From NCBI GenBank assembly GCA_002690915.1, contig NZGF01000050.1:1-64000 (forward strand): 64,000 nt of DNA, read 5' to 3'. Below are positions 1 to 64,000 of the stretch, one piece after another. The position numbers were made by a program, and so were the translations under genes. How positions within the stretch are numbered: position 1 is the stretch's first letter; every line of letters starts with the position of its first letter. The DNA comes from Crocinitomicaceae bacterium (GTDB lineage Bacteria > Bacteroidota > Bacteroidia > Flavobacteriales_D > Sanyastnellaceae). The notes under the pieces were generated by a model. That model was not told the origin of the DNA. It ran no database searches and saw only the letters and a list, made by a program, of their open reading frames with translations.

Positions 1-28
1 CTTCCTCTTCCTCTTCCTCTTCCTCCTC
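1..28. repeat. CTTCCT-type hexanucleotide microsatellite encoding poly-Glu on the minus strand
   Basis: cttcctcttcctcttcctcttcctcctc; in the frame of the minus-strand lipoprotein it reads GAG/GAA codons (…KLQEEEEEEEEE). Confidence 0.9.
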
Positions 29-601
29 TTGTAATTTGGACAGTTTCAACGCACGCACCAAAAAATAATCTGAATCCGTTGGCCTGTCGGGCAAAGTCAA
101 TGTGAAATCAATTGTTTTGCTCAAAATGGCATAGCCTTCAATTTCATCGCTGACTTCATCTTCTAATTCAGCGGTGTACGAAAAGGCATACGCTCCGATG
201 CTATCGATGTGAGGTGGCATAACCTGCTCGGCCGTGACGCTTTCAAAGTCAGGAGCTTCGACCGTTAGTGTCCAGCTGCCATCCGCCAATTGAACATCGG
301 TGAGGACGTGACCACGTCCTTGAACCCAATCGGCTTGTCCTCCCCAAGTGATGCTCTCCCCAGATTCGTGGACGAGGCTGAACATGGCATCCTCAATTTT
401 GGAGCCACTCAAGGAGTCAAGAATGCCTACCGATGTGTGGGCACGCGCTACAAGCGAATCGGCCACCGGCCGAGCCATGAAGTTCGGAGCGATTCGTGCC
501 TCGTGCTCCGGGAAAGCAATGTCACGAACCACCCCCTCACCTAATTTGGTGCAACCGGTTAAGACCAAAGCGGAGGCGATAAAGAGAAAAACAGGTTTCA
601 T
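1..601 (-). CDS. DUF4249-like lipoprotein, partial (3' end beyond window edge)
   Basis: Minus-strand reading from ATG at 601: MKPVFLFIASALVLTGCTKLGEG... (lipobox LTGC). It lies directly downstream of a TonB receptor with CarboxypepD_reg-like N-terminus, the usual DUF4249 context. Runs off the window in a poly-Glu stretch. Confidence 0.75.
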   Translation of the reverse strand, partial: MKPVFLFIASALVLTGCTKLGEGVVRDIAFPEHEARIAPNFMARPVADSLVARAHTSVGILDSLSGSKIEDAMFSLVHESGESITWGGQADWVQGRGHVLTDVQLADGSWTLTVEAPDFESVTAEQVMPPHIDSIGAYAFSYTAELEDEVSDEIEGYAILSKTIDFTLTLPDRPTDSDYFLVRALKLSKLQEEEEEEEEE

Positions 602-606
602 ATTGA

Positions 607-2988
607 TCAAAATTCAGCGCGCCAAGCGACGGAGGGTATCATGGGAAAGATGCCGTACTCGCGAATGGAACGGGAGCCGTCGTCATTGCGATTCACAAGC
701 GAGAAAAACGGATTCAAATTGTTGTAGAGGTTGTAAACACTGAAGATCCACGAGCGAACGTGATGGGGGCGATTTTTTAGGAACGTCACGGCGACATCTG
801 CCCGGTGGTATGGACTGGTGCGGTAACTGTTTTTCTGGCTTGGAAGCTGTAAGTTAAATCCGTCCAATGCGGGCGTTCCTCCGGTAAAACTGTAGGGGAC
901 GAAAGCACGGTATTGTGATTCTGGAAGGGTCAGCGCACGCCCTGTTCCATAGACCCAAGTTGCCGAAAAGTCAATGCGATCCGAAATGCGGTGCAGCAAC
1001 ACCACCGATGCGTCGTGGCGTCGGTCGTAGGTGTACGGGAACCAGTTGCCACTGTTGATTTCATCAAATTGCCTGTTGGCCCAACTCAAGGTGTAGCCCA
1101 CCCATCCGGTGGTTTTACCTTGCTTCTTTTGCAGGAGAAATTCAAATCCGTAGGCCGTTCCAATGCCCTGTGTCACTTGCGCTTCCCATTCCGAATTCAC
1201 CGCGTTGGTAAAGCTCGCGCCTTCACGGTAAGACAGCAGGCCGTCCATGGATTTGTAGTACCCTTCGATGCTGCACTCAAAAGCGCCATATGTATTGGCC
1301 CAACCGGCAGCCCATTGTTCGCTGGATTGCGGCCTGACCTCGTCGGTGGCAGGAACCCACAGGTCGGTGGGGAGGGAAAGTCCTTCATTCGTGAGCAAGT
1401 GAACGAATTGATTCATTCGCGCATACGAGGCCTTCAAAGCACCACCGGTTGGAAGCTTCCAATTCAGGGCAACTCGGGGCTGCAATGATGAAAATGTGGC
1501 CCCATTTACGCTGAGGTGTGCGGCGTGCAATCCGATGTTCGCTTTAAACTGTTCCCCCAGTTGTATCTCGTCTTCGAGGTACAGGAATTGCTCGATGGAT
1601 TGTACCTGTTGTGATCCCAAGGTGGTATCAAAGTTTTGCAATCCTCCATCACCAGCCTGCCAGGTCGTGGCTCCTGGATTGAAGGCATGCGCCGTTGCGT
1701 TCCAACCAAATCGAAGGTAATTGGCGTTGTTAAGGGCATAGTTGAAGTCAATCCGTCCGGCGTAATCGACGATGCCACTGCTGTAAATGCTTGAAAAGCG
1801 CGAGGTCAACAGGGTGTCTGCGCTGGGTATGGATTCGCTGTAATCAATGCCTGTATTGAAGGCGTATTCACTTCGGGTTAGGGTTACGTTGGAAAACAGC
1901 TTGGGATTCCATTCGTGGTTCCATCGCGCTGCGGCGACATGGTTAAACCAATCCAATCCAAAATCAATTTCCGAGGACGAGGTGTTTTCAATTTCTGTCG
2001 TAGCAATGCCAAAATCATCTCGTCCATTGAAGAAACTCAGGTAGATGCGGTCGCGCTTGCCAATGCGCCAATTGACCTTTCCATTCAGGTCATAGAAAAA
2101 ATACCGCGGGTTGGTTTGGACGTCCGGGTTTTGCTTGTTGATACGGGCGATGATGGGATTGATGAGAAGATCCATGTACGTTCGGCGTCCGCTGATCATG
2201 AAGGAGGCCTTGTCCTTGACGATGGGGCCTTCCAGCATGAATTTTGAAGCCAAGACAGACACGTTGGCAGTGCCATGAAATTCCTTCATGTTGCCGTCCT
2301 TCATGTTGACTTCAAGGACGGAAGACAGGCGTCCGCCGTAGCGCGCGGGAAAACCGCCCTTGGTGATGGTCATTTGCTTCACAGCGTCTGAATTGAAGAC
2401 GGAAAAGAATCCGAACAAGTGGCTAACGCTATACAAGGGTACCCCGTCGAGAACAATGAGATTCTGGTCAGGGCTACCGCCGCGTACGTAAAGTCCGGAC
2501 GTGCCCTCCCCGCCGGACTGAATACCGGGCATGAGTTGCAGGCTTTTTAACAGGTCGACTTCACCGCCGATGGCCGGCAACCGTCGCACCTGGTCCATGG
2601 GGATTTCCACCTTTGACATCTGCACCTGGTCCTCGATGCGGTTGAACCCTTCCCCGGTGACGACCGCTTCATCGATGGCCACCCCAGCATTCAATTCAAA
2701 ATCCAATTTGAGGTTCTTGTTTACGTCGATCTCGTAAGTCTGTGGAGTGTAACCTATGTAGGACACCGTCAGCTGGTGTTTGCCGGCAGGTAAGGCAATG
2801 GAATAAAACCCAAAGGCATTGGTGCCCGTTCCCGCTTGCACTGTTTCGCACCAAAGGGTCGCCCCAAGAAGCATTTCTCCGCTGGCGGCATCTTGGACGT
2901 AGCCGCTGAGTTGAAACGATTGGGCATGGGCACCGACCGGACCGGTGGCAAGAAATGACAAAATAAAGGCGCTGAATAGAAGCTTCAC
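607..2988 (-). CDS. TonB-dependent receptor with carboxypeptidase-regulatory-like N-terminal domain
   Basis: Protein has signal peptide, SGYVQDAASGEMLLGATLWCE...YYSIALPAGKHQLTVSYIGY (CarboxypepD_reg-like), plug motif YVRGGSPDQNLIVLDGVPLY, C-terminal beta-barrel. ORF opens at 3045 but GTG at 2988 gives VKLLFSAFILSFL signal peptide and avoids overlap with the + gene. Confidence 0.85.
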   Translation of the reverse strand: MKLLFSAFILSFLATGPVGAHAQSFQLSGYVQDAASGEMLLGATLWCETVQAGTGTNAFGFYSIALPAGKHQLTVSYIGYTPQTYEIDVNKNLKLDFELNAGVAIDEAVVTGEGFNRIEDQVQMSKVEIPMDQVRRLPAIGGEVDLLKSLQLMPGIQSGGEGTSGLYVRGGSPDQNLIVLDGVPLYSVSHLFGFFSVFNSDAVKQMTITKGGFPARYGGRLSSVLEVNMKDGNMKEFHGTANVSVLASKFMLEGPIVKDKASFMISGRRTYMDLLINPIIARINKQNPDVQTNPRYFFYDLNGKVNWRIGKRDRIYLSFFNGRDDFGIATTEIENTSSSEIDFGLDWFNHVAAARWNHEWNPKLFSNVTLTRSEYAFNTGIDYSESIPSADTLLTSRFSSIYSSGIVDYAGRIDFNYALNNANYLRFGWNATAHAFNPGATTWQAGDGGLQNFDTTLGSQQVQSIEQFLYLEDEIQLGEQFKANIGLHAAHLSVNGATFSSLQPRVALNWKLPTGGALKASYARMNQFVHLLTNEGLSLPTDLWVPATDEVRPQSSEQWAAGWANTYGAFECSIEGYYKSMDGLLSYREGASFTNAVNSEWEAQVTQGIGTAYGFEFLLQKKQGKTTGWVGYTLSWANRQFDEINSGNWFPYTYDRRHDASVVLLHRISDRIDFSATWVYGTGRALTLPESQYRAFVPYSFTGGTPALDGFNLQLPSQKNSYRTSPYHRADVAVTFLKNRPHHVRSWIFSVYNLYNNLNPFFSLVNRNDDGSRSIREYGIFPMIPSVAWRAEF

Positions 2989-3026
2989 AGCTCTAAGGTA
3001 AAGGGAAACTCCAGTAACTTGCGCCC

Positions 3027-4916
3027 ATGACCTGTTTGAAACCATTGGCCTTTGGCCTCAGCACACTTTTCTGTGCGCCTGTTTTTTCGCAAGGATGGAC
3101 GGAAGTGGCCTCGCTTCCGGATGGCTTTGTGTCCAACCACAGCTACGGATTTGCCCTGGAGGGTAAAGGCTACCTAGTGGCCGGTGAATCCACCGATGGG
3201 TTCACTGATTCTATGTATGAATACGACCCCACAGCAGATGCATGGACTGCGTTGCCGAACTTCCCTGGCCCGGCGCGTGGCTACACCATCGGAGACCAGT
3301 GGAATGGCCAAGCGTGGATGGGGTTTGGCTTGAGCAATTCAGATTACCTCAACGACTTGTGGATGTTTGACCCGGCGACAGGGGCTTGGACTGAGAAGGC
3401 GTCTTGCCCGTGCACGGCGCGCACGCACCCAGCATTCATTGCGGAGGGCGAAAAAGTGTTTGTCGGGCTGGGTGGAGGTCCTAATGGGGATATGGACGAT
3501 TGGTGGGAATACGACATGGCGTCCGATTCTTGGAGCCAGAAACCAGATTTCCCCGGAGGCGAGAGGCACCATCCATACCAGTTTGGTATCGACGGCATGA
3601 TTTACGTTGGTTTCGGCCACAACGGCCCGAACATCTACAACGAGCTGTATCGGTACGATCCCTCAACTGAGCAGTGGACAGAGGTGGCAACGCTCCCTGC
3701 TGAGGGCCGCGTTGCGGGCACGCAATTCGACTATGCCGGCAAAGGCTATGCGCTGAGCGGAGATGGCGACGACCACAGTTCCATGGATGAAGGTGAGTTA
3801 TGGCAATATGACCCCGCGTCTGATGCCTGGTTCCAGTGGCCCTCGCACCCGGGCATGTCGCGGTGGGCGCCGGCCTCCTTTGTATTAAACGATGAAGTAT
3901 ACCTGGTCAATGGCATGAGCTATGATCCCGGCACATTCGACTACATGGAGACGAATTGGAAACTGCAGATGCAGCCCGCCTCAGCGAACGACTTGGCCAT
4001 AGCAGCTTACCTCGGCGAAACCGATGTCTGTTCAGGCGATGAAACCCCCATTATTGCACAATTGATCAACCTAGGAAGTGAATCGTTTACCGCAAGCAGT
4101 GCCTCCGGATTGACTGTAGTCATGGAAGTGGGAGGTGAAACGGTGTTGAGCTCGGATTGGTCGGGTGAATTGGAGACATACCAGACGGCTGAATTTACAT
4201 TAGGCAATTACGCCTTTGCAGCGGAAACCACGTTTAATGTACGCGTCTTGGCTTCGGATGAAAACGCTGATAATGATGCCGTTGAGGCGACCGTGGGCGT
4301 TTCCGACTCGGTAACATCAGAATGGCTCATTACCCTGCTCACAGACAGCTGGGGCGATGAAACGGGATGGGAAATCCGCAACGCCTTCGGGTTACTTGTC
4401 GCAGTCGCGCTGCCGGGTTCCTATGATGACGAAACGGTGTATGAGATACCTGTTAGCATTCCGAGCGAAGGGTGTCACACCTTCACCCTCACCGATGACT
4501 ACGGCGACGGCATGAACGCCGGCTCCTGGGGCGGTTCTAATGGCTCGTGCACCGTTCAATCATTGGACAACACCGGGTCGCCCATGAACACCTTTTTTGA
4601 TTACGACGGGACGTTTGCGTTTGATGAATTGGAACAATTGGTCGGTGTGGTGTCTACTGTGGATGTTGGCGAATTTGAGGAGGAGTCTCAGGTTTCTGCA
4701 TATCCCAACCCCATTGCCTCAGACGGGCTGACCATAAAGGCTTCAGACCAGTATTCAGAGTGGCAGGTGTTCAATACGCTGGGGGTATGCACTGCTCAAG
4801 GTGCTTGGACGGGGCCGCAGCAATGGTTCGAAACGCACGATTGGCCCAAGGGTGTATGTGTTTTGATTTTGACAGGACCGACAGCGCGAACGGCCATCCC
4901 GCTGCTCAAGCGCTAG
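3027..4916 (+). CDS. Kelch-repeat secreted protein with T9SS type A C-terminal sorting domain
   Basis: Repeated kelch-like units (LWMFDPATGAWTEKA, WWEYDMASDSWSQKPDFPGG, LYRYDPSTEQWTEVATLP, LWQYDPASDAWFQWP); C-terminus VSAYPNPIASDGLTI...LLKR resembles T9SS type A CTD. Confidence 0.8.
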   Translation: MTCLKPLAFGLSTLFCAPVFSQGWTEVASLPDGFVSNHSYGFALEGKGYLVAGESTDGFTDSMYEYDPTADAWTALPNFPGPARGYTIGDQWNGQAWMGFGLSNSDYLNDLWMFDPATGAWTEKASCPCTARTHPAFIAEGEKVFVGLGGGPNGDMDDWWEYDMASDSWSQKPDFPGGERHHPYQFGIDGMIYVGFGHNGPNIYNELYRYDPSTEQWTEVATLPAEGRVAGTQFDYAGKGYALSGDGDDHSSMDEGELWQYDPASDAWFQWPSHPGMSRWAPASFVLNDEVYLVNGMSYDPGTFDYMETNWKLQMQPASANDLAIAAYLGETDVCSGDETPIIAQLINLGSESFTASSASGLTVVMEVGGETVLSSDWSGELETYQTAEFTLGNYAFAAETTFNVRVLASDENADNDAVEATVGVSDSVTSEWLITLLTDSWGDETGWEIRNAFGLLVAVALPGSYDDETVYEIPVSIPSEGCHTFTLTDDYGDGMNAGSWGGSNGSCTVQSLDNTGSPMNTFFDYDGTFAFDELEQLVGVVSTVDVGEFEEESQVSAYPNPIASDGLTIKASDQYSEWQVFNTLGVCTAQGAWTGPQQWFETHDWPKGVCVLILTGPTARTAIPLLKR

Positions 4917-4919
4917 TCC

Positions 4920-7900
4920 CTAACGAAGCATATGAACGTGCCCTTGGTATTCGAGGCGCGCCGGCGATAGTGGATTCTCTTCATCAGGGAATTCCACAGT
5001 GATTCGCCAATGGTAGACATTGCTTCGTGTGAAATAACCTGTATAGTCTGTGGATGACGGGTTTTCTTCAACCTGACCGAACCAGCCCGCTTCTGGGTCG
5101 TCCGTGGCGAAAATGATTTCCCCCCATGTATTGAAAATTTCGAGCAAGTAGCTGTCGGGCTCACAGCCAAGCACGGGACGGAACAGGTCGTTTGCGCCGT
5201 CGTTATCTGGTGTGAATCCATTGGGAACGTAGACAGGGCATTCGCAAAAGTCCAACGTGACTTCGAATGTTTTTGTGACGGTATCACAGCCATTCGCTGC
5301 TGTCACTTCATAAATGCCCTGGCGATCGATTTGAATCGCAGGAGTCGTCTCTCCGTTGTCCCAGCTGTATCCGACGGGGAACAGATTGGGGGGATTTTCG
5401 GCACTTACTACCATCGATTCTCCTTCGCAGAATGACAGCGGTTCAGTGATGTCGATGAACAGTGGAGCAGCGCGTTCGATGACGACCTCATCGGTCCAGA
5501 GGCATCCGTTCCAATTCACAAGGGCTGTGTACACGCCAGGCGTGGAGGCGGTCAATGCAGGTTGATAGTGGGCGATATTCCAACTGAATGTGGCATCCTC
5601 AGGCAACGGAAAGATGTACATGTAGGCTTCCTCGTCTGGGCACAGTTGCTGATCGGGGCCGAGATCGAAGACGGGCAGGGGTTGAATGGCGATGGTCACG
5701 GCGTCTTCATTCGCACAGCCGTTTTCCGTGACGATGACGCTGAAGGTTCCCGCGCTCGATACCTCGAGGGTCGGTTCACTGGTGCCGTTGGACCAGATGG
5801 TCTCATCTGCTGTTGCCAGACCTGTATTTAAGAGGACGCTCTCGCCGGCACAAAGGGTAACATCTGTACCGAGGTCCAACACCGGAAGCGGCACATTCTG
5901 AATGGTTACAGTGGTGGTATATTCACATCCTTGCACCAGCGTGGTAAGGGTATAGTCTCCCGGGCTGTCGATCCAAATCCCAGAAGCGGTTTCCCCTGAA
6001 CTCCATTGGTAATCAGGTGCGCCCACATTGGATTCCAACCATGTGCTGTCGCCGCTGCACAGGGGCAATGAACTGGGCAAGCCAGTATTGAAAACGGGGG
6101 CATGGTCGATGACCACAGTATCCCGTTCAACACAGGCTCCTACCGTTACCTCTGCGATGACCGTGGCGTCTTCATTAAGTACGGTCCAGCTTGGGCTGTT
6201 GCCTTCCGGACTCCCATTGATCCACCACTCCGTCTCAGCGGCCGTATAACCGCTCGCCAGCACGACCGCCTCGCCATCGCATGCCACAGCGTCTGGGCCG
6301 AGGGAAACTCCAGTATTGGCCGAAGGGTTAACGGCTACTTCATCCACAAATACACAGCCATCAATTTCGGTTTCAACACTGTAAGATCCTGCGGTGTTTA
6401 CCCATTGATCTGGTGTGTCGGCTCCGTTGTTCCACATGTACGTATCGGCTCCGGACTGCGCAATCAATTCCAGGCTGTCATTCAAACACAAATCCAGGGC
6501 ATTGGGCAAGCCTGCATCGAAAAAGGGGACATGTGCCACTTGAACCGTGTCATATTCCACGCACTCCCCAATGCTGACGTTGGCGATTACAGTAGCGTCG
6601 GTACCGGTTACTGTGGTGCTGATGGATTGGGTCCCTTGAGCATCACCACCGCTGACCCATGAGGTAAAGGCGGCGGCGTATCCGCTGGTGAACGTCACTG
6701 ATTCTGCATCGCAGAGCAATACATCCGCTCCCAGGTCAAGGCCTTGGTTGGGGGAATCCTCGACTTCAAGGTCGTAAGTGAAGGTGCAGTTGGGGGTGTA
6801 AATTTCCACCGAATACAGACCGGCTTCACTGATGTTCAAGGCATTGGCATTCGTGCCGTTGTTCCACAACCACGATACGTTGCCTCCGGTCCATGAAGGG
6901 TCAGTGGCGGATGCCGTTTCCACCTCGTCAAAGCACAGTACGATGGGGTCTTCCTCCCAGTCGACTTGATATATGGGATAATGGCTTAACTCAATTTCAT
7001 CGCTAGCCGCGCAAACCGAAAGCCCCCATTCCAAGGTGAGGGTGCCCGTCTGGGTTGTTGAATACGTGGGGGTACTGGGAACGCCGTTCCACGTGAAGAC
7101 AAGGTTGGGATCGTTGCCGCTGAAGTCAAAGCTGACAGCCTCTTCAGGGCAGGTGGTCTGGTCGTCACCCAGGCTTAAATCGGGTAAATTCACGGCCAAT
7201 GCGTCCACGGTTGCCGATGTGGTGCAGCCACTTGTGGTTTCCACCAAAGTCAGGGTGTAGGTCCCGTCGCCAGAGACGGCGTATGCTTCATCGGTGCTTC
7301 CGTCACCCCAGCTGCCTACAATCCCGACAGGCCAGGGGCCATTGTTCAATATCAGGCTGCTTGCATCACACGTCACGGTGTCGGAAGGGAGCCCTGGATC
7401 GGGTAATTCCGCGACTTGCACTTCGACCTCCAAGGCGAATTCCTCTTCGCACACATCTTCGTAAGTGACTGTGTACGTTTGACTGGCCATCAGGGTGGCC
7501 GTAACGGCATTGCCACTCGTGCTAGATAGGCCGTCGGACGGCGACCAAACGGGATTCAAGGCGTAGTCTGAGATGGATAATTCAACGGCCTCGCCTGCAC
7601 ATGCTATTGTCTCTGGCGCTACCACATCTTCTACCATGGTCCACTGTGCATTGCACACGCGGTGTTGGTTGCTGAGGCCACCTGTTGCCGCTGTGAATCC
7701 CCACTTTACTTCGTTGGTTCCGATGATGTCTTCAAGGTCAATAACTTCAGAAAGTCGCTCCACGCAGTTCCAGTATACCTTCATCACTTGGCTGGTAGCG
7801 CTGTAGGTAACGCGCAGAGCGTATTCGGTGTTGTTTTCAATGTTTCCGGAGGAGGTCAGCGCAGCAATTGGGCCGGCCAACGCGTTTGCTGAATTGTGGT

Positions 7901-8369
7901 TGACCGATCCATCCCGATGGATTGCCAGATGATCGTACCAGGGGTCGCCGTGGTTGCCACCTTGGTAGGTGTCCATTTGAACACCTACGCTGGGTTCAAT
8001 TTCGGGGGTCGCGAAATTGCCACCATACCCCATTCGCCCGCCTCCGGCTCCCAGTGTTCCTGCGTCCGGATGCCGCAGTACGAATACCATGCCATCTGCG
8101 CCGTTGTTGCTCGCACCGAGAAAAACATCGGCTGTCATCTCCCAACTCTGTGTGATATCCACTGTGCCTCCGTACCAAACGGCACCGCGCTGGCCGCCGG
8201 ATGCATTGGTCAATCGATAGCATCCACCGCCAAGGTTAATGGCGTCGCCAAAGATGAGGTTAGGTTGCGCCTCGGCTTGGTGCGGCATGGTGAGGACCAA
8301 TGTGCCGCCGGCGATGAGTAAGCCGAACATTCGGTGCTTAAACAACTCTGCAATTTGGCCCAATTTCAT
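4920..8369 (-). CDS. L-type-lectin-like / tandem Ig-like repeat protein with gliding-motility-associated (CHU_C, T9SS type B) C-terminal domain
   Basis: N-terminal PNLIFGDAINLGGGCYRLT...VFVLRHPDAGTLGAGGGRMGYGG (legume-lectin-like); many repeats of 'LDLGxDxxLCxGExxxL'; C-terminus CPVYVPNGFTPDNDGANDLFRPV...LEIFNTWGEIIFATDDPEAGWFG is CHU_C-like. Confidence 0.85.
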   Translation of the reverse strand: MKLGQIAELFKHRMFGLLIAGGTLVLTMPHQAEAQPNLIFGDAINLGGGCYRLTNASGGQRGAVWYGGTVDITQSWEMTADVFLGASNNGADGMVFVLRHPDAGTLGAGGGRMGYGGNFATPEIEPSVGVQMDTYQGGNHGDPWYDHLAIHRDGSVNHNSANALAGPIAALTSSGNIENNTEYALRVTYSATSQVMKVYWNCVERLSEVIDLEDIIGTNEVKWGFTAATGGLSNQHRVCNAQWTMVEDVVAPETIACAGEAVELSISDYALNPVWSPSDGLSSTSGNAVTATLMASQTYTVTYEDVCEEEFALEVEVQVAELPDPGLPSDTVTCDASSLILNNGPWPVGIVGSWGDGSTDEAYAVSGDGTYTLTLVETTSGCTTSATVDALAVNLPDLSLGDDQTTCPEEAVSFDFSGNDPNLVFTWNGVPSTPTYSTTQTGTLTLEWGLSVCAASDEIELSHYPIYQVDWEEDPIVLCFDEVETASATDPSWTGGNVSWLWNNGTNANALNISEAGLYSVEIYTPNCTFTYDLEVEDSPNQGLDLGADVLLCDAESVTFTSGYAAAFTSWVSGGDAQGTQSISTTVTGTDATVIANVSIGECVEYDTVQVAHVPFFDAGLPNALDLCLNDSLELIAQSGADTYMWNNGADTPDQWVNTAGSYSVETEIDGCVFVDEVAVNPSANTGVSLGPDAVACDGEAVVLASGYTAAETEWWINGSPEGNSPSWTVLNEDATVIAEVTVGACVERDTVVIDHAPVFNTGLPSSLPLCSGDSTWLESNVGAPDYQWSSGETASGIWIDSPGDYTLTTLVQGCEYTTTVTIQNVPLPVLDLGTDVTLCAGESVLLNTGLATADETIWSNGTSEPTLEVSSAGTFSVIVTENGCANEDAVTIAIQPLPVFDLGPDQQLCPDEEAYMYIFPLPEDATFSWNIAHYQPALTASTPGVYTALVNWNGCLWTDEVVIERAAPLFIDITEPLSFCEGESMVVSAENPPNLFPVGYSWDNGETTPAIQIDRQGIYEVTAANGCDTVTKTFEVTLDFCECPVYVPNGFTPDNDGANDLFRPVLGCEPDSYLLEIFNTWGEIIFATDDPEAGWFGQVEENPSSTDYTGYFTRSNVYHWRITVEFPDEENPLSPARLEYQGHVHMLR
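5884..6745 (-). repeat. Two copies of a ~430-bp two-domain coding supramodule
   Basis: Protein repeats LDLGADVLLCDAESVTFTSGYAAAFTSW...ATVIANVSIGECVEYDTVQVAHVPFFDAGLPNALDLCLNDS and VSLGPDAVACDGEAVVLASGYTAAETEW...ATVIAEVTVGACVERDTVVIDHAPVFNTGLPSSLPLCSGDS. Confidence 0.75.
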
Positions 8370-8535
8370 GCTGCAATTTCGTGATTTTCATGCAATTCCG
8401 CAGTAGGAACCAACATCGGTTTTTTTCAATGCTCTGCAAACCAAATCAACTGCTTCGGCTTTGCGAAGAATTCGCCTCTAACGAAGGGTTGGTATTCTAC
8501 TGCCGAATTCGGATGCCAAATCGGTACAGACTACC

Positions 8536-9588
8536 TTGCGCGCCATGCGTTTTTTTATTCTACTCCTCGCCGCAACCATAACGGTCAATTTCAGCTCGGC
8601 ACAAACAGCATCCGCTTCAGCCCCTTCAGATCCATCGTACGTCCGACTCGTGATGTTCGACGGAACCTCACGCATGGGGGAAATGCTTGAAAGCACAGAA
8701 AGCGAAATTGTACTCGAAACCATCCAGCTGGGTGTGGTCCGAGTGCCCAAGTACTTGGTGAAAGGCATGGCCACCCTTGCTGCGCGGGAGTACGAGCAGT
8801 TGGTCAAGGCGTTTGAGGGACGCGAACTGGCCTTGAATCCGCAGTCGAGCCGTTACTTCTTCGCGCCTTCAGGCATTCAGCTCCAGCAAGGAGAGGGGTA
8901 TTTTCAATCCAACATCGCCTTGAATTCGGTGAGTTTTGGTGTGACCGAAAACATCACGATTGGTGGACTCCTCTCGGTCTTCGGTGCCGGCGGATCGGTC
9001 AAAATTGGAAAGCAATTGGGCTCAAACACGTATGCGTCTTTTGGAGGCATCGGTTTCATGGATTACTACGGTGAGTTTGAGCGACCCATTGGGTTGGTGT
9101 TCGCCAATATGACGTGGGGAACAGAAGACCGAAACATCACCTTCAACGTAGGTACTGGAACCAAGTTCGAGCGCGGTATCGGAGAGGTGCACGCCTACAC
9201 CACTGACTCTACGGAATACAGTTGGAACCCTGGCCAGTATTCCTACTCTTACATTGTGACAGAATACGATCAGCAATGGGTCCGTCCTTTGCTCGTAAAC
9301 ATCAGCGGAATGAACCGCATTTCAGAAAACCGCTGGTTCATCACAGAGAATTACTTCGTGCGCAATGTGCAGTACACCACTCGTATCACTGGTGCTAGTT
9401 TGGCTTATCCGTATTTGCCTTCCTATAACAATTTCAATCCCCAGTCCGATGGTTTTGCCATTCTGTCCATGGGCATTCGCAACTTGAGCACGCGAAACGG
9501 CTGGCTTTGGGATTATGGAATGGTTGGTGTTCTGGGCGGAGACTTTGGGTTTGCGGCGCCATGGGTGTCAGCCACGTTGGCTTTTTAA
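8536..9588 (+). CDS. Hypothetical secreted/outer-membrane beta-barrel-like protein
   Basis: 350 aa ORF, signal peptide (MRFFILLLAATITVNFSSAQ), Gly/aromatic-rich alternating strands; no family recognised with certainty. Confidence 0.7.
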   Translation: MRAMRFFILLLAATITVNFSSAQTASASAPSDPSYVRLVMFDGTSRMGEMLESTESEIVLETIQLGVVRVPKYLVKGMATLAAREYEQLVKAFEGRELALNPQSSRYFFAPSGIQLQQGEGYFQSNIALNSVSFGVTENITIGGLLSVFGAGGSVKIGKQLGSNTYASFGGIGFMDYYGEFERPIGLVFANMTWGTEDRNITFNVGTGTKFERGIGEVHAYTTDSTEYSWNPGQYSYSYIVTEYDQQWVRPLLVNISGMNRISENRWFITENYFVRNVQYTTRITGASLAYPYLPSYNNFNPQSDGFAILSMGIRNLSTRNGWLWDYGMVGVLGGDFGFAAPWVSATLAF

Positions 9589-9592
9589 CGGC

Positions 9593-10540
9593 TCAAAGTT
9601 CACCCATCCGCCCGGCGCGGTAATTCTGGTAGCATTGGTTGATTTGCTCCTGGCTGTTCATGACGAACGGGCCGTACGAAACGACCGGCTCGTTCAGGGG
9701 TTGCCCGCCGAGCAACAGGAATTCGCATCCCGTTTCTGAGTAGTACTGCAGGACATCCCCCTCCCGCTCGTACAGCGCCATTTGCTCGTCCTTGACGGCG
9801 TGTCGGCCTTCGAGTTCCATTTCACCTTGCACCACATAAACAAAGGCATTGTGCCCTGACGTAACCGGAACGTCCAATCGCTCACCCGCTGCTAGGGTAA
9901 TGTGGTAGTAGAACGTGGGCGAATACGTCTCTGTGGGGGAGGTGCCCCCGAACAGGCTTCCGATTAAGATCTTGATTCGGCTTTTGCCTTTTTGGATAAC
10001 TGGGATAACCTCCGGATTGTGGATGGCAGTATTGGGGGGACAAAATTTATCTTTTGCAGGGAGGTTGAGCCATATTTGAAAACCGTGCACTACTCCGCCG
10101 TTGGATCGCAATTGGTCGTCACTTACCTCCTCGTGAATGGCGCCTCGTCCGGAATTAAAGAGCATGTATTGACCTTCGTGGTAGACGATGTCGTTTTTCA
10201 TGCTATCGGTATGCCGACCACTTCCCTGCACGAGGTAGGTGGTCGGGACCACCCCGGCGTGCGGATGCGCTTGGATGTCCATGCCGATGGTGCCCGGATC
10301 CACGTCAAGCGGTCCGAATTCATCGAGCATCACAAAGGGGGAAACGAGATCGTTTTGACCGCCGGCGAAGGCCCGGAGGACCGGCACGTTCTGCACCATA
10401 CTGCGCCGTGCGTTCAGGATTTTTGCAATCCGCCGTTCTCCAGGCAACGCAAACATCCCTGAGGTGGCCTTCAATAGACGAGGTGTTGTCAGCGATGCTC
10501 CGACAATGGCTGAGCTCCGGATGAAATCCAATCGACGCAT
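9593..10540 (-). CDS. Pirin family protein (cupin) with N-terminal RR-type extension
   Basis: MDIQAHPHAGVVPTTYLVQGSGRHTDSMKND...INLPAKDKFCPP... matches pirin N-domain (HPHxG..T..Y..G...H.DS) and C-terminal pirin domain. N-term MRRLDFIRSSAIVGASLTTP. Confidence 0.85.
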   Translation of the reverse strand: MRRLDFIRSSAIVGASLTTPRLLKATSGMFALPGERRIAKILNARRSMVQNVPVLRAFAGGQNDLVSPFVMLDEFGPLDVDPGTIGMDIQAHPHAGVVPTTYLVQGSGRHTDSMKNDIVYHEGQYMLFNSGRGAIHEEVSDDQLRSNGGVVHGFQIWLNLPAKDKFCPPNTAIHNPEVIPVIQKGKSRIKILIGSLFGGTSPTETYSPTFYYHITLAAGERLDVPVTSGHNAFVYVVQGEMELEGRHAVKDEQMALYEREGDVLQYYSETGCEFLLLGGQPLNEPVVSYGPFVMNSQEQINQCYQNYRAGRMGEL

Positions 10541-10596
10541 ACGTTAAGATACAGATTTCCAGCGGGTAAGCAAGCACATGAGGGATTAGCGCCTAC

Positions 10597-10610
10597 ATTT
10601 AGGCCTAAAT
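10597..10610. promoter_or_regulatory. Perfect 14-bp palindrome ATTTAGGCCTAAAT, candidate operator
   Basis: Self-reverse-complementary; lies 10 nt before the ATG at 10621 in the divergent pirin/hypothetical intergenic region, overlapping a TAcaTTTa -7-like element. Confidence 0.4.
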
Positions 10611-10620
10611 CTTTTCTGCA

Positions 10621-11781
10621 ATGAAACACATTACACTTGCCCTTGCAGCGTTGTCTTTTGTTACCGTCAGCGCCCAGAACGTTCAGCGCGAAAGCATTCA
10701 GGTGGACTACATCAGCCGACCCAGTGAACCCCTGCCAGCCGGCGTGAGCACCTACAATGTCGTGGTCAACCAGTCCTATCGCGATCAGTACGAAGCCGAA
10801 TTGACGCAATGGGAAATCGACACCCAATTGGCGCAGGAAACCTATAACGCGGAGATGGAGGCCTACAATGCCAAAGGCACCGGTGCAAAGATTTTGGAAC
10901 GCGCGCTGCTTGACGAGAAGAAGCCGCAACTCATTCTTCCGAGAAAGCCGGTGGCAACGGAGCGCGTTTTTGAACGGGGCATCATCGGTTCCAAGGTTGA
11001 CATGCAGGGTATGACCCGCACCGAAGATGGTGCCACGGTGACCATCGAAATTCAATACTTCGAAGGCTCGGCCCCCGAGGAAGGTAAAAAAGAGATTAAG
11101 GACAAGGAAGGAAACGTTACGTTCAAATACTACCGAACGATGAAATACCGCCAGCCGATCCGCTACATGGTTCAGCTCCCGGACGGTTCTATTGTTGTCG
11201 ATGAGGTGTTGACGTCTTCCGAGGATTTCACGACGTACACCTCTGACAAGTACACAAGCAAGTCCGCTTTGAATAAGGCGTGGAATCTAACGGCGGTCAA
11301 CAACCGATTGAGCCAAATGTCAGTTCAGGCAGGCTGTATCGCTATTAACAGCAACTTGAACGACCGGTTCTGCTTCTCGAAAAAGACCCGTCCCATGACC
11401 ATTTACCATGCCAAGACCAAGAAGAAGGTTGACTACACGGACTTAAACAACGCGGCCTTGGATATGAAAATGGCCATGGAAAAGTACCTGAATCAGCCGG
11501 AAGCCTCAGCAGAAGGCATTCGGGCTTGCGTCGCGGTTTGGGAGCAGGTGCTGACTGAAGCGGACTTTGACAACAAGAAGGCCCGCATCAACCGCAAAAT
11601 GGCGGGGCTGCTGTACCTCAACCTCATCAATGCGAACATCTGGCTCGAGGATTATGACCGCGTCGATGTTCTGTTTGATGAAATGCGTCGGCTCGACACC
11701 AAAAAGAGCGCCGAAGGCACGGCCGACGGTTTGGATACCTTCTCAGAAGACCAGCGCCGCCGGAAGGAAATCAATTCCTGA
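10621..11781 (+). CDS. Hypothetical secreted protein
   Basis: 386 aa, signal peptide MKHITLALAALSFVTVSAQ; no family recognised. Confidence 0.75.
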   Translation: MKHITLALAALSFVTVSAQNVQRESIQVDYISRPSEPLPAGVSTYNVVVNQSYRDQYEAELTQWEIDTQLAQETYNAEMEAYNAKGTGAKILERALLDEKKPQLILPRKPVATERVFERGIIGSKVDMQGMTRTEDGATVTIEIQYFEGSAPEEGKKEIKDKEGNVTFKYYRTMKYRQPIRYMVQLPDGSIVVDEVLTSSEDFTTYTSDKYTSKSALNKAWNLTAVNNRLSQMSVQAGCIAINSNLNDRFCFSKKTRPMTIYHAKTKKKVDYTDLNNAALDMKMAMEKYLNQPEASAEGIRACVAVWEQVLTEADFDNKKARINRKMAGLLYLNLINANIWLEDYDRVDVLFDEMRRLDTKKSAEGTADGLDTFSEDQRRRKEINS

Positions 11782-11794
11782 TGCCAGCAATGAT

Positions 11795-14700
11795 TCAGCT
11801 TCCGTGCTGAACGATTAACTTTTCTCGGATTGGCCCGGAGTGCACAATGTACATGCCTTCGGGCCAATTTCGTGTATCGAGCGATGCGATGCCGTCAGGC
11901 CCAGCGGTTGTGGCGCAGATGAGTCCACCGTGTGCACTGAAGGCGCGCACCATGGCACCAGGCTGGGCCTTGATGAATGCCTGTTCATTGGCCGGGTTCG
12001 GGAAGATCGATGACCGGATGGTGTTAAACGCCTCCACAGTCATACTGCCAAGCCCCTCCACGTAAGTCTCTGCAGCTGTGACGGTGCAGCCATCGAAGAA
12101 TACTGTTGCTGAATAGTTTCCCGAAAACTCCGGCCACCAGCCTGTGCCCATACCCACTGTGACGCCGTCCAGTTGCCATGCGATGGAATCGGCATAGGGC
12201 ACATTGCTTGTGTTGACAGACAATCCCTCATCGCCGGCTTCAACGGTGGCGCTCGCGTCCTCCGGGCAGGGGATGAAATGCGCTTGGTACAAATCGTCTG
12301 TGAACAGCGGGATGGTGTTCAGCTTGATGAATTGCTCCATTTCTCCGCTGGCAATGTGCTGGTTGGTTTCCCATTTTTCAAAAAGGTAGCCGGGCTGGGC
12401 GATAGCTTCAATTTCGACGGGAACGTTTTCGAAATAGATCCCATCCCACGGCAGTGGACCGGGCGTGATCGTGTTGATGCGCACTAAACCTGACATCGCG
12501 GGGACCACATCGAGTGAGCATTCGTAAGGGTTGGGTAAATTAAAACTCTGCATCAGGTGGTTGCGCGACGTATTCACCCTGCTTTGGTTGTGGGTCACCA
12601 TCGCATTGATGCTGTTCAGCCACGACCCCATTGATGGCGGTGAATCCCACCGGTTGATGTGGTGGGGCATGGCCGTTTCGATGGCGTCAACTGCAATGTT
12701 GGTCTCGACGGAAAAGGCCCACGGCTGAAAAATGGTGTTCACGAGGTCAGCATACCGGTTGATGAACCGCCTTCGGAAAGGAGCGTTGTTCAAGACGTGG
12801 TCGAACAACTCACTGTGTACGCTGGAAAATCCGGGGTTACGTGCCGATTCGATGTAATTGTCGTAGATGCTTCCGCCAAAGAAGCCAAACCCTGCATCGG
12901 TGTCGTAAAGTAAATAGGTCCAGCGGCCCTCGGAGGAGGGACGGAAAACCTTGACGTTGTTCAGGCCCCAAGCGATGCCCATCCAATCCATATTTTGGAT
13001 GTACGTCTCGAAAACAAAATAATCAATGTAATTATCGACGTCGAAAAGCGATTCAAACAAAGGCAGGAAGGATAAACTCATCGTCGAGGTGGACTGCAAC
13101 ACGTTAATGTCCGTGTAGAAGGCATCATCGGACCCTGCTAGCGATCCTTGGGGACCGATGAGATCCACGTCATCCGTCGACACGTCATAGTCGTAGGCGA
13201 TACTGTGTTCGTCGTACTTCTCACGTGCACCGTACAACCCCCAGTATTCACCGTTCAAGTAGAGGTGGGCAGGTTGCCAAGCGCCTGCCACATTTTGGGT
13301 TTGCATCGCAATGCGGTTGATCAAGGCATCCTGCATTTTGGTCGCCCAGCTGTGCTGCCCGCCGTTCCGCAAGTTTATGTTGTTGAAGGTGACGCTTTCG
13401 GGCTTGTCGGGAAACAGCGGCCACTCCAGGTTGCCGGTGTATTCGTTTTTGAAATCCAACCGGAACGATCGCTGTGGCTCCGCGCGCGACCAGCCGCCGT
13501 GGATTTCGAGGTCCATGTTTTCCCGCAGCTGCAGCGTGCCGTCGGCATCAAAAAACTGCATGCGGGCGAACCGGGACCAAGGCTCCCAGAAGTTGGCACC
13601 GAAGTGGGGATAATCATTCGCCGCATTGGGTCCCATGACGTAGATGCCGGTATTCCAATCCCAGAGGTCGGCTTCGTTCACGAGGATGGAGAACGTCGGA
13701 ATGTCCGGATCAAATTCATCGATGATGTAGACCTCATCTTGCACATCGCTCGGTAATTCTTCGTTTCCGTCGTGCCAGACCCGAACGCTCAAGCAAGTGG
13801 TCGCATCGAAGAGCAAGCCTCCATCAGGAAAGACCGGGGACAAAGTAGTCGGGAGGTCGCCGTTGGTGGTGTAGCGTGCAGTGTAGCCCGCGGTTGCCCC
13901 CGCAATACTCACCGCGAGTTCACCGTCGTACCAGCCCGAAGGAACGGTTAGACTCGGTGCAGAAGCGATGCCGGTGTAGCACATCGTTCCTTGGTTGGCT
14001 TCACCCGGGGTGGGCGCGTCGAAAATGCACCAGTCCTCGGTCTCGCCCTCGAGGCGTCCCACCGAGTACCCTGCTTCCAGGTCGGGGTGGATCGGCAGGG
14101 CATCGACCACGTCGCCATCGGCATTGCTGAGCACGACGGACTCGCCGGTGCTGAGCTGGTACGGCACGTGGCAGTACCCTTCAAATTCCGGCCACCACGT
14201 TGGCGGCTGCGACCAGGCTTCGAGCTCGCCGTCCTTTCGAGTCAATCCCAAAAACGGACGGATGCTCAAGTCCGATGATTCCGCATTGAAGTTGTGCACT
14301 TGAACCGAAAACACATTGGTGCCCTCGACCAGCCAGGGCTCGAATTCTTCAGCTCTCCAGATGTACTGTTCGGGTTGGCCGCCAGCGTAAAGCACGGCTT
14401 CGGTGTAGGCTGTGGCGAAATCTCCGGCGACGCCTGCGACGCCCGCCATGTTGGACGAACGGGCGATTTCAATGCCATTCAAAAAAGCGATGTACCCATC
14501 GTCGTAGTCGATTGCAAGGGACAAGTAGCCGTAATCTTCGTTGCTCGCTACATCGAATTCCTTCCGCAAGAAGATGCAGTCGGCATTGGGAACGATGGTC
14601 ACATCGTCGTTGTCCCCGTATCCAAAACCACCCACTCCGGTGAACCAGGAGGAGGCATCAAAACCCGGTAACCGCCAGTCGTCGGCAAAGGGGGGCGTCG

Positions 14701-15046
14701 GCACGGCGTACTGCCATTGATCGCCTTCGACGGCCGGACAGCGCCAGTTTTCAGGCAGGTAGGTCCGGTCTTCTCCAGAAGCGAGTATGAGCAGCCGCTC
14801 GCCGGCATCCAAGGTGATGTTCGGCAACGGCACCGCGCCGCCCGTTCCAAAACCGTCATTGAGCGTGAAACCGCCCAATTCGATCCCTTGCCCACCGTCG
14901 TTGCGCAGCTCAATCCAATCCGATGCATCGCCTTGAATGTCGGTGACACCATTGTGGGCAGAAACCTCCGAAATGACCAATTGCGCGCCTGCGGCGTGCG
15001 CCGCCAGCAAGCCAGCAAACGCTAGTAAAGTCCTCAACCATTGCAT
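11795..15046 (-). CDS. Lamin-tail-domain / CotH-kinase family protein with T9SS type A CTD
   Basis: N-term LVISEVSAHNGVTDIQGDASDWIELRNDGGQGIELGGFTLND (LTD); CotH-like RENMDLEIHGGWSRAEPQRSFRLDFKNEY...LYLNGEYWGLYGAREKYDEHSIAYDYDV; C-term SIFPNPANEQAFI...LIVQ. Start taken at MQWLRTLLAFAGLLAAHAAGAQ. Confidence 0.85.
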   Translation of the reverse strand: MQWLRTLLAFAGLLAAHAAGAQLVISEVSAHNGVTDIQGDASDWIELRNDGGQGIELGGFTLNDGFGTGGAVPLPNITLDAGERLLILASGEDRTYLPENWRCPAVEGDQWQYAVPTPPFADDWRLPGFDASSWFTGVGGFGYGDNDDVTIVPNADCIFLRKEFDVASNEDYGYLSLAIDYDDGYIAFLNGIEIARSSNMAGVAGVAGDFATAYTEAVLYAGGQPEQYIWRAEEFEPWLVEGTNVFSVQVHNFNAESSDLSIRPFLGLTRKDGELEAWSQPPTWWPEFEGYCHVPYQLSTGESVVLSNADGDVVDALPIHPDLEAGYSVGRLEGETEDWCIFDAPTPGEANQGTMCYTGIASAPSLTVPSGWYDGELAVSIAGATAGYTARYTTNGDLPTTLSPVFPDGGLLFDATTCLSVRVWHDGNEELPSDVQDEVYIIDEFDPDIPTFSILVNEADLWDWNTGIYVMGPNAANDYPHFGANFWEPWSRFARMQFFDADGTLQLRENMDLEIHGGWSRAEPQRSFRLDFKNEYTGNLEWPLFPDKPESVTFNNINLRNGGQHSWATKMQDALINRIAMQTQNVAGAWQPAHLYLNGEYWGLYGAREKYDEHSIAYDYDVSTDDVDLIGPQGSLAGSDDAFYTDINVLQSTSTMSLSFLPLFESLFDVDNYIDYFVFETYIQNMDWMGIAWGLNNVKVFRPSSEGRWTYLLYDTDAGFGFFGGSIYDNYIESARNPGFSSVHSELFDHVLNNAPFRRRFINRYADLVNTIFQPWAFSVETNIAVDAIETAMPHHINRWDSPPSMGSWLNSINAMVTHNQSRVNTSRNHLMQSFNLPNPYECSLDVVPAMSGLVRINTITPGPLPWDGIYFENVPVEIEAIAQPGYLFEKWETNQHIASGEMEQFIKLNTIPLFTDDLYQAHFIPCPEDASATVEAGDEGLSVNTSNVPYADSIAWQLDGVTVGMGTGWWPEFSGNYSATVFFDGCTVTAAETYVEGLGSMTVEAFNTIRSSIFPNPANEQAFIKAQPGAMVRAFSAHGGLICATTAGPDGIASLDTRNWPEGMYIVHSGPIREKLIVQHGS

Positions 15047-15158
15047 GCAACAAAGATACGCCACACGTGGACTGGATGGGAGGTGGGAATCAAATTTTGG
15101 GAACAGTCAGGTGTGCAGGGTTGTCACACACGACCATTAACTTGGTATTTTCAGCCCC

Positions 15159-16124
15159 ATGCATCGCTTTCAAATCGTGGTCGTTCTCTCGTTGCTGGCT
15201 TTCAGCCTGGCTGCCTGTTCTGACGGATCAGCAGAACGCCAAGAACACGCCGTCGAAGGGCCGATGCTGCAGGTGTTGGGAACCCTTCAGGACGGGGGCG
15301 CGCCGCACATCGGGTGCAAACGACCGTGTTGCCGCAACCTGTTCTTGCGGCCGGCGACGGACCGGAAGGTCGTTTGCCTGGGCGTGACGGACACAAACTC
15401 CGAAGGCGAACGCGTCGGTGCGCTGTTCGAGGCTACGCCCGACTTTTCAGCCCAGCTTCAGGAGTTCCAATCCAAGTGGGAGGTGCCGTTGGAACGGTTG
15501 TCCGTGTTTTTAACCCATGCCCACATTGGCCACTACAGCGGGTTGATGTTTTTGGGGCGTGAAGCCTTGGGAGCCGAAAACGTGAACGTTTGGGCCATGC
15601 CCCGGCTCCGAGATTTTCTGACTACCAACGGCCCGTGGAGTCAGCTGGTGGCACTCGGAAACATTCGGTTAAACGCGCTCACTGAACTACAGCCCGTTTC
15701 CATCGGTAAGTCCGTGCGTGTCGTGCCCGTTCGTGTCCCGCACCGGGATGAATACTCCGAGACCGTTGGCTTCCGCATCGAGGGACCTAGCAACGCAGCC
15801 CTGTTCGTCCCGGACATCAACAAATGGGATGTGTGGGAGCTTGCACTCGAAGACGAACTGGCAAAGGTGGATTACGCTTTTCTCGATGCGACGTTCTACG
15901 ACGCCGAGGAGGTAGGGTACCGCGACATGGCGGAAATTCCGCATCCTTTCATAGTGGAGACACTGGACCGTTTGAAGGATTTACCTCTATCCGAAAAAGC
16001 CAAGGTGCACTTCATTCACCTCAACCATACCAATCCATGTTTGGATATCACGTCTCAGGCATACCGGTCTGTTGTGGCTTCCGGATACCACGTAGCCCGC
16101 TACGGGCAATCTTTTCCCATGTGA
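15159..16124 (+). CDS. MBL-fold metallohydrolase lipoprotein (PqqB-like)
   Basis: Lipobox SLAAC; VLGTLQDGGAPHIGCKRPCC; HxHxxH-type motif LTHAHIGHYSGLMFLGREALGA; NGPWSQLV. Confidence 0.8.
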   Translation: MHRFQIVVVLSLLAFSLAACSDGSAERQEHAVEGPMLQVLGTLQDGGAPHIGCKRPCCRNLFLRPATDRKVVCLGVTDTNSEGERVGALFEATPDFSAQLQEFQSKWEVPLERLSVFLTHAHIGHYSGLMFLGREALGAENVNVWAMPRLRDFLTTNGPWSQLVALGNIRLNALTELQPVSIGKSVRVVPVRVPHRDEYSETVGFRIEGPSNAALFVPDINKWDVWELALEDELAKVDYAFLDATFYDAEEVGYRDMAEIPHPFIVETLDRLKDLPLSEKAKVHFIHLNHTNPCLDITSQAYRSVVASGYHVARYGQSFPM

Positions 16125-16183
16125 GTCCGACGTTATTAATGGTATTGGATTTTTTTTTATTTTGTCGATAAATTCAATTCGCT

Positions 16184-17695
16184 GTGAATCAAGGTTATAA
16201 TCACATGGTTTTGGGATTCATCGGGATTCTGTTCCTGGGTAATGCGGTGGAATCCCTCGGACAATCCATCAGCGATTGCGAAGGGGCCATCACCTTGTGC
16301 GGCGATTTTTACAACGAGACAGAGGCTTCATTTAACACAGGTGCTGTGTTCGAGTACACCGGCATCTGCAACCAAAGTATTGAGCAGAGCAGCGTTTGGT
16401 ACACCTTCACTGTCCAAGCGGACGGGTTATTGAGTTTCATCATCGATCCCTTGAACCCCATGGATGATTACGATTGGGGCTTGTTCGACATCACTTCTGG
16501 AGGGTGCGAGGGCATCGGTTCGCAATTGCTTTCCCCGGAGGTGGGCTGCAATTCTTACGGTTTGGCACCGCCAGAGCCCAACGGCGCCACGGGTGTCTCT
16601 TCGGCCAACGGCGGAACCGGCAATTCCAATGGTCCGGGCGACTTAAACGGTCCGCCGTTCAATGCAGACCTTCCCGTTGAGGCAGGAGAAACGTATGCGT
16701 TGGTGGTGATGAACTGGACGAACTCGTTGGAGGGCTATGCGATTGACTTTGGCCAATCCACGGCGAGCTTGTACGACGAAGTGTCACCTTCCATTGATAG
16801 CATAGAGGTGATGAATTGCGAGAACACCGCATTGCGGGTTTACCTCAGTGAATTTGTGGACGATGCGACGATATCTACAGAGGATTTTGAGCTCGTTGGA
16901 CCGACTGGGATGGTGCACGAGTTTTTTTCTGTAACGGGCGTCAATACAGTCAACGGATTCAACCAGGTGCTGGAGTTGGATGTGGCTGATCCCATAGAAA
17001 TTTCAGGCTTATACGAATTGCACATCACCGCTGAAGCGGCTTCCATCTCTGATGCCTGCGGAAACTTGGGGGAAGGTTTCATAGGTGTAGACCTCACCGT
17101 ACTGGAGCCACCCTTGGGATGGGATGCCATCGAGGTTCTCGTTTGTCCTGATGATGCCGCCAACCTTTCTGTGAATATGGTAGTTCAGCAGTCAGAAAAC
17201 ACGGACTATACTTACGCTTGGGCTTGGGACATGGCCAGCGCATCCGTCGTCGGCATGGGGCCCGGTTTGGAGAGCTTGGGCGATGGCTACTACGAAGTAG
17301 TCATCACCACGTTACCGGAATGTTTTTCGGCTACGGGGGCGTTCCAAGTTGTTACAGAGGAATGCAGCCTCACCATCCCCAATGTCATCACGCCATTGAA
17401 CGGAGATGCCTTGAACAATTCCTTCTTTGTGGATGGACTGGACGCGTATCCCGGCAGTTCGATTCGCATCTACAACCGGTGGGGCACCGTGCTGTATTCC
17501 TCGAATGACTTCGGTGCCACAGCAGGTTGGGATCCCAGCAATGAAGAAGCTGCCGAAGGCACGTATTACTACGAATTAAGTATTCGCCGCGGTCAGGATG
17601 AACTCAGCGTCATCACCATGCAGAGTGAAACGTTGTACCCGCCAGACGGCAACGCTGCACTCACCTTGACCGGCTCGTTCACGTTGCTTCGTTGA
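16184..17695 (+). CDS. Gliding-motility-associated C-terminal domain (T9SS type B) secreted protein
   Basis: ISDCEGAITLCGDFYNETEASFNTGAVFEYTG...; C-term LTIPNVITPLNGDALNNSFFVDGLDAYPGSSIRIYNRWGTVLYSSNDF...GTYYYEL (CHU_C). GTG start at 16184 or ATG at 16205. Confidence 0.8.
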   Translation: MNQGYNHMVLGFIGILFLGNAVESLGQSISDCEGAITLCGDFYNETEASFNTGAVFEYTGICNQSIEQSSVWYTFTVQADGLLSFIIDPLNPMDDYDWGLFDITSGGCEGIGSQLLSPEVGCNSYGLAPPEPNGATGVSSANGGTGNSNGPGDLNGPPFNADLPVEAGETYALVVMNWTNSLEGYAIDFGQSTASLYDEVSPSIDSIEVMNCENTALRVYLSEFVDDATISTEDFELVGPTGMVHEFFSVTGVNTVNGFNQVLELDVADPIEISGLYELHITAEAASISDACGNLGEGFIGVDLTVLEPPLGWDAIEVLVCPDDAANLSVNMVVQQSENTDYTYAWAWDMASASVVGMGPGLESLGDGYYEVVITTLPECFSATGAFQVVTEECSLTIPNVITPLNGDALNNSFFVDGLDAYPGSSIRIYNRWGTVLYSSNDFGATAGWDPSNEEAAEGTYYYELSIRRGQDELSVITMQSETLYPPDGNAALTLTGSFTLLR

Positions 17696-17696
17696 A

Positions 17697-19883
17697 TCAG
17701 CGAATGATCAGTCGAGCAGGGAGGTATTCACCATAATGCACCAGGTAAACACCGGGTTTTAATTGCCCAACATCGAGGCGAGTGGTGCGCGCAGTGATTT
17801 GACGTTCTAGCACCAATCGGCCGCTGGCATCCCGAAGTTTGAGCCATTCGCTCGTCACTTCTTCTACAGCCACGGTCAGTTGGTCTGCTGCGGGATTTGG
17901 ATACAACGTGCACGCTGTTTCCAATGTAGCCGCTTCGGTTATGCCGACACCCATGCCATTCAGCAATCCTGAAAATTCTTGATAGTACAGGTTCGCGACG
18001 CGCTCGTCGTGGATAACCAATGTGTTCTCATCATTGGTCGTCTCCGCCGTGGTGGACCAGTTGTGTGAGCCTGTTACAACCGTTGGATCAGAGAGGGCCT
18101 CGCTGTGATCTACAATGGCATATTTGTGGTGCAACTGACCTGAGATGCCTTGGTGCGAGTAGATTTCAATGCCGGCATCAAGCAACGGTTCGTATTCTGA
18201 GCCGGTGTCGTTTATGTTCTCCATGGCACCCACAGGGTTGATGAACAAGCTCGAACCCGCCTCGATTACTGCTGCGCCGAGGTCGTTTCGCGTGAAGCTC
18301 AGGACGGCAAAATTGAAGTCGTAATTCGTTGATTCGATGGCGCCGAGGATGGCCGAAGTCGTTCCGTCGGTAGGCGAGAAGTACAATTCAACTGGGCTTC
18401 CGCCGATAAGGAAGCGACGGGGGGTATTGATGGACTTGGCCGCGCCGAACTTCGCGTTGTCCGGATCGGGATCCATGCCCGAAGAGCCCCACATCTCCTC
18501 AAATTCTAGGGTGTACGCCCGGGCCAAGCTCTGGTCGCCCAAGATGATGATGTTATTGGGATCGGTGTTGAGGTTGCCGGTCGTGAAGTTGGTGGATCCG
18601 GTGAGAACAAACGCATTCTGTGCATCGTTCCGGTCGCCCACGATAAACTTATTGTGCATGCCACTGCCCATGCCGTCGGTACGGAAGTGCACGGGCATGC
18701 TTTCGTCGATAGCACTCAGGCCCAGGTTGGCATTCTGCCCTTCCGCGATGTAACGCACCTGAACGCCGTTAGCGATAGCCGTGTTGATGGCTTGCTCGAT
18801 GGCGGAGTTGTTGATGTTGTAGGCCGCGATATCCAGCGTGTTTTGCGCTGAAGTGATGTAAGCCGCGATGGTATCGTTGGTGTTGGTACCCAATGCTTGT
18901 GCCTCCTCAATGGTCGCCACATTGTTGTCCACCTGGGTGGTAAAGTACGCGCGGATGTAACCAGGTGATTCCGACACCGTAGCGTACGGACGGATGGTCG
19001 ATGCGGTGGAATCTTCACCTGCAATGGAAATCACGCGGGCGTAATAAATGGTGCCCGGCTCCAGTCCGTCGACCGTTACTTGGTGCTCCAAGACTTGCAT
19101 GTCGTCGACCAACTCCATGCCGAGGTCGGGCGTGAGCCCGTACTCTACATGCGAGTCGCCGAGGACGTCCGTGTTCCACACCAGGTCGAAGCCGTTGGTG
19201 GTGATGTTGATTTGGTCAACCTGCGTGCTCAAATTGATGGCAGATGTGGGGACGAGATCGTCACTGCTACGCGGAAGCAATTGGTAACCACCAACCCCGT
19301 CAAACGTGAATTGCGAAACCACACCGTAGAGGTCCACTTCACCTGCGGGCAGCACCTGCTCGACTAGCTCGTTGTCATTGCGTACGTAGATGATGCCGTC
19401 CTCACCTGCCGCCGCAAAGCTAAACGTGCTGTTGCCGGTGATAACGGTGCCGCCATTTGTGAAGACAACATCAGGGATGTAAGCCAACTCGCCCTCCATG
19501 CTTTCGTTCATGTCGTTGGGTGTGATGGATTGGAAAGCAGGCAGTTCGTTGCCCGTGGAGAGTACGGTGATGTCGGTGATGCCGTCGGGTCCAACTTCGA
19601 GCAATCCGTTGTATTCACTCAGGGCTGCCGTCATGGTTAACTCATCCCCGATTTGCGGATCGGGCCAACCGTTTTGCGTCCATTGTCCGCCAGGGTACAA
19701 GGCGATGCCTGCCGTCTCGTCTTGGAGGTAACGGACAATGCCGAGGTTTCCGTCTGAGGTAACGATACCCGTGACGGTTACGGTTTGGCCCACACTGTAG
19801 TTGGTGCGCGCGTCGAGAATGTCCGTTTGTCCCCAAGCGGTGAATGCTGAGAGGCAGAGGAGGGAGGTAAAGAGGTTTTTCAT
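17697..19883 (-). CDS. Secreted phospholipase D-like (two HKD motifs) protein with OB-like N-terminal domain and T9SS type A CTD
   Basis: HNKFIVGD...GSTNFT and HHKYAIVD...GSHNWS (HxKxxxxD twice); N-term YSVGQTVTVTGIVTSDGNLGIVRYLQDETAGIALYPG; C-term TLYPNPAADQLTVAVEE...ARLIIR. Confidence 0.88.
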   Translation of the reverse strand: MKNLFTSLLCLSAFTAWGQTDILDARTNYSVGQTVTVTGIVTSDGNLGIVRYLQDETAGIALYPGGQWTQNGWPDPQIGDELTMTAALSEYNGLLEVGPDGITDITVLSTGNELPAFQSITPNDMNESMEGELAYIPDVVFTNGGTVITGNSTFSFAAAGEDGIIYVRNDNELVEQVLPAGEVDLYGVVSQFTFDGVGGYQLLPRSSDDLVPTSAINLSTQVDQINITTNGFDLVWNTDVLGDSHVEYGLTPDLGMELVDDMQVLEHQVTVDGLEPGTIYYARVISIAGEDSTASTIRPYATVSESPGYIRAYFTTQVDNNVATIEEAQALGTNTNDTIAAYITSAQNTLDIAAYNINNSAIEQAINTAIANGVQVRYIAEGQNANLGLSAIDESMPVHFRTDGMGSGMHNKFIVGDRNDAQNAFVLTGSTNFTTGNLNTDPNNIIILGDQSLARAYTLEFEEMWGSSGMDPDPDNAKFGAAKSINTPRRFLIGGSPVELYFSPTDGTTSAILGAIESTNYDFNFAVLSFTRNDLGAAVIEAGSSLFINPVGAMENINDTGSEYEPLLDAGIEIYSHQGISGQLHHKYAIVDHSEALSDPTVVTGSHNWSTTAETTNDENTLVIHDERVANLYYQEFSGLLNGMGVGITEAATLETACTLYPNPAADQLTVAVEEVTSEWLKLRDASGRLVLERQITARTTRLDVGQLKPGVYLVHYGEYLPARLIIR

Positions 19884-19894
19884 TCGGTTGTGCG

Positions 19895-22807
19895 TTAGAA
19901 TCGGATGCGGATACTGAGGTTGGTGCGAAAGCCGTAGCCCATATATACGCTGGCAGATCCGGCATCGAAGTTGTTTTCACTGAAGGCGTATTTGCGGTCA
20001 GGATCTGTGAAATACCATTCGCCGTATGCGTCGTTGTTTTGAGCGTTGCTGAGGTAAATGGTATTCAAAATGTTGAACGCACTCAAGCGCACGTCCATGT
20101 TTGTTTCGTTTACGTTGAAGTTGTAACCGGCGTGGAGGTCCAAAAGTCCGTACGTCGGAATTTGCCACGACTGTCGACCTTCGTTTTCGCCGTTCAAGCT
20201 GAAAGGATCGAAGTCGGCGTAGTGGCGGCTGAAGACTGTGAAGCGCGGTTTGATGTACACGTTCTTATAGCTGTACTTTACAGAGATGCTGTATTGGCTT
20301 TGCGGCGAATCACCGACTGAGACACCCTCCGCATTGTACTGCACAATGGCTGCATTGCCCTCCGCATCAACGTAGGGGAGGTTGCTGTCGTCGTCGAGCA
20401 GCACGAGGCTGTCCTCGGAGCTGGTCCACCGCCAATCCCCTAAGCTGGCATAGCCCTCGATGGTCAAAGAAGGATGCACGCGCCATGCCACATCGGTTTC
20501 CAGTCCCTTGTGCAGCGCACTCATCGAGTTGACGTTGGCACGGACGATGTCGCCCTCGACCGTTTCAAACCGCAGCAACGACTGCAGCGGCCGGTTTTGC
20601 CAATCCGTGTAGTACGCGTTGACGTTGACGCTGAACGGAAACTTGCTGTAGCTGTAGCCCCATTCCACGGAATTGATGCGTTCGTTTTGTGTGTTCTCGA
20701 CGAAGTTGTTGTCAAAGTCCACGACGTTGCGGAAGACCGGCGTTCGGTTCAAGTGACCCAGGTTGACAAACGTGTTGGCGTACTCGCTCAAATTGTAATT
20801 GCCCCCGGTTTTGATAGTGTACCCTGGAATCCATTTCCACCCACTTGTCGTGAACTGACCGTCTTCCTGCAGCTGAGCAAAGTAGTCGACGCTCTTGTAT
20901 CCTTGGGTCACGGCACTGACGTTAAAAAAGGCGTTCCACAAATAGCCTTTGTATTCGAGCAACGCAAAGGCACCGCCCCACCGAACAAACGCGTCGTTGT
21001 GGTAGCCGATCTTGTCCCCGACAAAGCGCATATTCGTCAAGGCATTGCTGTTGCGGGTGTCCACGAAGTAACCCCCGCCGAGCAAGTCGAACACCTCCGC
21101 ATACTTCTCACTTTGGTACGTGCGAAAGTCCAACCCACCGGAGAGGGTGAGCGATTCAGAGGTTTCGTGGCGGAAGGTGGACAGGATACCGTACCAGTAG
21201 TGGTTGTTGAAGAGTTTGCGCAGTATACGACCGGACTTCACGAGAGAATCGCTGTAATTCGGGTCGATCAATGGGCCGAACAGGTCGCCAATGGTGTTGG
21301 TGTTGTAAAACTTCTGGAAGTCGACTTGTCCATCGGGCGTGTAGTCGCCACCGCCTAGGCTGTTTTCCAGCCGTGTTCCCCCGCCGAACCCATAGCTTGC
21401 GTAGGCCATGTTAGAGATGTACAGCTTGTCCGAAACGCGCCAGCTGTGGCGCAGCGAGAAGAGCGGCTTGTGGTATTTGTTCTGGCGCTCGTACAAAACG
21501 TCGTTGTTGAGCATGCCCCAGTGCACATTGTAGTTGTCGCCGTAGCTGACTATTCCCGTGGTATCGATGAAGTCCGTGGCGGAGACTCTAGCTTCAAATT
21601 CATCGGCAGTGCCCGTTCGCCAGTTCCGTCCAAATTTGTGCAAGGGAGAGCTTTGAGCATAACTCCCAGACTGCGAATACCCAAATTCTTCGTTTAATTC
21701 CCAATATGCAGCTCGACGTTCATTCAGACTGAGAGACTCGTCATTAAAAATATTGTCATACCCTTGGCTGTATGCCATCAATTCGGCGTATTCTTCATCC
21801 GTTCCTTCGAACAACGAACGCGCGTACTCCTTGTTATGGGTCGCAATGCGCTGCTGGTAACCGCGGGAGGCGTTTTCAGACGGCGAACCGGTGGCACTGA
21901 TTGAAAGCGTATGGTTCCCAAAGGCCTTCTGAATTTTCACATAGTAGAAGAAGGCCCGGTTGTAATCTTGTTGGAAATAGCCTTGTCGGTTTTGGAAACT
22001 ACCGGCGAGCGTGTAGCCCCACCCTCCGTCGAGTCGTCCTGAGGTGTGACCAAGGGACGTACGGGTGAAGCCGAAGCTGCCCACCTCCTGCTTGACCGAA
22101 GTCTTGCGGGAGGACTCGATTCCAGAGGTGACAATGTTGACGGTGCCACCGATGGCGGGCAAGGCGAGTTTCGAAGCGCCGAGGCCGCGCTGAACCTGCA
22201 TGGTTTGGGTTACCAAGTCCAATCCAAACCAATTGTTCCAGTAGACCGCCCCGCTCTCCATGTCGTTGACAGGGATACCGTCGACCAACACCGAGACGTT
22301 CCGCTGCTTGAAGCCACGTATCGAAATCGAAGGTCCGTTGTCGTCCGATCCTGCTTGGGTGGCATAAACTCCGGGCGTGCTGTTTAAAATCATCGGAATG
22401 GGCTGCGAGCCTAATTCCTCTTGAATCTGAACAGGTTTGATGTTGGAGAAAGCAACTGGCGTCTCGCGCTCGATGGCGACGTCGGCAATGACCTCAGCCT
22501 CTTGCAGTACAATGGTGCTCAGCTTGAAGTTGGCCTGCAACAGATCGCGGTCCACCTGCACTGAGCGGATCTGGCTCTCGTAGCCGATGTACTGCACCGT
22601 GATGTCGTACGTACCATAGGGAAGATCCAATGTGTATGCCCCATCGAAATCGGTCGCCACGCCGGTGCCGTTCACCAATACACTGGCCTGAATCAGGGTC
22701 TCACCCGTGATTGCATCTGACACAACACCGGTAACCTTTCCGGTTTGCGCCCATGCAGCCGAGCTCAGCCAAAGGGCCAAGCCTGCAATCGCCAATCGCT
22801 TCATCAA
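19895..22807 (-). CDS. TonB-dependent receptor with carboxypeptidase-regulatory-like domain
   Basis: TGKVTGVVSDAITGETLIQASVLVNGTGVATDFDGAYTLDLPYGTYDITVQYIGYESQ; plug region ISIRGFKQRNVSVLVDGIPVNDMESGAVYWNNWFGLDL; C-terminal barrel. Confidence 0.9.
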   Translation of the reverse strand: MMKRLAIAGLALWLSSAAWAQTGKVTGVVSDAITGETLIQASVLVNGTGVATDFDGAYTLDLPYGTYDITVQYIGYESQIRSVQVDRDLLQANFKLSTIVLQEAEVIADVAIERETPVAFSNIKPVQIQEELGSQPIPMILNSTPGVYATQAGSDDNGPSISIRGFKQRNVSVLVDGIPVNDMESGAVYWNNWFGLDLVTQTMQVQRGLGASKLALPAIGGTVNIVTSGIESSRKTSVKQEVGSFGFTRTSLGHTSGRLDGGWGYTLAGSFQNRQGYFQQDYNRAFFYYVKIQKAFGNHTLSISATGSPSENASRGYQQRIATHNKEYARSLFEGTDEEYAELMAYSQGYDNIFNDESLSLNERRAAYWELNEEFGYSQSGSYAQSSPLHKFGRNWRTGTADEFEARVSATDFIDTTGIVSYGDNYNVHWGMLNNDVLYERQNKYHKPLFSLRHSWRVSDKLYISNMAYASYGFGGGTRLENSLGGGDYTPDGQVDFQKFYNTNTIGDLFGPLIDPNYSDSLVKSGRILRKLFNNHYWYGILSTFRHETSESLTLSGGLDFRTYQSEKYAEVFDLLGGGYFVDTRNSNALTNMRFVGDKIGYHNDAFVRWGGAFALLEYKGYLWNAFFNVSAVTQGYKSVDYFAQLQEDGQFTTSGWKWIPGYTIKTGGNYNLSEYANTFVNLGHLNRTPVFRNVVDFDNNFVENTQNERINSVEWGYSYSKFPFSVNVNAYYTDWQNRPLQSLLRFETVEGDIVRANVNSMSALHKGLETDVAWRVHPSLTIEGYASLGDWRWTSSEDSLVLLDDDSNLPYVDAEGNAAIVQYNAEGVSVGDSPQSQYSISVKYSYKNVYIKPRFTVFSRHYADFDPFSLNGENEGRQSWQIPTYGLLDLHAGYNFNVNETNMDVRLSAFNILNTIYLSNAQNNDAYGEWYFTDPDRKYAFSENNFDAGSASVYMGYGFRTNLSIRIRF

Positions 22808-22815
22808 AAAACTCC

Positions 22816-23739
22816 TTATTGAATGACAACTCGGTGCGCAAAGGTGCGCCCATCAGTGAGGTGGATGTTCACGAAGTAGGTGCCGCTCGCGAGGTCTGTC
22901 AATGCAAATTCGCGCACGGTTTGTGCCACGTTTTCATCACGCAAGAGTTGACCGGCTGTGGTGTAGACGGTGACGCGCTGGATTGCTTCGGTGGCCGAGA
23001 GGGTCAAATTCCCATCGGCGGAAGGGTTGGGGAACACTGCGGTCTCAACCGCAGGCAACTCTTCGAGAGCGTTCGGGCTGCAGGCGCAGCTGTGGATGCC
23101 GAGTCCGTCCCACGTGTTGATTAAAAGGGTGTCCCACTCGAGGAACGTGTTGAAGCTGACCGGAGGGATGGTCACGCCCTGCATCACATCGAACTTGCGG
23201 CGGAGCGTGTGGTTCGAGGTCAACCAGGGGGCGCCGTCGCCAATGTCGATGTAGCCATTTGCTTCGTCATTTGTCCACGCCACCCCTGGGTCTTCACCGG
23301 GCTTCCCGAAAATGTCAATCACGGTGGTTTCGTTCTTGACCAACACCAAAGCATCGTCACCATTCATGTAGGTCGGAGCCGGGTAAGGGTTGTCCAATTG
23401 GTCAGCATATGCCTGCATCGCAGGATCGCATGCGGGCGAAGTGGCGCCGCCACCCAAGTCGACGTCTTCGGTTTGTCCGTTGACGAGCACCCAAGTGCCA
23501 AAGGGTTCAATAGTGCCGATGAGATTGGTCCAATCTGTTGCGGTTCCCTCCCCGTTGCTCCAGCGCTGGAGCTCGTAAGCCGAGAGGTCAATGGCTTCGC
23601 CGGTAGGGTTGTAAAATTCCACGCCCTTGTTGTTGCCTGTGCCTTCGCAGTATTCAGAGATGAAGATCTCGGTGCATTGTGCTTGGACCAATGCCGGCAA
23701 GGTGAATGCCAATGCCAATTGGAGGAAAGTGAATCGCAT
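22816..23739 (-). CDS. Lamin-tail-domain secreted protein with T9SS type A CTD
   Basis: MRFTFLQLALAFTLPALVQAQCTEIFISEYCEGTGNNKGVEFYNPTGEAIDLSAYELQRWSNG (LTD-like); C-term VETAVFPNPSADGNLTLSA...HRVVIQ. The 24039 upstream M is an ORF-extension artefact. Confidence 0.85.
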   Translation of the reverse strand: MRFTFLQLALAFTLPALVQAQCTEIFISEYCEGTGNNKGVEFYNPTGEAIDLSAYELQRWSNGEGTATDWTNLIGTIEPFGTWVLVNGQTEDVDLGGGATSPACDPAMQAYADQLDNPYPAPTYMNGDDALVLVKNETTVIDIFGKPGEDPGVAWTNDEANGYIDIGDGAPWLTSNHTLRRKFDVMQGVTIPPVSFNTFLEWDTLLINTWDGLGIHSCACSPNALEELPAVETAVFPNPSADGNLTLSATEAIQRVTVYTTAGQLLRDENVAQTVREFALTDLASGTYFVNIHLTDGRTFAHRVVIQ

Positions 23740-23794
23740 GTGATTTGGTTTTTGTGAAAATCGTCGCAATTTAACCGGGAAATAGCCAAAATCG

Positions 23795-24163
23795 ATGAGA
23801 ACGTTTGAATTTGAGGAAGTGCGAGACCGAAGTCTGTCGAAACCCAAAGTCACAGAGGAATTTCCCTTCGACGCAAATACGTGTGTGTGGAAGGTGGCAA
23901 ACAAGATATTCGCCTTAGCCGATATCGATGCCTTCGACGGCGTGACGCTCAAATGCGATCCGGAATACGCCGTAGAATTGAGGGAGCAGCACACGGGCAT
24001 CATTGGCGGATACCACGCTAACAAAAAACACTGGAACACCGTCCGGTCGGAAGCGGATGTTCCGCGCTCACTGGTCCTCGCCTTGATAGACCACAGCTAC
24101 GAGCGAGTTGTCGCAGGTTTTTCACAAAAACAACGCAAGGCGCTCGGATTGCAAGGGCATTGA
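23795..24163 (+). CDS. MmcQ/YjbR family DNA-binding protein
   Basis: KVTEEFPFDANTCVWKVANKIFALADID...NKKHWNTV...LVLALIDHSYERVVAGFSQKQRKAL. Confidence 0.85.
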   Translation: MRTFEFEEVRDRSLSKPKVTEEFPFDANTCVWKVANKIFALADIDAFDGVTLKCDPEYAVELREQHTGIIGGYHANKKHWNTVRSEADVPRSLVLALIDHSYERVVAGFSQKQRKALGLQGH

Positions 24164-24176
24164 TTATTCTTGTTCC

Positions 24177-25940
24177 ATGGAGATTGCAGCATTGGATTGG
24201 GCCATCATTGGCGCATACTTTTTGTTGGCCCTCGGCGTTGGCATCTGGGCATCGCGGGTCGTAGGGAATTCGGTAACCGGGTTTTTCCTTGCCGGCCGCA
24301 ACATGCCCTGGTGGCTGTTGGGCATAAGTATGGTAGCCACGACGTTTTCCACCGATACCCCCAACTTGGTCACGGGCCTCGTACGCGAGCAAGGAGTCAG
24401 TGGGAACTGGGGGTGGTGGGCCTTCTTGCTGACAGGCATGCTCACCGTCTTTGTTTACGCTCGGCTTTGGCGGCGATCGGGTGTGATGACGGACATCGAG
24501 TTTTATGAGTTGCGTTACGGCGGTAAGCCCGCAGCGGCATTGCGCGGATTTCGGGCGCTGTATTTGGGGCTGGTTTTTAACGTGCTCGTCATGGGCACCG
24601 TTTCGCTCGCTGCTATCAAGTTGGGCGGCATCTTGCTGGGGTGGCCTGGTTGGTTGACTTTGCTCGTTACGGGTGCCATCACATTGTTGTACAGTACGTT
24701 GGGCGGTTTGAGAGCGGTCATTTTGACCGACTTTGTGCAATTCATCTTGGCGATGATTGGCTCGATCTGGGCCTGCTGGTACATTTTGAATCTGGATGCG
24801 GTTGGTGGATTGGATGCGCTGTTGGCCCATGCGGACGTGGCGTCCAAAACGAGCATATTCCCTGCCATGGACGATCCGGCCCAGTGGGTTCCAATTCTAG
24901 TGGTTCCCCTCGCGGTGCAGTGGTGGGCCAGTTACTACCCAGGCGCCGAACCGGGCGGCGGCGGTTACATCGCACAGCGCATGTTCAGCGCCAAAGACGA
25001 AAGCCATGCGGTGGGGGCGACTTTGCTGTTCAATGTGGCACATTACGCGCTGCGTCCGTGGCCTTGGATTTTGATTGCGTTGGCGTCGATTGTGGTATTC
25101 CCCACACTGGCGGATTTACAGGCGGCGTTCCCGAACATCCCGGCGGACAAAATTGGCCACGACTTGGCCTATCCGGCCATGTTGTCATTGTTGCCAGAAG
25201 GGCTCTTGGGCTTGGTCGCGGCATCCTTGTTGGCCGCCTTCATGAGCACCATGTCCACCCAGCTCAACCTCGGCGCGAGCTACCTCGTCAACGATTTTTG
25301 GGTGCGATTCATCCGACCGGATGCGACCGATGCGGAGCAAGTGCGGGCAGGTCGATTGGCGACCGTTGTCTCGTTGATGCTCGGCAGCGGGCTCGGTTTG
25401 CTATTAACCGATGCCGGCCAAGCCTTTAACCTGTTGTTGCTCATCGGGGCTGGAACAGGCGGCCTGTTCATCTTGCGGTGGTTTTGGTGGCGCATCAATG
25501 CCTGGACCGAGTTGGTGGCAATGGCCGGATCGCTCCTCATTGCAGGCTATTTCACCTTTGTTCACGACAATACCGGCCTATTGGAATTGGCGGCGTACGA
25601 GAAGCTTATCTGGGGTTCGTTACTCACCACATTGGTCTGGGTGGTGGCGACTTATGTGACACCCCCAGAATCGGAAGAGACCCTGCGCGCTTTCGTGGAA
25701 AAAGTGAATCCCGGCGGTCCCGGATGGACGCGTTGGGCAACTGCGGAAACGGCTGTTCCTTGGCCGGTGCCTCGGGGTATTTTATCCATGGTATTGGGGT
25801 GTACGGGGGTCTATGCAGCGCTCATTGCAACGGGTTCTTGGTTGTACGGCGATGCCACGACGGCCATGATTTTGGCGTCGGTGACAGCGGGAAGTGCGTG
25901 GGCAGTATTCGTTTTGAACCGAACGCCGGCAAACGCATGA
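24177..25940 (+). CDS. Sodium:solute symporter (SSS family)
   Basis: MEIAALDWAIIGAYFLLALGVGIWASR...FFLAGRNMPWWLLGISMVATTFSTDTPNLVTG; multiple TM helices; MSTMSTQLNLGASYLVND. Confidence 0.9.
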   Translation: MEIAALDWAIIGAYFLLALGVGIWASRVVGNSVTGFFLAGRNMPWWLLGISMVATTFSTDTPNLVTGLVREQGVSGNWGWWAFLLTGMLTVFVYARLWRRSGVMTDIEFYELRYGGKPAAALRGFRALYLGLVFNVLVMGTVSLAAIKLGGILLGWPGWLTLLVTGAITLLYSTLGGLRAVILTDFVQFILAMIGSIWACWYILNLDAVGGLDALLAHADVASKTSIFPAMDDPAQWVPILVVPLAVQWWASYYPGAEPGGGGYIAQRMFSAKDESHAVGATLLFNVAHYALRPWPWILIALASIVVFPTLADLQAAFPNIPADKIGHDLAYPAMLSLLPEGLLGLVAASLLAAFMSTMSTQLNLGASYLVNDFWVRFIRPDATDAEQVRAGRLATVVSLMLGSGLGLLLTDAGQAFNLLLLIGAGTGGLFILRWFWWRINAWTELVAMAGSLLIAGYFTFVHDNTGLLELAAYEKLIWGSLLTTLVWVVATYVTPPESEETLRAFVEKVNPGGPGWTRWATAETAVPWPVPRGILSMVLGCTGVYAALIATGSWLYGDATTAMILASVTAGSAWAVFVLNRTPANA

Positions 25941-26983
25941 TTGTCAATGCGTCAGCACCGGGCAGAATTTGCCTGTTTGGCGAACATCAGGACTATTTTG
26001 GGTTGCCCGTGGCTGCGGCCGCCATTGACCTGCGCGGCCAATTGCGCAGCACCTCGCGGTCGGATCAGACCGTTGAATTGCACCTTTTGGATTTGGATGA
26101 GGTCCACACGTGGAACCTTAATGAACTGCCTCGGCCCGACCCGCGGGAGTACTGGTTGGCGGCCCTGCACGTGGCTCAGGAGGAGGGTTGGCTTCCGAAA
26201 AGCGGATGGCGTGCGGAAGTGACAAGTGCCATTCCGCAACAAGCCGGTGCGAGCAGTTCGAGTGCGCTCACAGCTGCATGGTGCGCATTGATTGCTACTC
26301 GGGCAGAAAAGACTTTCGATAACGAATGGGTGGCGCATGCAACTTGGCGTGTGGAAGTTGCCTTTTTTGATGAGCCCGGGGGCATGATGGACCAAGTGAT
26401 GTGTGCCATGGGCGGTGTTCGAACGGTCGATTTCCATCCCGAGTTTCATACCCGCCTGCTTCCTCGTCCTCCCGGGGACTGGTTGCTCATCGATTCCGAG
26501 CAGCCGAAGGACACGCTGGGAATTTTGGCTCGCGCCAAGCACCACCGGCTCGACCTTCTCGAAGCTTGGGGTGCTTCCCTGCACGAAGGGTTTTTTCCCG
26601 ACCGACCGTCGGGATGGGGCCCGCACGATCACCGACTCATGGACGCGACCGTAGGCATTCAATCCGTTTCTGACTTCGGCCGGTCCCTGCTTGAACAGCA
26701 AGGCGTTTCGTGTAAAGCCATTGGCCACCAGTTAACGGAGCACCATCGGTGGCTGTCCGAGGGCATCCAAGTTTCGACGAATCGCATCGATGCTTTGCTC
26801 AGGAAGGCGCTTGATCTTGGGGCATGCGGTGGAAAAATTAACGGGTCTGGAGGAGGTGGAACGGCTTTTGCGGTCTTCCCTGAAGGCAGACAACAAACAG
26901 CACTAAAGGAATTAAGAGCAGCAGGGGCACGGGTGATCCCCATTGCGCTGGGTGCCGAAGGTGTTTGCGTAGAGGTCATTTGA
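25937..26983 (+). CDS. GHMP-family sugar kinase (galactokinase/mevalonate kinase-like)
   Basis: SAPGRICLFGEHQDYFGLPVAAAAI (GHMP motif 1), IPQQAGASSSSALTAAWCAL (motif 2), GACGGKINGSGGGGTAFAV (motif 3). ATGA overlap with symporter stop. Confidence 0.9.
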   Translation: MIVNASAPGRICLFGEHQDYFGLPVAAAAIDLRGQLRSTSRSDQTVELHLLDLDEVHTWNLNELPRPDPREYWLAALHVAQEEGWLPKSGWRAEVTSAIPQQAGASSSSALTAAWCALIATRAEKTFDNEWVAHATWRVEVAFFDEPGGMMDQVMCAMGGVRTVDFHPEFHTRLLPRPPGDWLLIDSEQPKDTLGILARAKHHRLDLLEAWGASLHEGFFPDRPSGWGPHDHRLMDATVGIQSVSDFGRSLLEQQGVSCKAIGHQLTEHHRWLSEGIQVSTNRIDALLRKALDLGACGGKINGSGGGGTAFAVFPEGRQQTALKELRAAGARVIPIALGAEGVCVEVI

Positions 26984-27006
26984 GTCAGATGTGTGAACTT
27001 CGAAGC

Positions 27007-28503
27007 ATGACGTGCAATCGGATTATTGTGTTGGCAGCCGGACGGGCCACACGTATGCGTACCAGTGCCGCATCGGCTGAGTCCACGCGCTTCGTCCAAG
27101 ATGCATTGGAACGGCCCAAGCCCATGATCCGGGTGGGACCCAATAATGAACCCATGCTGCAGCTCATCCTTGAGCAAGCCCTTCGAGCAGGGTTCACAGA
27201 AGCAACCGTGGTCATTGCACCCAACGACACCATCACGTCTTCATTCCTGCAGGAGTGGGGCTGTCAAGGCCGGGGGATGCGCATCAGAACGGCGGTGCAA
27301 TCTGAACCCAAGGGTACAGGCCATGCGGTCCAATGCGCGCTTGAGAGCGACCCGGTGCCGCCCGGAGCCATGTGGGTATTGGCGAACGGAGACAACTTGC
27401 CCACACGATCGGCATTAGCGCGTTTGCGGATAGAGGGCTCAGGTCCGGCTGTGTTGGCTTACGATCGGGATGCGTTGGGCTTAGACCCGAACAAAACAAT
27501 GGCTTTTGCAGTGCTGGAAGGCGATGGTTCCACGGTGCACCGCATCACTGAGAAGCCGGATGCTGCGATTGTAGATCGCTTGGCCGAGAGCGGTTCGGTT
27601 CGCGTTTCAATGAACTACTTCCGCCTTGAAGTCGATCGGCTAAAGGCACACTTGGCGGCCTTGGAGCCGCATCGAGAACGCGGCGAACTCGAGCTGCCCA
27701 CCGCATTGCAAGCGATGATGGATGCCGGTGCAGGACTGACACAGATCAACGTGGCAGAAGAAGTGTTGGATTTGACTCGCATTCAAGACGTTGCGTGGGT
27801 CCAAGCTGGATTGCACCTGCTTGAACCGTACCAGTTGGAGGTGTGTGCGAGTTCTCCGATGGATGTCCGAACGGCCGCAGCGGCCGGTGCTCAGCGTGTT
27901 GAATTGTGCGCGCATTGGGAGTGCGGCGGATTGACTCCCACGGAAGCGGACATTCGCATGGCGAGTGCGGTAGGTTTACCGGTGCACGCGCTCATCCGAA
28001 GCCGCGCCGGCCACTTTGTTTACAGCGCAGAGGAGAAAGAATTGATGACGGCCCAAATCGAGGCTTCATTGGCTGCCGGCGCCGTCCGGGTGGTGGTGGG
28101 CGCCTTGCAGGCCGATGGAACGTGGGATACGCCATTGTTGAGCCGCTGGGTGGAAGCATTTGGTGCCCACCGCATCGTAATCCACCGGGCATTTGATGCC
28201 TGTACGGATTGGGAGGGCGCAGCGACGTCGTTGAAGGCACTCGGTGTGCGCCGATTCTTGACCAGCGGCGGCGAACCCCTTGCTTGGAACGGGCGCGATC
28301 GCATTCGTCATTTGGCAGCGGAAGGTTTTGACGTGACGGTCGGGAGTGGCGTTGTGCCTGAGCAGCTGGCGGATTGGATGGATATTGGCATCACTCAATT
28401 TCATGCCTCATGCAGAGAAGTGGACGATCGTGCGACGGCGTTGTTTGACGGAAAGGCTAGTAAGGTCAGTCCGGCTTCGGTAAGGCGCTGGTTCAATCGG
28501 TGA
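27007..28503 (+). CDS. Sugar nucleotidyltransferase fused to CutC-family domain
   Basis: N-half NRIIVLAAGRATRM...ERPKPMIRV...VLANGDN (NTP transferase); C-half LEVCASSPMDVRTAAAAGAQRVELCAHWECGGLTPTEADIR...VHALIRSRAGHFVYSAEE...VGALQADGTWD...IHRAFDACTDW...RFLTSGG...VTVGSGV...FHASC (CutC signature). Alternative starts 26965/26989. Confidence 0.88.
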   Translation: MTCNRIIVLAAGRATRMRTSAASAESTRFVQDALERPKPMIRVGPNNEPMLQLILEQALRAGFTEATVVIAPNDTITSSFLQEWGCQGRGMRIRTAVQSEPKGTGHAVQCALESDPVPPGAMWVLANGDNLPTRSALARLRIEGSGPAVLAYDRDALGLDPNKTMAFAVLEGDGSTVHRITEKPDAAIVDRLAESGSVRVSMNYFRLEVDRLKAHLAALEPHRERGELELPTALQAMMDAGAGLTQINVAEEVLDLTRIQDVAWVQAGLHLLEPYQLEVCASSPMDVRTAAAAGAQRVELCAHWECGGLTPTEADIRMASAVGLPVHALIRSRAGHFVYSAEEKELMTAQIEASLAAGAVRVVVGALQADGTWDTPLLSRWVEAFGAHRIVIHRAFDACTDWEGAATSLKALGVRRFLTSGGEPLAWNGRDRIRHLAAEGFDVTVGSGVVPEQLADWMDIGITQFHASCREVDDRATALFDGKASKVSPASVRRWFNR

Positions 28504-28530
28504 TTGGTAGGCGGTATGCTATTTTGCACC

Positions 28531-30741
28531 ATGGAAAAACCCTTGCTGATATTTGCTCTTGCTCTTCTTCTAGGGGCATGCGCTCCACTTGCAGAGGCAC
28601 CCCCATTGGAACTCATCCCGCATCCGATAAGCTGGAATCCGGGCCAGAGCACTTGTTCCCTCTCCGGTACATGGAACTTGGAAGTGGCGGAAGAATGGAA
28701 GGATGAGCGGGGTTTTTGGTTGGATTGGCTGGTGGCTGATTCCGATGGGAATGAAGGGAAGGCCGTGGTGGTGATCATGGAGCGAGCACACGGCATGGAA
28801 CCCGAGGCGTATGCGCTTGCCATTCGCCCGGAGGGGATCCGCATCGAAGCCGGCTCGGAACACGGGGCGTTTCATGCTTTGACGACGTTGCGTTCCCTCG
28901 TCCTGACAAGTGGAGGTGTCTTGCCGTGCGGCGACCTGGTGGATGCGCCACGGTTCGCGCACCGGGGGTTGCTGCTGGATTGTTGCCGGCATTTTATGGA
29001 ACCGGATTTTGTCAAGCGCATGATTGATTTGCTGGCGTTGCACAAAATGAGCGTTTTGCATTGGCATCTCACGGAAGACCAGGGATGGCGTGTTGAAATT
29101 GATGCTTATCCCGATTTGACCCAAAAGGGCGCATGGCGGACCGAAGCGGATGGCAGCCAACACGGCGGTTTTTACACCAAGGAGGAAATCCGTGACATCG
29201 TCGCCTACGCAGCCCAGCGCCATATTGAAGTCATCCCCGAAATCGAGCTCCCGGGCCACAGCCGAGCGGCATTGGCTGCTTACCCTTGGCTCGGTTGCAC
29301 AGGTGAGGCCATGGAGGTGCCGAACGACTGGGGGGTTTTTAAGGACATTTACTGCGCAGGGCAGGATACGACCTTGGCGTTCTTGAAAACCGTGCTTGAT
29401 GAGGTGATGGAGCTTTTTCCCTCCGAATACATCCACATCGGAGGAGATGAGGCACCCAAGGTGCGCTGGGAGCAATGCCCTAGATGCCAGAAGCGCATTG
29501 CGGATGAAGGCCTGCACGACACGCACGAATTGCAGTCGTGGTTTATTGGTGAAATCGGCCGTTACCTCGAAGCGCATGGCCGAAAGATGATCGGTTGGGA
29601 TGAAATCCTGGAAGGTGGGTTGCCCGCGGATGCCACGGTGCAGTCGTGGCGCGGTATGGACGGCGGCCGCGATGCGGTGGCAATGGGCCACGACGCCATC
29701 ATGTCGCCAACGTCGCACTGTTATTTTGACTACCCAGTGGAGTCCACAGACCTGGAGAAAGTCTATGGGTTTGAACCCGAACCGGAGGGCCTCAACGGCA
29801 GCGGCCAAATCCTTGGAGGGGAGTGCAACATGTGGAGCGAACGGGCCCCACAGCACCTAGTGGAATCTAAAGTATTTCCGCGCCTCGTGGCCATGGCAGA
29901 GGTACTTTGGAGTCCGCCATCAACTAAGAGTTGGCGGGGCTTCCAAGAGCGTATGGAATCTCATTATGGCCGATTGGATGCTTGGGAGGTTGCCTATGGA
30001 TGGGAGACGGTTCCAATGGCGTTGGAATGGAAAAAGGGTCACACTCCAAACAGCCTTCAGGTCCAAATCGTTCCCGCCATGTTCGGCGTGGATGGAATCG
30101 GGGATTTTGTGTTGCGCAGGGGGAGCACAGCAGCAGCGGCCCTGGGTATGGAGGAATTTCATTCCGTTGAAGGAGAGGGGGAGTTGCGGGTCACATTGTC
30201 GCGCAAAGGCGCATCGATGGGAGATCTCTTGGTGTTTCCACTGGCCGGTCACGCCGGCGCATTTCGAGCGGTCGAATTGGACCATGAAATCAATGCTTAC
30301 TACCCCGGGCGAGGGTCACAGGGCCTAGCGGACGGGCGGCTGGGTTCGGATGATTTTCGCGATGGTTCTTGGCAGGCCGCCAATGGCCAGCATATGGGTG
30401 TCACCGTGGAGTTGGATGCCCCAACCCAAATTGATTCATTGAGTATGCAAGTGTACCGGTACCAGGACGCGTGGATTTTCCTGCCGGATTCGGTGCGGTT
30501 CCAGTGGTCCGTAGATGGTGAACATTGGGACGGTGAGTGGCGGGAGCAACCGTTTGGGTCGCCCACCTTTGACCCCAGCGAAGCCCAGGATGTAAATCGC
30601 TTGGTTATCCCTGTTGGTGAAACGGCACGTTGGGTGCGATTCGAAGCCCGCAACCCCGGTCCTTGCCCCGATTGGCATGACGGCGCGAGTTCAGCTACGT
30701 GGCTGTTTCTGGATGAATTGGTGGTGCACAGCCAACCTTAA
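28531..30741 (+). CDS. Glycoside hydrolase family 20 beta-N-acetylhexosaminidase lipoprotein
   Basis: MEKPLLIFALALLLGACAP lipobox; RFAHRGLLLDCCRHFMEPDFVKRMIDLLALHKMSVLHWHLTEDQGWRVEI; catalytic YIHIGGDEAPKVRW; C-terminal F5/8C-like segment. Confidence 0.93.
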   Translation: MEKPLLIFALALLLGACAPLAEAPPLELIPHPISWNPGQSTCSLSGTWNLEVAEEWKDERGFWLDWLVADSDGNEGKAVVVIMERAHGMEPEAYALAIRPEGIRIEAGSEHGAFHALTTLRSLVLTSGGVLPCGDLVDAPRFAHRGLLLDCCRHFMEPDFVKRMIDLLALHKMSVLHWHLTEDQGWRVEIDAYPDLTQKGAWRTEADGSQHGGFYTKEEIRDIVAYAAQRHIEVIPEIELPGHSRAALAAYPWLGCTGEAMEVPNDWGVFKDIYCAGQDTTLAFLKTVLDEVMELFPSEYIHIGGDEAPKVRWEQCPRCQKRIADEGLHDTHELQSWFIGEIGRYLEAHGRKMIGWDEILEGGLPADATVQSWRGMDGGRDAVAMGHDAIMSPTSHCYFDYPVESTDLEKVYGFEPEPEGLNGSGQILGGECNMWSERAPQHLVESKVFPRLVAMAEVLWSPPSTKSWRGFQERMESHYGRLDAWEVAYGWETVPMALEWKKGHTPNSLQVQIVPAMFGVDGIGDFVLRRGSTAAAALGMEEFHSVEGEGELRVTLSRKGASMGDLLVFPLAGHAGAFRAVELDHEINAYYPGRGSQGLADGRLGSDDFRDGSWQAANGQHMGVTVELDAPTQIDSLSMQVYRYQDAWIFLPDSVRFQWSVDGEHWDGEWREQPFGSPTFDPSEAQDVNRLVIPVGETARWVRFEARNPGPCPDWHDGASSATWLFLDELVVHSQP

Positions 30742-33700
30742 CACGGCTGCCCCCATACGGTCAACATACCGAGCAAATCGCCAGTGTTGATATCCCCGCT
30801 GCCGTCTAAATCCAACACGGGGGAGGCTCCGTTGCCACCCACGTCTACAGCTTCCCCAAAGTGTACGAGCAACAGAAGCAAATCCGGCAAGTTGCGTAGG
30901 CCGTCGGAGTTGAAGTCACCGGGGCACAAACAGGGGTAGCCACCGGCTTCAAAACAGTCGGTGCCGAGCAAAGGGAAAGCATACTGCTCTGCCAACAAGA
31001 AAGCGTCCATGCCCAGCACCTCTCCCATGGCTCGACCGGGGAAATCATCGATGGGCGGGTGAATGCCACCCCATATGCGCGACAGCGCGCTTTGATCGGC
31101 CGCATCGCGGTAGGTGGCCCATTGCAATTCAAAATCCATAGACGGCCCGTCCTCAAAGACGAGGAATTCGTGGGCTTCCACCGGAAACGCTCCCAGGCCT
31201 CCGGGGAAGTAGGCATCGCCCGTCAAGGCGGTCAGCACCTCAGCTGCCGCTCGACTGAATGTCGAGTGTCCGCTCACGTAGCCGGCGAAAGGTGGCGTGA
31301 CAAAGGTCGGACGCTGGTACGGCCACCACTCGCGGGCACGTATCCAATCCACGCCTGCCCACTGCAGAGCCGGAACCCCAATGTAATCCGGTCCTTTCCA
31401 GCACCGGATTTTCATCTCGTACAGGTGCTCGTTGTTGGGACCGCGGAGTTCTATGGGATCTTCTGGACTGATTTGTTCAATGTGTCCCGGGATGATGGGC
31501 AAGCCCGCTCCGTGGTAGTTTGGAAGCTCCGGGTCCGTGCATTGCCCACGGTCGGCCATCCAGCGCAACGCTGAAACCGGTCGGACGTAGTCGTGCCAGC
31601 CTTTGCAACTCCAAGCGGCAATCGCCGCATCGTGCATGGCGCCGCCCATGGAGAAGTAGGCGATGACGTCCCAGTCTAGGGCATTGAGCGGCTCGCCTAG
31701 GCCGCGCCATTTGCGTTGCAATTCGGGTTGGTCGTTGACGTAGTTCAGGAGGGTAAACCAGTGTCCGGGCGGGGTTTCCGAATCCGGTCCGTCAGCCCAG
31801 TATTCTGCCAGCACCCGGGTGAAGTCTCCACGCAAGACCGGCTGTGCAGCGTAAGGTTCGCCTGATACAGGATTGAACGGGTGCCCGGGTTCCACACCTG
31901 CAGCAACAGGAACGCCATCGACAGCATAATAATCGCGAGCTTCTTCCACACTGCTGGGCAAGAATCCATTCCAGCTGAATGCGCCGGGTCCGATGTCCCA
32001 CACCACGGAATCGGCGGGATCGAGGTGAGAGGCCCACAGGGCAACGAGGGTATGCCCCCATTTGTAATCGCTTTCCAGTCCTGTTTCTTCGTTCGGATTG
32101 ATTTGCGCGGGAGGCCCGGGATCGTGGTACACGGTGTAGGTACTCCCGAGCCGTTCAAATTGAGCCGTATCTGCCGCTGTCATTGCAAAAGGCTGGACGT
32201 CCCCCCATTCCGGGCTCAGGAAGTCTGGTGAGATGTTCGAGCCTTCGTTCCCCGATTGGTCGATGAATTCGGCCAATTGCAGGGGTTGCCAGCGGTTCGG
32301 GAAAAACATGTTGGGGTTGCCTGGTTCGTCCATCACCAGGTTCCAATTCATGGGATTGTAGTAGGTATTTTGGTAGTCGATGACTTCAAACGATCCGTCT
32401 TGGAGTCCGTATGCGATGTAATTTTCGGCGAGGTAATTGCCCAGTGAAGCCGCTCGCTCCATCCACGTTCCATTCGTGTAGTCGGTCTCGTGCCATGCCG
32501 TGTCGTAGCCGAGTGCTTCCATTTGGCTGTCGATGTGTGTGGTGATTCGCTCAGCACGTGGGGCGTTTACAAAGCGGTGCTGGAGCAGCCGGTACACCCC
32601 GTAGCTGATGCTCAATCGGCGTGCCGCTTGCCGATTTTCCGCTTCGATGTCGGGCGAACCATCAAAGGGGCACGTGTAATTTCCTTGTTGGTTGCCCAAG
32701 AGCCATGGCTGAGCGCCCACAATGGTATCCGCACCCCATGCCGCCCACGCGTCGTACATCAGGGCTGAGGTGTGCCAAAGGTTACGCGCATGCACTGTGG
32801 GCCGGGCCCAGTCGTGCCGAATACTGAGCAGCGTAGCTTCGTTCCAGATCCGGGCGACGCTGTGGGTCGCAAGGGTCGGGAAATCCGGAAGGGGACTGCC
32901 TGAACAATCCAATCCAGCCGAGGGGAAGAAGCACGTTCCATCGTCCACCGTCGCAGCCATTTCGTAATTGCACGCATCCGCATTGGTGCAGCCGTTGGTC
33001 AACCAAGGTTCAGCACCCGGCTCAAGTACAGTGTGGATGCTGTCGGCGGCAAACGGTCCGTGCGTGGAGAAGCCGCCGGTGGGCCAGCGAACCACGATAG
33101 AGTCGACGCTGGTCGCAGCGCCCAAACCCATGTGCACATCAAATGAGCTCGAACCGCTGTAGCCCTGCCCGCAATGGATTTCATCGTAGCGGGTTTGGCC
33201 ATCGAAGTGGGCTTCAATGCGCGCTCCGATGGCCGACCGATTGGATGAAGTTCCCTCGAGTCGGAAGCCAATGAAGTGCCCGTTGGTGTTGAGGTTTTCC
33301 AAGATTTGAAATCCCGGCTGGGTGGGAGATCCGGTGGTGGCTATGGCGAGGTCCCAGTCCCCATCTCCATCTAAATCACCCGCTGCCAGTCCGTAATCGC
33401 TGTGGTTGTGTTCCAGCACCGCATCCCCCTCGCTGACCCAGGCGAACGTGCTATCGCCCAGGCCGCGGTACAGACGATTGGACGTTGGGGCAAATGCGTA
33501 GTCGTTCACGATGTACAGGTCGGTTTCGGCATCGTGGTCGTAGTCGAAAAAGATGCATCCCCACGTCATACCGGAATCATCCACGCCTGCATCCTCTGCG
33601 ATGGCGGTGAACGTGCCGTCGCCGTTATTCAAGAACAGCTCGCTCGGGTATAGATCGGTAATGTAGAGGTCCATCCAACCGTCGTGGTTGATGTCCGCTG

Positions 33701-34478
33701 CGTCGACCCCCATGCAGTTGCCCTGGTAATCAAGTCCAACACCTGCTGCATCTTGAGTGAAACTGCCTTGGCCGTCATTCCTGAAAAAGTTGTTGACTTG
33801 GTTGCCATCGTGTGTAGCATACAAATCCACATCTCCATCGTTGTCAGCATCAAAAAATAACGCCCCCATGCCGATTCCGGTATCCACCGTTCCAGAGGGA
33901 AAGGTGACGTTTTGGAAGCCGGTTCCTTCCAGGTTCCGCAGCATGGCGTTGTGGCTATTTATGTTGACTACGTACAAATCCAACCAGCCGTCTCCATCGA
34001 TGTCTGCCGCGTGCAGGCTCCGGCACGGCCCAGCATTCCCAGCATTCCACGTGTCTGTGGCATCGGTGAAGGTGCCGTCCCCGTTGTTTAGAAAGAGCCG
34101 ATTCGGATCTAGGTAATTACCGGTGATCAAATCCAACCATCCGTCATTATTGAAGTCCGCCCATATGACGGCATTGGTCGTTCCCTCATCCGCTACCCCT
34201 GCTGGAATTGCAACTTCTTCGAATTGCATGCCACCGAGGTTCCGGAATAAGCGGTTGGGGGCAAACTTGGTGCCCACGTAGATGTCCTCACGTCCGTCGC
34301 GATCGAAATCTCCGATGGCGACAGCATGGTGCAAGCCATCCACTGCAACCCCCGCTGCTTCAGAAATGTCTTCGAATAGGTCTTGAGCACAGGCCAGGTG
34401 TCCCAGATGCCCCAAAAATAACAGGCACATCATTCTATTGAAAGCAGTCGACAACCGGTGGCGTGGGGTAGGATTCAT
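30738..34478 (-). CDS. FG-GAP/ASPIC-UnbV repeat + vanadium-dependent haloperoxidase (PAP2-like) multidomain protein with dockerin-like C-terminus
   Basis: FG-GAP repeats (DFDRDGREDIYVGTKFAPNRLFRNLG, DIDGDGWLDLYVVNINSHNAMLRN); UnbV-like IGARIEAHFDGQTRYDEIHCGQGYSGSSSFDVHMGLG; GCTNADACNYEMAATVDDGTC; PAP2/VHPO residues HDYVRPVSALR, GYVSGHSTFSRAAAEVL, SRIWGGIHPPIDD; C-term DFNSDGLRNLPDLLLLLVHFG...DLDGSGDINTGDLLGMLTVWG. Confidence 0.87.
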   Translation of the reverse strand: MNPTPRHRLSTAFNRMMCLLFLGHLGHLACAQDLFEDISEAAGVAVDGLHHAVAIGDFDRDGREDIYVGTKFAPNRLFRNLGGMQFEEVAIPAGVADEGTTNAVIWADFNNDGWLDLITGNYLDPNRLFLNNGDGTFTDATDTWNAGNAGPCRSLHAADIDGDGWLDLYVVNINSHNAMLRNLEGTGFQNVTFPSGTVDTGIGMGALFFDADNDGDVDLYATHDGNQVNNFFRNDGQGSFTQDAAGVGLDYQGNCMGVDAADINHDGWMDLYITDLYPSELFLNNGDGTFTAIAEDAGVDDSGMTWGCIFFDYDHDAETDLYIVNDYAFAPTSNRLYRGLGDSTFAWVSEGDAVLEHNHSDYGLAAGDLDGDGDWDLAIATTGSPTQPGFQILENLNTNGHFIGFRLEGTSSNRSAIGARIEAHFDGQTRYDEIHCGQGYSGSSSFDVHMGLGAATSVDSIVVRWPTGGFSTHGPFAADSIHTVLEPGAEPWLTNGCTNADACNYEMAATVDDGTCFFPSAGLDCSGSPLPDFPTLATHSVARIWNEATLLSIRHDWARPTVHARNLWHTSALMYDAWAAWGADTIVGAQPWLLGNQQGNYTCPFDGSPDIEAENRQAARRLSISYGVYRLLQHRFVNAPRAERITTHIDSQMEALGYDTAWHETDYTNGTWMERAASLGNYLAENYIAYGLQDGSFEVIDYQNTYYNPMNWNLVMDEPGNPNMFFPNRWQPLQLAEFIDQSGNEGSNISPDFLSPEWGDVQPFAMTAADTAQFERLGSTYTVYHDPGPPAQINPNEETGLESDYKWGHTLVALWASHLDPADSVVWDIGPGAFSWNGFLPSSVEEARDYYAVDGVPVAAGVEPGHPFNPVSGEPYAAQPVLRGDFTRVLAEYWADGPDSETPPGHWFTLLNYVNDQPELQRKWRGLGEPLNALDWDVIAYFSMGGAMHDAAIAAWSCKGWHDYVRPVSALRWMADRGQCTDPELPNYHGAGLPIIPGHIEQISPEDPIELRGPNNEHLYEMKIRCWKGPDYIGVPALQWAGVDWIRAREWWPYQRPTFVTPPFAGYVSGHSTFSRAAAEVLTALTGDAYFPGGLGAFPVEAHEFLVFEDGPSMDFELQWATYRDAADQSALSRIWGGIHPPIDDFPGRAMGEVLGMDAFLLAEQYAFPLLGTDCFEAGGYPCLCPGDFNSDGLRNLPDLLLLLVHFGEAVDVGGNGASPVLDLDGSGDINTGDLLGMLTVWGQPC

Positions 34479-34697
34479 GAACCTCGCTCAAAGGTAGGCT
34501 TGCTTGCTTTGATTTTTCGCGCGAAGGGCATGAATGGAGAATCCGGTAAAAAGCCTTACAACCTCCTTTGACTACAAAATAAACATTTTAGTCGACTTAT
34601 TTTGCTGTTAATGGAAAATATTTATGTAATATCGCGTCGTGTTTTGATGCGAGGTTTGCAGGCGTCGTTATCGAAATACGAGTAGATTGTTAGGGTG

Positions 34698-34727
34698 AAA
34701 GGGCGCAGGGGTGCGCCCTTTCTGTTT
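34698..34727 (+). terminator. Intrinsic terminator-like hairpin (10-bp stem, GGGG loop, T-rich tail)
   Basis: aaagggcgca-gggg-tgcgccctttctgtttctt; no annotated + gene immediately upstream. Confidence 0.6.
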
Positions 34728-34742
34728 CTTTCCCTGAGGGGC

Positions 34743-34772
34743 TTGTGCACATTGGAATAAATGCTATATTTG
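34743..34772 (+). promoter_or_regulatory. Bacteroidota-type promoter for rpsT (TTG-N19-TATATTTG)
   Basis: TTG at 34743-34745, 19-nt spacer, TATATTTG (TAnnTTTG consensus) at 34765-34772; start codon at 34807. Confidence 0.65.
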
Positions 34773-34806
34773 CACCCCCTTAATGGGATAATACAGACGA
34801 AAGCTT

Positions 34807-35058
34807 ATGGCTCATCACAAATCCTCATTGAAGCGCATCCGCTCTGATCGCAAGAAAGCGGCGCGCAACCGTTACCAACACAAAACAGTGCGAAACGCAG
34901 TCCGCGCACTCCGTGCAACCACCGATGCGAAAAAGGCAGCAGAGATGCTTCCTGTGGTTGCAGCGATGTTGGACAAGTTGGCGAAGAACAACGTGATCCA
35001 CAAGAACAAAGCCTCAAACCTCAAATCCAGCCTCGCCGTACATGTAGCGAAGCTTTGA
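34807..35058 (+). CDS. rpsT: 30S ribosomal protein S20
   Basis: [35 protein letters not shown]...[15 protein letters not shown], typical S20. Confidence 0.96.
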
Positions 35059-35082
35059 GTGCATCGACATAGCATTGAAATT

Positions 35083-35108
35083 AGCCCCCTAGATTAGGGG
35101 GCTTTTTT
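35083..35108 (+). terminator. Intrinsic terminator downstream of rpsT
   Basis: agccccctagattagggggctttttt: 8-9 bp perfect stem followed by six T. Confidence 0.85.
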
Positions 35109-35127
35109 ATGCTCAAAAAAGAAGACG

Positions 35128-35799
35128 ATGGAGCATGAGCGCCAAGTATTGATGCCGAGAGAGAAATTACTGTTGGCCGGACCACAGGAGTTGGGCGTGG
35201 CTGAATTAATTACTGTTTTGCTGGGTTCAGGCGTTCAGGGCCAGCCGGTGCATAAGGCGGCTCAGGATTTACTCGAGCTTGTGCAGGGAGACTTGGCGGT
35301 GCTTTCCTCGATTCCTCCCTTGGGCATGACGGAAGTTCAGGGTATCGGCCGCGCAAAAGCCCTTCAATTGTCAGCGGCATTGGAACTGGGTAGACGTCGG
35401 CAGATGACGGTCCCGCCCAACGGCTCCTTCATCCGTTCGTCAGTTGACGTGTTTGAGCGCTTCGCCATCCGATTGTCGGATTTGGGCCATGAGGAATTTT
35501 GGCTGGTGCTTTTGCGGCGCTCCAATGCGATTATGGCCGAAGTCATGGTCAGCAAGGGAGGGTTGACGGGCACGGTAGCCGATCCCAAGCTTATCTTTTC
35601 CAAGGCCCTCGCGATGCGAGCTGCTGGAATCATTGCCGTGCACAACCACCCGTCTGGCAATGTTCGACCCAGTCGATCCGACCGAGAGCTCACAAAAAAT
35701 CTTCAATGGGCAGGTGAAATGTTGGATTGTCCGTTGCTTGATCACTTGATTGTTTCCCGCAACCGTTACTTTAGCTTCGCTGACGAAGGCGAGCTTTGA
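35128..35799 (+). CDS. radC: RadC family (JAB/MPN domain) protein
   Basis: MPREKLLLAGPQELGVAELITVLLGSGVQG...; JAMM motif HNHPSGNVRPSRSD. Confidence 0.93.
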   Translation: MEHERQVLMPREKLLLAGPQELGVAELITVLLGSGVQGQPVHKAAQDLLELVQGDLAVLSSIPPLGMTEVQGIGRAKALQLSAALELGRRRQMTVPPNGSFIRSSVDVFERFAIRLSDLGHEEFWLVLLRRSNAIMAEVMVSKGGLTGTVADPKLIFSKALAMRAAGIIAVHNHPSGNVRPSRSDRELTKNLQWAGEMLDCPLLDHLIVSRNRYFSFADEGEL

Positions 35800-35832
35800 T
35801 TTCGCCGCTGTGTCAGCCATTTATCGATTGAA

Positions 35833-36939
35833 ATGAAACGTGTTCTTACGGTCATCGGGGCTAGGCCCCAATGGATGAAAGCCAGTGCACTGAGCCGTGT
35901 GTTGGAAGAGGCTCATTTGGGCATTGAAGAACGGGTCTTGCACACAGGACAGCATTATTCCCACGACATGGCGGGGCGTTTCGTTGACGAATTAAACCTG
36001 CCAGCTGCGCATCATGTCTTGAACGTTTCAAAGGATCCCGCGTTGCGCATGGGCGAGATGATGGAGGGCGTGATGGCGGCGATTATGAAAGATGCGCCCG
36101 ATGCGGTTATCCTTTTCGGAGATACTGATTCCACGCTCGCTGGAGCGTTGGCGGCAAACCGGACAGGTACGCCGGCGGTCCACATCGAAGCCGGTCTCAG
36201 GTCATTCGATCGCAACATGCCGGAGGAAATCAACCGCATTCTCACGGACGCCATAAGTGATGTGCTGTTTTGCCCCTCGAAGGCTGCTGTTGCATTGCTC
36301 GCGAGAGAAGGAATCGTGAGCGGCGCTCGAGAGGGGCTAATTGTCGAGGTTTCCGGTGATCTCATGCTCGATACCGCGCGGCATTTTGGAGGTGAAGTCC
36401 TACCTGTTTCGGAGGATTCTCGAACCGTTGTCCTTACGCTACATCGGCCATCAAATGTGGACAATCCCGATAGGCTGAGGGCTTGGTTGGAATCTGCTGG
36501 TTCGGCAGCCAAATCGAGGGGGTGGCAATTGCTTTTCCCCGTTCATCCCAGAACTGCTCGGGTAGCGGAACGCATTTACGGCAAAGCTTGGAGCGGTCAG
36601 CTCCTTGACCTTGGCATTGACGCGCAAGAACCAGCGAGCTATCTGCAGATGATCAGCTGGTTGAAAGCAGCGCGACAAGTTTGGACGGATTCTGGTGGTT
36701 TGCAAAAGGAGGCGTATTTCATGGGCCGACCTGCTCTGGTGTTACGCGAAACTACCGAGTGGACGGAGTTAATGGATCACGGTGTTGCCCGTTTGTGCCC
36801 CAAGCCAGATGAAATGGATGCAGCAATCACTGCGTTGGAGGAGGGACATGATAAGATGGATTTCTCCGCTCCATTGTATGGGAATGGAAAGGCGGCGTTG
36901 CACATTGCTCAGACCTTGCGAACATGGCTGAATCGGTAA
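35833..36939 (+). CDS. wecB: Non-hydrolysing UDP-N-acetylglucosamine 2-epimerase
   Basis: VLTVIGARPQWMKASALSRVL...TGQHYSHDMAG...VLFGDTDSTLAGALAA...HIEAGLRSFDRNMPEEINR...LTLHRPSNVDN...TDSGGLQKEAYFMG. Confidence 0.93.
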   Translation: MKRVLTVIGARPQWMKASALSRVLEEAHLGIEERVLHTGQHYSHDMAGRFVDELNLPAAHHVLNVSKDPALRMGEMMEGVMAAIMKDAPDAVILFGDTDSTLAGALAANRTGTPAVHIEAGLRSFDRNMPEEINRILTDAISDVLFCPSKAAVALLAREGIVSGAREGLIVEVSGDLMLDTARHFGGEVLPVSEDSRTVVLTLHRPSNVDNPDRLRAWLESAGSAAKSRGWQLLFPVHPRTARVAERIYGKAWSGQLLDLGIDAQEPASYLQMISWLKAARQVWTDSGGLQKEAYFMGRPALVLRETTEWTELMDHGVARLCPKPDEMDAAITALEEGHDKMDFSAPLYGNGKAALHIAQTLRTWLNR

Positions 36940-38270
36940 ACCTATGGGCGGCAGATGGTGCCTTTACTGCACGCCACAAATACGTGGCGTACATCGTCTT
37001 CGACGTGGTGCTTGGCCGGCCTTATCAATGGTGTGATTCTCGTGTCCAGTGGAAGCAAAGCGAAGGCCTGAAAATTCAATACGGAGGCAAACGGGAAACG
37101 GAATTAGCCGCCGCTTGGATTCCCGCCTGTGGACTTCTGGAGGGAACAGGGTTGGATCATCCCGCTCGAAGCACATGGTCCGACATGTCAGGACCGGGAG
37201 TTCCCGGTAAAGGAAGGCTTCCTTTTGGTGTGGCCAATGAATCCGCCGGTCGCATTGATGTGGATTGGTGGAGCTGGGTGTTTTGGATGGTAACCCGATT
37301 GGAAGAATACAATGCTTCTGACGCGGCTTTCGACGGCATGGGTCGTTTTCAAGCAGCAGCTTCCATGGCATACTCGGAGAATTGGTTGCTGCGGCCAGAG
37401 GTGGAGGTGCGCATCCGAGCTTGGGCATCTTCGGTAGGCATCATGCCTCGCTCTTGCTCTTATAAAGTCAATCCGACCATTGACGTGGACAGCGCATATG
37501 CCTACCGGCATCGCAGTGCATTGCGCACCGCAGGTGCCACAGTGAAAGACATCTTGACAGGAAGCAGAATCCGCTTGGCTGAACGCTGGCGTGTCCTTGC
37601 ATTAGGAAAGCCGGATCCTTACGACACTTACGATTGGCTGGAATCTGTTCACGCAGCACATGGCTTGCAGGCCCGGTATTTTTTCTTGCTTGCAAATCGC
37701 GGGCCGAACGACCGGCCAGTGGATTGGCGTCAGCCGGGTATGAAAGCGCTGGTGCATCGCCTCTCCCAATCCGCAAAAGTTGGCATTCATCCTGGTGTTG
37801 CTAGCCACGATTCGAGCCATGCTGAAAAACTGAAAATGGAGATTGTTCGGTTGGAAGAAATTTCAAAGATGCCCGTCCATAATGCTCGGCAGCACTACTT
37901 GCTTCAGCGCTTGCCTGCGAGCTGGAGGCGATTGGCAGAAGTTGGGATCCGACATGACCATAGCTTAGGATATGCCGATAGTATTGGTTTTCGTGCAGGT
38001 ATGTCGCGTCCTTTTCGAGCGTTTGATGCTTCTTCGAATAGGCCGTTGGAACTGACCATTCATCCCGTTTCCGCAATGGATGCTACATTGAATTGCTACA
38101 TGAAGCTTTCTCCGAATCAAGCACTGGATTCCCTGGAGGAGCTGGCGCACGAAGTGAAGGCTGTTGATGGTGAGTTGACCTTGCTTTGGCACAACGAAAC
38201 AGTGAGTGAATGCGAGGAGTGGATAGGGTGGCGTATGGTGTACGAACAAGTATTTGAACGCGTGTGTTAA
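36924..38270 (+). CDS. Polysaccharide deacetylase-like (DUF7033-type) protein
   Basis: Overlaps wecB by 16 bp; VNPTIDVDSAYAYRHRSALRTAGATVKDIL, ARYFFLLANRGPNDRPVDW, VGIHPGVASHDSSHAEKLKMEIVRLEEI, RHDHSLGYADSIGFRAGMSRPFRAFD. Confidence 0.7.
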   Translation: MAESVNLWAADGAFTARHKYVAYIVFDVVLGRPYQWCDSRVQWKQSEGLKIQYGGKRETELAAAWIPACGLLEGTGLDHPARSTWSDMSGPGVPGKGRLPFGVANESAGRIDVDWWSWVFWMVTRLEEYNASDAAFDGMGRFQAAASMAYSENWLLRPEVEVRIRAWASSVGIMPRSCSYKVNPTIDVDSAYAYRHRSALRTAGATVKDILTGSRIRLAERWRVLALGKPDPYDTYDWLESVHAAHGLQARYFFLLANRGPNDRPVDWRQPGMKALVHRLSQSAKVGIHPGVASHDSSHAEKLKMEIVRLEEISKMPVHNARQHYLLQRLPASWRRLAEVGIRHDHSLGYADSIGFRAGMSRPFRAFDASSNRPLELTIHPVSAMDATLNCYMKLSPNQALDSLEELAHEVKAVDGELTLLWHNETVSECEEWIGWRMVYEQVFERVC

Positions 38271-38280
38271 AACAGTGCCC

Positions 38281-38934
38281 ATGATAACGGATTTCTCATC
38301 AACCAACAGCGTAGTCAACGAATTTGTAGCTGAGCTTCGCGATGTAGAGAAACAGCAGGATCCCCTGCGCTTTCGGTTTAATCTGAAGCGATTGGGAAGT
38401 GTCATGGCTGCTGAGATGAGCAAGTCCATGGCGTTTACCTCAGCCCAGGTTCAGACGCCGTTGGGCTCCGTGCCGATAAATCGCCTCGCTGAACAGCCTG
38501 TATTGGCTACCATTCTCCGGGCCGGATTGCCCTTGCACGAGGGAGTGGCTGATGTATTTGATCGTGCTGAGCAAGCCTTTGTGTCAGCATGTCGTAACTA
38601 CGTCGATGAAGCGCACAGCGCCTTCAAAATCGGCATTGATGCCGTAAGCGCCCCCCCGCTGGACGGAAAGGTCTTGGTAGTGTCCGATCCAATGCTCGCC
38701 ACCGGTGAGTCGTTGGTTCAAGTGTTGACGGCGCTCTTCGCATCACACGGTACACCGACGGCGGTGCATGTATTGGTCGCCATCGCGAGTAAGCAAGGAA
38801 TTGCTCACCTTCAAAAGCATCATCCGAATGCTCACCTCTGGGTGGCTGCTGTGGATTCCGAGTTGAACAACAAAGGCTACATTATTCCGGGATTGGGAGA
38901 TGCCGGTGACTTGGCCTTTGGAACAAAGATGTGA
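38281..38934 (+). CDS. upp: Uracil phosphoribosyltransferase
   Basis: PVLATILRAGLPLHEGVADVFDRAEQAF...LVVSDPMLATGESLVQVLTAL...LNNKGYIIPGLGDAGDLAFGTK. Confidence 0.92.
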   Translation: MITDFSSTNSVVNEFVAELRDVEKQQDPLRFRFNLKRLGSVMAAEMSKSMAFTSAQVQTPLGSVPINRLAEQPVLATILRAGLPLHEGVADVFDRAEQAFVSACRNYVDEAHSAFKIGIDAVSAPPLDGKVLVVSDPMLATGESLVQVLTALFASHGTPTAVHVLVAIASKQGIAHLQKHHPNAHLWVAAVDSELNNKGYIIPGLGDAGDLAFGTKM

Positions 38935-39377
38935 GCATGCCAAGTATCCTTGAAATTTTACTTTGGATGTTTGGAGCGGTGGTCAAATTTTTTGTGACAC
39001 CATCGCTGATGATTGCGCGTGGCTGGGGATTTTGGTCGACTGTCATCATCACCTCAGCAGGCGCGGCGGTAGGGGTATGGATTTTTTATTTCTCGGGCAA
39101 GTGGATCCTGAAGAAGTGGGCTGATTTTCGGGGGGAGAGAGGGCCCAAGCGACCGTTTTTTACACCGCAACGAAGGCGTATGGTTCGGTTTCGTAGGCTC
39201 TATGGCATGTGGGGATTGCTCGCCGTGAGCGGCCTGATTTCCGTTCCTATAGCCTCCATGCTAGCGGCAAAATATTACCAGCGTGACGAGCGTATGCCAT
39301 GGATCTTATTGGCGGCTTTCGTCTCTTGGTCGTTCATCCTGACTGCACTCTCTTTTTGGGTCATTGACATTGGTTGA
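38931..39377 (+). CDS. Small hypothetical membrane protein
   Basis: GTG start overlapping upp stop (or ATG at 38937); 148 aa with hydrophobic TM segments. Confidence 0.65.
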   Translation: MSMPSILEILLWMFGAVVKFFVTPSLMIARGWGFWSTVIITSAGAAVGVWIFYFSGKWILKKWADFRGERGPKRPFFTPQRRRMVRFRRLYGMWGLLAVSGLISVPIASMLAAKYYQRDERMPWILLAAFVSWSFILTALSFWVIDIG

Positions 39378-39396
39378 GCTGATGTACCTTAGGGAC

Positions 39397-40131
39397 ATGT
39401 CCACGCCAAATTCGCTTGTTGACTTGTTTTTTGATTTGGACCGCACATTGTGGGACTTTGACCGCAATTCCCGAGAGGCCTTGGAGGAGATTTTCATCGA
39501 AATTGCTCAGCCCAACTTGCCCCAGCCCAAAACCGCTGGAGAATTCATTACCGTGTATGAGGCGGAAAACGAGAAATGCTGGAAAGCATATCGAGAGGGC
39601 CGTATCACAAAGGAATTGCTCCGGCCATTGCGCTTTCGAAAGGCCATGGAAAGATTGGGTTTTCCAGCATTTGAAGGTATGGAAGCGCTGGCAGAGGCCA
39701 TGGGGACTGCTTATGTCCAACGTGCGCCCTACCGTACCGCCCTCTTTGATGGAGCCATCGAAGTGTGCCAAGCGTTGAAGACGCGCGGGCACCGCATGTT
39801 CATTTTAACCAATGGATTTGAAGAAGTGCAGCACATCAAGGTTAGTCGAAGTGGACTTGAACCGTTTTTTGACGGGGTGTTCACAAGCGATGCTTTGGGA
39901 TTTAAAAAGCCAGATCCGAAGTGCTTCACAAAGTGCTTGGTCTTGGCCGATTCAAGCGCTGACCGTGCTGTTATGATCGGTGATGATTGGGAATGCGATG
40001 TTCAAGGAGCGCTCGAAGCAGGATTGGGGGCCATTCACTTTGACCCCTACCAACGGGAATCCCTGTCTTCCGTGACTCGCCGCATCAGCACGTTGCGTAC
40101 CTTGCTGGAGTTGGACTTCAATCAACGATAA
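39397..40131 (+). CDS. YjjG-type HAD family hydrolase (noncanonical pyrimidine nucleotidase-like)
   Basis: VDLFFDLDRTLWDFDRNSREALEEIF...MFILTNGFEEVQHIKVSRSGLEPFFDGVFTSDALGFKKPDPKCF...VMIGDDWECDVQGALEAGLGAIHFDP. Confidence 0.88.
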   Translation: MSTPNSLVDLFFDLDRTLWDFDRNSREALEEIFIEIAQPNLPQPKTAGEFITVYEAENEKCWKAYREGRITKELLRPLRFRKAMERLGFPAFEGMEALAEAMGTAYVQRAPYRTALFDGAIEVCQALKTRGHRMFILTNGFEEVQHIKVSRSGLEPFFDGVFTSDALGFKKPDPKCFTKCLVLADSSADRAVMIGDDWECDVQGALEAGLGAIHFDPYQRESLSSVTRRISTLRTLLELDFNQR

Positions 40132-40150
40132 TCCCTTAACGACTGCTGCC

Positions 40151-40471
40151 ATGTCACAAGAAGAAAAGAAGAAGCAACTGAACATTGATTTGCCGGAGGA
40201 ACTGTCATCGGGTACGTACTCCAACCTGGCCGTGATTACCCACAGTCCCGTAGAGTTTGTGGTGGATTTTGCACAGGTGATGCCCGGGATGAAACAAGCC
40301 CAAGTACGCAGTCGCATTATACTTGCCCCGCATCATGCCAAGCGCCTCCTGCATGCGTTGAGTGAAAATGTCAAGCGGTTTGAGCAACAACAGGGTCCCA
40401 TTCAGCCGCCAAAAGGAAACCAAGACCCGGCCATGCCGCTGACCTTCAGCGGACCGCAGGGTGAGGCGTAA
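40151..40471 (+). CDS. DUF3467 domain-containing protein
   Basis: LNIDLPEELSSGTYSNLAVITHSPVEFVVDFAQVMPGMKQAQVRSRIILAPHHAKRLLHALSENVKRFE. Confidence 0.88.
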   Translation: MSQEEKKKQLNIDLPEELSSGTYSNLAVITHSPVEFVVDFAQVMPGMKQAQVRSRIILAPHHAKRLLHALSENVKRFEQQQGPIQPPKGNQDPAMPLTFSGPQGEA

Positions 40472-40477
40472 TCACCC

Positions 40478-41734
40478 TCAACCCAGCACCGTACCCAGCA
40501 CCACTCCTTCACCAATGAAGGCGGTCGAACGGCTTGCGTACTTGGGGTGATTTTCGGCGATTGACACCTTCGCTTCTGCACTCGATTGGGTAGGGTGGTA
40601 CCACGTCAAATTGGCCGCAGCACCTTCTTCGATGTGAGGCACATCCAAGCCCAGTACCGCACGCGGACCGACCGTCAAAGCTCGGATGATAGCTCCGTGT
40701 GCACCAGGGGCATCCGCCAGCCCAGAAAGGGCCACAGGGAATACCGATTCAATACCGGCCATTCCATGGGATGCGAGCATAAACTCCACGTCATGGTGTT
40801 CAAGGTCTTCCGGGCGGTGGTCCGATACCAGCGCGTCAATCGTTCCATCTAAAAGTCCGTCGCACAAGGCCTGCCTGTCAGTGGTTGCCCGGAAGGGCGG
40901 TAGTGTCTTCAGGGTGCCATCAAAGGTGCTGAGGTCTTCATCTACAAAGAAGAGGTGGTGCGCAGAAGTTGCGCAGGTGACGTACAACCCCTCGTCTTTG
41001 GCTTCTCGGATTAGCTTCACAGACTCCGATGAACTGATGCACGAGAAGTGCAGTTTACCCCCTGTGTAGCGCAAGATATCGAGGTCACGTTTCATACGCA
41101 TCGTTTCCGATGCGGTCGGGTTCCCCACGACACCCATGTGCGTGCTGGTGCTGGATTCATGCATCTGTGGATGGGAATTCAGTCCCATTTCAAGGGGGCG
41201 CGTAACGATGGGGTGGGGTAAGCCGTGAGCGTATTCAAGCGCGCGACGCAGCATTTCAACGCTGTTGAGCGGGGCATCGTCCGAGAAGGCTACCGCGCCA
41301 GCTTGCGCGAGGTCGCGCATTTCGGAGAGTTGCTTTCCCTCCCGTCCTTTGGAAACGGTCCCCATCGGAAGAAGATGCGCATCGAGGTTGGCCGAACGGG
41401 AGATGAGGTAGGCAATGTTGGATTTGGTATCCGGTACAGGATATTGGTTCACGTTGAGTACGACGTGGGTAAAACCACCTGCTTGGGCAGCATGTAGTCC
41501 GTTTTCCAGGCCCTCCTTTTGCTCAAATCCAGGATCGGCAAAATCCGCTTGCAGGTCCATCCATCCGATCGATAGGTGAGCACCGGGCTCATTCCACTCG
41601 GTGGCTTCAGGGGATGAAGTAATCGCATCCTGAATGTCAATAATTACACCGTTCCGGACATGCACGTCTTTGGTGGTTCCGTGATGTGGGCCGCCGGGGT
41701 CGGTGATGGTTACGCCTTTGATGATGATTTCCAT
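40478..41734 (-). CDS. Dihydroorotase-like (PyrC'-type) amidohydrolase, HxH motif absent
   Basis: HLSIGWMDLQADFADPGFEQKEGLENGLHAAQAGGFTHV...AVAFSDDAPLNSVEMLRRALEYA...VTCATSAHHLFF...LKTLPPFRATTDRQALCDGLLDGTIDALVSDHRPED. Confidence 0.85.
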   Translation of the reverse strand: MEIIIKGVTITDPGGPHHGTTKDVHVRNGVIIDIQDAITSSPEATEWNEPGAHLSIGWMDLQADFADPGFEQKEGLENGLHAAQAGGFTHVVLNVNQYPVPDTKSNIAYLISRSANLDAHLLPMGTVSKGREGKQLSEMRDLAQAGAVAFSDDAPLNSVEMLRRALEYAHGLPHPIVTRPLEMGLNSHPQMHESSTSTHMGVVGNPTASETMRMKRDLDILRYTGGKLHFSCISSSESVKLIREAKDEGLYVTCATSAHHLFFVDEDLSTFDGTLKTLPPFRATTDRQALCDGLLDGTIDALVSDHRPEDLEHHDVEFMLASHGMAGIESVFPVALSGLADAPGAHGAIIRALTVGPRAVLGLDVPHIEEGAAANLTWYHPTQSSAEAKVSIAENHPKYASRSTAFIGEGVVLGTVLG

Positions 41735-43791
41735 AATCGGAGGAATAAGGTTTCAGCAGCAAGGGCTGCAACAGCAATGAGGAGCAACGCCTTCCACAAG
41801 GGGAGGCCTTGCTCCATGCGCTGGATGATTTGAGGCAATGTAGAACTGGTTCCGGCGAGAACACGCATCGTCGGCCATGACAGCGCATTCCAAGCAGCTT
41901 CAAAGTCCGAAGCGCTCCAAGCAAGATGGTCTGACTCGGCTCGGTCTTGGTTCAGACCGATGGCGGCAACGGAGGTTGTTCCATCCATTAGAATGTAATG
42001 GCCTGTTTCAAATGGTACACCCGCCAATTTGACCTGTGCACGTTGCCCGAGTTCACGTACTTCCGGGAGCCACTGCATCGCACGCGTCTCCGAAGCGGCT
42101 CCCCATTGTTGTGGGCCTTCCATGGACCACTCACTTTCCCGGCGGAGCGGTGTAGTAACCGCCCATGCTTCGGTGGCACCCAATTCGGCCTGATGAATTA
42201 CATGCAAAGAGGAGCGCTCAGCGATGCGAAGCATGAGCGGTACCCAGAAGGCATGCCGAATCAAATTGGTCGCTTCCACAGCAGCACCTGAATTCAAAAT
42301 GAAGGCTTGACCGCGCCCTCTGGGAATTCTTGAAAAAAAGGTCCGTCCGGATTCCGTGGTGGCCAGTGCCTCTTCTTTCGGAGCTGCGCTGCGGTTCCAA
42401 ATGGATTCAATGGTAGGCAGGTCAATGCGCTCCGGCGATTGTGCAAACATATCCGTGAAGAATGGATGATCAATTTGAAGATCACTCACTCGATCTGTTT
42501 GTTCAACCCACGAGGATGGCTCGGCCACTCCGAACCCCGCTAGCAGTGCGGAGTTGGGATTGCTTTTCGTTGGGATTTTGACCATTGTTCCCCCTTCTTC
42601 GACATACGTTAGAAGTGCGTTGGTAAATCCGGAGCTAGACTCTGGCCAATCGTTTAGGATGACTACCTGCTGTCCTGCGAAATCTCCTGGACTCCACTCG
42701 GTTTGATAAGTGACACGGTACAATCCGCCGGCTGTGTTGTAGGCGCGGCTCAACGCAGCATTGACATCCTCTGAATTGCCAGAGGAGAGTACAAGAATGT
42801 TGATTTGATTCAATACATCAAACCCGAAATGCCAACGGTCATCAAACCGGATGGGTGCATCATCGATTTCTACAGTAGCCGACTGGATACCCGCAATTCC
42901 ATTGGTATAGCGAAGAACAGTATCAGTGGGAATGCCGGGCACAAGGTTGAATGTTCCTATGGCCACCCGTTCGCCATTGATGCGCAGATTCATGGGAATG
43001 CGATCCACTGCTGCCCGTGAATTGTGCTGCATTCGCACACGCAAGGACGCTTGCCTGCCTTCGATTCGAACAGGTTCATCGAACCAGACAGAGTCAACCC
43101 AGATGTTCGGGGCACTGCTTGATAGCTCTGGCACAAAGAACCATTGGATGGAAGAGTCGGGCGGTGCTGCCTCGGCCGGTAAACGATGAGTGGAGGCTTG
43201 CAAATCACTGAATAAGTATGCCGACGTTAAGCGATCGGTGGCTTTTCCGATTTGATTTTCAATGCGCTGAAGAATGGAATTCAAGGGTTGCGACTGGTGC
43301 GTGAGACGAATGCCTTCGATACGTTCCATAGCCTGATCCCGCGTTAGAAATGCCTGGTCCCGTCCCGAAAATTCATTCGTGAGGACTTGAAATTGATCAG
43401 TAGGCTCGTATTGCTCGACCACCAATGAAGCCTTATTGCGAGCGGATTGAAGCAGCTGGCCTTCCTCTCCCATGCCTTCCATTGATAGGCTGTTGTCAAC
43501 GTAAATGGATACGACATGTCCACCCTTAGACGCTGAAGCGGGTTCAGCGCCATCAAACCACGTTGGTTGTGCAAATGCAACGATAAGTGCAGCAAATGCA
43601 ATCAAGCGCATCAGCAACACCCACCAGTGCCGGATTTGTTGCGTTGCCCGCGTGTCGCGCTGGACATCCTTGAGAAAAGCGACTTGAGAAAAGCGAACAC
43701 GCTTGAATCTTCGGAAATGAAGGAGATGTATGGCTATTGGAATAGCCAGTGCACCTAGACCCCAAAGTATTTCTGGATGCACAAATTCCAT
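41710..43791 (-). CDS. BatA-domain membrane protein (vWA-like)
   Basis: MEFVHPEILWGLGALAIPIAIHLLHFRRFKRVRFSQVAFLKDVQ...; VVSIYVDNSLSMEG. Confidence 0.88.
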   Translation of the reverse strand: MEFVHPEILWGLGALAIPIAIHLLHFRRFKRVRFSQVAFLKDVQRDTRATQQIRHWWVLLMRLIAFAALIVAFAQPTWFDGAEPASASKGGHVVSIYVDNSLSMEGMGEEGQLLQSARNKASLVVEQYEPTDQFQVLTNEFSGRDQAFLTRDQAMERIEGIRLTHQSQPLNSILQRIENQIGKATDRLTSAYLFSDLQASTHRLPAEAAPPDSSIQWFFVPELSSSAPNIWVDSVWFDEPVRIEGRQASLRVRMQHNSRAAVDRIPMNLRINGERVAIGTFNLVPGIPTDTVLRYTNGIAGIQSATVEIDDAPIRFDDRWHFGFDVLNQINILVLSSGNSEDVNAALSRAYNTAGGLYRVTYQTEWSPGDFAGQQVVILNDWPESSSGFTNALLTYVEEGGTMVKIPTKSNPNSALLAGFGVAEPSSWVEQTDRVSDLQIDHPFFTDMFAQSPERIDLPTIESIWNRSAAPKEEALATTESGRTFFSRIPRGRGQAFILNSGAAVEATNLIRHAFWVPLMLRIAERSSLHVIHQAELGATEAWAVTTPLRRESEWSMEGPQQWGAASETRAMQWLPEVRELGQRAQVKLAGVPFETGHYILMDGTTSVAAIGLNQDRAESDHLAWSASDFEAAWNALSWPTMRVLAGTSSTLPQIIQRMEQGLPLWKALLLIAVAALAAETLFLRLWKSSSKA

Positions 43792-43823
43792 TCTCTGCAA
43801 ATTTAGCTCCAATTTTGTGCGCG

Positions 43824-44639
43824 ATGGCGAAGCAAGTAACGAAGGATTTAAAAATACGCGTGTCGGTTGATCTCCGGGACTTCTTGCTGGAAAAAGCAGC
43901 CGCTTACGAGCGGCCAGATTTTATCCCCCACGATCCCATTGCGATTCCCCATCGGTTCTCCGATAAGGCAGACATCGAGCTCTCTGGATTCATCGCCGCG
44001 ACCCTTGCTTGGGGGCAGCGCAAAACCATTCTCGCCAGTGCTGGCGCATTCATGGACCGCTTGGAAGGGGCCCCTCGCGATTTCATGGAACATGCGACCC
44101 AAGAAGATATTCGCGCGGCTGCGAAGGGGTTTGTTCACCGCACGTTTCAGCCTCGCGATGCTGAGGTTTTCTTGAATGCACTTCAAGTCATAGTCAAAAC
44201 CTACGGAGGGCTTGAATACGCCTTTGTACCGTCGGACAGAGAAGTGCATGCTGAGGCGTGTCTCACTGTCTTCCACAATCGGTTTTTTGAAGCAGCTGCG
44301 CAGCGCGGGTACGAAGCAGACCGCACCCGTAAACATGTGGCAACGCCTGTTCGCGGTTCTGCCGCCAAACGCTTGAACATGTTTCTCCGGTGGATGGTGC
44401 GCCCGAATCGGCTGGGGGTGGACTTCGGAGTTTGGAGCCAAATCACACCAAAGCAGTTGATGTTGCCGTTGGATGTGCACACCGGGAACGTAGGACGTAA
44501 ACTTGGGTTGTTAACGCGAAAACAAAATGATTGGAAGGCCGTTGAATTGCTCACAACTGCCCTGCGGCAGGTGGATGAGGAGGATCCAGTCCGCTTGGAC
44601 TTTGCGTTGTTCGGGCTTGGCGCTATCGAGCACTTTTAA
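43824..44639 (+). CDS. TIGR02757 family protein
   Basis: FIPHDPIAIPHRFSDKADIELSGFIAATLAWGQRKTILASAGAFMDRLEGAPRDFM...NMFLRWMVRPNRLGVDFGVWSQI...LMLPLDVHTGNVGRKLGLLTRKQNDWKAVELLTTALRQ. Confidence 0.88.
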   Translation: MAKQVTKDLKIRVSVDLRDFLLEKAAAYERPDFIPHDPIAIPHRFSDKADIELSGFIAATLAWGQRKTILASAGAFMDRLEGAPRDFMEHATQEDIRAAAKGFVHRTFQPRDAEVFLNALQVIVKTYGGLEYAFVPSDREVHAEACLTVFHNRFFEAAAQRGYEADRTRKHVATPVRGSAAKRLNMFLRWMVRPNRLGVDFGVWSQITPKQLMLPLDVHTGNVGRKLGLLTRKQNDWKAVELLTTALRQVDEEDPVRLDFALFGLGAIEHF

Positions 44640-44651
44640 AGAAGCAATCCA

Positions 44652-45830
44652 TTGAACCCCTCTCGCCGCACATGGAGCCGTCGCCTCACGACAACAAAGG
44701 ACGGATCGCCCACCTTGGAAGTTGCGGAATGGGGCGTCGCATACCACAGCATTTACGGTGCGCTAACCGAGTCTGAACACGTATTCATCGACCATGGTTT
44801 GGAACTTTGGTGGTCGGAAAATCAGGAGGTATCTGGGCGCATACGCGTGCTCGAGGTGGGCTTCGGTACAGGGCTAAATGCGGCACTAGCCTGGCAATGG
44901 GCAGAGCGCCAGGGCATCCATCTGGAATACATTGGCTTGGAGCCATACCCGCTGGAACCGCATGAGGTCATAACATGGACTTCTTCAGGCCTTTCGAAGG
45001 ACTTGGAATGGCGCATGAGCGCACTTCACGAGCAGGCCGTTGAGCCCAATGGTTTCTCGGCCGATGGCTTTTCAGCTCAAATCTTGCACACTACCCTTCA
45101 AGGCTGGAAAGGATCAGGGACTTTTGATGTATGCTTTTTCGATGCCTTCGCGCCTGCCCAGCAGCCTGAGCTTTGGCATATAGGAATCTTCGAGTCGTTG
45201 TTGTCTTGGATGAATCCGGGTGCGGTTCTGGCCACTTACTGTGCTAAAGGACAGGTGCGGCGTAACATGGAACGCGCAGGATGGAAGGCTGAACGGTACC
45301 CGGGCCCTCCTGGCAAACGGGAAATGCTGGTGGCGCGCAGCATTCCGGTATCTCGATGGAATGTGCGGTGTTACGCTTTGATCTTGAATCCAGCACGCAC
45401 CCACATCCTTGTGGCGCGCGAGAGGTTTCCCGATGGCTCTGTGGGATGTAAATTCCCGGGGGGAGGTTTAGAAACTGGCGAGGCGCTGGTGGATACACTT
45501 TGGAGGGAGTGCACCGAAGAGTTGGGATCATCGGATGGCCTCACATGGCTGGGGCACGCCTACACCAATGATTTTTTCGTTCGCAGTGCCTTCCGGGATG
45601 ACGAGCAAATTCTCGCGGTCTACCATTGGATGCAGGCAGATCACGACGGCGTGGCGTGGTGGGATGAGAGGCCAGCCACCGTAGCCGCTACGGAGCCACT
45701 GCTCGAAATGAATTGGCAGGCTGTGGATAGTCTGACACCGGATGCCATGCGTTTTCCCATCGACCGGCTGGTGGTGGGAAACTTGAAGGCGTGGATGGTG
45801 ACTATCCAATCAGACCCAAGCGCTGGTTGA
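44652..45830 (+). CDS. MnmD-like tRNA 5-methylaminomethyl-2-thiouridine methyltransferase fused to NUDIX hydrolase
   Basis: N-half GVAYHSIYGALTESEHVFIDHGLE...VLEVGFGTGLNAAL...FDVCFFDAFAPAQQPELWHIGIFESL...LATYCAKGQVRRNMERAGW...PGPPGKREM; C-half has NUDIX box GGLETGEALVDTLWRECTEELGS. TTG start at 44652. Confidence 0.85.
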   Translation: MNPSRRTWSRRLTTTKDGSPTLEVAEWGVAYHSIYGALTESEHVFIDHGLELWWSENQEVSGRIRVLEVGFGTGLNAALAWQWAERQGIHLEYIGLEPYPLEPHEVITWTSSGLSKDLEWRMSALHEQAVEPNGFSADGFSAQILHTTLQGWKGSGTFDVCFFDAFAPAQQPELWHIGIFESLLSWMNPGAVLATYCAKGQVRRNMERAGWKAERYPGPPGKREMLVARSIPVSRWNVRCYALILNPARTHILVARERFPDGSVGCKFPGGGLETGEALVDTLWRECTEELGSSDGLTWLGHAYTNDFFVRSAFRDDEQILAVYHWMQADHDGVAWWDERPATVAATEPLLEMNWQAVDSLTPDAMRFPIDRLVVGNLKAWMVTIQSDPSAG

Positions 45831-46383
45831 CGCAATCGTCGATGCGCTGGTAGAGGTTCGCCGGAGAAAACGTCCGCCATCCGAGTTCGCTCAATTCGCC
45901 ACCCAAGACGAAATAGCTGTCAAGGTCGATGGCCTTCATGTCATCAATTACGTGCTCTCGAAAATTCAATAAGGCGATCCACCCGTCTTCTTCGGTTACT
46001 TCATCGAACCACTCTTCGTAGTAGCAATCGTCACTGAAGTGAAAATTCAAGACGTTTTCACCAATCAGGATGTAGCGGTAGATTCCCTCCGCAATGAGCA
46101 CGTCAATGACTTCGCGTTTGAGCTGCATGATGTCGTTGTACAAGCAATCGTTCCACTCCCCGATGAATTCGATAATTGCGAAATGCTCGTCGTAGTCAAC
46201 GAATAAAATTTTACAGAATAACGTGGGCGAGTGGATGGAGTCCCACTGGGGATGGATGAAATAGTTGTAGACTTTGGTTGAGTATTCAAACTCGCTGTAT
46301 GTCCGGTCATAAAAGGGACTACGCGGGTCGTTGCTCGCGACGTAGTGGTTGCGCCATGCGTAATAGGGTTCCAGTGTATGCAT
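45802..46383 (-). CDS. Conserved-looking hypothetical protein
   Basis: 193 aa, acidic and aromatic-rich; no family recognised; 9-bp gap to murQ and 3' overlap (29 bp) with convergent MnmD-NUDIX gene. Confidence 0.7.
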   Translation of the reverse strand: MHTLEPYYAWRNHYVASNDPRSPFYDRTYSEFEYSTKVYNYFIHPQWDSIHSPTLFCKILFVDYDEHFAIIEFIGEWNDCLYNDIMQLKREVIDVLIAEGIYRYILIGENVLNFHFSDDCYYEEWFDEVTEEDGWIALLNFREHVIDDMKAIDLDSYFVLGGELSELGWRTFSPANLYQRIDDCVNQRLGLIG

Positions 46384-46391
46384 GGTACTTT

Positions 46392-47222
46392 TTATCCTTG
46401 TCCTTTCAGTTGCTCAATTGATGCGCGCACATCACGGGTTAACCGGAGTGATTCCGCTGCCGCCTTCGAAGACACACCTGTGGCGTCTTGGATCATCCGA
46501 ATGCCCCGTTCTTCAAGCTTGGTATTGGAGGGCTTCATATCTACCATCCTAGAGCCCACGACGTGACCGAGTTGGATCATGGCCGTCGTGCTGATTAAGT
46601 TGAGGATCAGCTTGGTGGCTGTCCCGGCGTTCAAGCGCGTGCTACCTGTTACGAATTCGGGGCCTGTGACCGCGACCATGGCGTGTTCTGCTGCTTCGAC
46701 GACGGCCGAATCGGGATTGCACGTGATGCAGGCCGTCAGGAGGCCGGCCTCCCGCGCAGCTTTCAAGCCTCCGATTACGTATGGCGTTCTTCCCGAAGCG
46801 GCGATTCCTACTAAGGTGTCTAGCTTATCGGGTAGTGCGGGGGACAGGTCATCCCAAGCCCCATTGGGATTGTCCTCAGCGCCTTCTACCGCTACTCGGA
46901 GTGCTCCATCGCCTCCTGCGATCCAACCTTGCACCTGAGTGGGGTTCACCCCAAATGTCGGAGGGCATTCACTGGCATCCAATACGCCCAATCTGCCGCT
47001 CGTTCCCGCGCCTATGTAAAAGAGCCGACCGCCGTTTTTCATGCGTGCTACCAAAGCTTCAATGAAGTGCTCAACGCTGTCAAGGCTTCCGCCGACCGCA
47101 TCGAAGGCAGCTTGTGTCTGGCCGTGCATGGCACAGACCAATTCCGAAATGGACTTGTATTCCAACCCCTGGTGAGGCCCTGATTGTTCGGTTGGAGGGA
47201 GGTGGGATTCGTCAGCGTGCAT
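46392..47222 (-). CDS. murQ: N-acetylmuramic acid 6-phosphate etherase
   Basis: GRLFYIGAGTSGRLGVLDASECPPTFGVNPTQVQGWIAGGDGAL...VGIAASGRTPYVIGGL...TGSTRLNAGTATKLILNLISTTAMIQLG. Start at MHADESH avoids overlap with aroE. Confidence 0.93.
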   Translation of the reverse strand: MHADESHLPPTEQSGPHQGLEYKSISELVCAMHGQTQAAFDAVGGSLDSVEHFIEALVARMKNGGRLFYIGAGTSGRLGVLDASECPPTFGVNPTQVQGWIAGGDGALRVAVEGAEDNPNGAWDDLSPALPDKLDTLVGIAASGRTPYVIGGLKAAREAGLLTACITCNPDSAVVEAAEHAMVAVTGPEFVTGSTRLNAGTATKLILNLISTTAMIQLGHVVGSRMVDMKPSNTKLEERGIRMIQDATGVSSKAAAESLRLTRDVRASIEQLKGQG

Positions 47223-47254
47223 GCAACTGTAAAAATAAGTGGGTACTGCCGAAG

Positions 47255-48016
47255 TCAGGTGCCATTGTTCCACCAATCCCAAGCCGCTTCCGCTTGAGCA
47301 ATTAACATGGATTTACCGTTCATTGTTTGCGCCCCAGCTGCCTCGGCGCGGCTGAGGAACGCAGTCTGCGCTGGGTTGTATACCAGGTCCACGACGAGGT
47401 GCTCAGGTGTGAGACCATCCCATGGGAGTTCGATTCTTGCCTCTGTATCCGGATAGGTACCCACAGGGGTGCATTGCACAACAAGTTTGCAATGCCTGAG
47501 GTAGGCCGAATTCAGGGTCTCATAGCGCATCGCCTCCCATGCGATGGGTGATCGGGTGACGTGGATTACATCGATACCCAGTGATTGCAATCCGTGTCGG
47601 ACGGCAGCAGCGGCGCCTCCATTGCCCAAAATCAGGGCACGTTCTTGCGACGATGTCAGGAAGGGACGGAGTGATTTCATGAAGCCCTCCGCATCTGTGT
47701 TGTGTCCGATCCATCCGTTGGCTGTCCGCTTGATGGCATTTACTGCACCAATGGCCCGAGCTGTGGGCGTCAAGTCCTGCAAGAACGGGATGATGGATTG
47801 CTTGTATGGAATTGTAATGTTCAATCCTTTTAATGCTGGCGAGGCATGTGCTTCGGTTTCGAGCCAATTCTCAAGCCCTTCCAAGTCAGCGCGTTCAAAC
47901 CGCTCGTACGAGGTGTCGATGACGCCCCAAGCGGTGAACCGATCTGCGAACAGAGCCGGAGAGTGGCTGTGAGAGAGGGATCGCCCCAAGACTCCAAACC
48001 TTCGCGTGATACTCAT
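47255..48016 (-). CDS. aroE: Shikimate dehydrogenase
   Basis: FGVLGRSLSHSHSPALFADRF...GLNITIPYKQSIIPFLQDLTPTARAIGAVNAIKR...GHNTDAEGFMKSL...ILGNGGAAAAVRHGL. Confidence 0.93.
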   Translation of the reverse strand: MSITRRFGVLGRSLSHSHSPALFADRFTAWGVIDTSYERFERADLEGLENWLETEAHASPALKGLNITIPYKQSIIPFLQDLTPTARAIGAVNAIKRTANGWIGHNTDAEGFMKSLRPFLTSSQERALILGNGGAAAAVRHGLQSLGIDVIHVTRSPIAWEAMRYETLNSAYLRHCKLVVQCTPVGTYPDTEARIELPWDGLTPEHLVVDLVYNPAQTAFLSRAEAAGAQTMNGKSMLIAQAEAAWDWWNNGT

Positions 48017-48912
48017 GCAGCCAGCCGGTTACCAAGCCATTGCAGAGCAACGACCAAACCTATACCTGCCGCAGCACAAGCGAGGCAAAAGAATAAATCA
48101 CCTGAGTCGGGCCATGCATTCGTTTGGAGCCAGGTTTCCCTGCCGTCGCTATGGGTGTGGAGCAGCAATGCGTTTTCCTTCCAGGGCCATAGGGCTTGCA
48201 AGGAGCCAAGCAGAAAGCCCGTTAGGGTCGCCATGACCCGACTTCTAGCGCTTGCGAGCAGGGCCTTAAGCCCTTTGCTGAACCCCAAGAGTCCGGTGAC
48301 GACTCCAGCACCTACTGTGACAATCACCATCAGATCCAACTCCTTGAGTGCCCCAATGACGGCGCTGTACACACCCAATAACAACAAGATGAAGCTGCCA
48401 GAAATGCCGGGCAAAATCATCGCACATGCGGCAACTGCCCCGCAAACAAACAGATAAACCAAGCTCGGTTCAACCTCAAGCGGTGGCAAGGAGCCCACAA
48501 TAAATGTGATGGCTGCACCAGCAATAAACAGAATCGTATGAGCTGCATTGCGCTGGCTTATTTCGCGACCAACCAAAGGGATGGAAGCCGCTACAAGGCC
48601 AAAGAAAAAGGCGAACAAAGGGGCCTTGTGGTATTCAAGTAAATGGTGGAGGAGACCGGACAATGCGACAATGCTGGCGCCAATTCCAGCCACCAAGGCA
48701 ATCAGAAAGGGAGCGTTTAGCGTATGCATTACCCCGCGTAATCCTTTATCTCTCCACGTTTGAACGAGTCCCCAAGACACGGCTGAGATGGATTGCAGGA
48801 GTTCGTCGTAGATGCCTGTAATCAACGCGACGGTGCCTCCGGAAACACCTGGAACAAGATCCGCAGCCCCCATGGCCATGCCGCGCAGAAAAATCCCAAG
48901 GTGGCGTTTCAT
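48013..48912 (-). CDS. DUF368 domain-containing membrane protein
   Basis: MKRHLGIFLRGMAMGAADLVPGVSGGTVALITGIYDELLQSI; ILPGISGSFILLLLGVY. Confidence 0.92.
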   Translation of the reverse strand: MKRHLGIFLRGMAMGAADLVPGVSGGTVALITGIYDELLQSISAVSWGLVQTWRDKGLRGVMHTLNAPFLIALVAGIGASIVALSGLLHHLLEYHKAPLFAFFFGLVAASIPLVGREISQRNAAHTILFIAGAAITFIVGSLPPLEVEPSLVYLFVCGAVAACAMILPGISGSFILLLLGVYSAVIGALKELDLMVIVTVGAGVVTGLLGFSKGLKALLASARSRVMATLTGFLLGSLQALWPWKENALLLHTHSDGRETWLQTNAWPDSGDLFFCLACAAAGIGLVVALQWLGNRLAA

Positions 48913-49238
48913 CCCACTTCTTTTTCGGGACAGAAGACAGCGCACCACTGCGTAATTCCGCCTTCCAAGCTGTACAGGTTGTCAAAGTTGTATTTGGTCA
49001 TGAGTGCACTTACGGTTGCTGCTGATCGTGCTCCGGAGCGGCAGTATACCACTACCGCGTGGGTTCGGGGGATCTCTGCTTGTCGGCTGAGGCAAAACGC
49101 CATGGGGATGTGCGATTGCGTCAAAGTACTCACAGTTACTTCATGGATTTCTCGGATGTCCAAGAACGAAAAACCTTTACCGTCCGCCTGCCATTGTTGG
49201 ACTTCATGAGGCGTGATGGTTGGGACGGGAGGCTGCAT
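48909..49238 (-). CDS. Rhodanese-like domain protein
   Basis: FLDIREIHEVTVSTLTQSHIPM...AVVVYCRSGARSAATVSALMTKYNFDNLYSLEGGITQW. Confidence 0.9.
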   Translation of the reverse strand: MQPPVPTITPHEVQQWQADGKGFSFLDIREIHEVTVSTLTQSHIPMAFCLSRQAEIPRTHAVVVYCRSGARSAATVSALMTKYNFDNLYSLEGGITQWCAVFCPEKEVG

Positions 49239-49254
49239 CGGTCAAGTGTTGGGA

Positions 49255-50061
49255 TTAGTCTTCCTCAACGGTCTCGCTCACGAGGCGTTTGCCCTCAGCC
49301 AGCGCTTCAGGCAGATGTTCGAAGAACGTATCTCCCCGAAGTCCGAGCCGTAGGCATTCCAGAGGAATCAAATCGTTTGGTCCGATATTTCCCAAGTTGA
49401 CATTCGCTCCGAATTGGCGGAGGAACCAAACCTGTTGGGGCTTCTTAGGGGCTTCCCAGAGGATGTCTTCCAGTGCGACATTGGCAAGGATTCGCTTAAC
49501 AAGTTGCACGTGAGCGCTGCCATTCGGACGGTAAATTCCGACATTTCCGCTCTCACGGGCTTCAGCAATGACCTTGAAACTCCCGGCTTGGAGTTCGTTG
49601 CTCATCATGCGAATCCATTTAGCCGGGCTGATGAGGATTCCTTCTTCCTTGGATCCAACTTCGGAAAGGACCTTGTAGTTTTTGCTCAGCCGGCTGATGA
49701 GCTCACATTTTTCGTCGTGGGGAATGACCATCGAACCGTCACTGACTTCTAAGCACGTGATGCCCAGGCTGTCGATGAACCGGAGGTAGTTTTCGATTTC
49801 ATTGCGGACGTAAAACGCCTCGAATAAGGTGCCGCCGCAGTAGACGTCAAATCCAGCTTCGTGATATCGCTTCACCTTGTCTACGACATTGTTCGTGACT
49901 AAGGAGGTTCCAAAGCCCAGCTTCAGAAAGTCGACCAGCTCGCCACCTGTCTCAATGAGATCTTCTGCTTGCCGCAGGCTTAGCCCTTTGTCCATCACCA
50001 TGGTCAAGCCATTGGTGCGGGGGCGTACAGGGCGTTCGGGTAGATGCGAAATTTCGAACAT
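49255..50061 (-). CDS. Phosphosulfolactate synthase-like (ComA family) protein
   Basis: TNGLTMVMDKGLSLRQAEDLIETGGELVDFLKLGFGTSLV...YCGGTLFEAFYVRNEIENYLRFIDSLGITCLEVSDGSMVI...WEAPKKPQQVWFLRQFGANVNLGNIGPNDLIPLECLRLGLRGDT. Confidence 0.88.
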   Translation of the reverse strand: MFEISHLPERPVRPRTNGLTMVMDKGLSLRQAEDLIETGGELVDFLKLGFGTSLVTNNVVDKVKRYHEAGFDVYCGGTLFEAFYVRNEIENYLRFIDSLGITCLEVSDGSMVIPHDEKCELISRLSKNYKVLSEVGSKEEGILISPAKWIRMMSNELQAGSFKVIAEARESGNVGIYRPNGSAHVQLVKRILANVALEDILWEAPKKPQQVWFLRQFGANVNLGNIGPNDLIPLECLRLGLRGDTFFEHLPEALAEGKRLVSETVEED

Positions 50062-50064
50062 GGT

Positions 50065-51480
50065 TTAAGGTTTAAATCGTTCAATCCGTTCGATGTAGCG
50101 CGCATCATTGGCAAGCGCAGGTAAGAAATTCAGGAGAATTTCGGACTGATCATAATGGTGTGTCAAAAGAAATTCAAGCAGGTCGAAAGCTGCTTTTTGT
50201 TGGCCCAGAACATACAGGCTGATGAATCGTCGGTAGCGCAAGTTGGGCGCTTCACGAAGTGCAGCCAGCGCATCGTCAATAACGAGCAATGCGTCCTCGT
50301 GCCTTAGGGCCAGTTGCATGTTATCCACGCGTTCGAGCCATAGCTCTTCGTGTTGTATGTCAAGCAGTAAACCTTGGGTGTAGACTTCTTCTGCTCTGTC
50401 GTGCTCCTCCCGTTTTTTGAGACTGGTTGCAAGTAGCAAATGGTAGTCGGCGTGTTTGGGCTCAATTTCCAAGGCTTGCTCAAAATGGGAGCAAGCTTCG
50501 CCGAGTCGGCCTTGCATGTCTGCGAGTACCCCCAAACCGACAAAGGCATCGGCAAACCGTGGATCCAACTTCAAACTTTCGCGGTAATAGGTTTCGGCGC
50601 GTTTCAAATCTCCAATCCGCTCCAGGCATTCGCCCATGTAACACCGTGTACTGGGCGAGGGGTCTTCGAACGAAAGGGTCTCCTCATAAGTATACAAGGC
50701 ATCTTGGTAGCGCTCCATGGCGACTAGGGCTTCAGCTTTTTGATGATAAGCTGGGCCAAAGGCGCTCTCAATCGCGATTGCGAAGTCGTAGGCATCGATG
50801 GCTTGGGTATACCGGCCGGAATGTTGCAGCGCATTGCCCATGCTGTACCAAGCGGCAAAGGAGTACGGCTGCTTTTCGAGGAATTGCTCGTAGAAGGAAG
50901 CCGCTTGTTTGAACTGTCCTGTTCGCTCATAACAAAATGCCAGTTCGTAGACGGCTGTTTCATTCAACGGGTCTTCCTCCAAAGCGTCGTGTAGGTTTCG
51001 AATGGCTTCTTGCCAGGCGCCCATGTTTTCGAATTCCAACGCAATATCGATGCGGATTTCCCGCTTGGCTTCCTTGTCCGCAAAAACCAGTGCGCGCTTG
51101 AAACAATCAATGGATAGTTTGTGCTCCGACATCTGGCTGTAGACGGCTCCAAGGGTAACGAGGACTTCTTCGTTGAGTGGCTCAATGTCGAGCAATTCCT
51201 TCAATAAGGGCACGGCTTTTACGCCTTGACCGGAGGCAATGCGAATCTGAGCTTGCTTCAGTTTGAGAGCGAGGTTCGCTGGATAAAGCTGACCGGCATA
51301 GAGAGCAACTGCGTGGGCTTTGCGAATGGATTTCTGTTCGAGGTAGTGCTCAATCAGACCTTCCAATTCATCCACGTCGAAGAAGGCTTGCTCGCTGTGT
51401 TCGACCATCGCCTCGAACTTCTGAACGAGTCCTTTCAGTGCAGGCTCACCACGGTACGCGCGTCCTTCTTCATTCATCAT
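50065..51480 (-). CDS. Tetratricopeptide-repeat protein
   Basis: Multiple TPR units (AFAAWYSMGNALQHSGRYTQAIDAYDFAIAIES, PSTRCYMGECLERIGDLKRAETYYRESLKLDP, ADAFVGLGVLADMQGRLGEACSHFEQALEIEP). Confidence 0.88.
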   Translation of the reverse strand: MMNEEGRAYRGEPALKGLVQKFEAMVEHSEQAFFDVDELEGLIEHYLEQKSIRKAHAVALYAGQLYPANLALKLKQAQIRIASGQGVKAVPLLKELLDIEPLNEEVLVTLGAVYSQMSEHKLSIDCFKRALVFADKEAKREIRIDIALEFENMGAWQEAIRNLHDALEEDPLNETAVYELAFCYERTGQFKQAASFYEQFLEKQPYSFAAWYSMGNALQHSGRYTQAIDAYDFAIAIESAFGPAYHQKAEALVAMERYQDALYTYEETLSFEDPSPSTRCYMGECLERIGDLKRAETYYRESLKLDPRFADAFVGLGVLADMQGRLGEACSHFEQALEIEPKHADYHLLLATSLKKREEHDRAEEVYTQGLLLDIQHEELWLERVDNMQLALRHEDALLVIDDALAALREAPNLRYRRFISLYVLGQQKAAFDLLEFLLTHHYDQSEILLNFLPALANDARYIERIERFKP

Positions 51481-51589
51481 ATCAAATCTACTAAGGGAAG
51501 AGGTTCCCGAGTGCATTTCGAACACTCCTTTTTTCACATCCAAGGTTATTTCTTTCACGACTCATGCTCAGCCATGGTATTTTTGGCCT

Positions 51590-52978
51590 ATGCTCATCAC
51601 ATCTATTTCTGGTATCCGTGGAACTATTGGAGGTTCTCCCGGAGAAGGCCTAACCCCCCCTGATGTCGTCAAATTTGCCACTGGATATGCACGCTGGATT
51701 CGAGAAGCGACTGGGCAGCCTCGACCTAAGGTGGTCGTAGGGCGAGATGCGCGTTTGAGTGGAGAACTAGTGCGCGATTTGCTAGTGGGTACACTGAACG
51801 CTGCAGGCGTCGATGTGATTGATCTGGGCCTCAGCACTACGCCGACGGTCGAATTGGCCGTTCCGCAAGAGCGGGCTGATGGCGGCATCATCTTGACGGC
51901 TAGTCACAACCCGCGGCAATGGAATGCCTTGAAGCTGCTGGACGCCTCCGGTGAGTTTTTAAGCGCCGCTGCTGGCGAGCGGGTGTTAGAGCTTTCCGAC
52001 GCCCCTGGGCAGTATTCGGAAGTGGATGCTATTGGAAGGGTGAGTCGTCGGACGGATTGGATGGAAAAGCACGTTGAGCAAGCTTTGGCGTTGGACTTGG
52101 TTGACGCAGAAGCGGTGCGCGCTAATCGTTTCAAGGTGGCTGTGGATGCAGTAAACTCCAGCGGTGGAATCATACTGCCGATGCTGCTCGAAGCTATGGG
52201 GTGTGAGGTCGTCCAGGTCCATTGCGAGCCAACGGGACAGTTTGCTCACAATCCCGAGCCTTTACCCGCTCATCTAAAAGACCTATGTGAGGCTGTTGTC
52301 GCCCAGGGCTGTGACCTCGGCATCAGTGTGGATCCCGATGTGGATCGGTTGGCATTTGTGGGGGAGGATGGAAGTTGGTTTGGCGAGGAATACACGTTGG
52401 TAGCTGTTGCCGACTACGTTTTGAGCAAAACCCCGGGAAACACGGTGAGCAATATGAGTTCAACACGTGCCCTTCGCCAGGTGACTGAATCCCGGGGTGG
52501 ACGATACGTGGCAAGTGCAGTGGGAGAGGTGAATGTGGTCAAGGCCATAAAGGAAACAGACGCGGTCATAGGTGGTGAAGGCAACGGGGGGATTATTTAC
52601 CCTGCATCTCATTGCGGGCGAGACGCCGTTGTCGGAACGGCGTTGTTTTTGACGCATCTGGCTGCCTCCGGTGTTCGAGTCAGTGCGCTGCGGCGTTCTT
52701 ATCCAGACTGGTTCATGTCGAAAGACAAACTGGACTTGCCGGCAGTTGATGTAGAACAAGCGTTGAAGCAATTGATGATGGCGCATCCCGAGGCCGATGT
52801 GAATACGCTGGATGGGGTGAAATTCGATTTGGACGAAGGCTGGGTCCACCTGCGGAAATCGAACACGGAGCCCATTATTCGTGTCTACGCTGAGGCCTCT
52901 TCACCCGAAGCGGCATCGGCATTGGGCAGCCGGTTCAAGAGTGAACTGCAAGGCTTGCTGAGCGCTTTGGAGGATTAA
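51590..52978 (+). CDS. glmM: Phosphoglucosamine mutase / phosphohexomutase
   Basis: LITSISGIRGTIGGSPGEGLTPPDVVKFATGYARW...GIILTASHNPRQWNALKLLD...GISVDPDVDRLAF...GEGNGGIIYP...VHLRKSNTEPIIRVYAEA. Confidence 0.85.
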   Translation: MLITSISGIRGTIGGSPGEGLTPPDVVKFATGYARWIREATGQPRPKVVVGRDARLSGELVRDLLVGTLNAAGVDVIDLGLSTTPTVELAVPQERADGGIILTASHNPRQWNALKLLDASGEFLSAAAGERVLELSDAPGQYSEVDAIGRVSRRTDWMEKHVEQALALDLVDAEAVRANRFKVAVDAVNSSGGIILPMLLEAMGCEVVQVHCEPTGQFAHNPEPLPAHLKDLCEAVVAQGCDLGISVDPDVDRLAFVGEDGSWFGEEYTLVAVADYVLSKTPGNTVSNMSSTRALRQVTESRGGRYVASAVGEVNVVKAIKETDAVIGGEGNGGIIYPASHCGRDAVVGTALFLTHLAASGVRVSALRRSYPDWFMSKDKLDLPAVDVEQALKQLMMAHPEADVNTLDGVKFDLDEGWVHLRKSNTEPIIRVYAEASSPEAASALGSRFKSELQGLLSALED

Positions 52979-53017
52979 ACCAAAAAAGGTGCATTTTTGC
53001 GTGACGGACACTGAGTG

Positions 53018-54148
53018 ATGAACGTTTACCTCGATAATGCCGCGACGACAGCAGTCGCACCGGAAGTGGTGAAAGCCATGGTGCCTGTTTTGCAGGAAAG
53101 CTTTGGAAACCCTTCCTCAAGCCACGCCGTTGGTCGTAAATCTCGGGTGCTTATTGAGCAGAGTCGTCGCCGGGTTGCCAAGCACCTCAATTGCCACCCG
53201 AGTTGCATCTATTTCACATCGGGTGGGACGGAAGCCGATAACCTTGCCTTGCGCAGTGCCGTCAGGGACTTAAGGTGCACACGCATCATTACTTCGGAAG
53301 CGGAACACAGCGCCGTTATCAAAACCGCTGAATCCCTCCAACGCAATGAAGGCACGGAGCTTGAACTGGTTCGTCACCTGCCGGACGGTAAAGTGGACTT
53401 CGAACACCTTGAATCGTTGCTGTCCAAGGGAGGCAAGACGATTGTTAGCTTGATGCACGCGAACAACGAGGTGGCCGTGATTCAGGACCTGGACCGCATT
53501 GGCGCATTGTGTCGGGAGGCCGGTGCGCTGTTTCATACGGATACGGTGCAGACAATGTGCCATTACGAATTTGATTTGGAGGCATTGCCTGTGGATTTCA
53601 TCACGTGTTCAGCACACAAGTTTCATGGCCCCAAGGGGGTTGGATTTCTGTACATCCGCAAAGGCCTGCATCTAAAAGGCCAAATCGAGGGCGGTAGTCA
53701 AGAACGCGCTGTGCGTGGCGGTACCGAGAGCACCCACAACATCGTTGGACTCGCGACGGCGATGGACTTGGCTTATGATGACCTCGCTTCGCATCAGGAC
53801 CACGTGCGCGCTCTGAAAGCGCGTATGGTCAATGGGCTGACGGAGGCGATTCCTGGCGTGCGATTCAACGGAGACTCGGACAGTCCAGAGGGCTTGTACA
53901 CGGTATTGAATGTGTCGTTTCCGCCCCACCCTAAGTCGGGAATGGCATTGTTTCTTTTGGACTTGGAAGGCGTTGCATGCTCAGGGGGTAGTGCCTGTTC
54001 GAGCGGCGCGACATTGGGATCGCACGTGCTGCGGGCGTTGGAATTCCACGACCCTCAACGGGCGAGTTTGCGGTTTTCCTTTGGCCGTTACAACACCGCA
54101 GAAGAGGTGGACTATGCCCTCGCCGCCATCCGCAGGGTGTTCGCCTAA
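53018..54148 (+). CDS. Cysteine desulfurase (class V aminotransferase)
   Basis: VYLDNAATTAVAPEVVKAMVPVLQESFGNPSSSHAVGRKSR...FTSGGTEADN...SAHKFHGPKGVGFLYIRKG...GGTESTHNIVGL...CSGGSACSSGATLGSHVL. Confidence 0.93.
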   Translation: MNVYLDNAATTAVAPEVVKAMVPVLQESFGNPSSSHAVGRKSRVLIEQSRRRVAKHLNCHPSCIYFTSGGTEADNLALRSAVRDLRCTRIITSEAEHSAVIKTAESLQRNEGTELELVRHLPDGKVDFEHLESLLSKGGKTIVSLMHANNEVAVIQDLDRIGALCREAGALFHTDTVQTMCHYEFDLEALPVDFITCSAHKFHGPKGVGFLYIRKGLHLKGQIEGGSQERAVRGGTESTHNIVGLATAMDLAYDDLASHQDHVRALKARMVNGLTEAIPGVRFNGDSDSPEGLYTVLNVSFPPHPKSGMALFLLDLEGVACSGGSACSSGATLGSHVLRALEFHDPQRASLRFSFGRYNTAEEVDYALAAIRRVFA

Positions 54149-54240
54149 ACCCCCTGAAATCAGATTTTCTAATCGGTTTCCTGTTCAAGTGCTTTTTTCG
54201 TCTTGCTCTGCGGATTAAATTCGGACTTCGACCACATCGC

Positions 54241-55782
54241 ATGGCACTTAACGCTGCATTTCGTTGGTTCATCAGCAAGCGCATGATGAATATTGAGCAA
54301 GTCCGTTCGCGGCCGGTTGAATTGCAGCGTCATCTTTTCAGCCACCTGCTGTTTGAAGGTGGTAGCACCTCCTTTGGTGCGGAACACGGTTTCGGGAGTG
54401 TACGGACACTGCGGGAATTTCAACGCCAAGTTCCCATCCGAACGTATGATGAATTTAAACCGTACATCCAACGTGCTCAGAAAGGAGAGTTGGGTGTGTT
54501 GTGGCCTGGCGAAACCCGCTGGTTTGCCAAGAGTTCAGGGACGAGTTCCGACCGCAGCAAGTTTTTGCCGGTCACAGAGGCGTCGTTGCTGGGTTGCCAC
54601 TACAAAGGAGGCAAGGACCTCTTGGCTCTTTTTTGCGATCAACGGCCCCAGGCGGAGTTGTACGATGGTAAGCATCTTATCCTTGGGGGGTCTTCGGCCC
54701 TACAAGAAAGCCATTCTGGTGGCTTCACCGGCGACCTCAGTGCGATCATCGTTCGAAATCTGCCGTTCTGGGTAGAGGCCCGCCGCACACCGAGCCGTGA
54801 CATCGCGCTCATGGAGAATTGGGAAGAGAAGGTGGATGCACTTGCGCATGCTACCCTTAACGAGGATGTTCGAATTCTTGCGGGCATCCCGAGCTGGATG
54901 CTTGTGGTGGCAAAGCGGGTGTTGGAGATGTCTCAGGCTGAGGCCCTGGGCGAGGTCTGGCCAAATTTGCAATTGTACATGCACGGAGGGGTGAGCTTTG
55001 AACCTTATCGAGCGGAATTTGATGCCTTGATTGGTGAGACGCGCCTGCCGTTTGATTGCCTCGAAACCTATAATGCTTCGGAAGGCTTCTTCGGATTGCA
55101 GGATCGATTGGACGGTGACGACATGCTGATGATGTTGGATTATGGCATTTTCTTTGAATTTGTCCCGATGTCCGAGTGGGATACCGAGCATCCACGAGCA
55201 TTGGAATTGCGTGAATTGGAAGTGGGCGAGGAGTATGCCCTTGTCATTTCGACCAATGCGGGTCTCTGGCGGTATGCATTGGGTGATGTGGTACGCATAA
55301 CGGAGGTCCACCCTTTTCGCATGCGCGTGGTCGGACGCACCACGTCCTATTTAAACGCGTTTGGTGAGGAGGTGATGGTCGATCAGGTAGAACGCGCCAT
55401 TGCAGAGGCGAGCATGTTGGCCGCTGCGCACGTTCGCGATTATACCGTGGCCCCTGTGTTCATGAACTTGGAGCAAACCGGGGCGCACGAATGGTGCATT
55501 GAATTCAGCAAGCCTCCCGCAGGGGGGATGCCGTTGTTTATGGAATGCTTGGATGCTTCACTGCGTCGTCAGAATTCCGATTATGATGCCAAACGAACGG
55601 CAGAGTTGGCTTTGAGGTTCCCCATTGGACACAGTGTGGCGACAGGGACGTTTGATGGTTGGTTGCTGGCCAAAGGAAAACTGGGTGGACAGCACAAGGT
55701 GCCGCGATTGGCGAGCGACCGCTCTATCGTGGATGCGCTGCTCGACATGCAGTTGGAAACTGATCGGCGCGAATTGGCCTAA
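54241..55782 (+). CDS. GH3 (auxin-responsive promoter) family adenylate-forming protein
   Basis: FGAEHGFGSVRTLREFQRQVPIRTYDEFKPYIQRAQKGELGVLWPGETRWFAKSSGTSSDRSKFLPVTEASL...TYNASEGFFGLQDR...RYALGDVVRITEVHPFRMRVVGRTTSYLNAFGEEVMVDQVERAI. Confidence 0.9.
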   Translation: MALNAAFRWFISKRMMNIEQVRSRPVELQRHLFSHLLFEGGSTSFGAEHGFGSVRTLREFQRQVPIRTYDEFKPYIQRAQKGELGVLWPGETRWFAKSSGTSSDRSKFLPVTEASLLGCHYKGGKDLLALFCDQRPQAELYDGKHLILGGSSALQESHSGGFTGDLSAIIVRNLPFWVEARRTPSRDIALMENWEEKVDALAHATLNEDVRILAGIPSWMLVVAKRVLEMSQAEALGEVWPNLQLYMHGGVSFEPYRAEFDALIGETRLPFDCLETYNASEGFFGLQDRLDGDDMLMMLDYGIFFEFVPMSEWDTEHPRALELRELEVGEEYALVISTNAGLWRYALGDVVRITEVHPFRMRVVGRTTSYLNAFGEEVMVDQVERAIAEASMLAAAHVRDYTVAPVFMNLEQTGAHEWCIEFSKPPAGGMPLFMECLDASLRRQNSDYDAKRTAELALRFPIGHSVATGTFDGWLLAKGKLGGQHKVPRLASDRSIVDALLDMQLETDRRELA

Positions 55783-55879
55783 CAATTCACCGTTGATTCC
55801 GTGTGAGGGACCTGTTGAAAACCCGGTTTTCGTTCCGATGTAAATGGGCCTATTTTGCACCTTCAACGAAGCCAAAATT

Positions 55880-56497
55880 ATGCACATTGCCATCGCCGGA
55901 AACATCGGGTCGGGTAAGACCACGCTGACCACGCTCCTCGCAAAACACTACCGCTACGAGCCACATTTTGAGCAAGTGGATGACAACCCGTACTTGAATG
56001 ATTTCTACAAGGACATGCAACGCTGGTCGTTCAACTTGCAGGTATTTTTCTTGCGGTCACGGTTTGCCCAATTGGCCGAATTGCAGGAAAGCGGAAAGAA
56101 GGTTATCCAGGACCGAACCATTTACGAGGACGCACACATTTTCGCCCCGAATTTACACGCGATGGGGCTGATGAGCTCGCGCGATTTTCAGAATTACCTC
56201 GACCTGTTTCAGCTGATGGAGCGGTTCATCTCCCCACCTGACTTGATGATTTACCTGCGTGCATCGGTGCCGAAGCTTGTAGAGAACATCCAAAAGCGCG
56301 GACGGGATTACGAGGAGGCCATTCGGTTGGACTACCTCAATCGCCTCAATGAACGCTACGAAGCGTGGATTAGCACGTACAGTGCCGGTAAGTTGCTTGT
56401 CATCGATGTGGACAACAACCGCTTCCACGAAAACAAGGAGGACCTCGGTGCGGTTATCGAGGGTGTTGATGCTGAATTGCACGGCCTGTTTGTCTGA
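55880..56497 (+). CDS. Deoxynucleoside kinase
   Basis: MHIAIAGNIGSGKTTLTTLLAKHY (P-loop), VIQDRTIYEDAHIFAPNLHAMGLMSSRDFQNYLDLFQLM, LMIYLRASVPKLVENIQKRGRDYE. Confidence 0.92.
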   Translation: MHIAIAGNIGSGKTTLTTLLAKHYRYEPHFEQVDDNPYLNDFYKDMQRWSFNLQVFFLRSRFAQLAELQESGKKVIQDRTIYEDAHIFAPNLHAMGLMSSRDFQNYLDLFQLMERFISPPDLMIYLRASVPKLVENIQKRGRDYEEAIRLDYLNRLNERYEAWISTYSAGKLLVIDVDNNRFHENKEDLGAVIEGVDAELHGLFV

Positions 56498-56547
56498 CCC
56501 AAGTCAACTCTCCCTCATTGCATATGAATGGGGCTGCATAGGGCATG

Positions 56548-56579
56548 AAAAAAGGGACTCCAACTGGAGTCCCTTTTTT
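56548..56579. terminator. Bidirectional intrinsic terminator between deoxynucleoside kinase (+) and hppA (-)
   Basis: aaaaaagggactcc-aact-ggagtccctttttt: perfect stem flanked by A-run and T-run. Confidence 0.9.
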
Positions 56580-56597
56580 CATTCGTTGAATGGATGG

Positions 56598-58877
56598 TTA
56601 GTGTGCTGAACCTTCCGCGTCGATTTCAACGACATATGCGGTTGGATTCACTTCCATTTCCGACTGAGCTTCGATAGCCTCAGCGCGGCTGCTGTCGGCC
56701 TCGCTGCCGTGATCACCAAGAATGGGGGCAATCACGAGACCAATGAGGCACGTCAATTTTATCAATATGTTCATAGAAGGTCCGCTTGTATCCTTAAATG
56801 GATCACCTACCGTATCCCCAGTAACAGCTGCTTTGTGGGCGTCAGAACCTTTGAAGGTCATTTTGCCGTCGATTTCAACGCCTGCCTCGAATGACTTTTT
56901 GGCATTATCCCATGCGCCGCCTGCGTTGTTCTGGAAGATGGCCCACAGCACACCCGAAACGGTCACGCCAGCCATATAGCCTCCCAGCGTCTCGGCTGCC
57001 CATGCGTTGGGCATTCCTAACAAGAGCGGAAGTAAGCCAATCACCAAGGGGAAGATGATGGTCATCGCGCCAGGAAGCATCATCTCACGCAACGCTGCCT
57101 GCGTAGAGATATCTACACATTTTCCGTATTCTGGAGTGCCAGTACCTTCCATGATTCCTGGAATTTCTTTGAACTGACGTCGGACTTCTTTGACCATTTC
57201 CATAGCCGCCTTGCCGACACTGTTCATCGCCAACGCAGAGAACACAACGGGAACCATACCGCCGATGAAAAGGGCGGCAAGCACGTTCGCTTTGAAGATG
57301 TTGATGCCATCAATCCCAGTGAATTCGACATAAGCAGCGAACAAGGCGAGGGCGGTGAGTGCAGCCGAAGCGATTGCAAAGCCTTTACCGATGGCTGCTG
57401 TTGTGTTACCTACAGAATCTAAAATGTCAGTCCGCTCACGCACTTCATCAGGGAGTTCACTCATCTCAGCGATCCCGCCTGCATTGTCTGCAATCGGTCC
57501 GAAGGCGTCAATGGCAAGTTGCATTGCGGTTGTCGCCATCATGGCAGAAGCAGCGATAGCTACACCGTAGAAGCCAGCGAAAGCGTAAGCAGTGTAGATG
57601 GCTGTTGCAAATAGGAGAATGGGGCCAAACGTTGAGATCATGCCGGTAGCAAGACCAGCGATAATGTTTGTAGCCGCTCCGGTCGAAGACTTCTGGACGA
57701 TATCCAGGACTGGCTTCTTGCCCAAGCCTGTGAAGTGTTCGGTCATGTAGCTGATGACACCTCCAACGATAAGTCCAACAATGACGGCACAGAAAACGTC
57801 CATTGGTGTAAAGACGATGGCGTCTGCACCTCCAATTTCACTCATTTGCATCGTCGCAGGAAGCATCCAGGTGATGAGTGCGTAGGAAGCGACTGCCGTC
57901 ATCAGAATGGACCCCCAGTTACCACGATTAAGTGCGGACTGAACATCGCTCTCTTTGGCACCTTCTTTGACACGAATCATCATGCCTCCAAGAATGGAGA
58001 AGATGATGCCCAAAGCAGCAATAATTAATGGAAGCAAAATTGTCGACTGACCACCAAAGTTGTCGTCCAAGCCTCCGGTACCACGAATGACGGCATTACC
58101 CAATACCATCGCAGCGAGTACGGTGGCTACATACGAACCAAACAAGTCCGCTCCCATACCGGCCACGTCACCTACGTTGTCACCTACGTTGTCTGCAATG
58201 GTAGCAGGATTACGGGGATCATCCTCCGGAATGCCGGCTTCAACCTTACCCACCAAATCCGCACCAACATCGGCTGCTTTGGTGTAAATACCGCCGCCAA
58301 CACGAGCGAACAAGGCAATGGATTCCGCTCCGAGCGAGAAACCGGCCAGGGCCTCAAGCACAACGGTCATTTGGTCAACACTCGAAGTGGTTTCGGGCGC
58401 CAAATTCATTCCCAGTAACAAAATGAAGAGCACACTCAATCCGAACACTGCTAGCCCCGCAACACCGAGACCCATGACCATTCCTCCCGTGAAGGAGACT
58501 TTCAATCCTTGGGCAAGCGATGTACGAGCCGCTTGTGTCGTGCGAACATTCGCTTGGGTTGCAATGCGCATGCCTACATTTCCAGCAAACGCAGAAAAGA
58601 CCGCGCCAATGACGAACGCAACAACGATGAACCAATGCGTAGTTGGCACAATGGTCGATACGAATCCGAGCAAGGCACCCGCGATGACCACAAAAATTGC
58701 GAGTATCCGGTACTCAGCGTGTAAGAAGGCCAATGCACCTTCGTGAATGTGGTTGGCAATTTCAGCCATTCGGGCTTCACCGGCATCTTGCTTGCGAACC
58801 CAAGCAGCCTGCACGGCCATGACGAGCAATCCCAAGATGGCGATTGCCGGTACTGAATAAAGCAGCATTTGATCCAT
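56598..58877 (-). CDS. hppA: Membrane-bound ion-translocating pyrophosphatase (K+-dependent subfamily by motif)
   Basis: GGGIYTKAADVGADLVGKVEAGIPEDDPRNPATIADNVGDNVGDVAGMGADLFGSY; GNTTAAIGKGFAIASAALTALALF; DTVGDPFKDTSGPSMNILIKL. Confidence 0.95.
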   Translation of the reverse strand: MDQMLLYSVPAIAILGLLVMAVQAAWVRKQDAGEARMAEIANHIHEGALAFLHAEYRILAIFVVIAGALLGFVSTIVPTTHWFIVVAFVIGAVFSAFAGNVGMRIATQANVRTTQAARTSLAQGLKVSFTGGMVMGLGVAGLAVFGLSVLFILLLGMNLAPETTSSVDQMTVVLEALAGFSLGAESIALFARVGGGIYTKAADVGADLVGKVEAGIPEDDPRNPATIADNVGDNVGDVAGMGADLFGSYVATVLAAMVLGNAVIRGTGGLDDNFGGQSTILLPLIIAALGIIFSILGGMMIRVKEGAKESDVQSALNRGNWGSILMTAVASYALITWMLPATMQMSEIGGADAIVFTPMDVFCAVIVGLIVGGVISYMTEHFTGLGKKPVLDIVQKSSTGAATNIIAGLATGMISTFGPILLFATAIYTAYAFAGFYGVAIAASAMMATTAMQLAIDAFGPIADNAGGIAEMSELPDEVRERTDILDSVGNTTAAIGKGFAIASAALTALALFAAYVEFTGIDGINIFKANVLAALFIGGMVPVVFSALAMNSVGKAAMEMVKEVRRQFKEIPGIMEGTGTPEYGKCVDISTQAALREMMLPGAMTIIFPLVIGLLPLLLGMPNAWAAETLGGYMAGVTVSGVLWAIFQNNAGGAWDNAKKSFEAGVEIDGKMTFKGSDAHKAAVTGDTVGDPFKDTSGPSMNILIKLTCLIGLVIAPILGDHGSEADSSRAEAIEAQSEMEVNPTAYVVEIDAEGSAH

Positions 58878-58930
58878 AGTTCTTTGTGTATGCGCGTATT
58901 CGCGCTGTTATTTCGGGTTAATTTATCGGC

Positions 58931-59911
58931 TTACGCGACGTAAGCTACGCCTTTTACGGCCTCTATGATGTCCTTAACTTGAGGAAGGGCCTCATCAATG
59001 AGAGGAGGTGAGAATGCAAAAGGGGTGTCGGATTGACATAACCGCAAGACGGGTGCGTCGAGGTAATCGAACGCGTTCCGCTGCACTCGGTAAGCAACCT
59101 CTGAACTGATGCTTGCAACCGGAAAGCTTTCTTCAACAATCACCAATCGATTGGTCTTTTTGATGCTCTCGATTACCGTATCTAGATCAAGGGGACGGAT
59201 GGTCACCAAGTCTATGATTTCCACTTCGATACCTTCTTTGGCTAATTCGTCCGCGGCAGCGTGCACCGTCTTCAGGATTTTCCCGAAAGAGACGATGGTG
59301 ACTGCATCGCCTTTGCGGCGGATGTTCGCTTTTCCGATGGGTACAAGGAATTCCCCTTCAGGGATTAGCCCTTTGTCGCCGTACATCTTCTCGCTCTCCA
59401 TGACAAGGACCGGATCGTCATCGCGAATGGCGGACTTCAGCAAGCCTTTCGCTTCAAAGGGAGTGAACGGAGTAACCACTTTCAACCCCGGGATGGAGGC
59501 ATACATGGATTCGAACGATTGACTGTGGGTGGCAGCTAACTGGCCTGCGGTGCCGTTTGGCCCACGGAAAACAATCGGAACGTTGTATTGTCCACCGCTC
59601 ATCTGCAGCATTTTGGCTGCGTGGTTGATGATCTGGTCTGCGGCCAAAACCGCGAAGTTCCACGTCATGAACTCGACGATGGGGCGTAGGCCGTTCATGG
59701 CAGCTCCAACAGCGATGCTGGTAAAGCCAAGCTCTGCTATGGGCGTGTCAATGACGCGTTCTGGTCCGAACTCATCAAGCATACCCTTGGATGCTTTGTA
59801 CGCACCGTTGTATTCAGCTACTTCTTCCCCCATCAAAAAGACGTTCTTATCCCTTCGCATTTCCTCGCTCATGGCTTCTGCCACGGCTTCTCTGAATTGT
59901 ACCTCGCGCAT
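58931..59911 (-). CDS. pdhB: Pyruvate dehydrogenase E1 component subunit beta
   Basis: MREVQFREAVAEAMSEEMRRDKNVFLMGEEVAEYNGAYKASKGMLDEFGPERVIDTPIAELGFTSIAVGAAMNGLRPIVEFMTWNFAVLAADQIINHAAKM. Confidence 0.92.
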   Translation of the reverse strand: MREVQFREAVAEAMSEEMRRDKNVFLMGEEVAEYNGAYKASKGMLDEFGPERVIDTPIAELGFTSIAVGAAMNGLRPIVEFMTWNFAVLAADQIINHAAKMLQMSGGQYNVPIVFRGPNGTAGQLAATHSQSFESMYASIPGLKVVTPFTPFEAKGLLKSAIRDDDPVLVMESEKMYGDKGLIPEGEFLVPIGKANIRRKGDAVTIVSFGKILKTVHAAADELAKEGIEVEIIDLVTIRPLDLDTVIESIKKTNRLVIVEESFPVASISSEVAYRVQRNAFDYLDAPVLRLCQSDTPFAFSPPLIDEALPQVKDIIEAVKGVAYVA

Positions 59912-59933
59912 GCGTCTATCTTGAATTGGTCGG

Positions 59934-59964
59934 CAAAGATAAGCCAACAAATAAAGGAATGAAA
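59934..59964 (-). promoter_or_regulatory. Bacteroidota-type promoter for pdhB (TTTC-~N19-TATCTTTG)
   Basis: Minus strand TATCTTTG (plus CAAAGATA at 59934-59941) matches TAnnTTTG; -33-like TTTC at 59961-59964. Confidence 0.45.
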
Positions 59965-60038
59965 CCTTCGCTTGCAGCAGTAAAAAAAAACGGATGCACG
60001 CACGGGGAAAAGCTATCGATATTTGGTCGGCAACTTCC

Positions 60039-60046
60039 TACCTTTG
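60039..60046 (+). promoter_or_regulatory. TAnnTTTG -7-like element upstream of etfB
   Basis: TACCTTTG at 60039-60046, only 4 nt before the ATG at 60051; no good -33 at consensus spacing. Confidence 0.35.
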
Positions 60047-60050
60047 AGTC

Positions 60051-60788
60051 ATGAAATTACTTGTTTGCATCAGTCAAGCGCCCGATACGACAAGTCGCAT
60101 CGCGTTTACCAACGATGACCGTGAATTCGACTCCAACGGGGTGCAATATATCGTCAACCCATACGATGAATGGTATGCTTTGGTGCGCGCCATTGAATTG
60201 AAGGAACAGCAGGGTGGCTCCGTCACTACCATCACAGTTGGTGGCGCTCAATGCGATCCCACCATCAGGAAGTCCTTGGCCATTGGGGCCGATGATGCAG
60301 TGCGCATCGATAGCGAGCCAACGGATGCCATGCAGGTAGCCCGCCTGATTGCAGAATACGCCGACGGAAAAGGCTACGATATTATTTTTTGTGGCAAAGA
60401 GACCATCGATCACAATGGCGCAGTCGTTCCTGCCATGTTGGCTGAAATGCTGGACTGTGGATTTGTTGCCAATGCAACCCAATTGGACGTAAATGGCGCT
60501 GAGGCGACGGTTGCACGCGAAGCGGCCGGAGGCGAGGAGAAAGTCACCGTGACGCTTCCGCTGGTCTTGAGCGCAGCCAAAGGGATGGCCGAGCAGCGCA
60601 TTCCCAACATGCGCGGCATCATGTCCGCACGAACCAAGCCGCTTGCGGTCGAATCCGCCAGCGCGGAGGGAGGTTCGCGCATCGAACGTTTCGCCCTTCC
60701 TCCGGAAAAGGGAGCTTGTAAAATCATTGATGCGGAAAACGCAGCCGAACTCATTCGTTTGCTTCGTGAAGAAGCCAAAGTCATCTAA
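60051..60788 (+). CDS. etfB: Electron transfer flavoprotein subunit beta
   Basis: MKLLVCISQAPDTTSRIAFTNDDREFDSNGVQYIVNPYDEWYALVRAIELKEQ...VAREAAGGEEKVTVTLPLVLSAAKGMAEQRIPNMRGIMSARTKPL. Confidence 0.93.
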   Translation: MKLLVCISQAPDTTSRIAFTNDDREFDSNGVQYIVNPYDEWYALVRAIELKEQQGGSVTTITVGGAQCDPTIRKSLAIGADDAVRIDSEPTDAMQVARLIAEYADGKGYDIIFCGKETIDHNGAVVPAMLAEMLDCGFVANATQLDVNGAEATVAREAAGGEEKVTVTLPLVLSAAKGMAEQRIPNMRGIMSARTKPLAVESASAEGGSRIERFALPPEKGACKIIDAENAAELIRLLREEAKVI

Positions 60789-60791
60789 GCC

Positions 60792-61736
60792 ATGTCAGTT
60801 TTAGCTATCATCAACACTCAAAACGGATTCGCCACCAAGAGCGGACTGGAATCAGCGAGTTACGCCGCAGGCCTTGCAGCACAAATTGGAACAGATGCAG
60901 TTAGCATTGTCGCAGGACCGTTGAGCGGTACGGAGGCCATTGGTGCCGCAGGCATTGCCCGAATCTTACACCACGAAGCCGCAGTTCAGGACAGCGGTCA
61001 ATGGGCCAAGCTTGCGTCTGCTGCAGCAGATTCTGCAGGAGCAACACATGTTGTTTGCGGTCATGATCACTTCGGTCGAGCTGTGGCGCCTCGGGTCGCT
61101 GTTCGCTTGAATGCTGGACTCGTCGCCGGGGTAACCCAATTGCCTGAAGGCAGTACTGTGCGCAAAAATGTATTCTCCGGTAAGGCCATGGCTGACGTAG
61201 TTGTTACTACAGAAAAAGCCGTTTATACAGTTACTCCCAACGCTTTCGGAATAGCAACGGACGAATCGAAAGCTACCGTTGAAGCCTTCAGCGCCGATAT
61301 CGGTGCGGCGCGTGAGACGGTTGCCGCCTTTGAACCTGCGAGTGGGGACGGACAAGTCCCACTCCCAGAAGCGGAGCTGGTTGTCAGTGCAGGACGCGGA
61401 CTGAAAGGACCAGAGAATTGGGGCATTGTTGAAGAACTAGCAACGGCACTTCGCGCCACCACAGCATGTTCCCGCCCGGTATCCGACATCGGATGGCGTC
61501 CTCACCACGAGCACGTTGGACAGACCGGTATCACCATTCGACCTAACCTCTACATCGCTGCAGGTATTTCCGGGGCTATCCAGCACCTCGCTGGAGTCAA
61601 TCAATCCAAGACGATTGTTGTCATCAATACGGATCCAGAAGCCCCGTTCTTCAAGGCCGCAGATTATGGTATTGTCGGCGATGCGTTCGAAGTGTTGCCT
61701 AAGCTCACAGCTGCGGTGCATGCGCTTGATAGCTGA
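60792..61736 (+). CDS. etfA: Electron transfer flavoprotein subunit alpha
   Basis: ELVVSAGRGLKGPENWGIVEELATALRATTACSRPVSDIGWRPHHEHVGQTGITIRPNLYIAAGISGAIQHLAGVNQSKTIVVINTDPEAPFFKAADYGIVGD. Confidence 0.95.
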   Translation: MSVLAIINTQNGFATKSGLESASYAAGLAAQIGTDAVSIVAGPLSGTEAIGAAGIARILHHEAAVQDSGQWAKLASAAADSAGATHVVCGHDHFGRAVAPRVAVRLNAGLVAGVTQLPEGSTVRKNVFSGKAMADVVVTTEKAVYTVTPNAFGIATDESKATVEAFSADIGAARETVAAFEPASGDGQVPLPEAELVVSAGRGLKGPENWGIVEELATALRATTACSRPVSDIGWRPHHEHVGQTGITIRPNLYIAAGISGAIQHLAGVNQSKTIVVINTDPEAPFFKAADYGIVGDAFEVLPKLTAAVHALDS

Positions 61737-61775
61737 AGCTTATTCCGTGCCTACCTTTGTCGTAATTCCTATGGG

Positions 61776-62375
61776 ATGAAAAAGGTAGAAGTCGAAGTGT
61801 CGGATATTGCCCTGAGCGGTTCCTCATCGGGAGCATACGCTATGGTCTTAAGTGAGGTGGAAGGTAACCGCAAATTACCCATCGTAATTGGCGGTGCGGA
61901 AGCCCAGGCCATTGCCATCGAGATTGAGAAAATGAAGGCCTCTCGCCCTTTAACGCATGATTTGTTAAAGTCGGCGTTCGAATCTTTTGGAATTCGCGTT
62001 CTGGAGGTCGTCATCTACAACATGGTCGAAGGAATCTTTTACGCCAAAATGCTGTGCGTCTCGGAAGAAAAAACAGAAGAAATTGACTGCCGTCCGAGCG
62101 ATGCTGTTGCCATTGCGTACCGCTTTAGATGTCCGATTTATTGTGCGGAGTCAGTCATGAAAATGGCCGGGATAGGACCAGAGGAAATGGAACGGGTTGA
62201 GCGAGCGGAAGCTGCTGCAGAGGCCGCTGTAGATGACGCTGAAGATGCCCCGGACAAAGAAAGGAGTATTAGGGATTTGAAGAAAGAGTTAACGCAAGCC
62301 ATTGCCCGTGAGGACTATGAACTCGCCAGTCGCTTACGGGATGAAATTGATTCTCGAGAGAAATCCAATCCATAG
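61776..62375 (+). CDS. Bifunctional nuclease family protein (DUF151) with C-terminal UVR-like motif
   Basis: VEVSDIALSGSSSGAYAMVLSEVEGNRKLPIVIGGAEAQAIAIEIEKMKASRPLTHDLLKSAFESFGI...IDCRPSDAVAIAYRFRCPIY; LKKELTQAIAREDYELASRLRDEIDS. Confidence 0.92.
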   Translation: MKKVEVEVSDIALSGSSSGAYAMVLSEVEGNRKLPIVIGGAEAQAIAIEIEKMKASRPLTHDLLKSAFESFGIRVLEVVIYNMVEGIFYAKMLCVSEEKTEEIDCRPSDAVAIAYRFRCPIYCAESVMKMAGIGPEEMERVERAEAAAEAAVDDAEDAPDKERSIRDLKKELTQAIAREDYELASRLRDEIDSREKSNP

Positions 62376-62387
62376 AACCATACCACC

Positions 62388-62885
62388 ATGTCAAGACCTG
62401 TAGTAAGCATCATCATGGGGTCCGCCAGTGACCTCTCCGTCATGGAAAAAGCGGGTGAAGTTTTGAAGGAATTGAACGTGCCATTCGAGATGACGGTGGT
62501 TTCTGCGCATCGGACGCCCGAGCGAATGGTGTCCCACGCTGCTGAGGCAGCAGGCCGCGGCATCAAGGTGATTGTTGCTGGCGCTGGAGGTGCTGCTCAT
62601 TTACCCGGTATGACCGCGTCTTTGACCGCACTTCCCGTCATTGGTGTCCCCATCCACAGCAGCAACTCAATCGATGGCTGGGATTCGGTTCTGAGCATTC
62701 TCCAGATGCCCTCTGGAGTTCCAGTTGCAACGGTTGCTTTAGATGGAGGCTACAATGCGGGCATCCTTGCTGCACAAATCGCAGCTACCAGCGACAAAAA
62801 CTTGGCTGCACGCCTGGTAGTTTTCAAGGAGGAGCTGAAAAATAAGGTCTTGAATTCCATCGACACCGTGGAAAAAAGATTTTGA
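62388..62885 (+). CDS. purE: N5-carboxyaminoimidazole ribonucleotide mutase
   Basis: [83 protein letters not shown]. Confidence 0.96.
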
Positions 62886-62886
62886 G

Positions 62887-63798
62887 ATGGTGGAATACGT
62901 CTACGCCTCGTTTAATCCTGCGGACTTAGAGGGAAGAAATCTGCATGGGAAACTGCTCGGGGGCATCGCTCCACGCCCCATCGCATTTGCCAGCACGGTG
63001 GACAAAGAAGGCCAAGACAACCTTGCTCCGTTCAGTTACTTCAATGTTTTCTCAGCCAATCCACCGGTGGTCATCTTCAGCCCAGCCCGTCGGATGAAGG
63101 ACAATACAACCAAGCATACCTTGGAGAACGTTCTTTCGGTTCCCGAAGTGGTTATAAATTTGGTGGACTACAACATGGTACACGCCTGTTCATTGGCCAG
63201 TGCTGATTTTGAGCGCGGTGTTAGTGAGTTTGAAAAAGCCGGTCTCAGCGCATTACCCTCAGATACGGTGCAGCCGAAACGCGTTGCGGAAAGTCCCTTG
63301 GCATTGGAATGCAGGGTTCTTCGTGTGGACTCACTCGGAGATGAGGGAGGTGCAGGGCAATTGGTCGTCTGCGAAATTCAACGCATGCACTTTCGGTCGG
63401 ATGTGTTAAACGAAGCAGGCCAGCCTGTTCCTGACTTGCTCGACCTCGTGGGACGGTGCGGAGGCAATGCATACGTTCGAGCGTCCGGTGATGCCTTGTT
63501 TGAGGTGCCGAAACCCCTTATTGCTCCCGGCATCGGTGTAGACTCCCTCCCGCAAGAGGTTAGGGAAAGCAAGGTTTTGACGGGGAACGATTTGGCACAG
63601 CTTGGCGCCTTGCTCCAAATACCGAACGAGACGGATGTAAACGACTTTAAGCTGATGGAATTATCCGAGCTCTTCATTGAACATGAGAGCGACGGGAAGG
63701 CGTTGGAACATGCCGTTCATTCGTTTGCTGCGCAGTGTATCGCCGATGGAAATGCGCAGGATGCGCTGAAGGCTGTGATGGCATTTAATCTGGGTTGA
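62887..63798 (+). CDS. Flavin reductase family protein
   Basis: LHGKLLGGIAPRPIAFASTVDKEGQDNLAPFSYFNVFSANPPVVIFSPARRMKDNTTKHTLENVLSVPEVVINLVDYNM. Confidence 0.9.
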   Translation: MVEYVYASFNPADLEGRNLHGKLLGGIAPRPIAFASTVDKEGQDNLAPFSYFNVFSANPPVVIFSPARRMKDNTTKHTLENVLSVPEVVINLVDYNMVHACSLASADFERGVSEFEKAGLSALPSDTVQPKRVAESPLALECRVLRVDSLGDEGGAGQLVVCEIQRMHFRSDVLNEAGQPVPDLLDLVGRCGGNAYVRASGDALFEVPKPLIAPGIGVDSLPQEVRESKVLTGNDLAQLGALLQIPNETDVNDFKLMELSELFIEHESDGKALEHAVHSFAAQCIADGNAQDALKAVMAFNLG

Positions 63799-63854
63799 TA
63801 AAAAAGGCGGAAGCCTTGCCACGGTTTTCAAATCGGCGTGAATACCTTCGCACT

Positions 63855-64000
63855 ATGAGTTTCGAAATGAAAGGGAAGATCAAAAAGATCTTCGATCAGC
63901 AGGATTTTCCAAGTGGATTTTATAAGCGTGATTTCGTCATCACAACGGAAGATCAATACCCACAGGACGTCAAGTTCACGGCAACAAAAGAACGAACAGA
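63855..64000 (+). CDS. DUF3127 domain-containing protein, partial (3' truncated by window)
   Basis: MSFEMKGKIKKIFDQQDFPSGFYKRDFVITTEDQYPQDVKFTATKERT. Confidence 0.82.
   Translation, partial: MSFEMKGKIKKIFDQQDFPSGFYKRDFVITTEDQYPQDVKFTATKERT

Follow-up and report, generated by a model that had tools for sequence, protein, structure and literature searches.

We identified, in the 64,000-nucleotide stretch of DNA analysed here (the window), an operon of four genes on the same strand that encode, in order, an SSS symporter, a sugar 1-kinase (KIN), a fusion of a sugar nucleotidylyltransferase (NT) with a CutC domain (NT::CutC), and a GH20 hexosaminidase (Table 1). KIN and the symporter gene share 4 bases at the symporter stop. 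The gene order is kept in relatives, in which the block is flanked by TonB/LTD genes on one side and FG-GAP/RadC/WecB genes on the other, and the sugar kinase, symporter and GH20 named as operon partners in a preliminary description of this DNA were thus all recovered as a conserved set. The window also encodes, at 30738-34478 on the minus strand, a 1246-aa protein with FG-GAP repeats and a UnbV_ASPIC domain, whose C-terminal part is a helical domain resembling that of vanadium haloperoxidases (VCPO_2nd, 2.8e-7); among the relatives, L033 and L037 match it over the FG-GAP half only.

Table 1. Features of the NT::CutC operon and their positions in the window.
Feature	Position	Strand	Details
SSS-family sodium:solute symporter	24171..25940	+	PF00474, 4.8e-34; ORF can open at 24108; syntenic in relatives
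GHMP sugar 1-kinase (KIN), galactokinase-like	25937..26983	+	motifs GEHQDY, PQQAGASSSS, GGMMDQ, GSGGG; PF00288, PF08544, PF10509
NT half of fusion, residues 1-272	27007..27822	+	motifs kept: LAAGR, RPKPM, GTGH, NGDN, EKP, DLT
CutC half of fusion, residues 273-498	27823..28503	+	conserved E278, E299, C301, R331, R333, E343, H393, R394, D397, S420, H466
GH20 beta-N-acetylhexosaminidase	28516..30741	+	PF00728, 1.4e-111; ORF opens 28504; likely start 28516 or 28531

The neighbours of the fusion have solved relatives that bear on their roles. The symporter is nearest to the sodium/sugar cotransporters 2xq2, SGLT1 and SGLT2 and is presumed to import the released sugar, while the best solved relatives of KIN are galactokinases and mevalonate kinases. 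The GH20 protein is nearest to the beta-hexosaminidase 6q63 (3e-136), and a lipoprotein-type signal (LLLGAC) read at its N-terminus suggests that it is exported, as we presume.

The fusion is a single ORF (27007-28503, plus strand) that translates into 498 aa and a stop with zero internal stops; the frame can also open at 26965, and 27007 is the start kept among relatives. Its N-terminal domain (about residues 6-268) is a sugar-1-phosphate nucleotidylyltransferase that exceeds both Pfam cut-offs, with 33.2 bits against 21.2 for NTP_transferase (PF00483) and 33.8 against 27 for NTP_transf_3 (PF12804), at E about 5e-8 each. The glycine-rich nucleotide loop with its conserved Arg, the downstream Lys and the catalytic Asp are all present, and in an alignment of 17 fusions G12, R16, K38, G128-D129, E182-K183-P184 and D255 are invariant; the motifs VLAAGRATRM, ERPKPM and VLANGDN, which had been placed correctly from the outset, have their key residues in these invariant columns. 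Pfam assigns residues 276-469 to CutC (PF03932; E=9.8e-42, 143.2 bits against a cut-off of 23.3), covering profile positions 2-200 of 202. An AlphaFold2 model built with the 17 fusions as input has a mean pLDDT of 90.5 and a pTM of 0.91, and in Foldseek searches its N-terminal half matches UDP-glucose pyrophosphorylase, GlmU and RmlA. The C-terminal half aligns with solved CutC structures of Shigella, human and Bacillus, with TM-scores of 0.8-0.87 by target for 1x8c, 1twd and 3iwp, and each of its 19 top matches in the PDB is a CutC (TM 0.76-0.90 by query). Translation, Pfam, AlphaFold2 and Foldseek therefore agree with the original reading of one uninterrupted frame that joins an NTP-transferase half to a full CutC half. 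The fusion is real, its two halves are complete, and both look functional. For the substrate class of NT, the nearest models were Arch_glmU, rmlA_long, AglF and GlmU, all far below their cut-offs, and such family-level matches do not tell GlcNAc-1-phosphate from other sugar-1-phosphates.

We found the full-length fusion in 19 of the 22 genomes of the genus, the window's own included, and in two genomes of a second genus, so the search for the same architecture in other taxa extended it to two genera. The 20 other full-length proteins are 49-85% identical to that of the window, and since the fusion is full length in two genera, a frameshift or an assembly join, the artefacts against which it was to be checked, is ruled out as its origin. 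Of the three remaining genomes, G004 and G021 carry partial matches only. In the third (G007, 95% complete) there was no fusion match, reflecting either loss or an assembly gap. All fusions form one clade of the CutC tree (support 100/97).

In addition, the same three proteins, KIN, NT and CutC, are joined in two different ways. At the same locus of Crocinitomicaceae EAC32, KIN and NT form one chain (KIN::NT, 637 aa) that is followed by a separate CutC and GH20; G042 has the same set with a KIN::NT of 638 aa, and in G034 KIN::NT and CutC-GH20 are found on separate contigs. The CutCs of these KIN::NT operons, together with that of G023, form a separate clade (98/90) near the fusion clade, and both lie inside a supported group (96/94) that also contains L051. 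A distant family, represented by G172 and L100, has KIN and NT as unfused genes side by side; a LacI regulator lies upstream, and the pair is followed by a NagP-like transporter (464 bits, under the cut-off of 625) and a NagB homologue with a PIG-L domain (NF002557, 1072 bits). These two joinings and the NagP/NagB/LacI neighbourhood lead us to read KIN and NT as an N-acetylhexosamine pair, and KIN, NT and CutC probably belong to a single N-acetylhexosamine route, the sugar being assigned from the neighbouring genes. In G033 (L038 1-4964, minus strand), a leucine-rich-repeat gene and an HTH/Gp49-like (DUF891) pair, which looks like a toxin-antitoxin module, separate KIN from an NT that runs off the contig end. 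Among the planctomycete NT matches (L074-L076), a CutC beside NT was looked for and none was found; in L074 a lipid A acyltransferase-like region precedes NT.

The association of CutC with glycan-degrading genes extends across the Bacteroidia. In 149 genomes of the class, we found CutC over its cut-off in 55 and GH20 in 67; GH20 occurred in 55 of the 55 CutC genomes and was missing from 82 of the 94 genomes without CutC (table 55/0/12/82; Fisher p=2e-29, a value inflated by relatedness). Ten families vary in CutC, and in nine of them GH20 varies too and allows a contrast; all nine are concordant (sign test 0.004). The GH29 fucosidase served as a lifestyle control: CutC was present in 22 of 24 GH29 genomes (p=2e-9), and phi was 0.50 for CutC-GH29 against 0.85 for CutC-GH20. 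A glycan-eating lifestyle thus explains part of the co-occurrence of CutC and GH20. GH3, tried as a further control, is present in 145 of 149 genomes and gave no information, and E. coli, from the control set, has CutC and no GH20.

Gene neighbourhoods agree with this picture. Of 53 CutC loci, 36 (in 18 families) have a glycosylasparaginase, GH2 or GH20 gene within four genes of CutC, which gives the neighbourhood statistic proposed for standalone CutC near GH20 and glycosylasparaginase genes; the per-gene counts are 21 for glycosylasparaginase (AGA), 19 for GH20, and 26 for GH2, tallied by BLAST and so not necessarily all beta-mannosidase. One AGA neighbour matches the glycosylasparaginase 3ljq (7e-150) and one GH2 neighbour the beta-mannosidase 2je8 (3e-196), and together the neighbours of CutC point to degradation of the N-glycan core. 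CutC homologues in relatives that are consistently separate from and unlinked to sugar genes had been named as the pattern contrary to a sugar role; this pattern did not hold in full, as the other 17 of the 53 loci have none of the three genes nearby, against the 36 that are linked. Standalone CutCs in the window's own taxonomic family likewise lie away from GH20, AGA and GH2 genes. Neither AGA nor GH2 adjoins the window operon. An Asparaginase_2 gene of the AGA type (glycosylasparaginase-like) is present in the window's own genome, but on a different contig (G000:C74:1500-2285), unlinked to the CutC operon. Among open-licence papers we found none that links CutC with glycosylasparaginase, hexosaminidase, mannosidase, GlcNAc or N-glycans.

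It could be argued that the fusion is a neutral joining of genes within an operon and that the CutC-GH20 link reflects nothing beyond a shared glycan-eating lifestyle, given that operon neighbours can fuse without a common pathway and that CutC genomes show an enrichment of GH29 as well. However, two different joinings have arisen at the same locus and the fusion has been retained across two genera, CutC is immediately adjacent to AGA and to GH2 in many families, and its coupling to GH20 is much tighter than to GH29; we therefore regard this explanation as unlikely.

The CutC pocket is highly conserved. Across 73 aligned CutCs, E278, E299, R331, H393, R394, D397 and H466 are conserved at 96-100%, and the fusion keeps these family-wide pocket residues along with S420; within the alignment of 17 fusions the CutC pocket residues do not vary. 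The nearest non-CutC folds are phosphate-binding barrels, namely MJ1099 (with PRPP), KDPG aldolases, PdxS, thiamin phosphate synthase and HisA, so a phosphorylated substrate for CutC is mildly favoured. We also considered an aldolase mechanism through a Schiff base, as suggested by the folds of KDPG aldolase, PdxS and MJ1099, but no CutC column reaches 60% Lys, which argues against such chemistry. The CutC half might instead lack catalysis or be regulatory, sensing a sugar and controlling NT; fused regulatory domains are common, and the two domains adopt a well-defined arrangement in the model. Yet its pocket residues are the same as those of standalone CutCs, and in most genomes, as at the sister loci, CutC has a gene of its own and therefore works without an attached NT domain, so that such an idle or regulatory role seems very improbable.

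CutC has usually been considered in relation to copper. Sensitivity to copper rises when human or worm CutC is knocked down, and the human protein has a weak affinity for Cu(I), with a Kd in the micromolar range (PMC11083455). The same review concludes against importer, exporter, classic chaperone and buffer functions for the human and worm proteins, yet places them in copper homeostasis (PMC11083455). The cutC region of E. coli also gives rise to MicL, a small RNA that depends on sigma-E, and deletion of cutC removes the MicL promoter as well (PMC8216713), which weakens the copper reading. The CutC half of the fusion could nevertheless be a copper-handling domain that was joined to a sugar enzyme by chance or for protection from copper, and it does have five cysteines, one of which (C301) is conserved at 96% in the 73 CutCs. 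The other four cysteine columns, however, are conserved at 21-60% against 96-100% for the pocket residues, no copper gene was recognised within the operon, and copper handling does not predict co-occurrence with GH20. We consider such a copper domain highly unlikely. More generally, the copper role of CutC is weakly founded and is made less likely here, not disproved. The preliminary description had placed CutC in sugar or NDP-sugar metabolism rather than in copper handling; the first part is well supported by context (the operon, the two joinings, the GlcNAc-type neighbourhood and the Bacteroidia association) and can be sharpened to N-acetylhexosamine metabolism, while the second holds only to the extent that copper has become less likely. 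We found no established reaction for the CutC family in the open-licence literature.

We also looked for the classical NagA and NagB. NagB had no match in the 22 genomes of the genus, 11 of them good, and a weak 31-bit fragment inside a 1045-aa frame of the window's own genome was not counted as NagA. In the class sample, NagB was over the cut-off in 21 genomes and NagA in 11, and 41 of the 55 CutC genomes have neither. Among genomes with GH20, CutC is present in 41 of the 45 that lack NagA/NagB and in 14 of the 22 that carry NagA/NagB (p=0.014, relatedness ignored), and its higher frequency in the former is suggestive only. All 21 NagB genomes of the class sample also have GH20, and NagA or NagB is present in 8 of the 12 genomes that have GH20 but lack CutC, so that CutC and NagA/NagB look like alternatives. 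A GlmU search of the genus at 1e-30 gave no match, but gave none in Bacteroides ihuae either. It is possible, though doubtful, that CutC is an unrecognised, widely conserved enzyme of GlcNAc or N-glycan-core catabolism for cells without classical NagA/NagB, with a secondary role in copper.

On balance, we think it reasonably probable that the fusion is a two-domain cytoplasmic enzyme of an N-acetylhexosamine (HexNAc) salvage operon, with CutC providing an enzymatic step on a route that runs through GH20, SSS, KIN and NT. We infer the sugar, the direction and the compartments of this pathway, with GlcNAc as the most likely sugar. Outside the inner membrane, the GH20 lipoprotein would cut beta-linked HexNAc off glycans; the sodium symporter would bring it into the cell, and the galactokinase-like GHMP kinase would phosphorylate C1 to give HexNAc-1-phosphate. 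From this the NT half may make an NDP-sugar to supply the synthesis of wall or glycans, with UDP-HexNAc as the probable product. The CutC half would be a TIM-barrel enzyme of the same route that acts in the cytoplasm on free HexNAc or its phosphate and yields the form used by the kinase and NT; it might isomerise or epimerise its substrate, convert one anomer to the other, or hydrolyse an unusual form, for example a glycosylamine.

One special case of this reading can be weighed separately. GH20 enzymes are retaining and release the beta anomer, whereas galactokinase-type kinases take alpha sugars, and the CutC half might be a mutarotase-like converter that gives KIN the alpha anomer after GH20 or glycosylasparaginase has released beta-GlcNAc. 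KIN keeps galactokinase-type motifs, and CutC adjoins enzymes that release beta-GlcNAc or its glycosylamine. However, free sugars also mutarotate without an enzyme, the phosphate-binding folds nearest to CutC favour a phosphorylated substrate, and since we know of no TIM-barrel mutarotase such an activity would lack a known precedent. We consider this special case unlikely.

These findings matter beyond the locus, as CutC spans bacteria, worms and humans, its copper label is weakly founded, and it was retained in the minimal cell Syn3.0 (PMC4993169). The fusion, the alternative fusion and the tight genome association all point to N-acetylhexosamines and offer a testable function for an orphan family that a short substrate screen could address. 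If this function is true, the widely copied annotation of CutC is wrong and CutC has gone unnoticed as a part of the N-glycan catabolism of Bacteroidia.

Several known systems resemble parts of this operon. In the AmgK/MurU salvage of MurNAc and GlcNAc in Pseudomonas and Tannerella, a recovered wall sugar is phosphorylated by an anomeric kinase and then made into an NDP-sugar by a nucleotidylyltransferase (PMC7670621). The proposed route would work alike, and its sugar kinase and NT are adjacent and fused in the window's relatives. AmgK is an aminoglycoside-phosphotransferase-type kinase, whereas the window kinase is GHMP and galactokinase-like and the pair is therefore not AmgK/MurU; moreover, the window set has GH20 as its hydrolase and includes CutC. 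The bifunctional fucokinase/fucose-1-phosphate guanylyltransferase FKP combines a GHMP kinase and an NT in one chain, as does the KIN::NT of relatives, but FKP has its NT part first and its kinase last, the reverse of KIN::NT, and CutC is an addition. The corresponding model (NF009948) is absent for KIN and NT-CutC of the window, and KIN of G172 scores 21.9 bits against 721. With the CutC family (PF03932; 1twd, 1x7i, 3iwp, 4r9x, 2bdq), the CutC half shares the fold and the conserved pocket (TM-score about 0.76-0.90) and is a true member by both sequence and fold, differing by its fusion to NT and by its own clade. Finally, CutC is a frequent member of the N-glycan-core operons of the sampled Bacteroidia, which carry GH20, glycosylasparaginase and GH2 beta-mannosidase; the window operon, by contrast, stands without an adjoining AGA or GH2 and adds KIN and NT.
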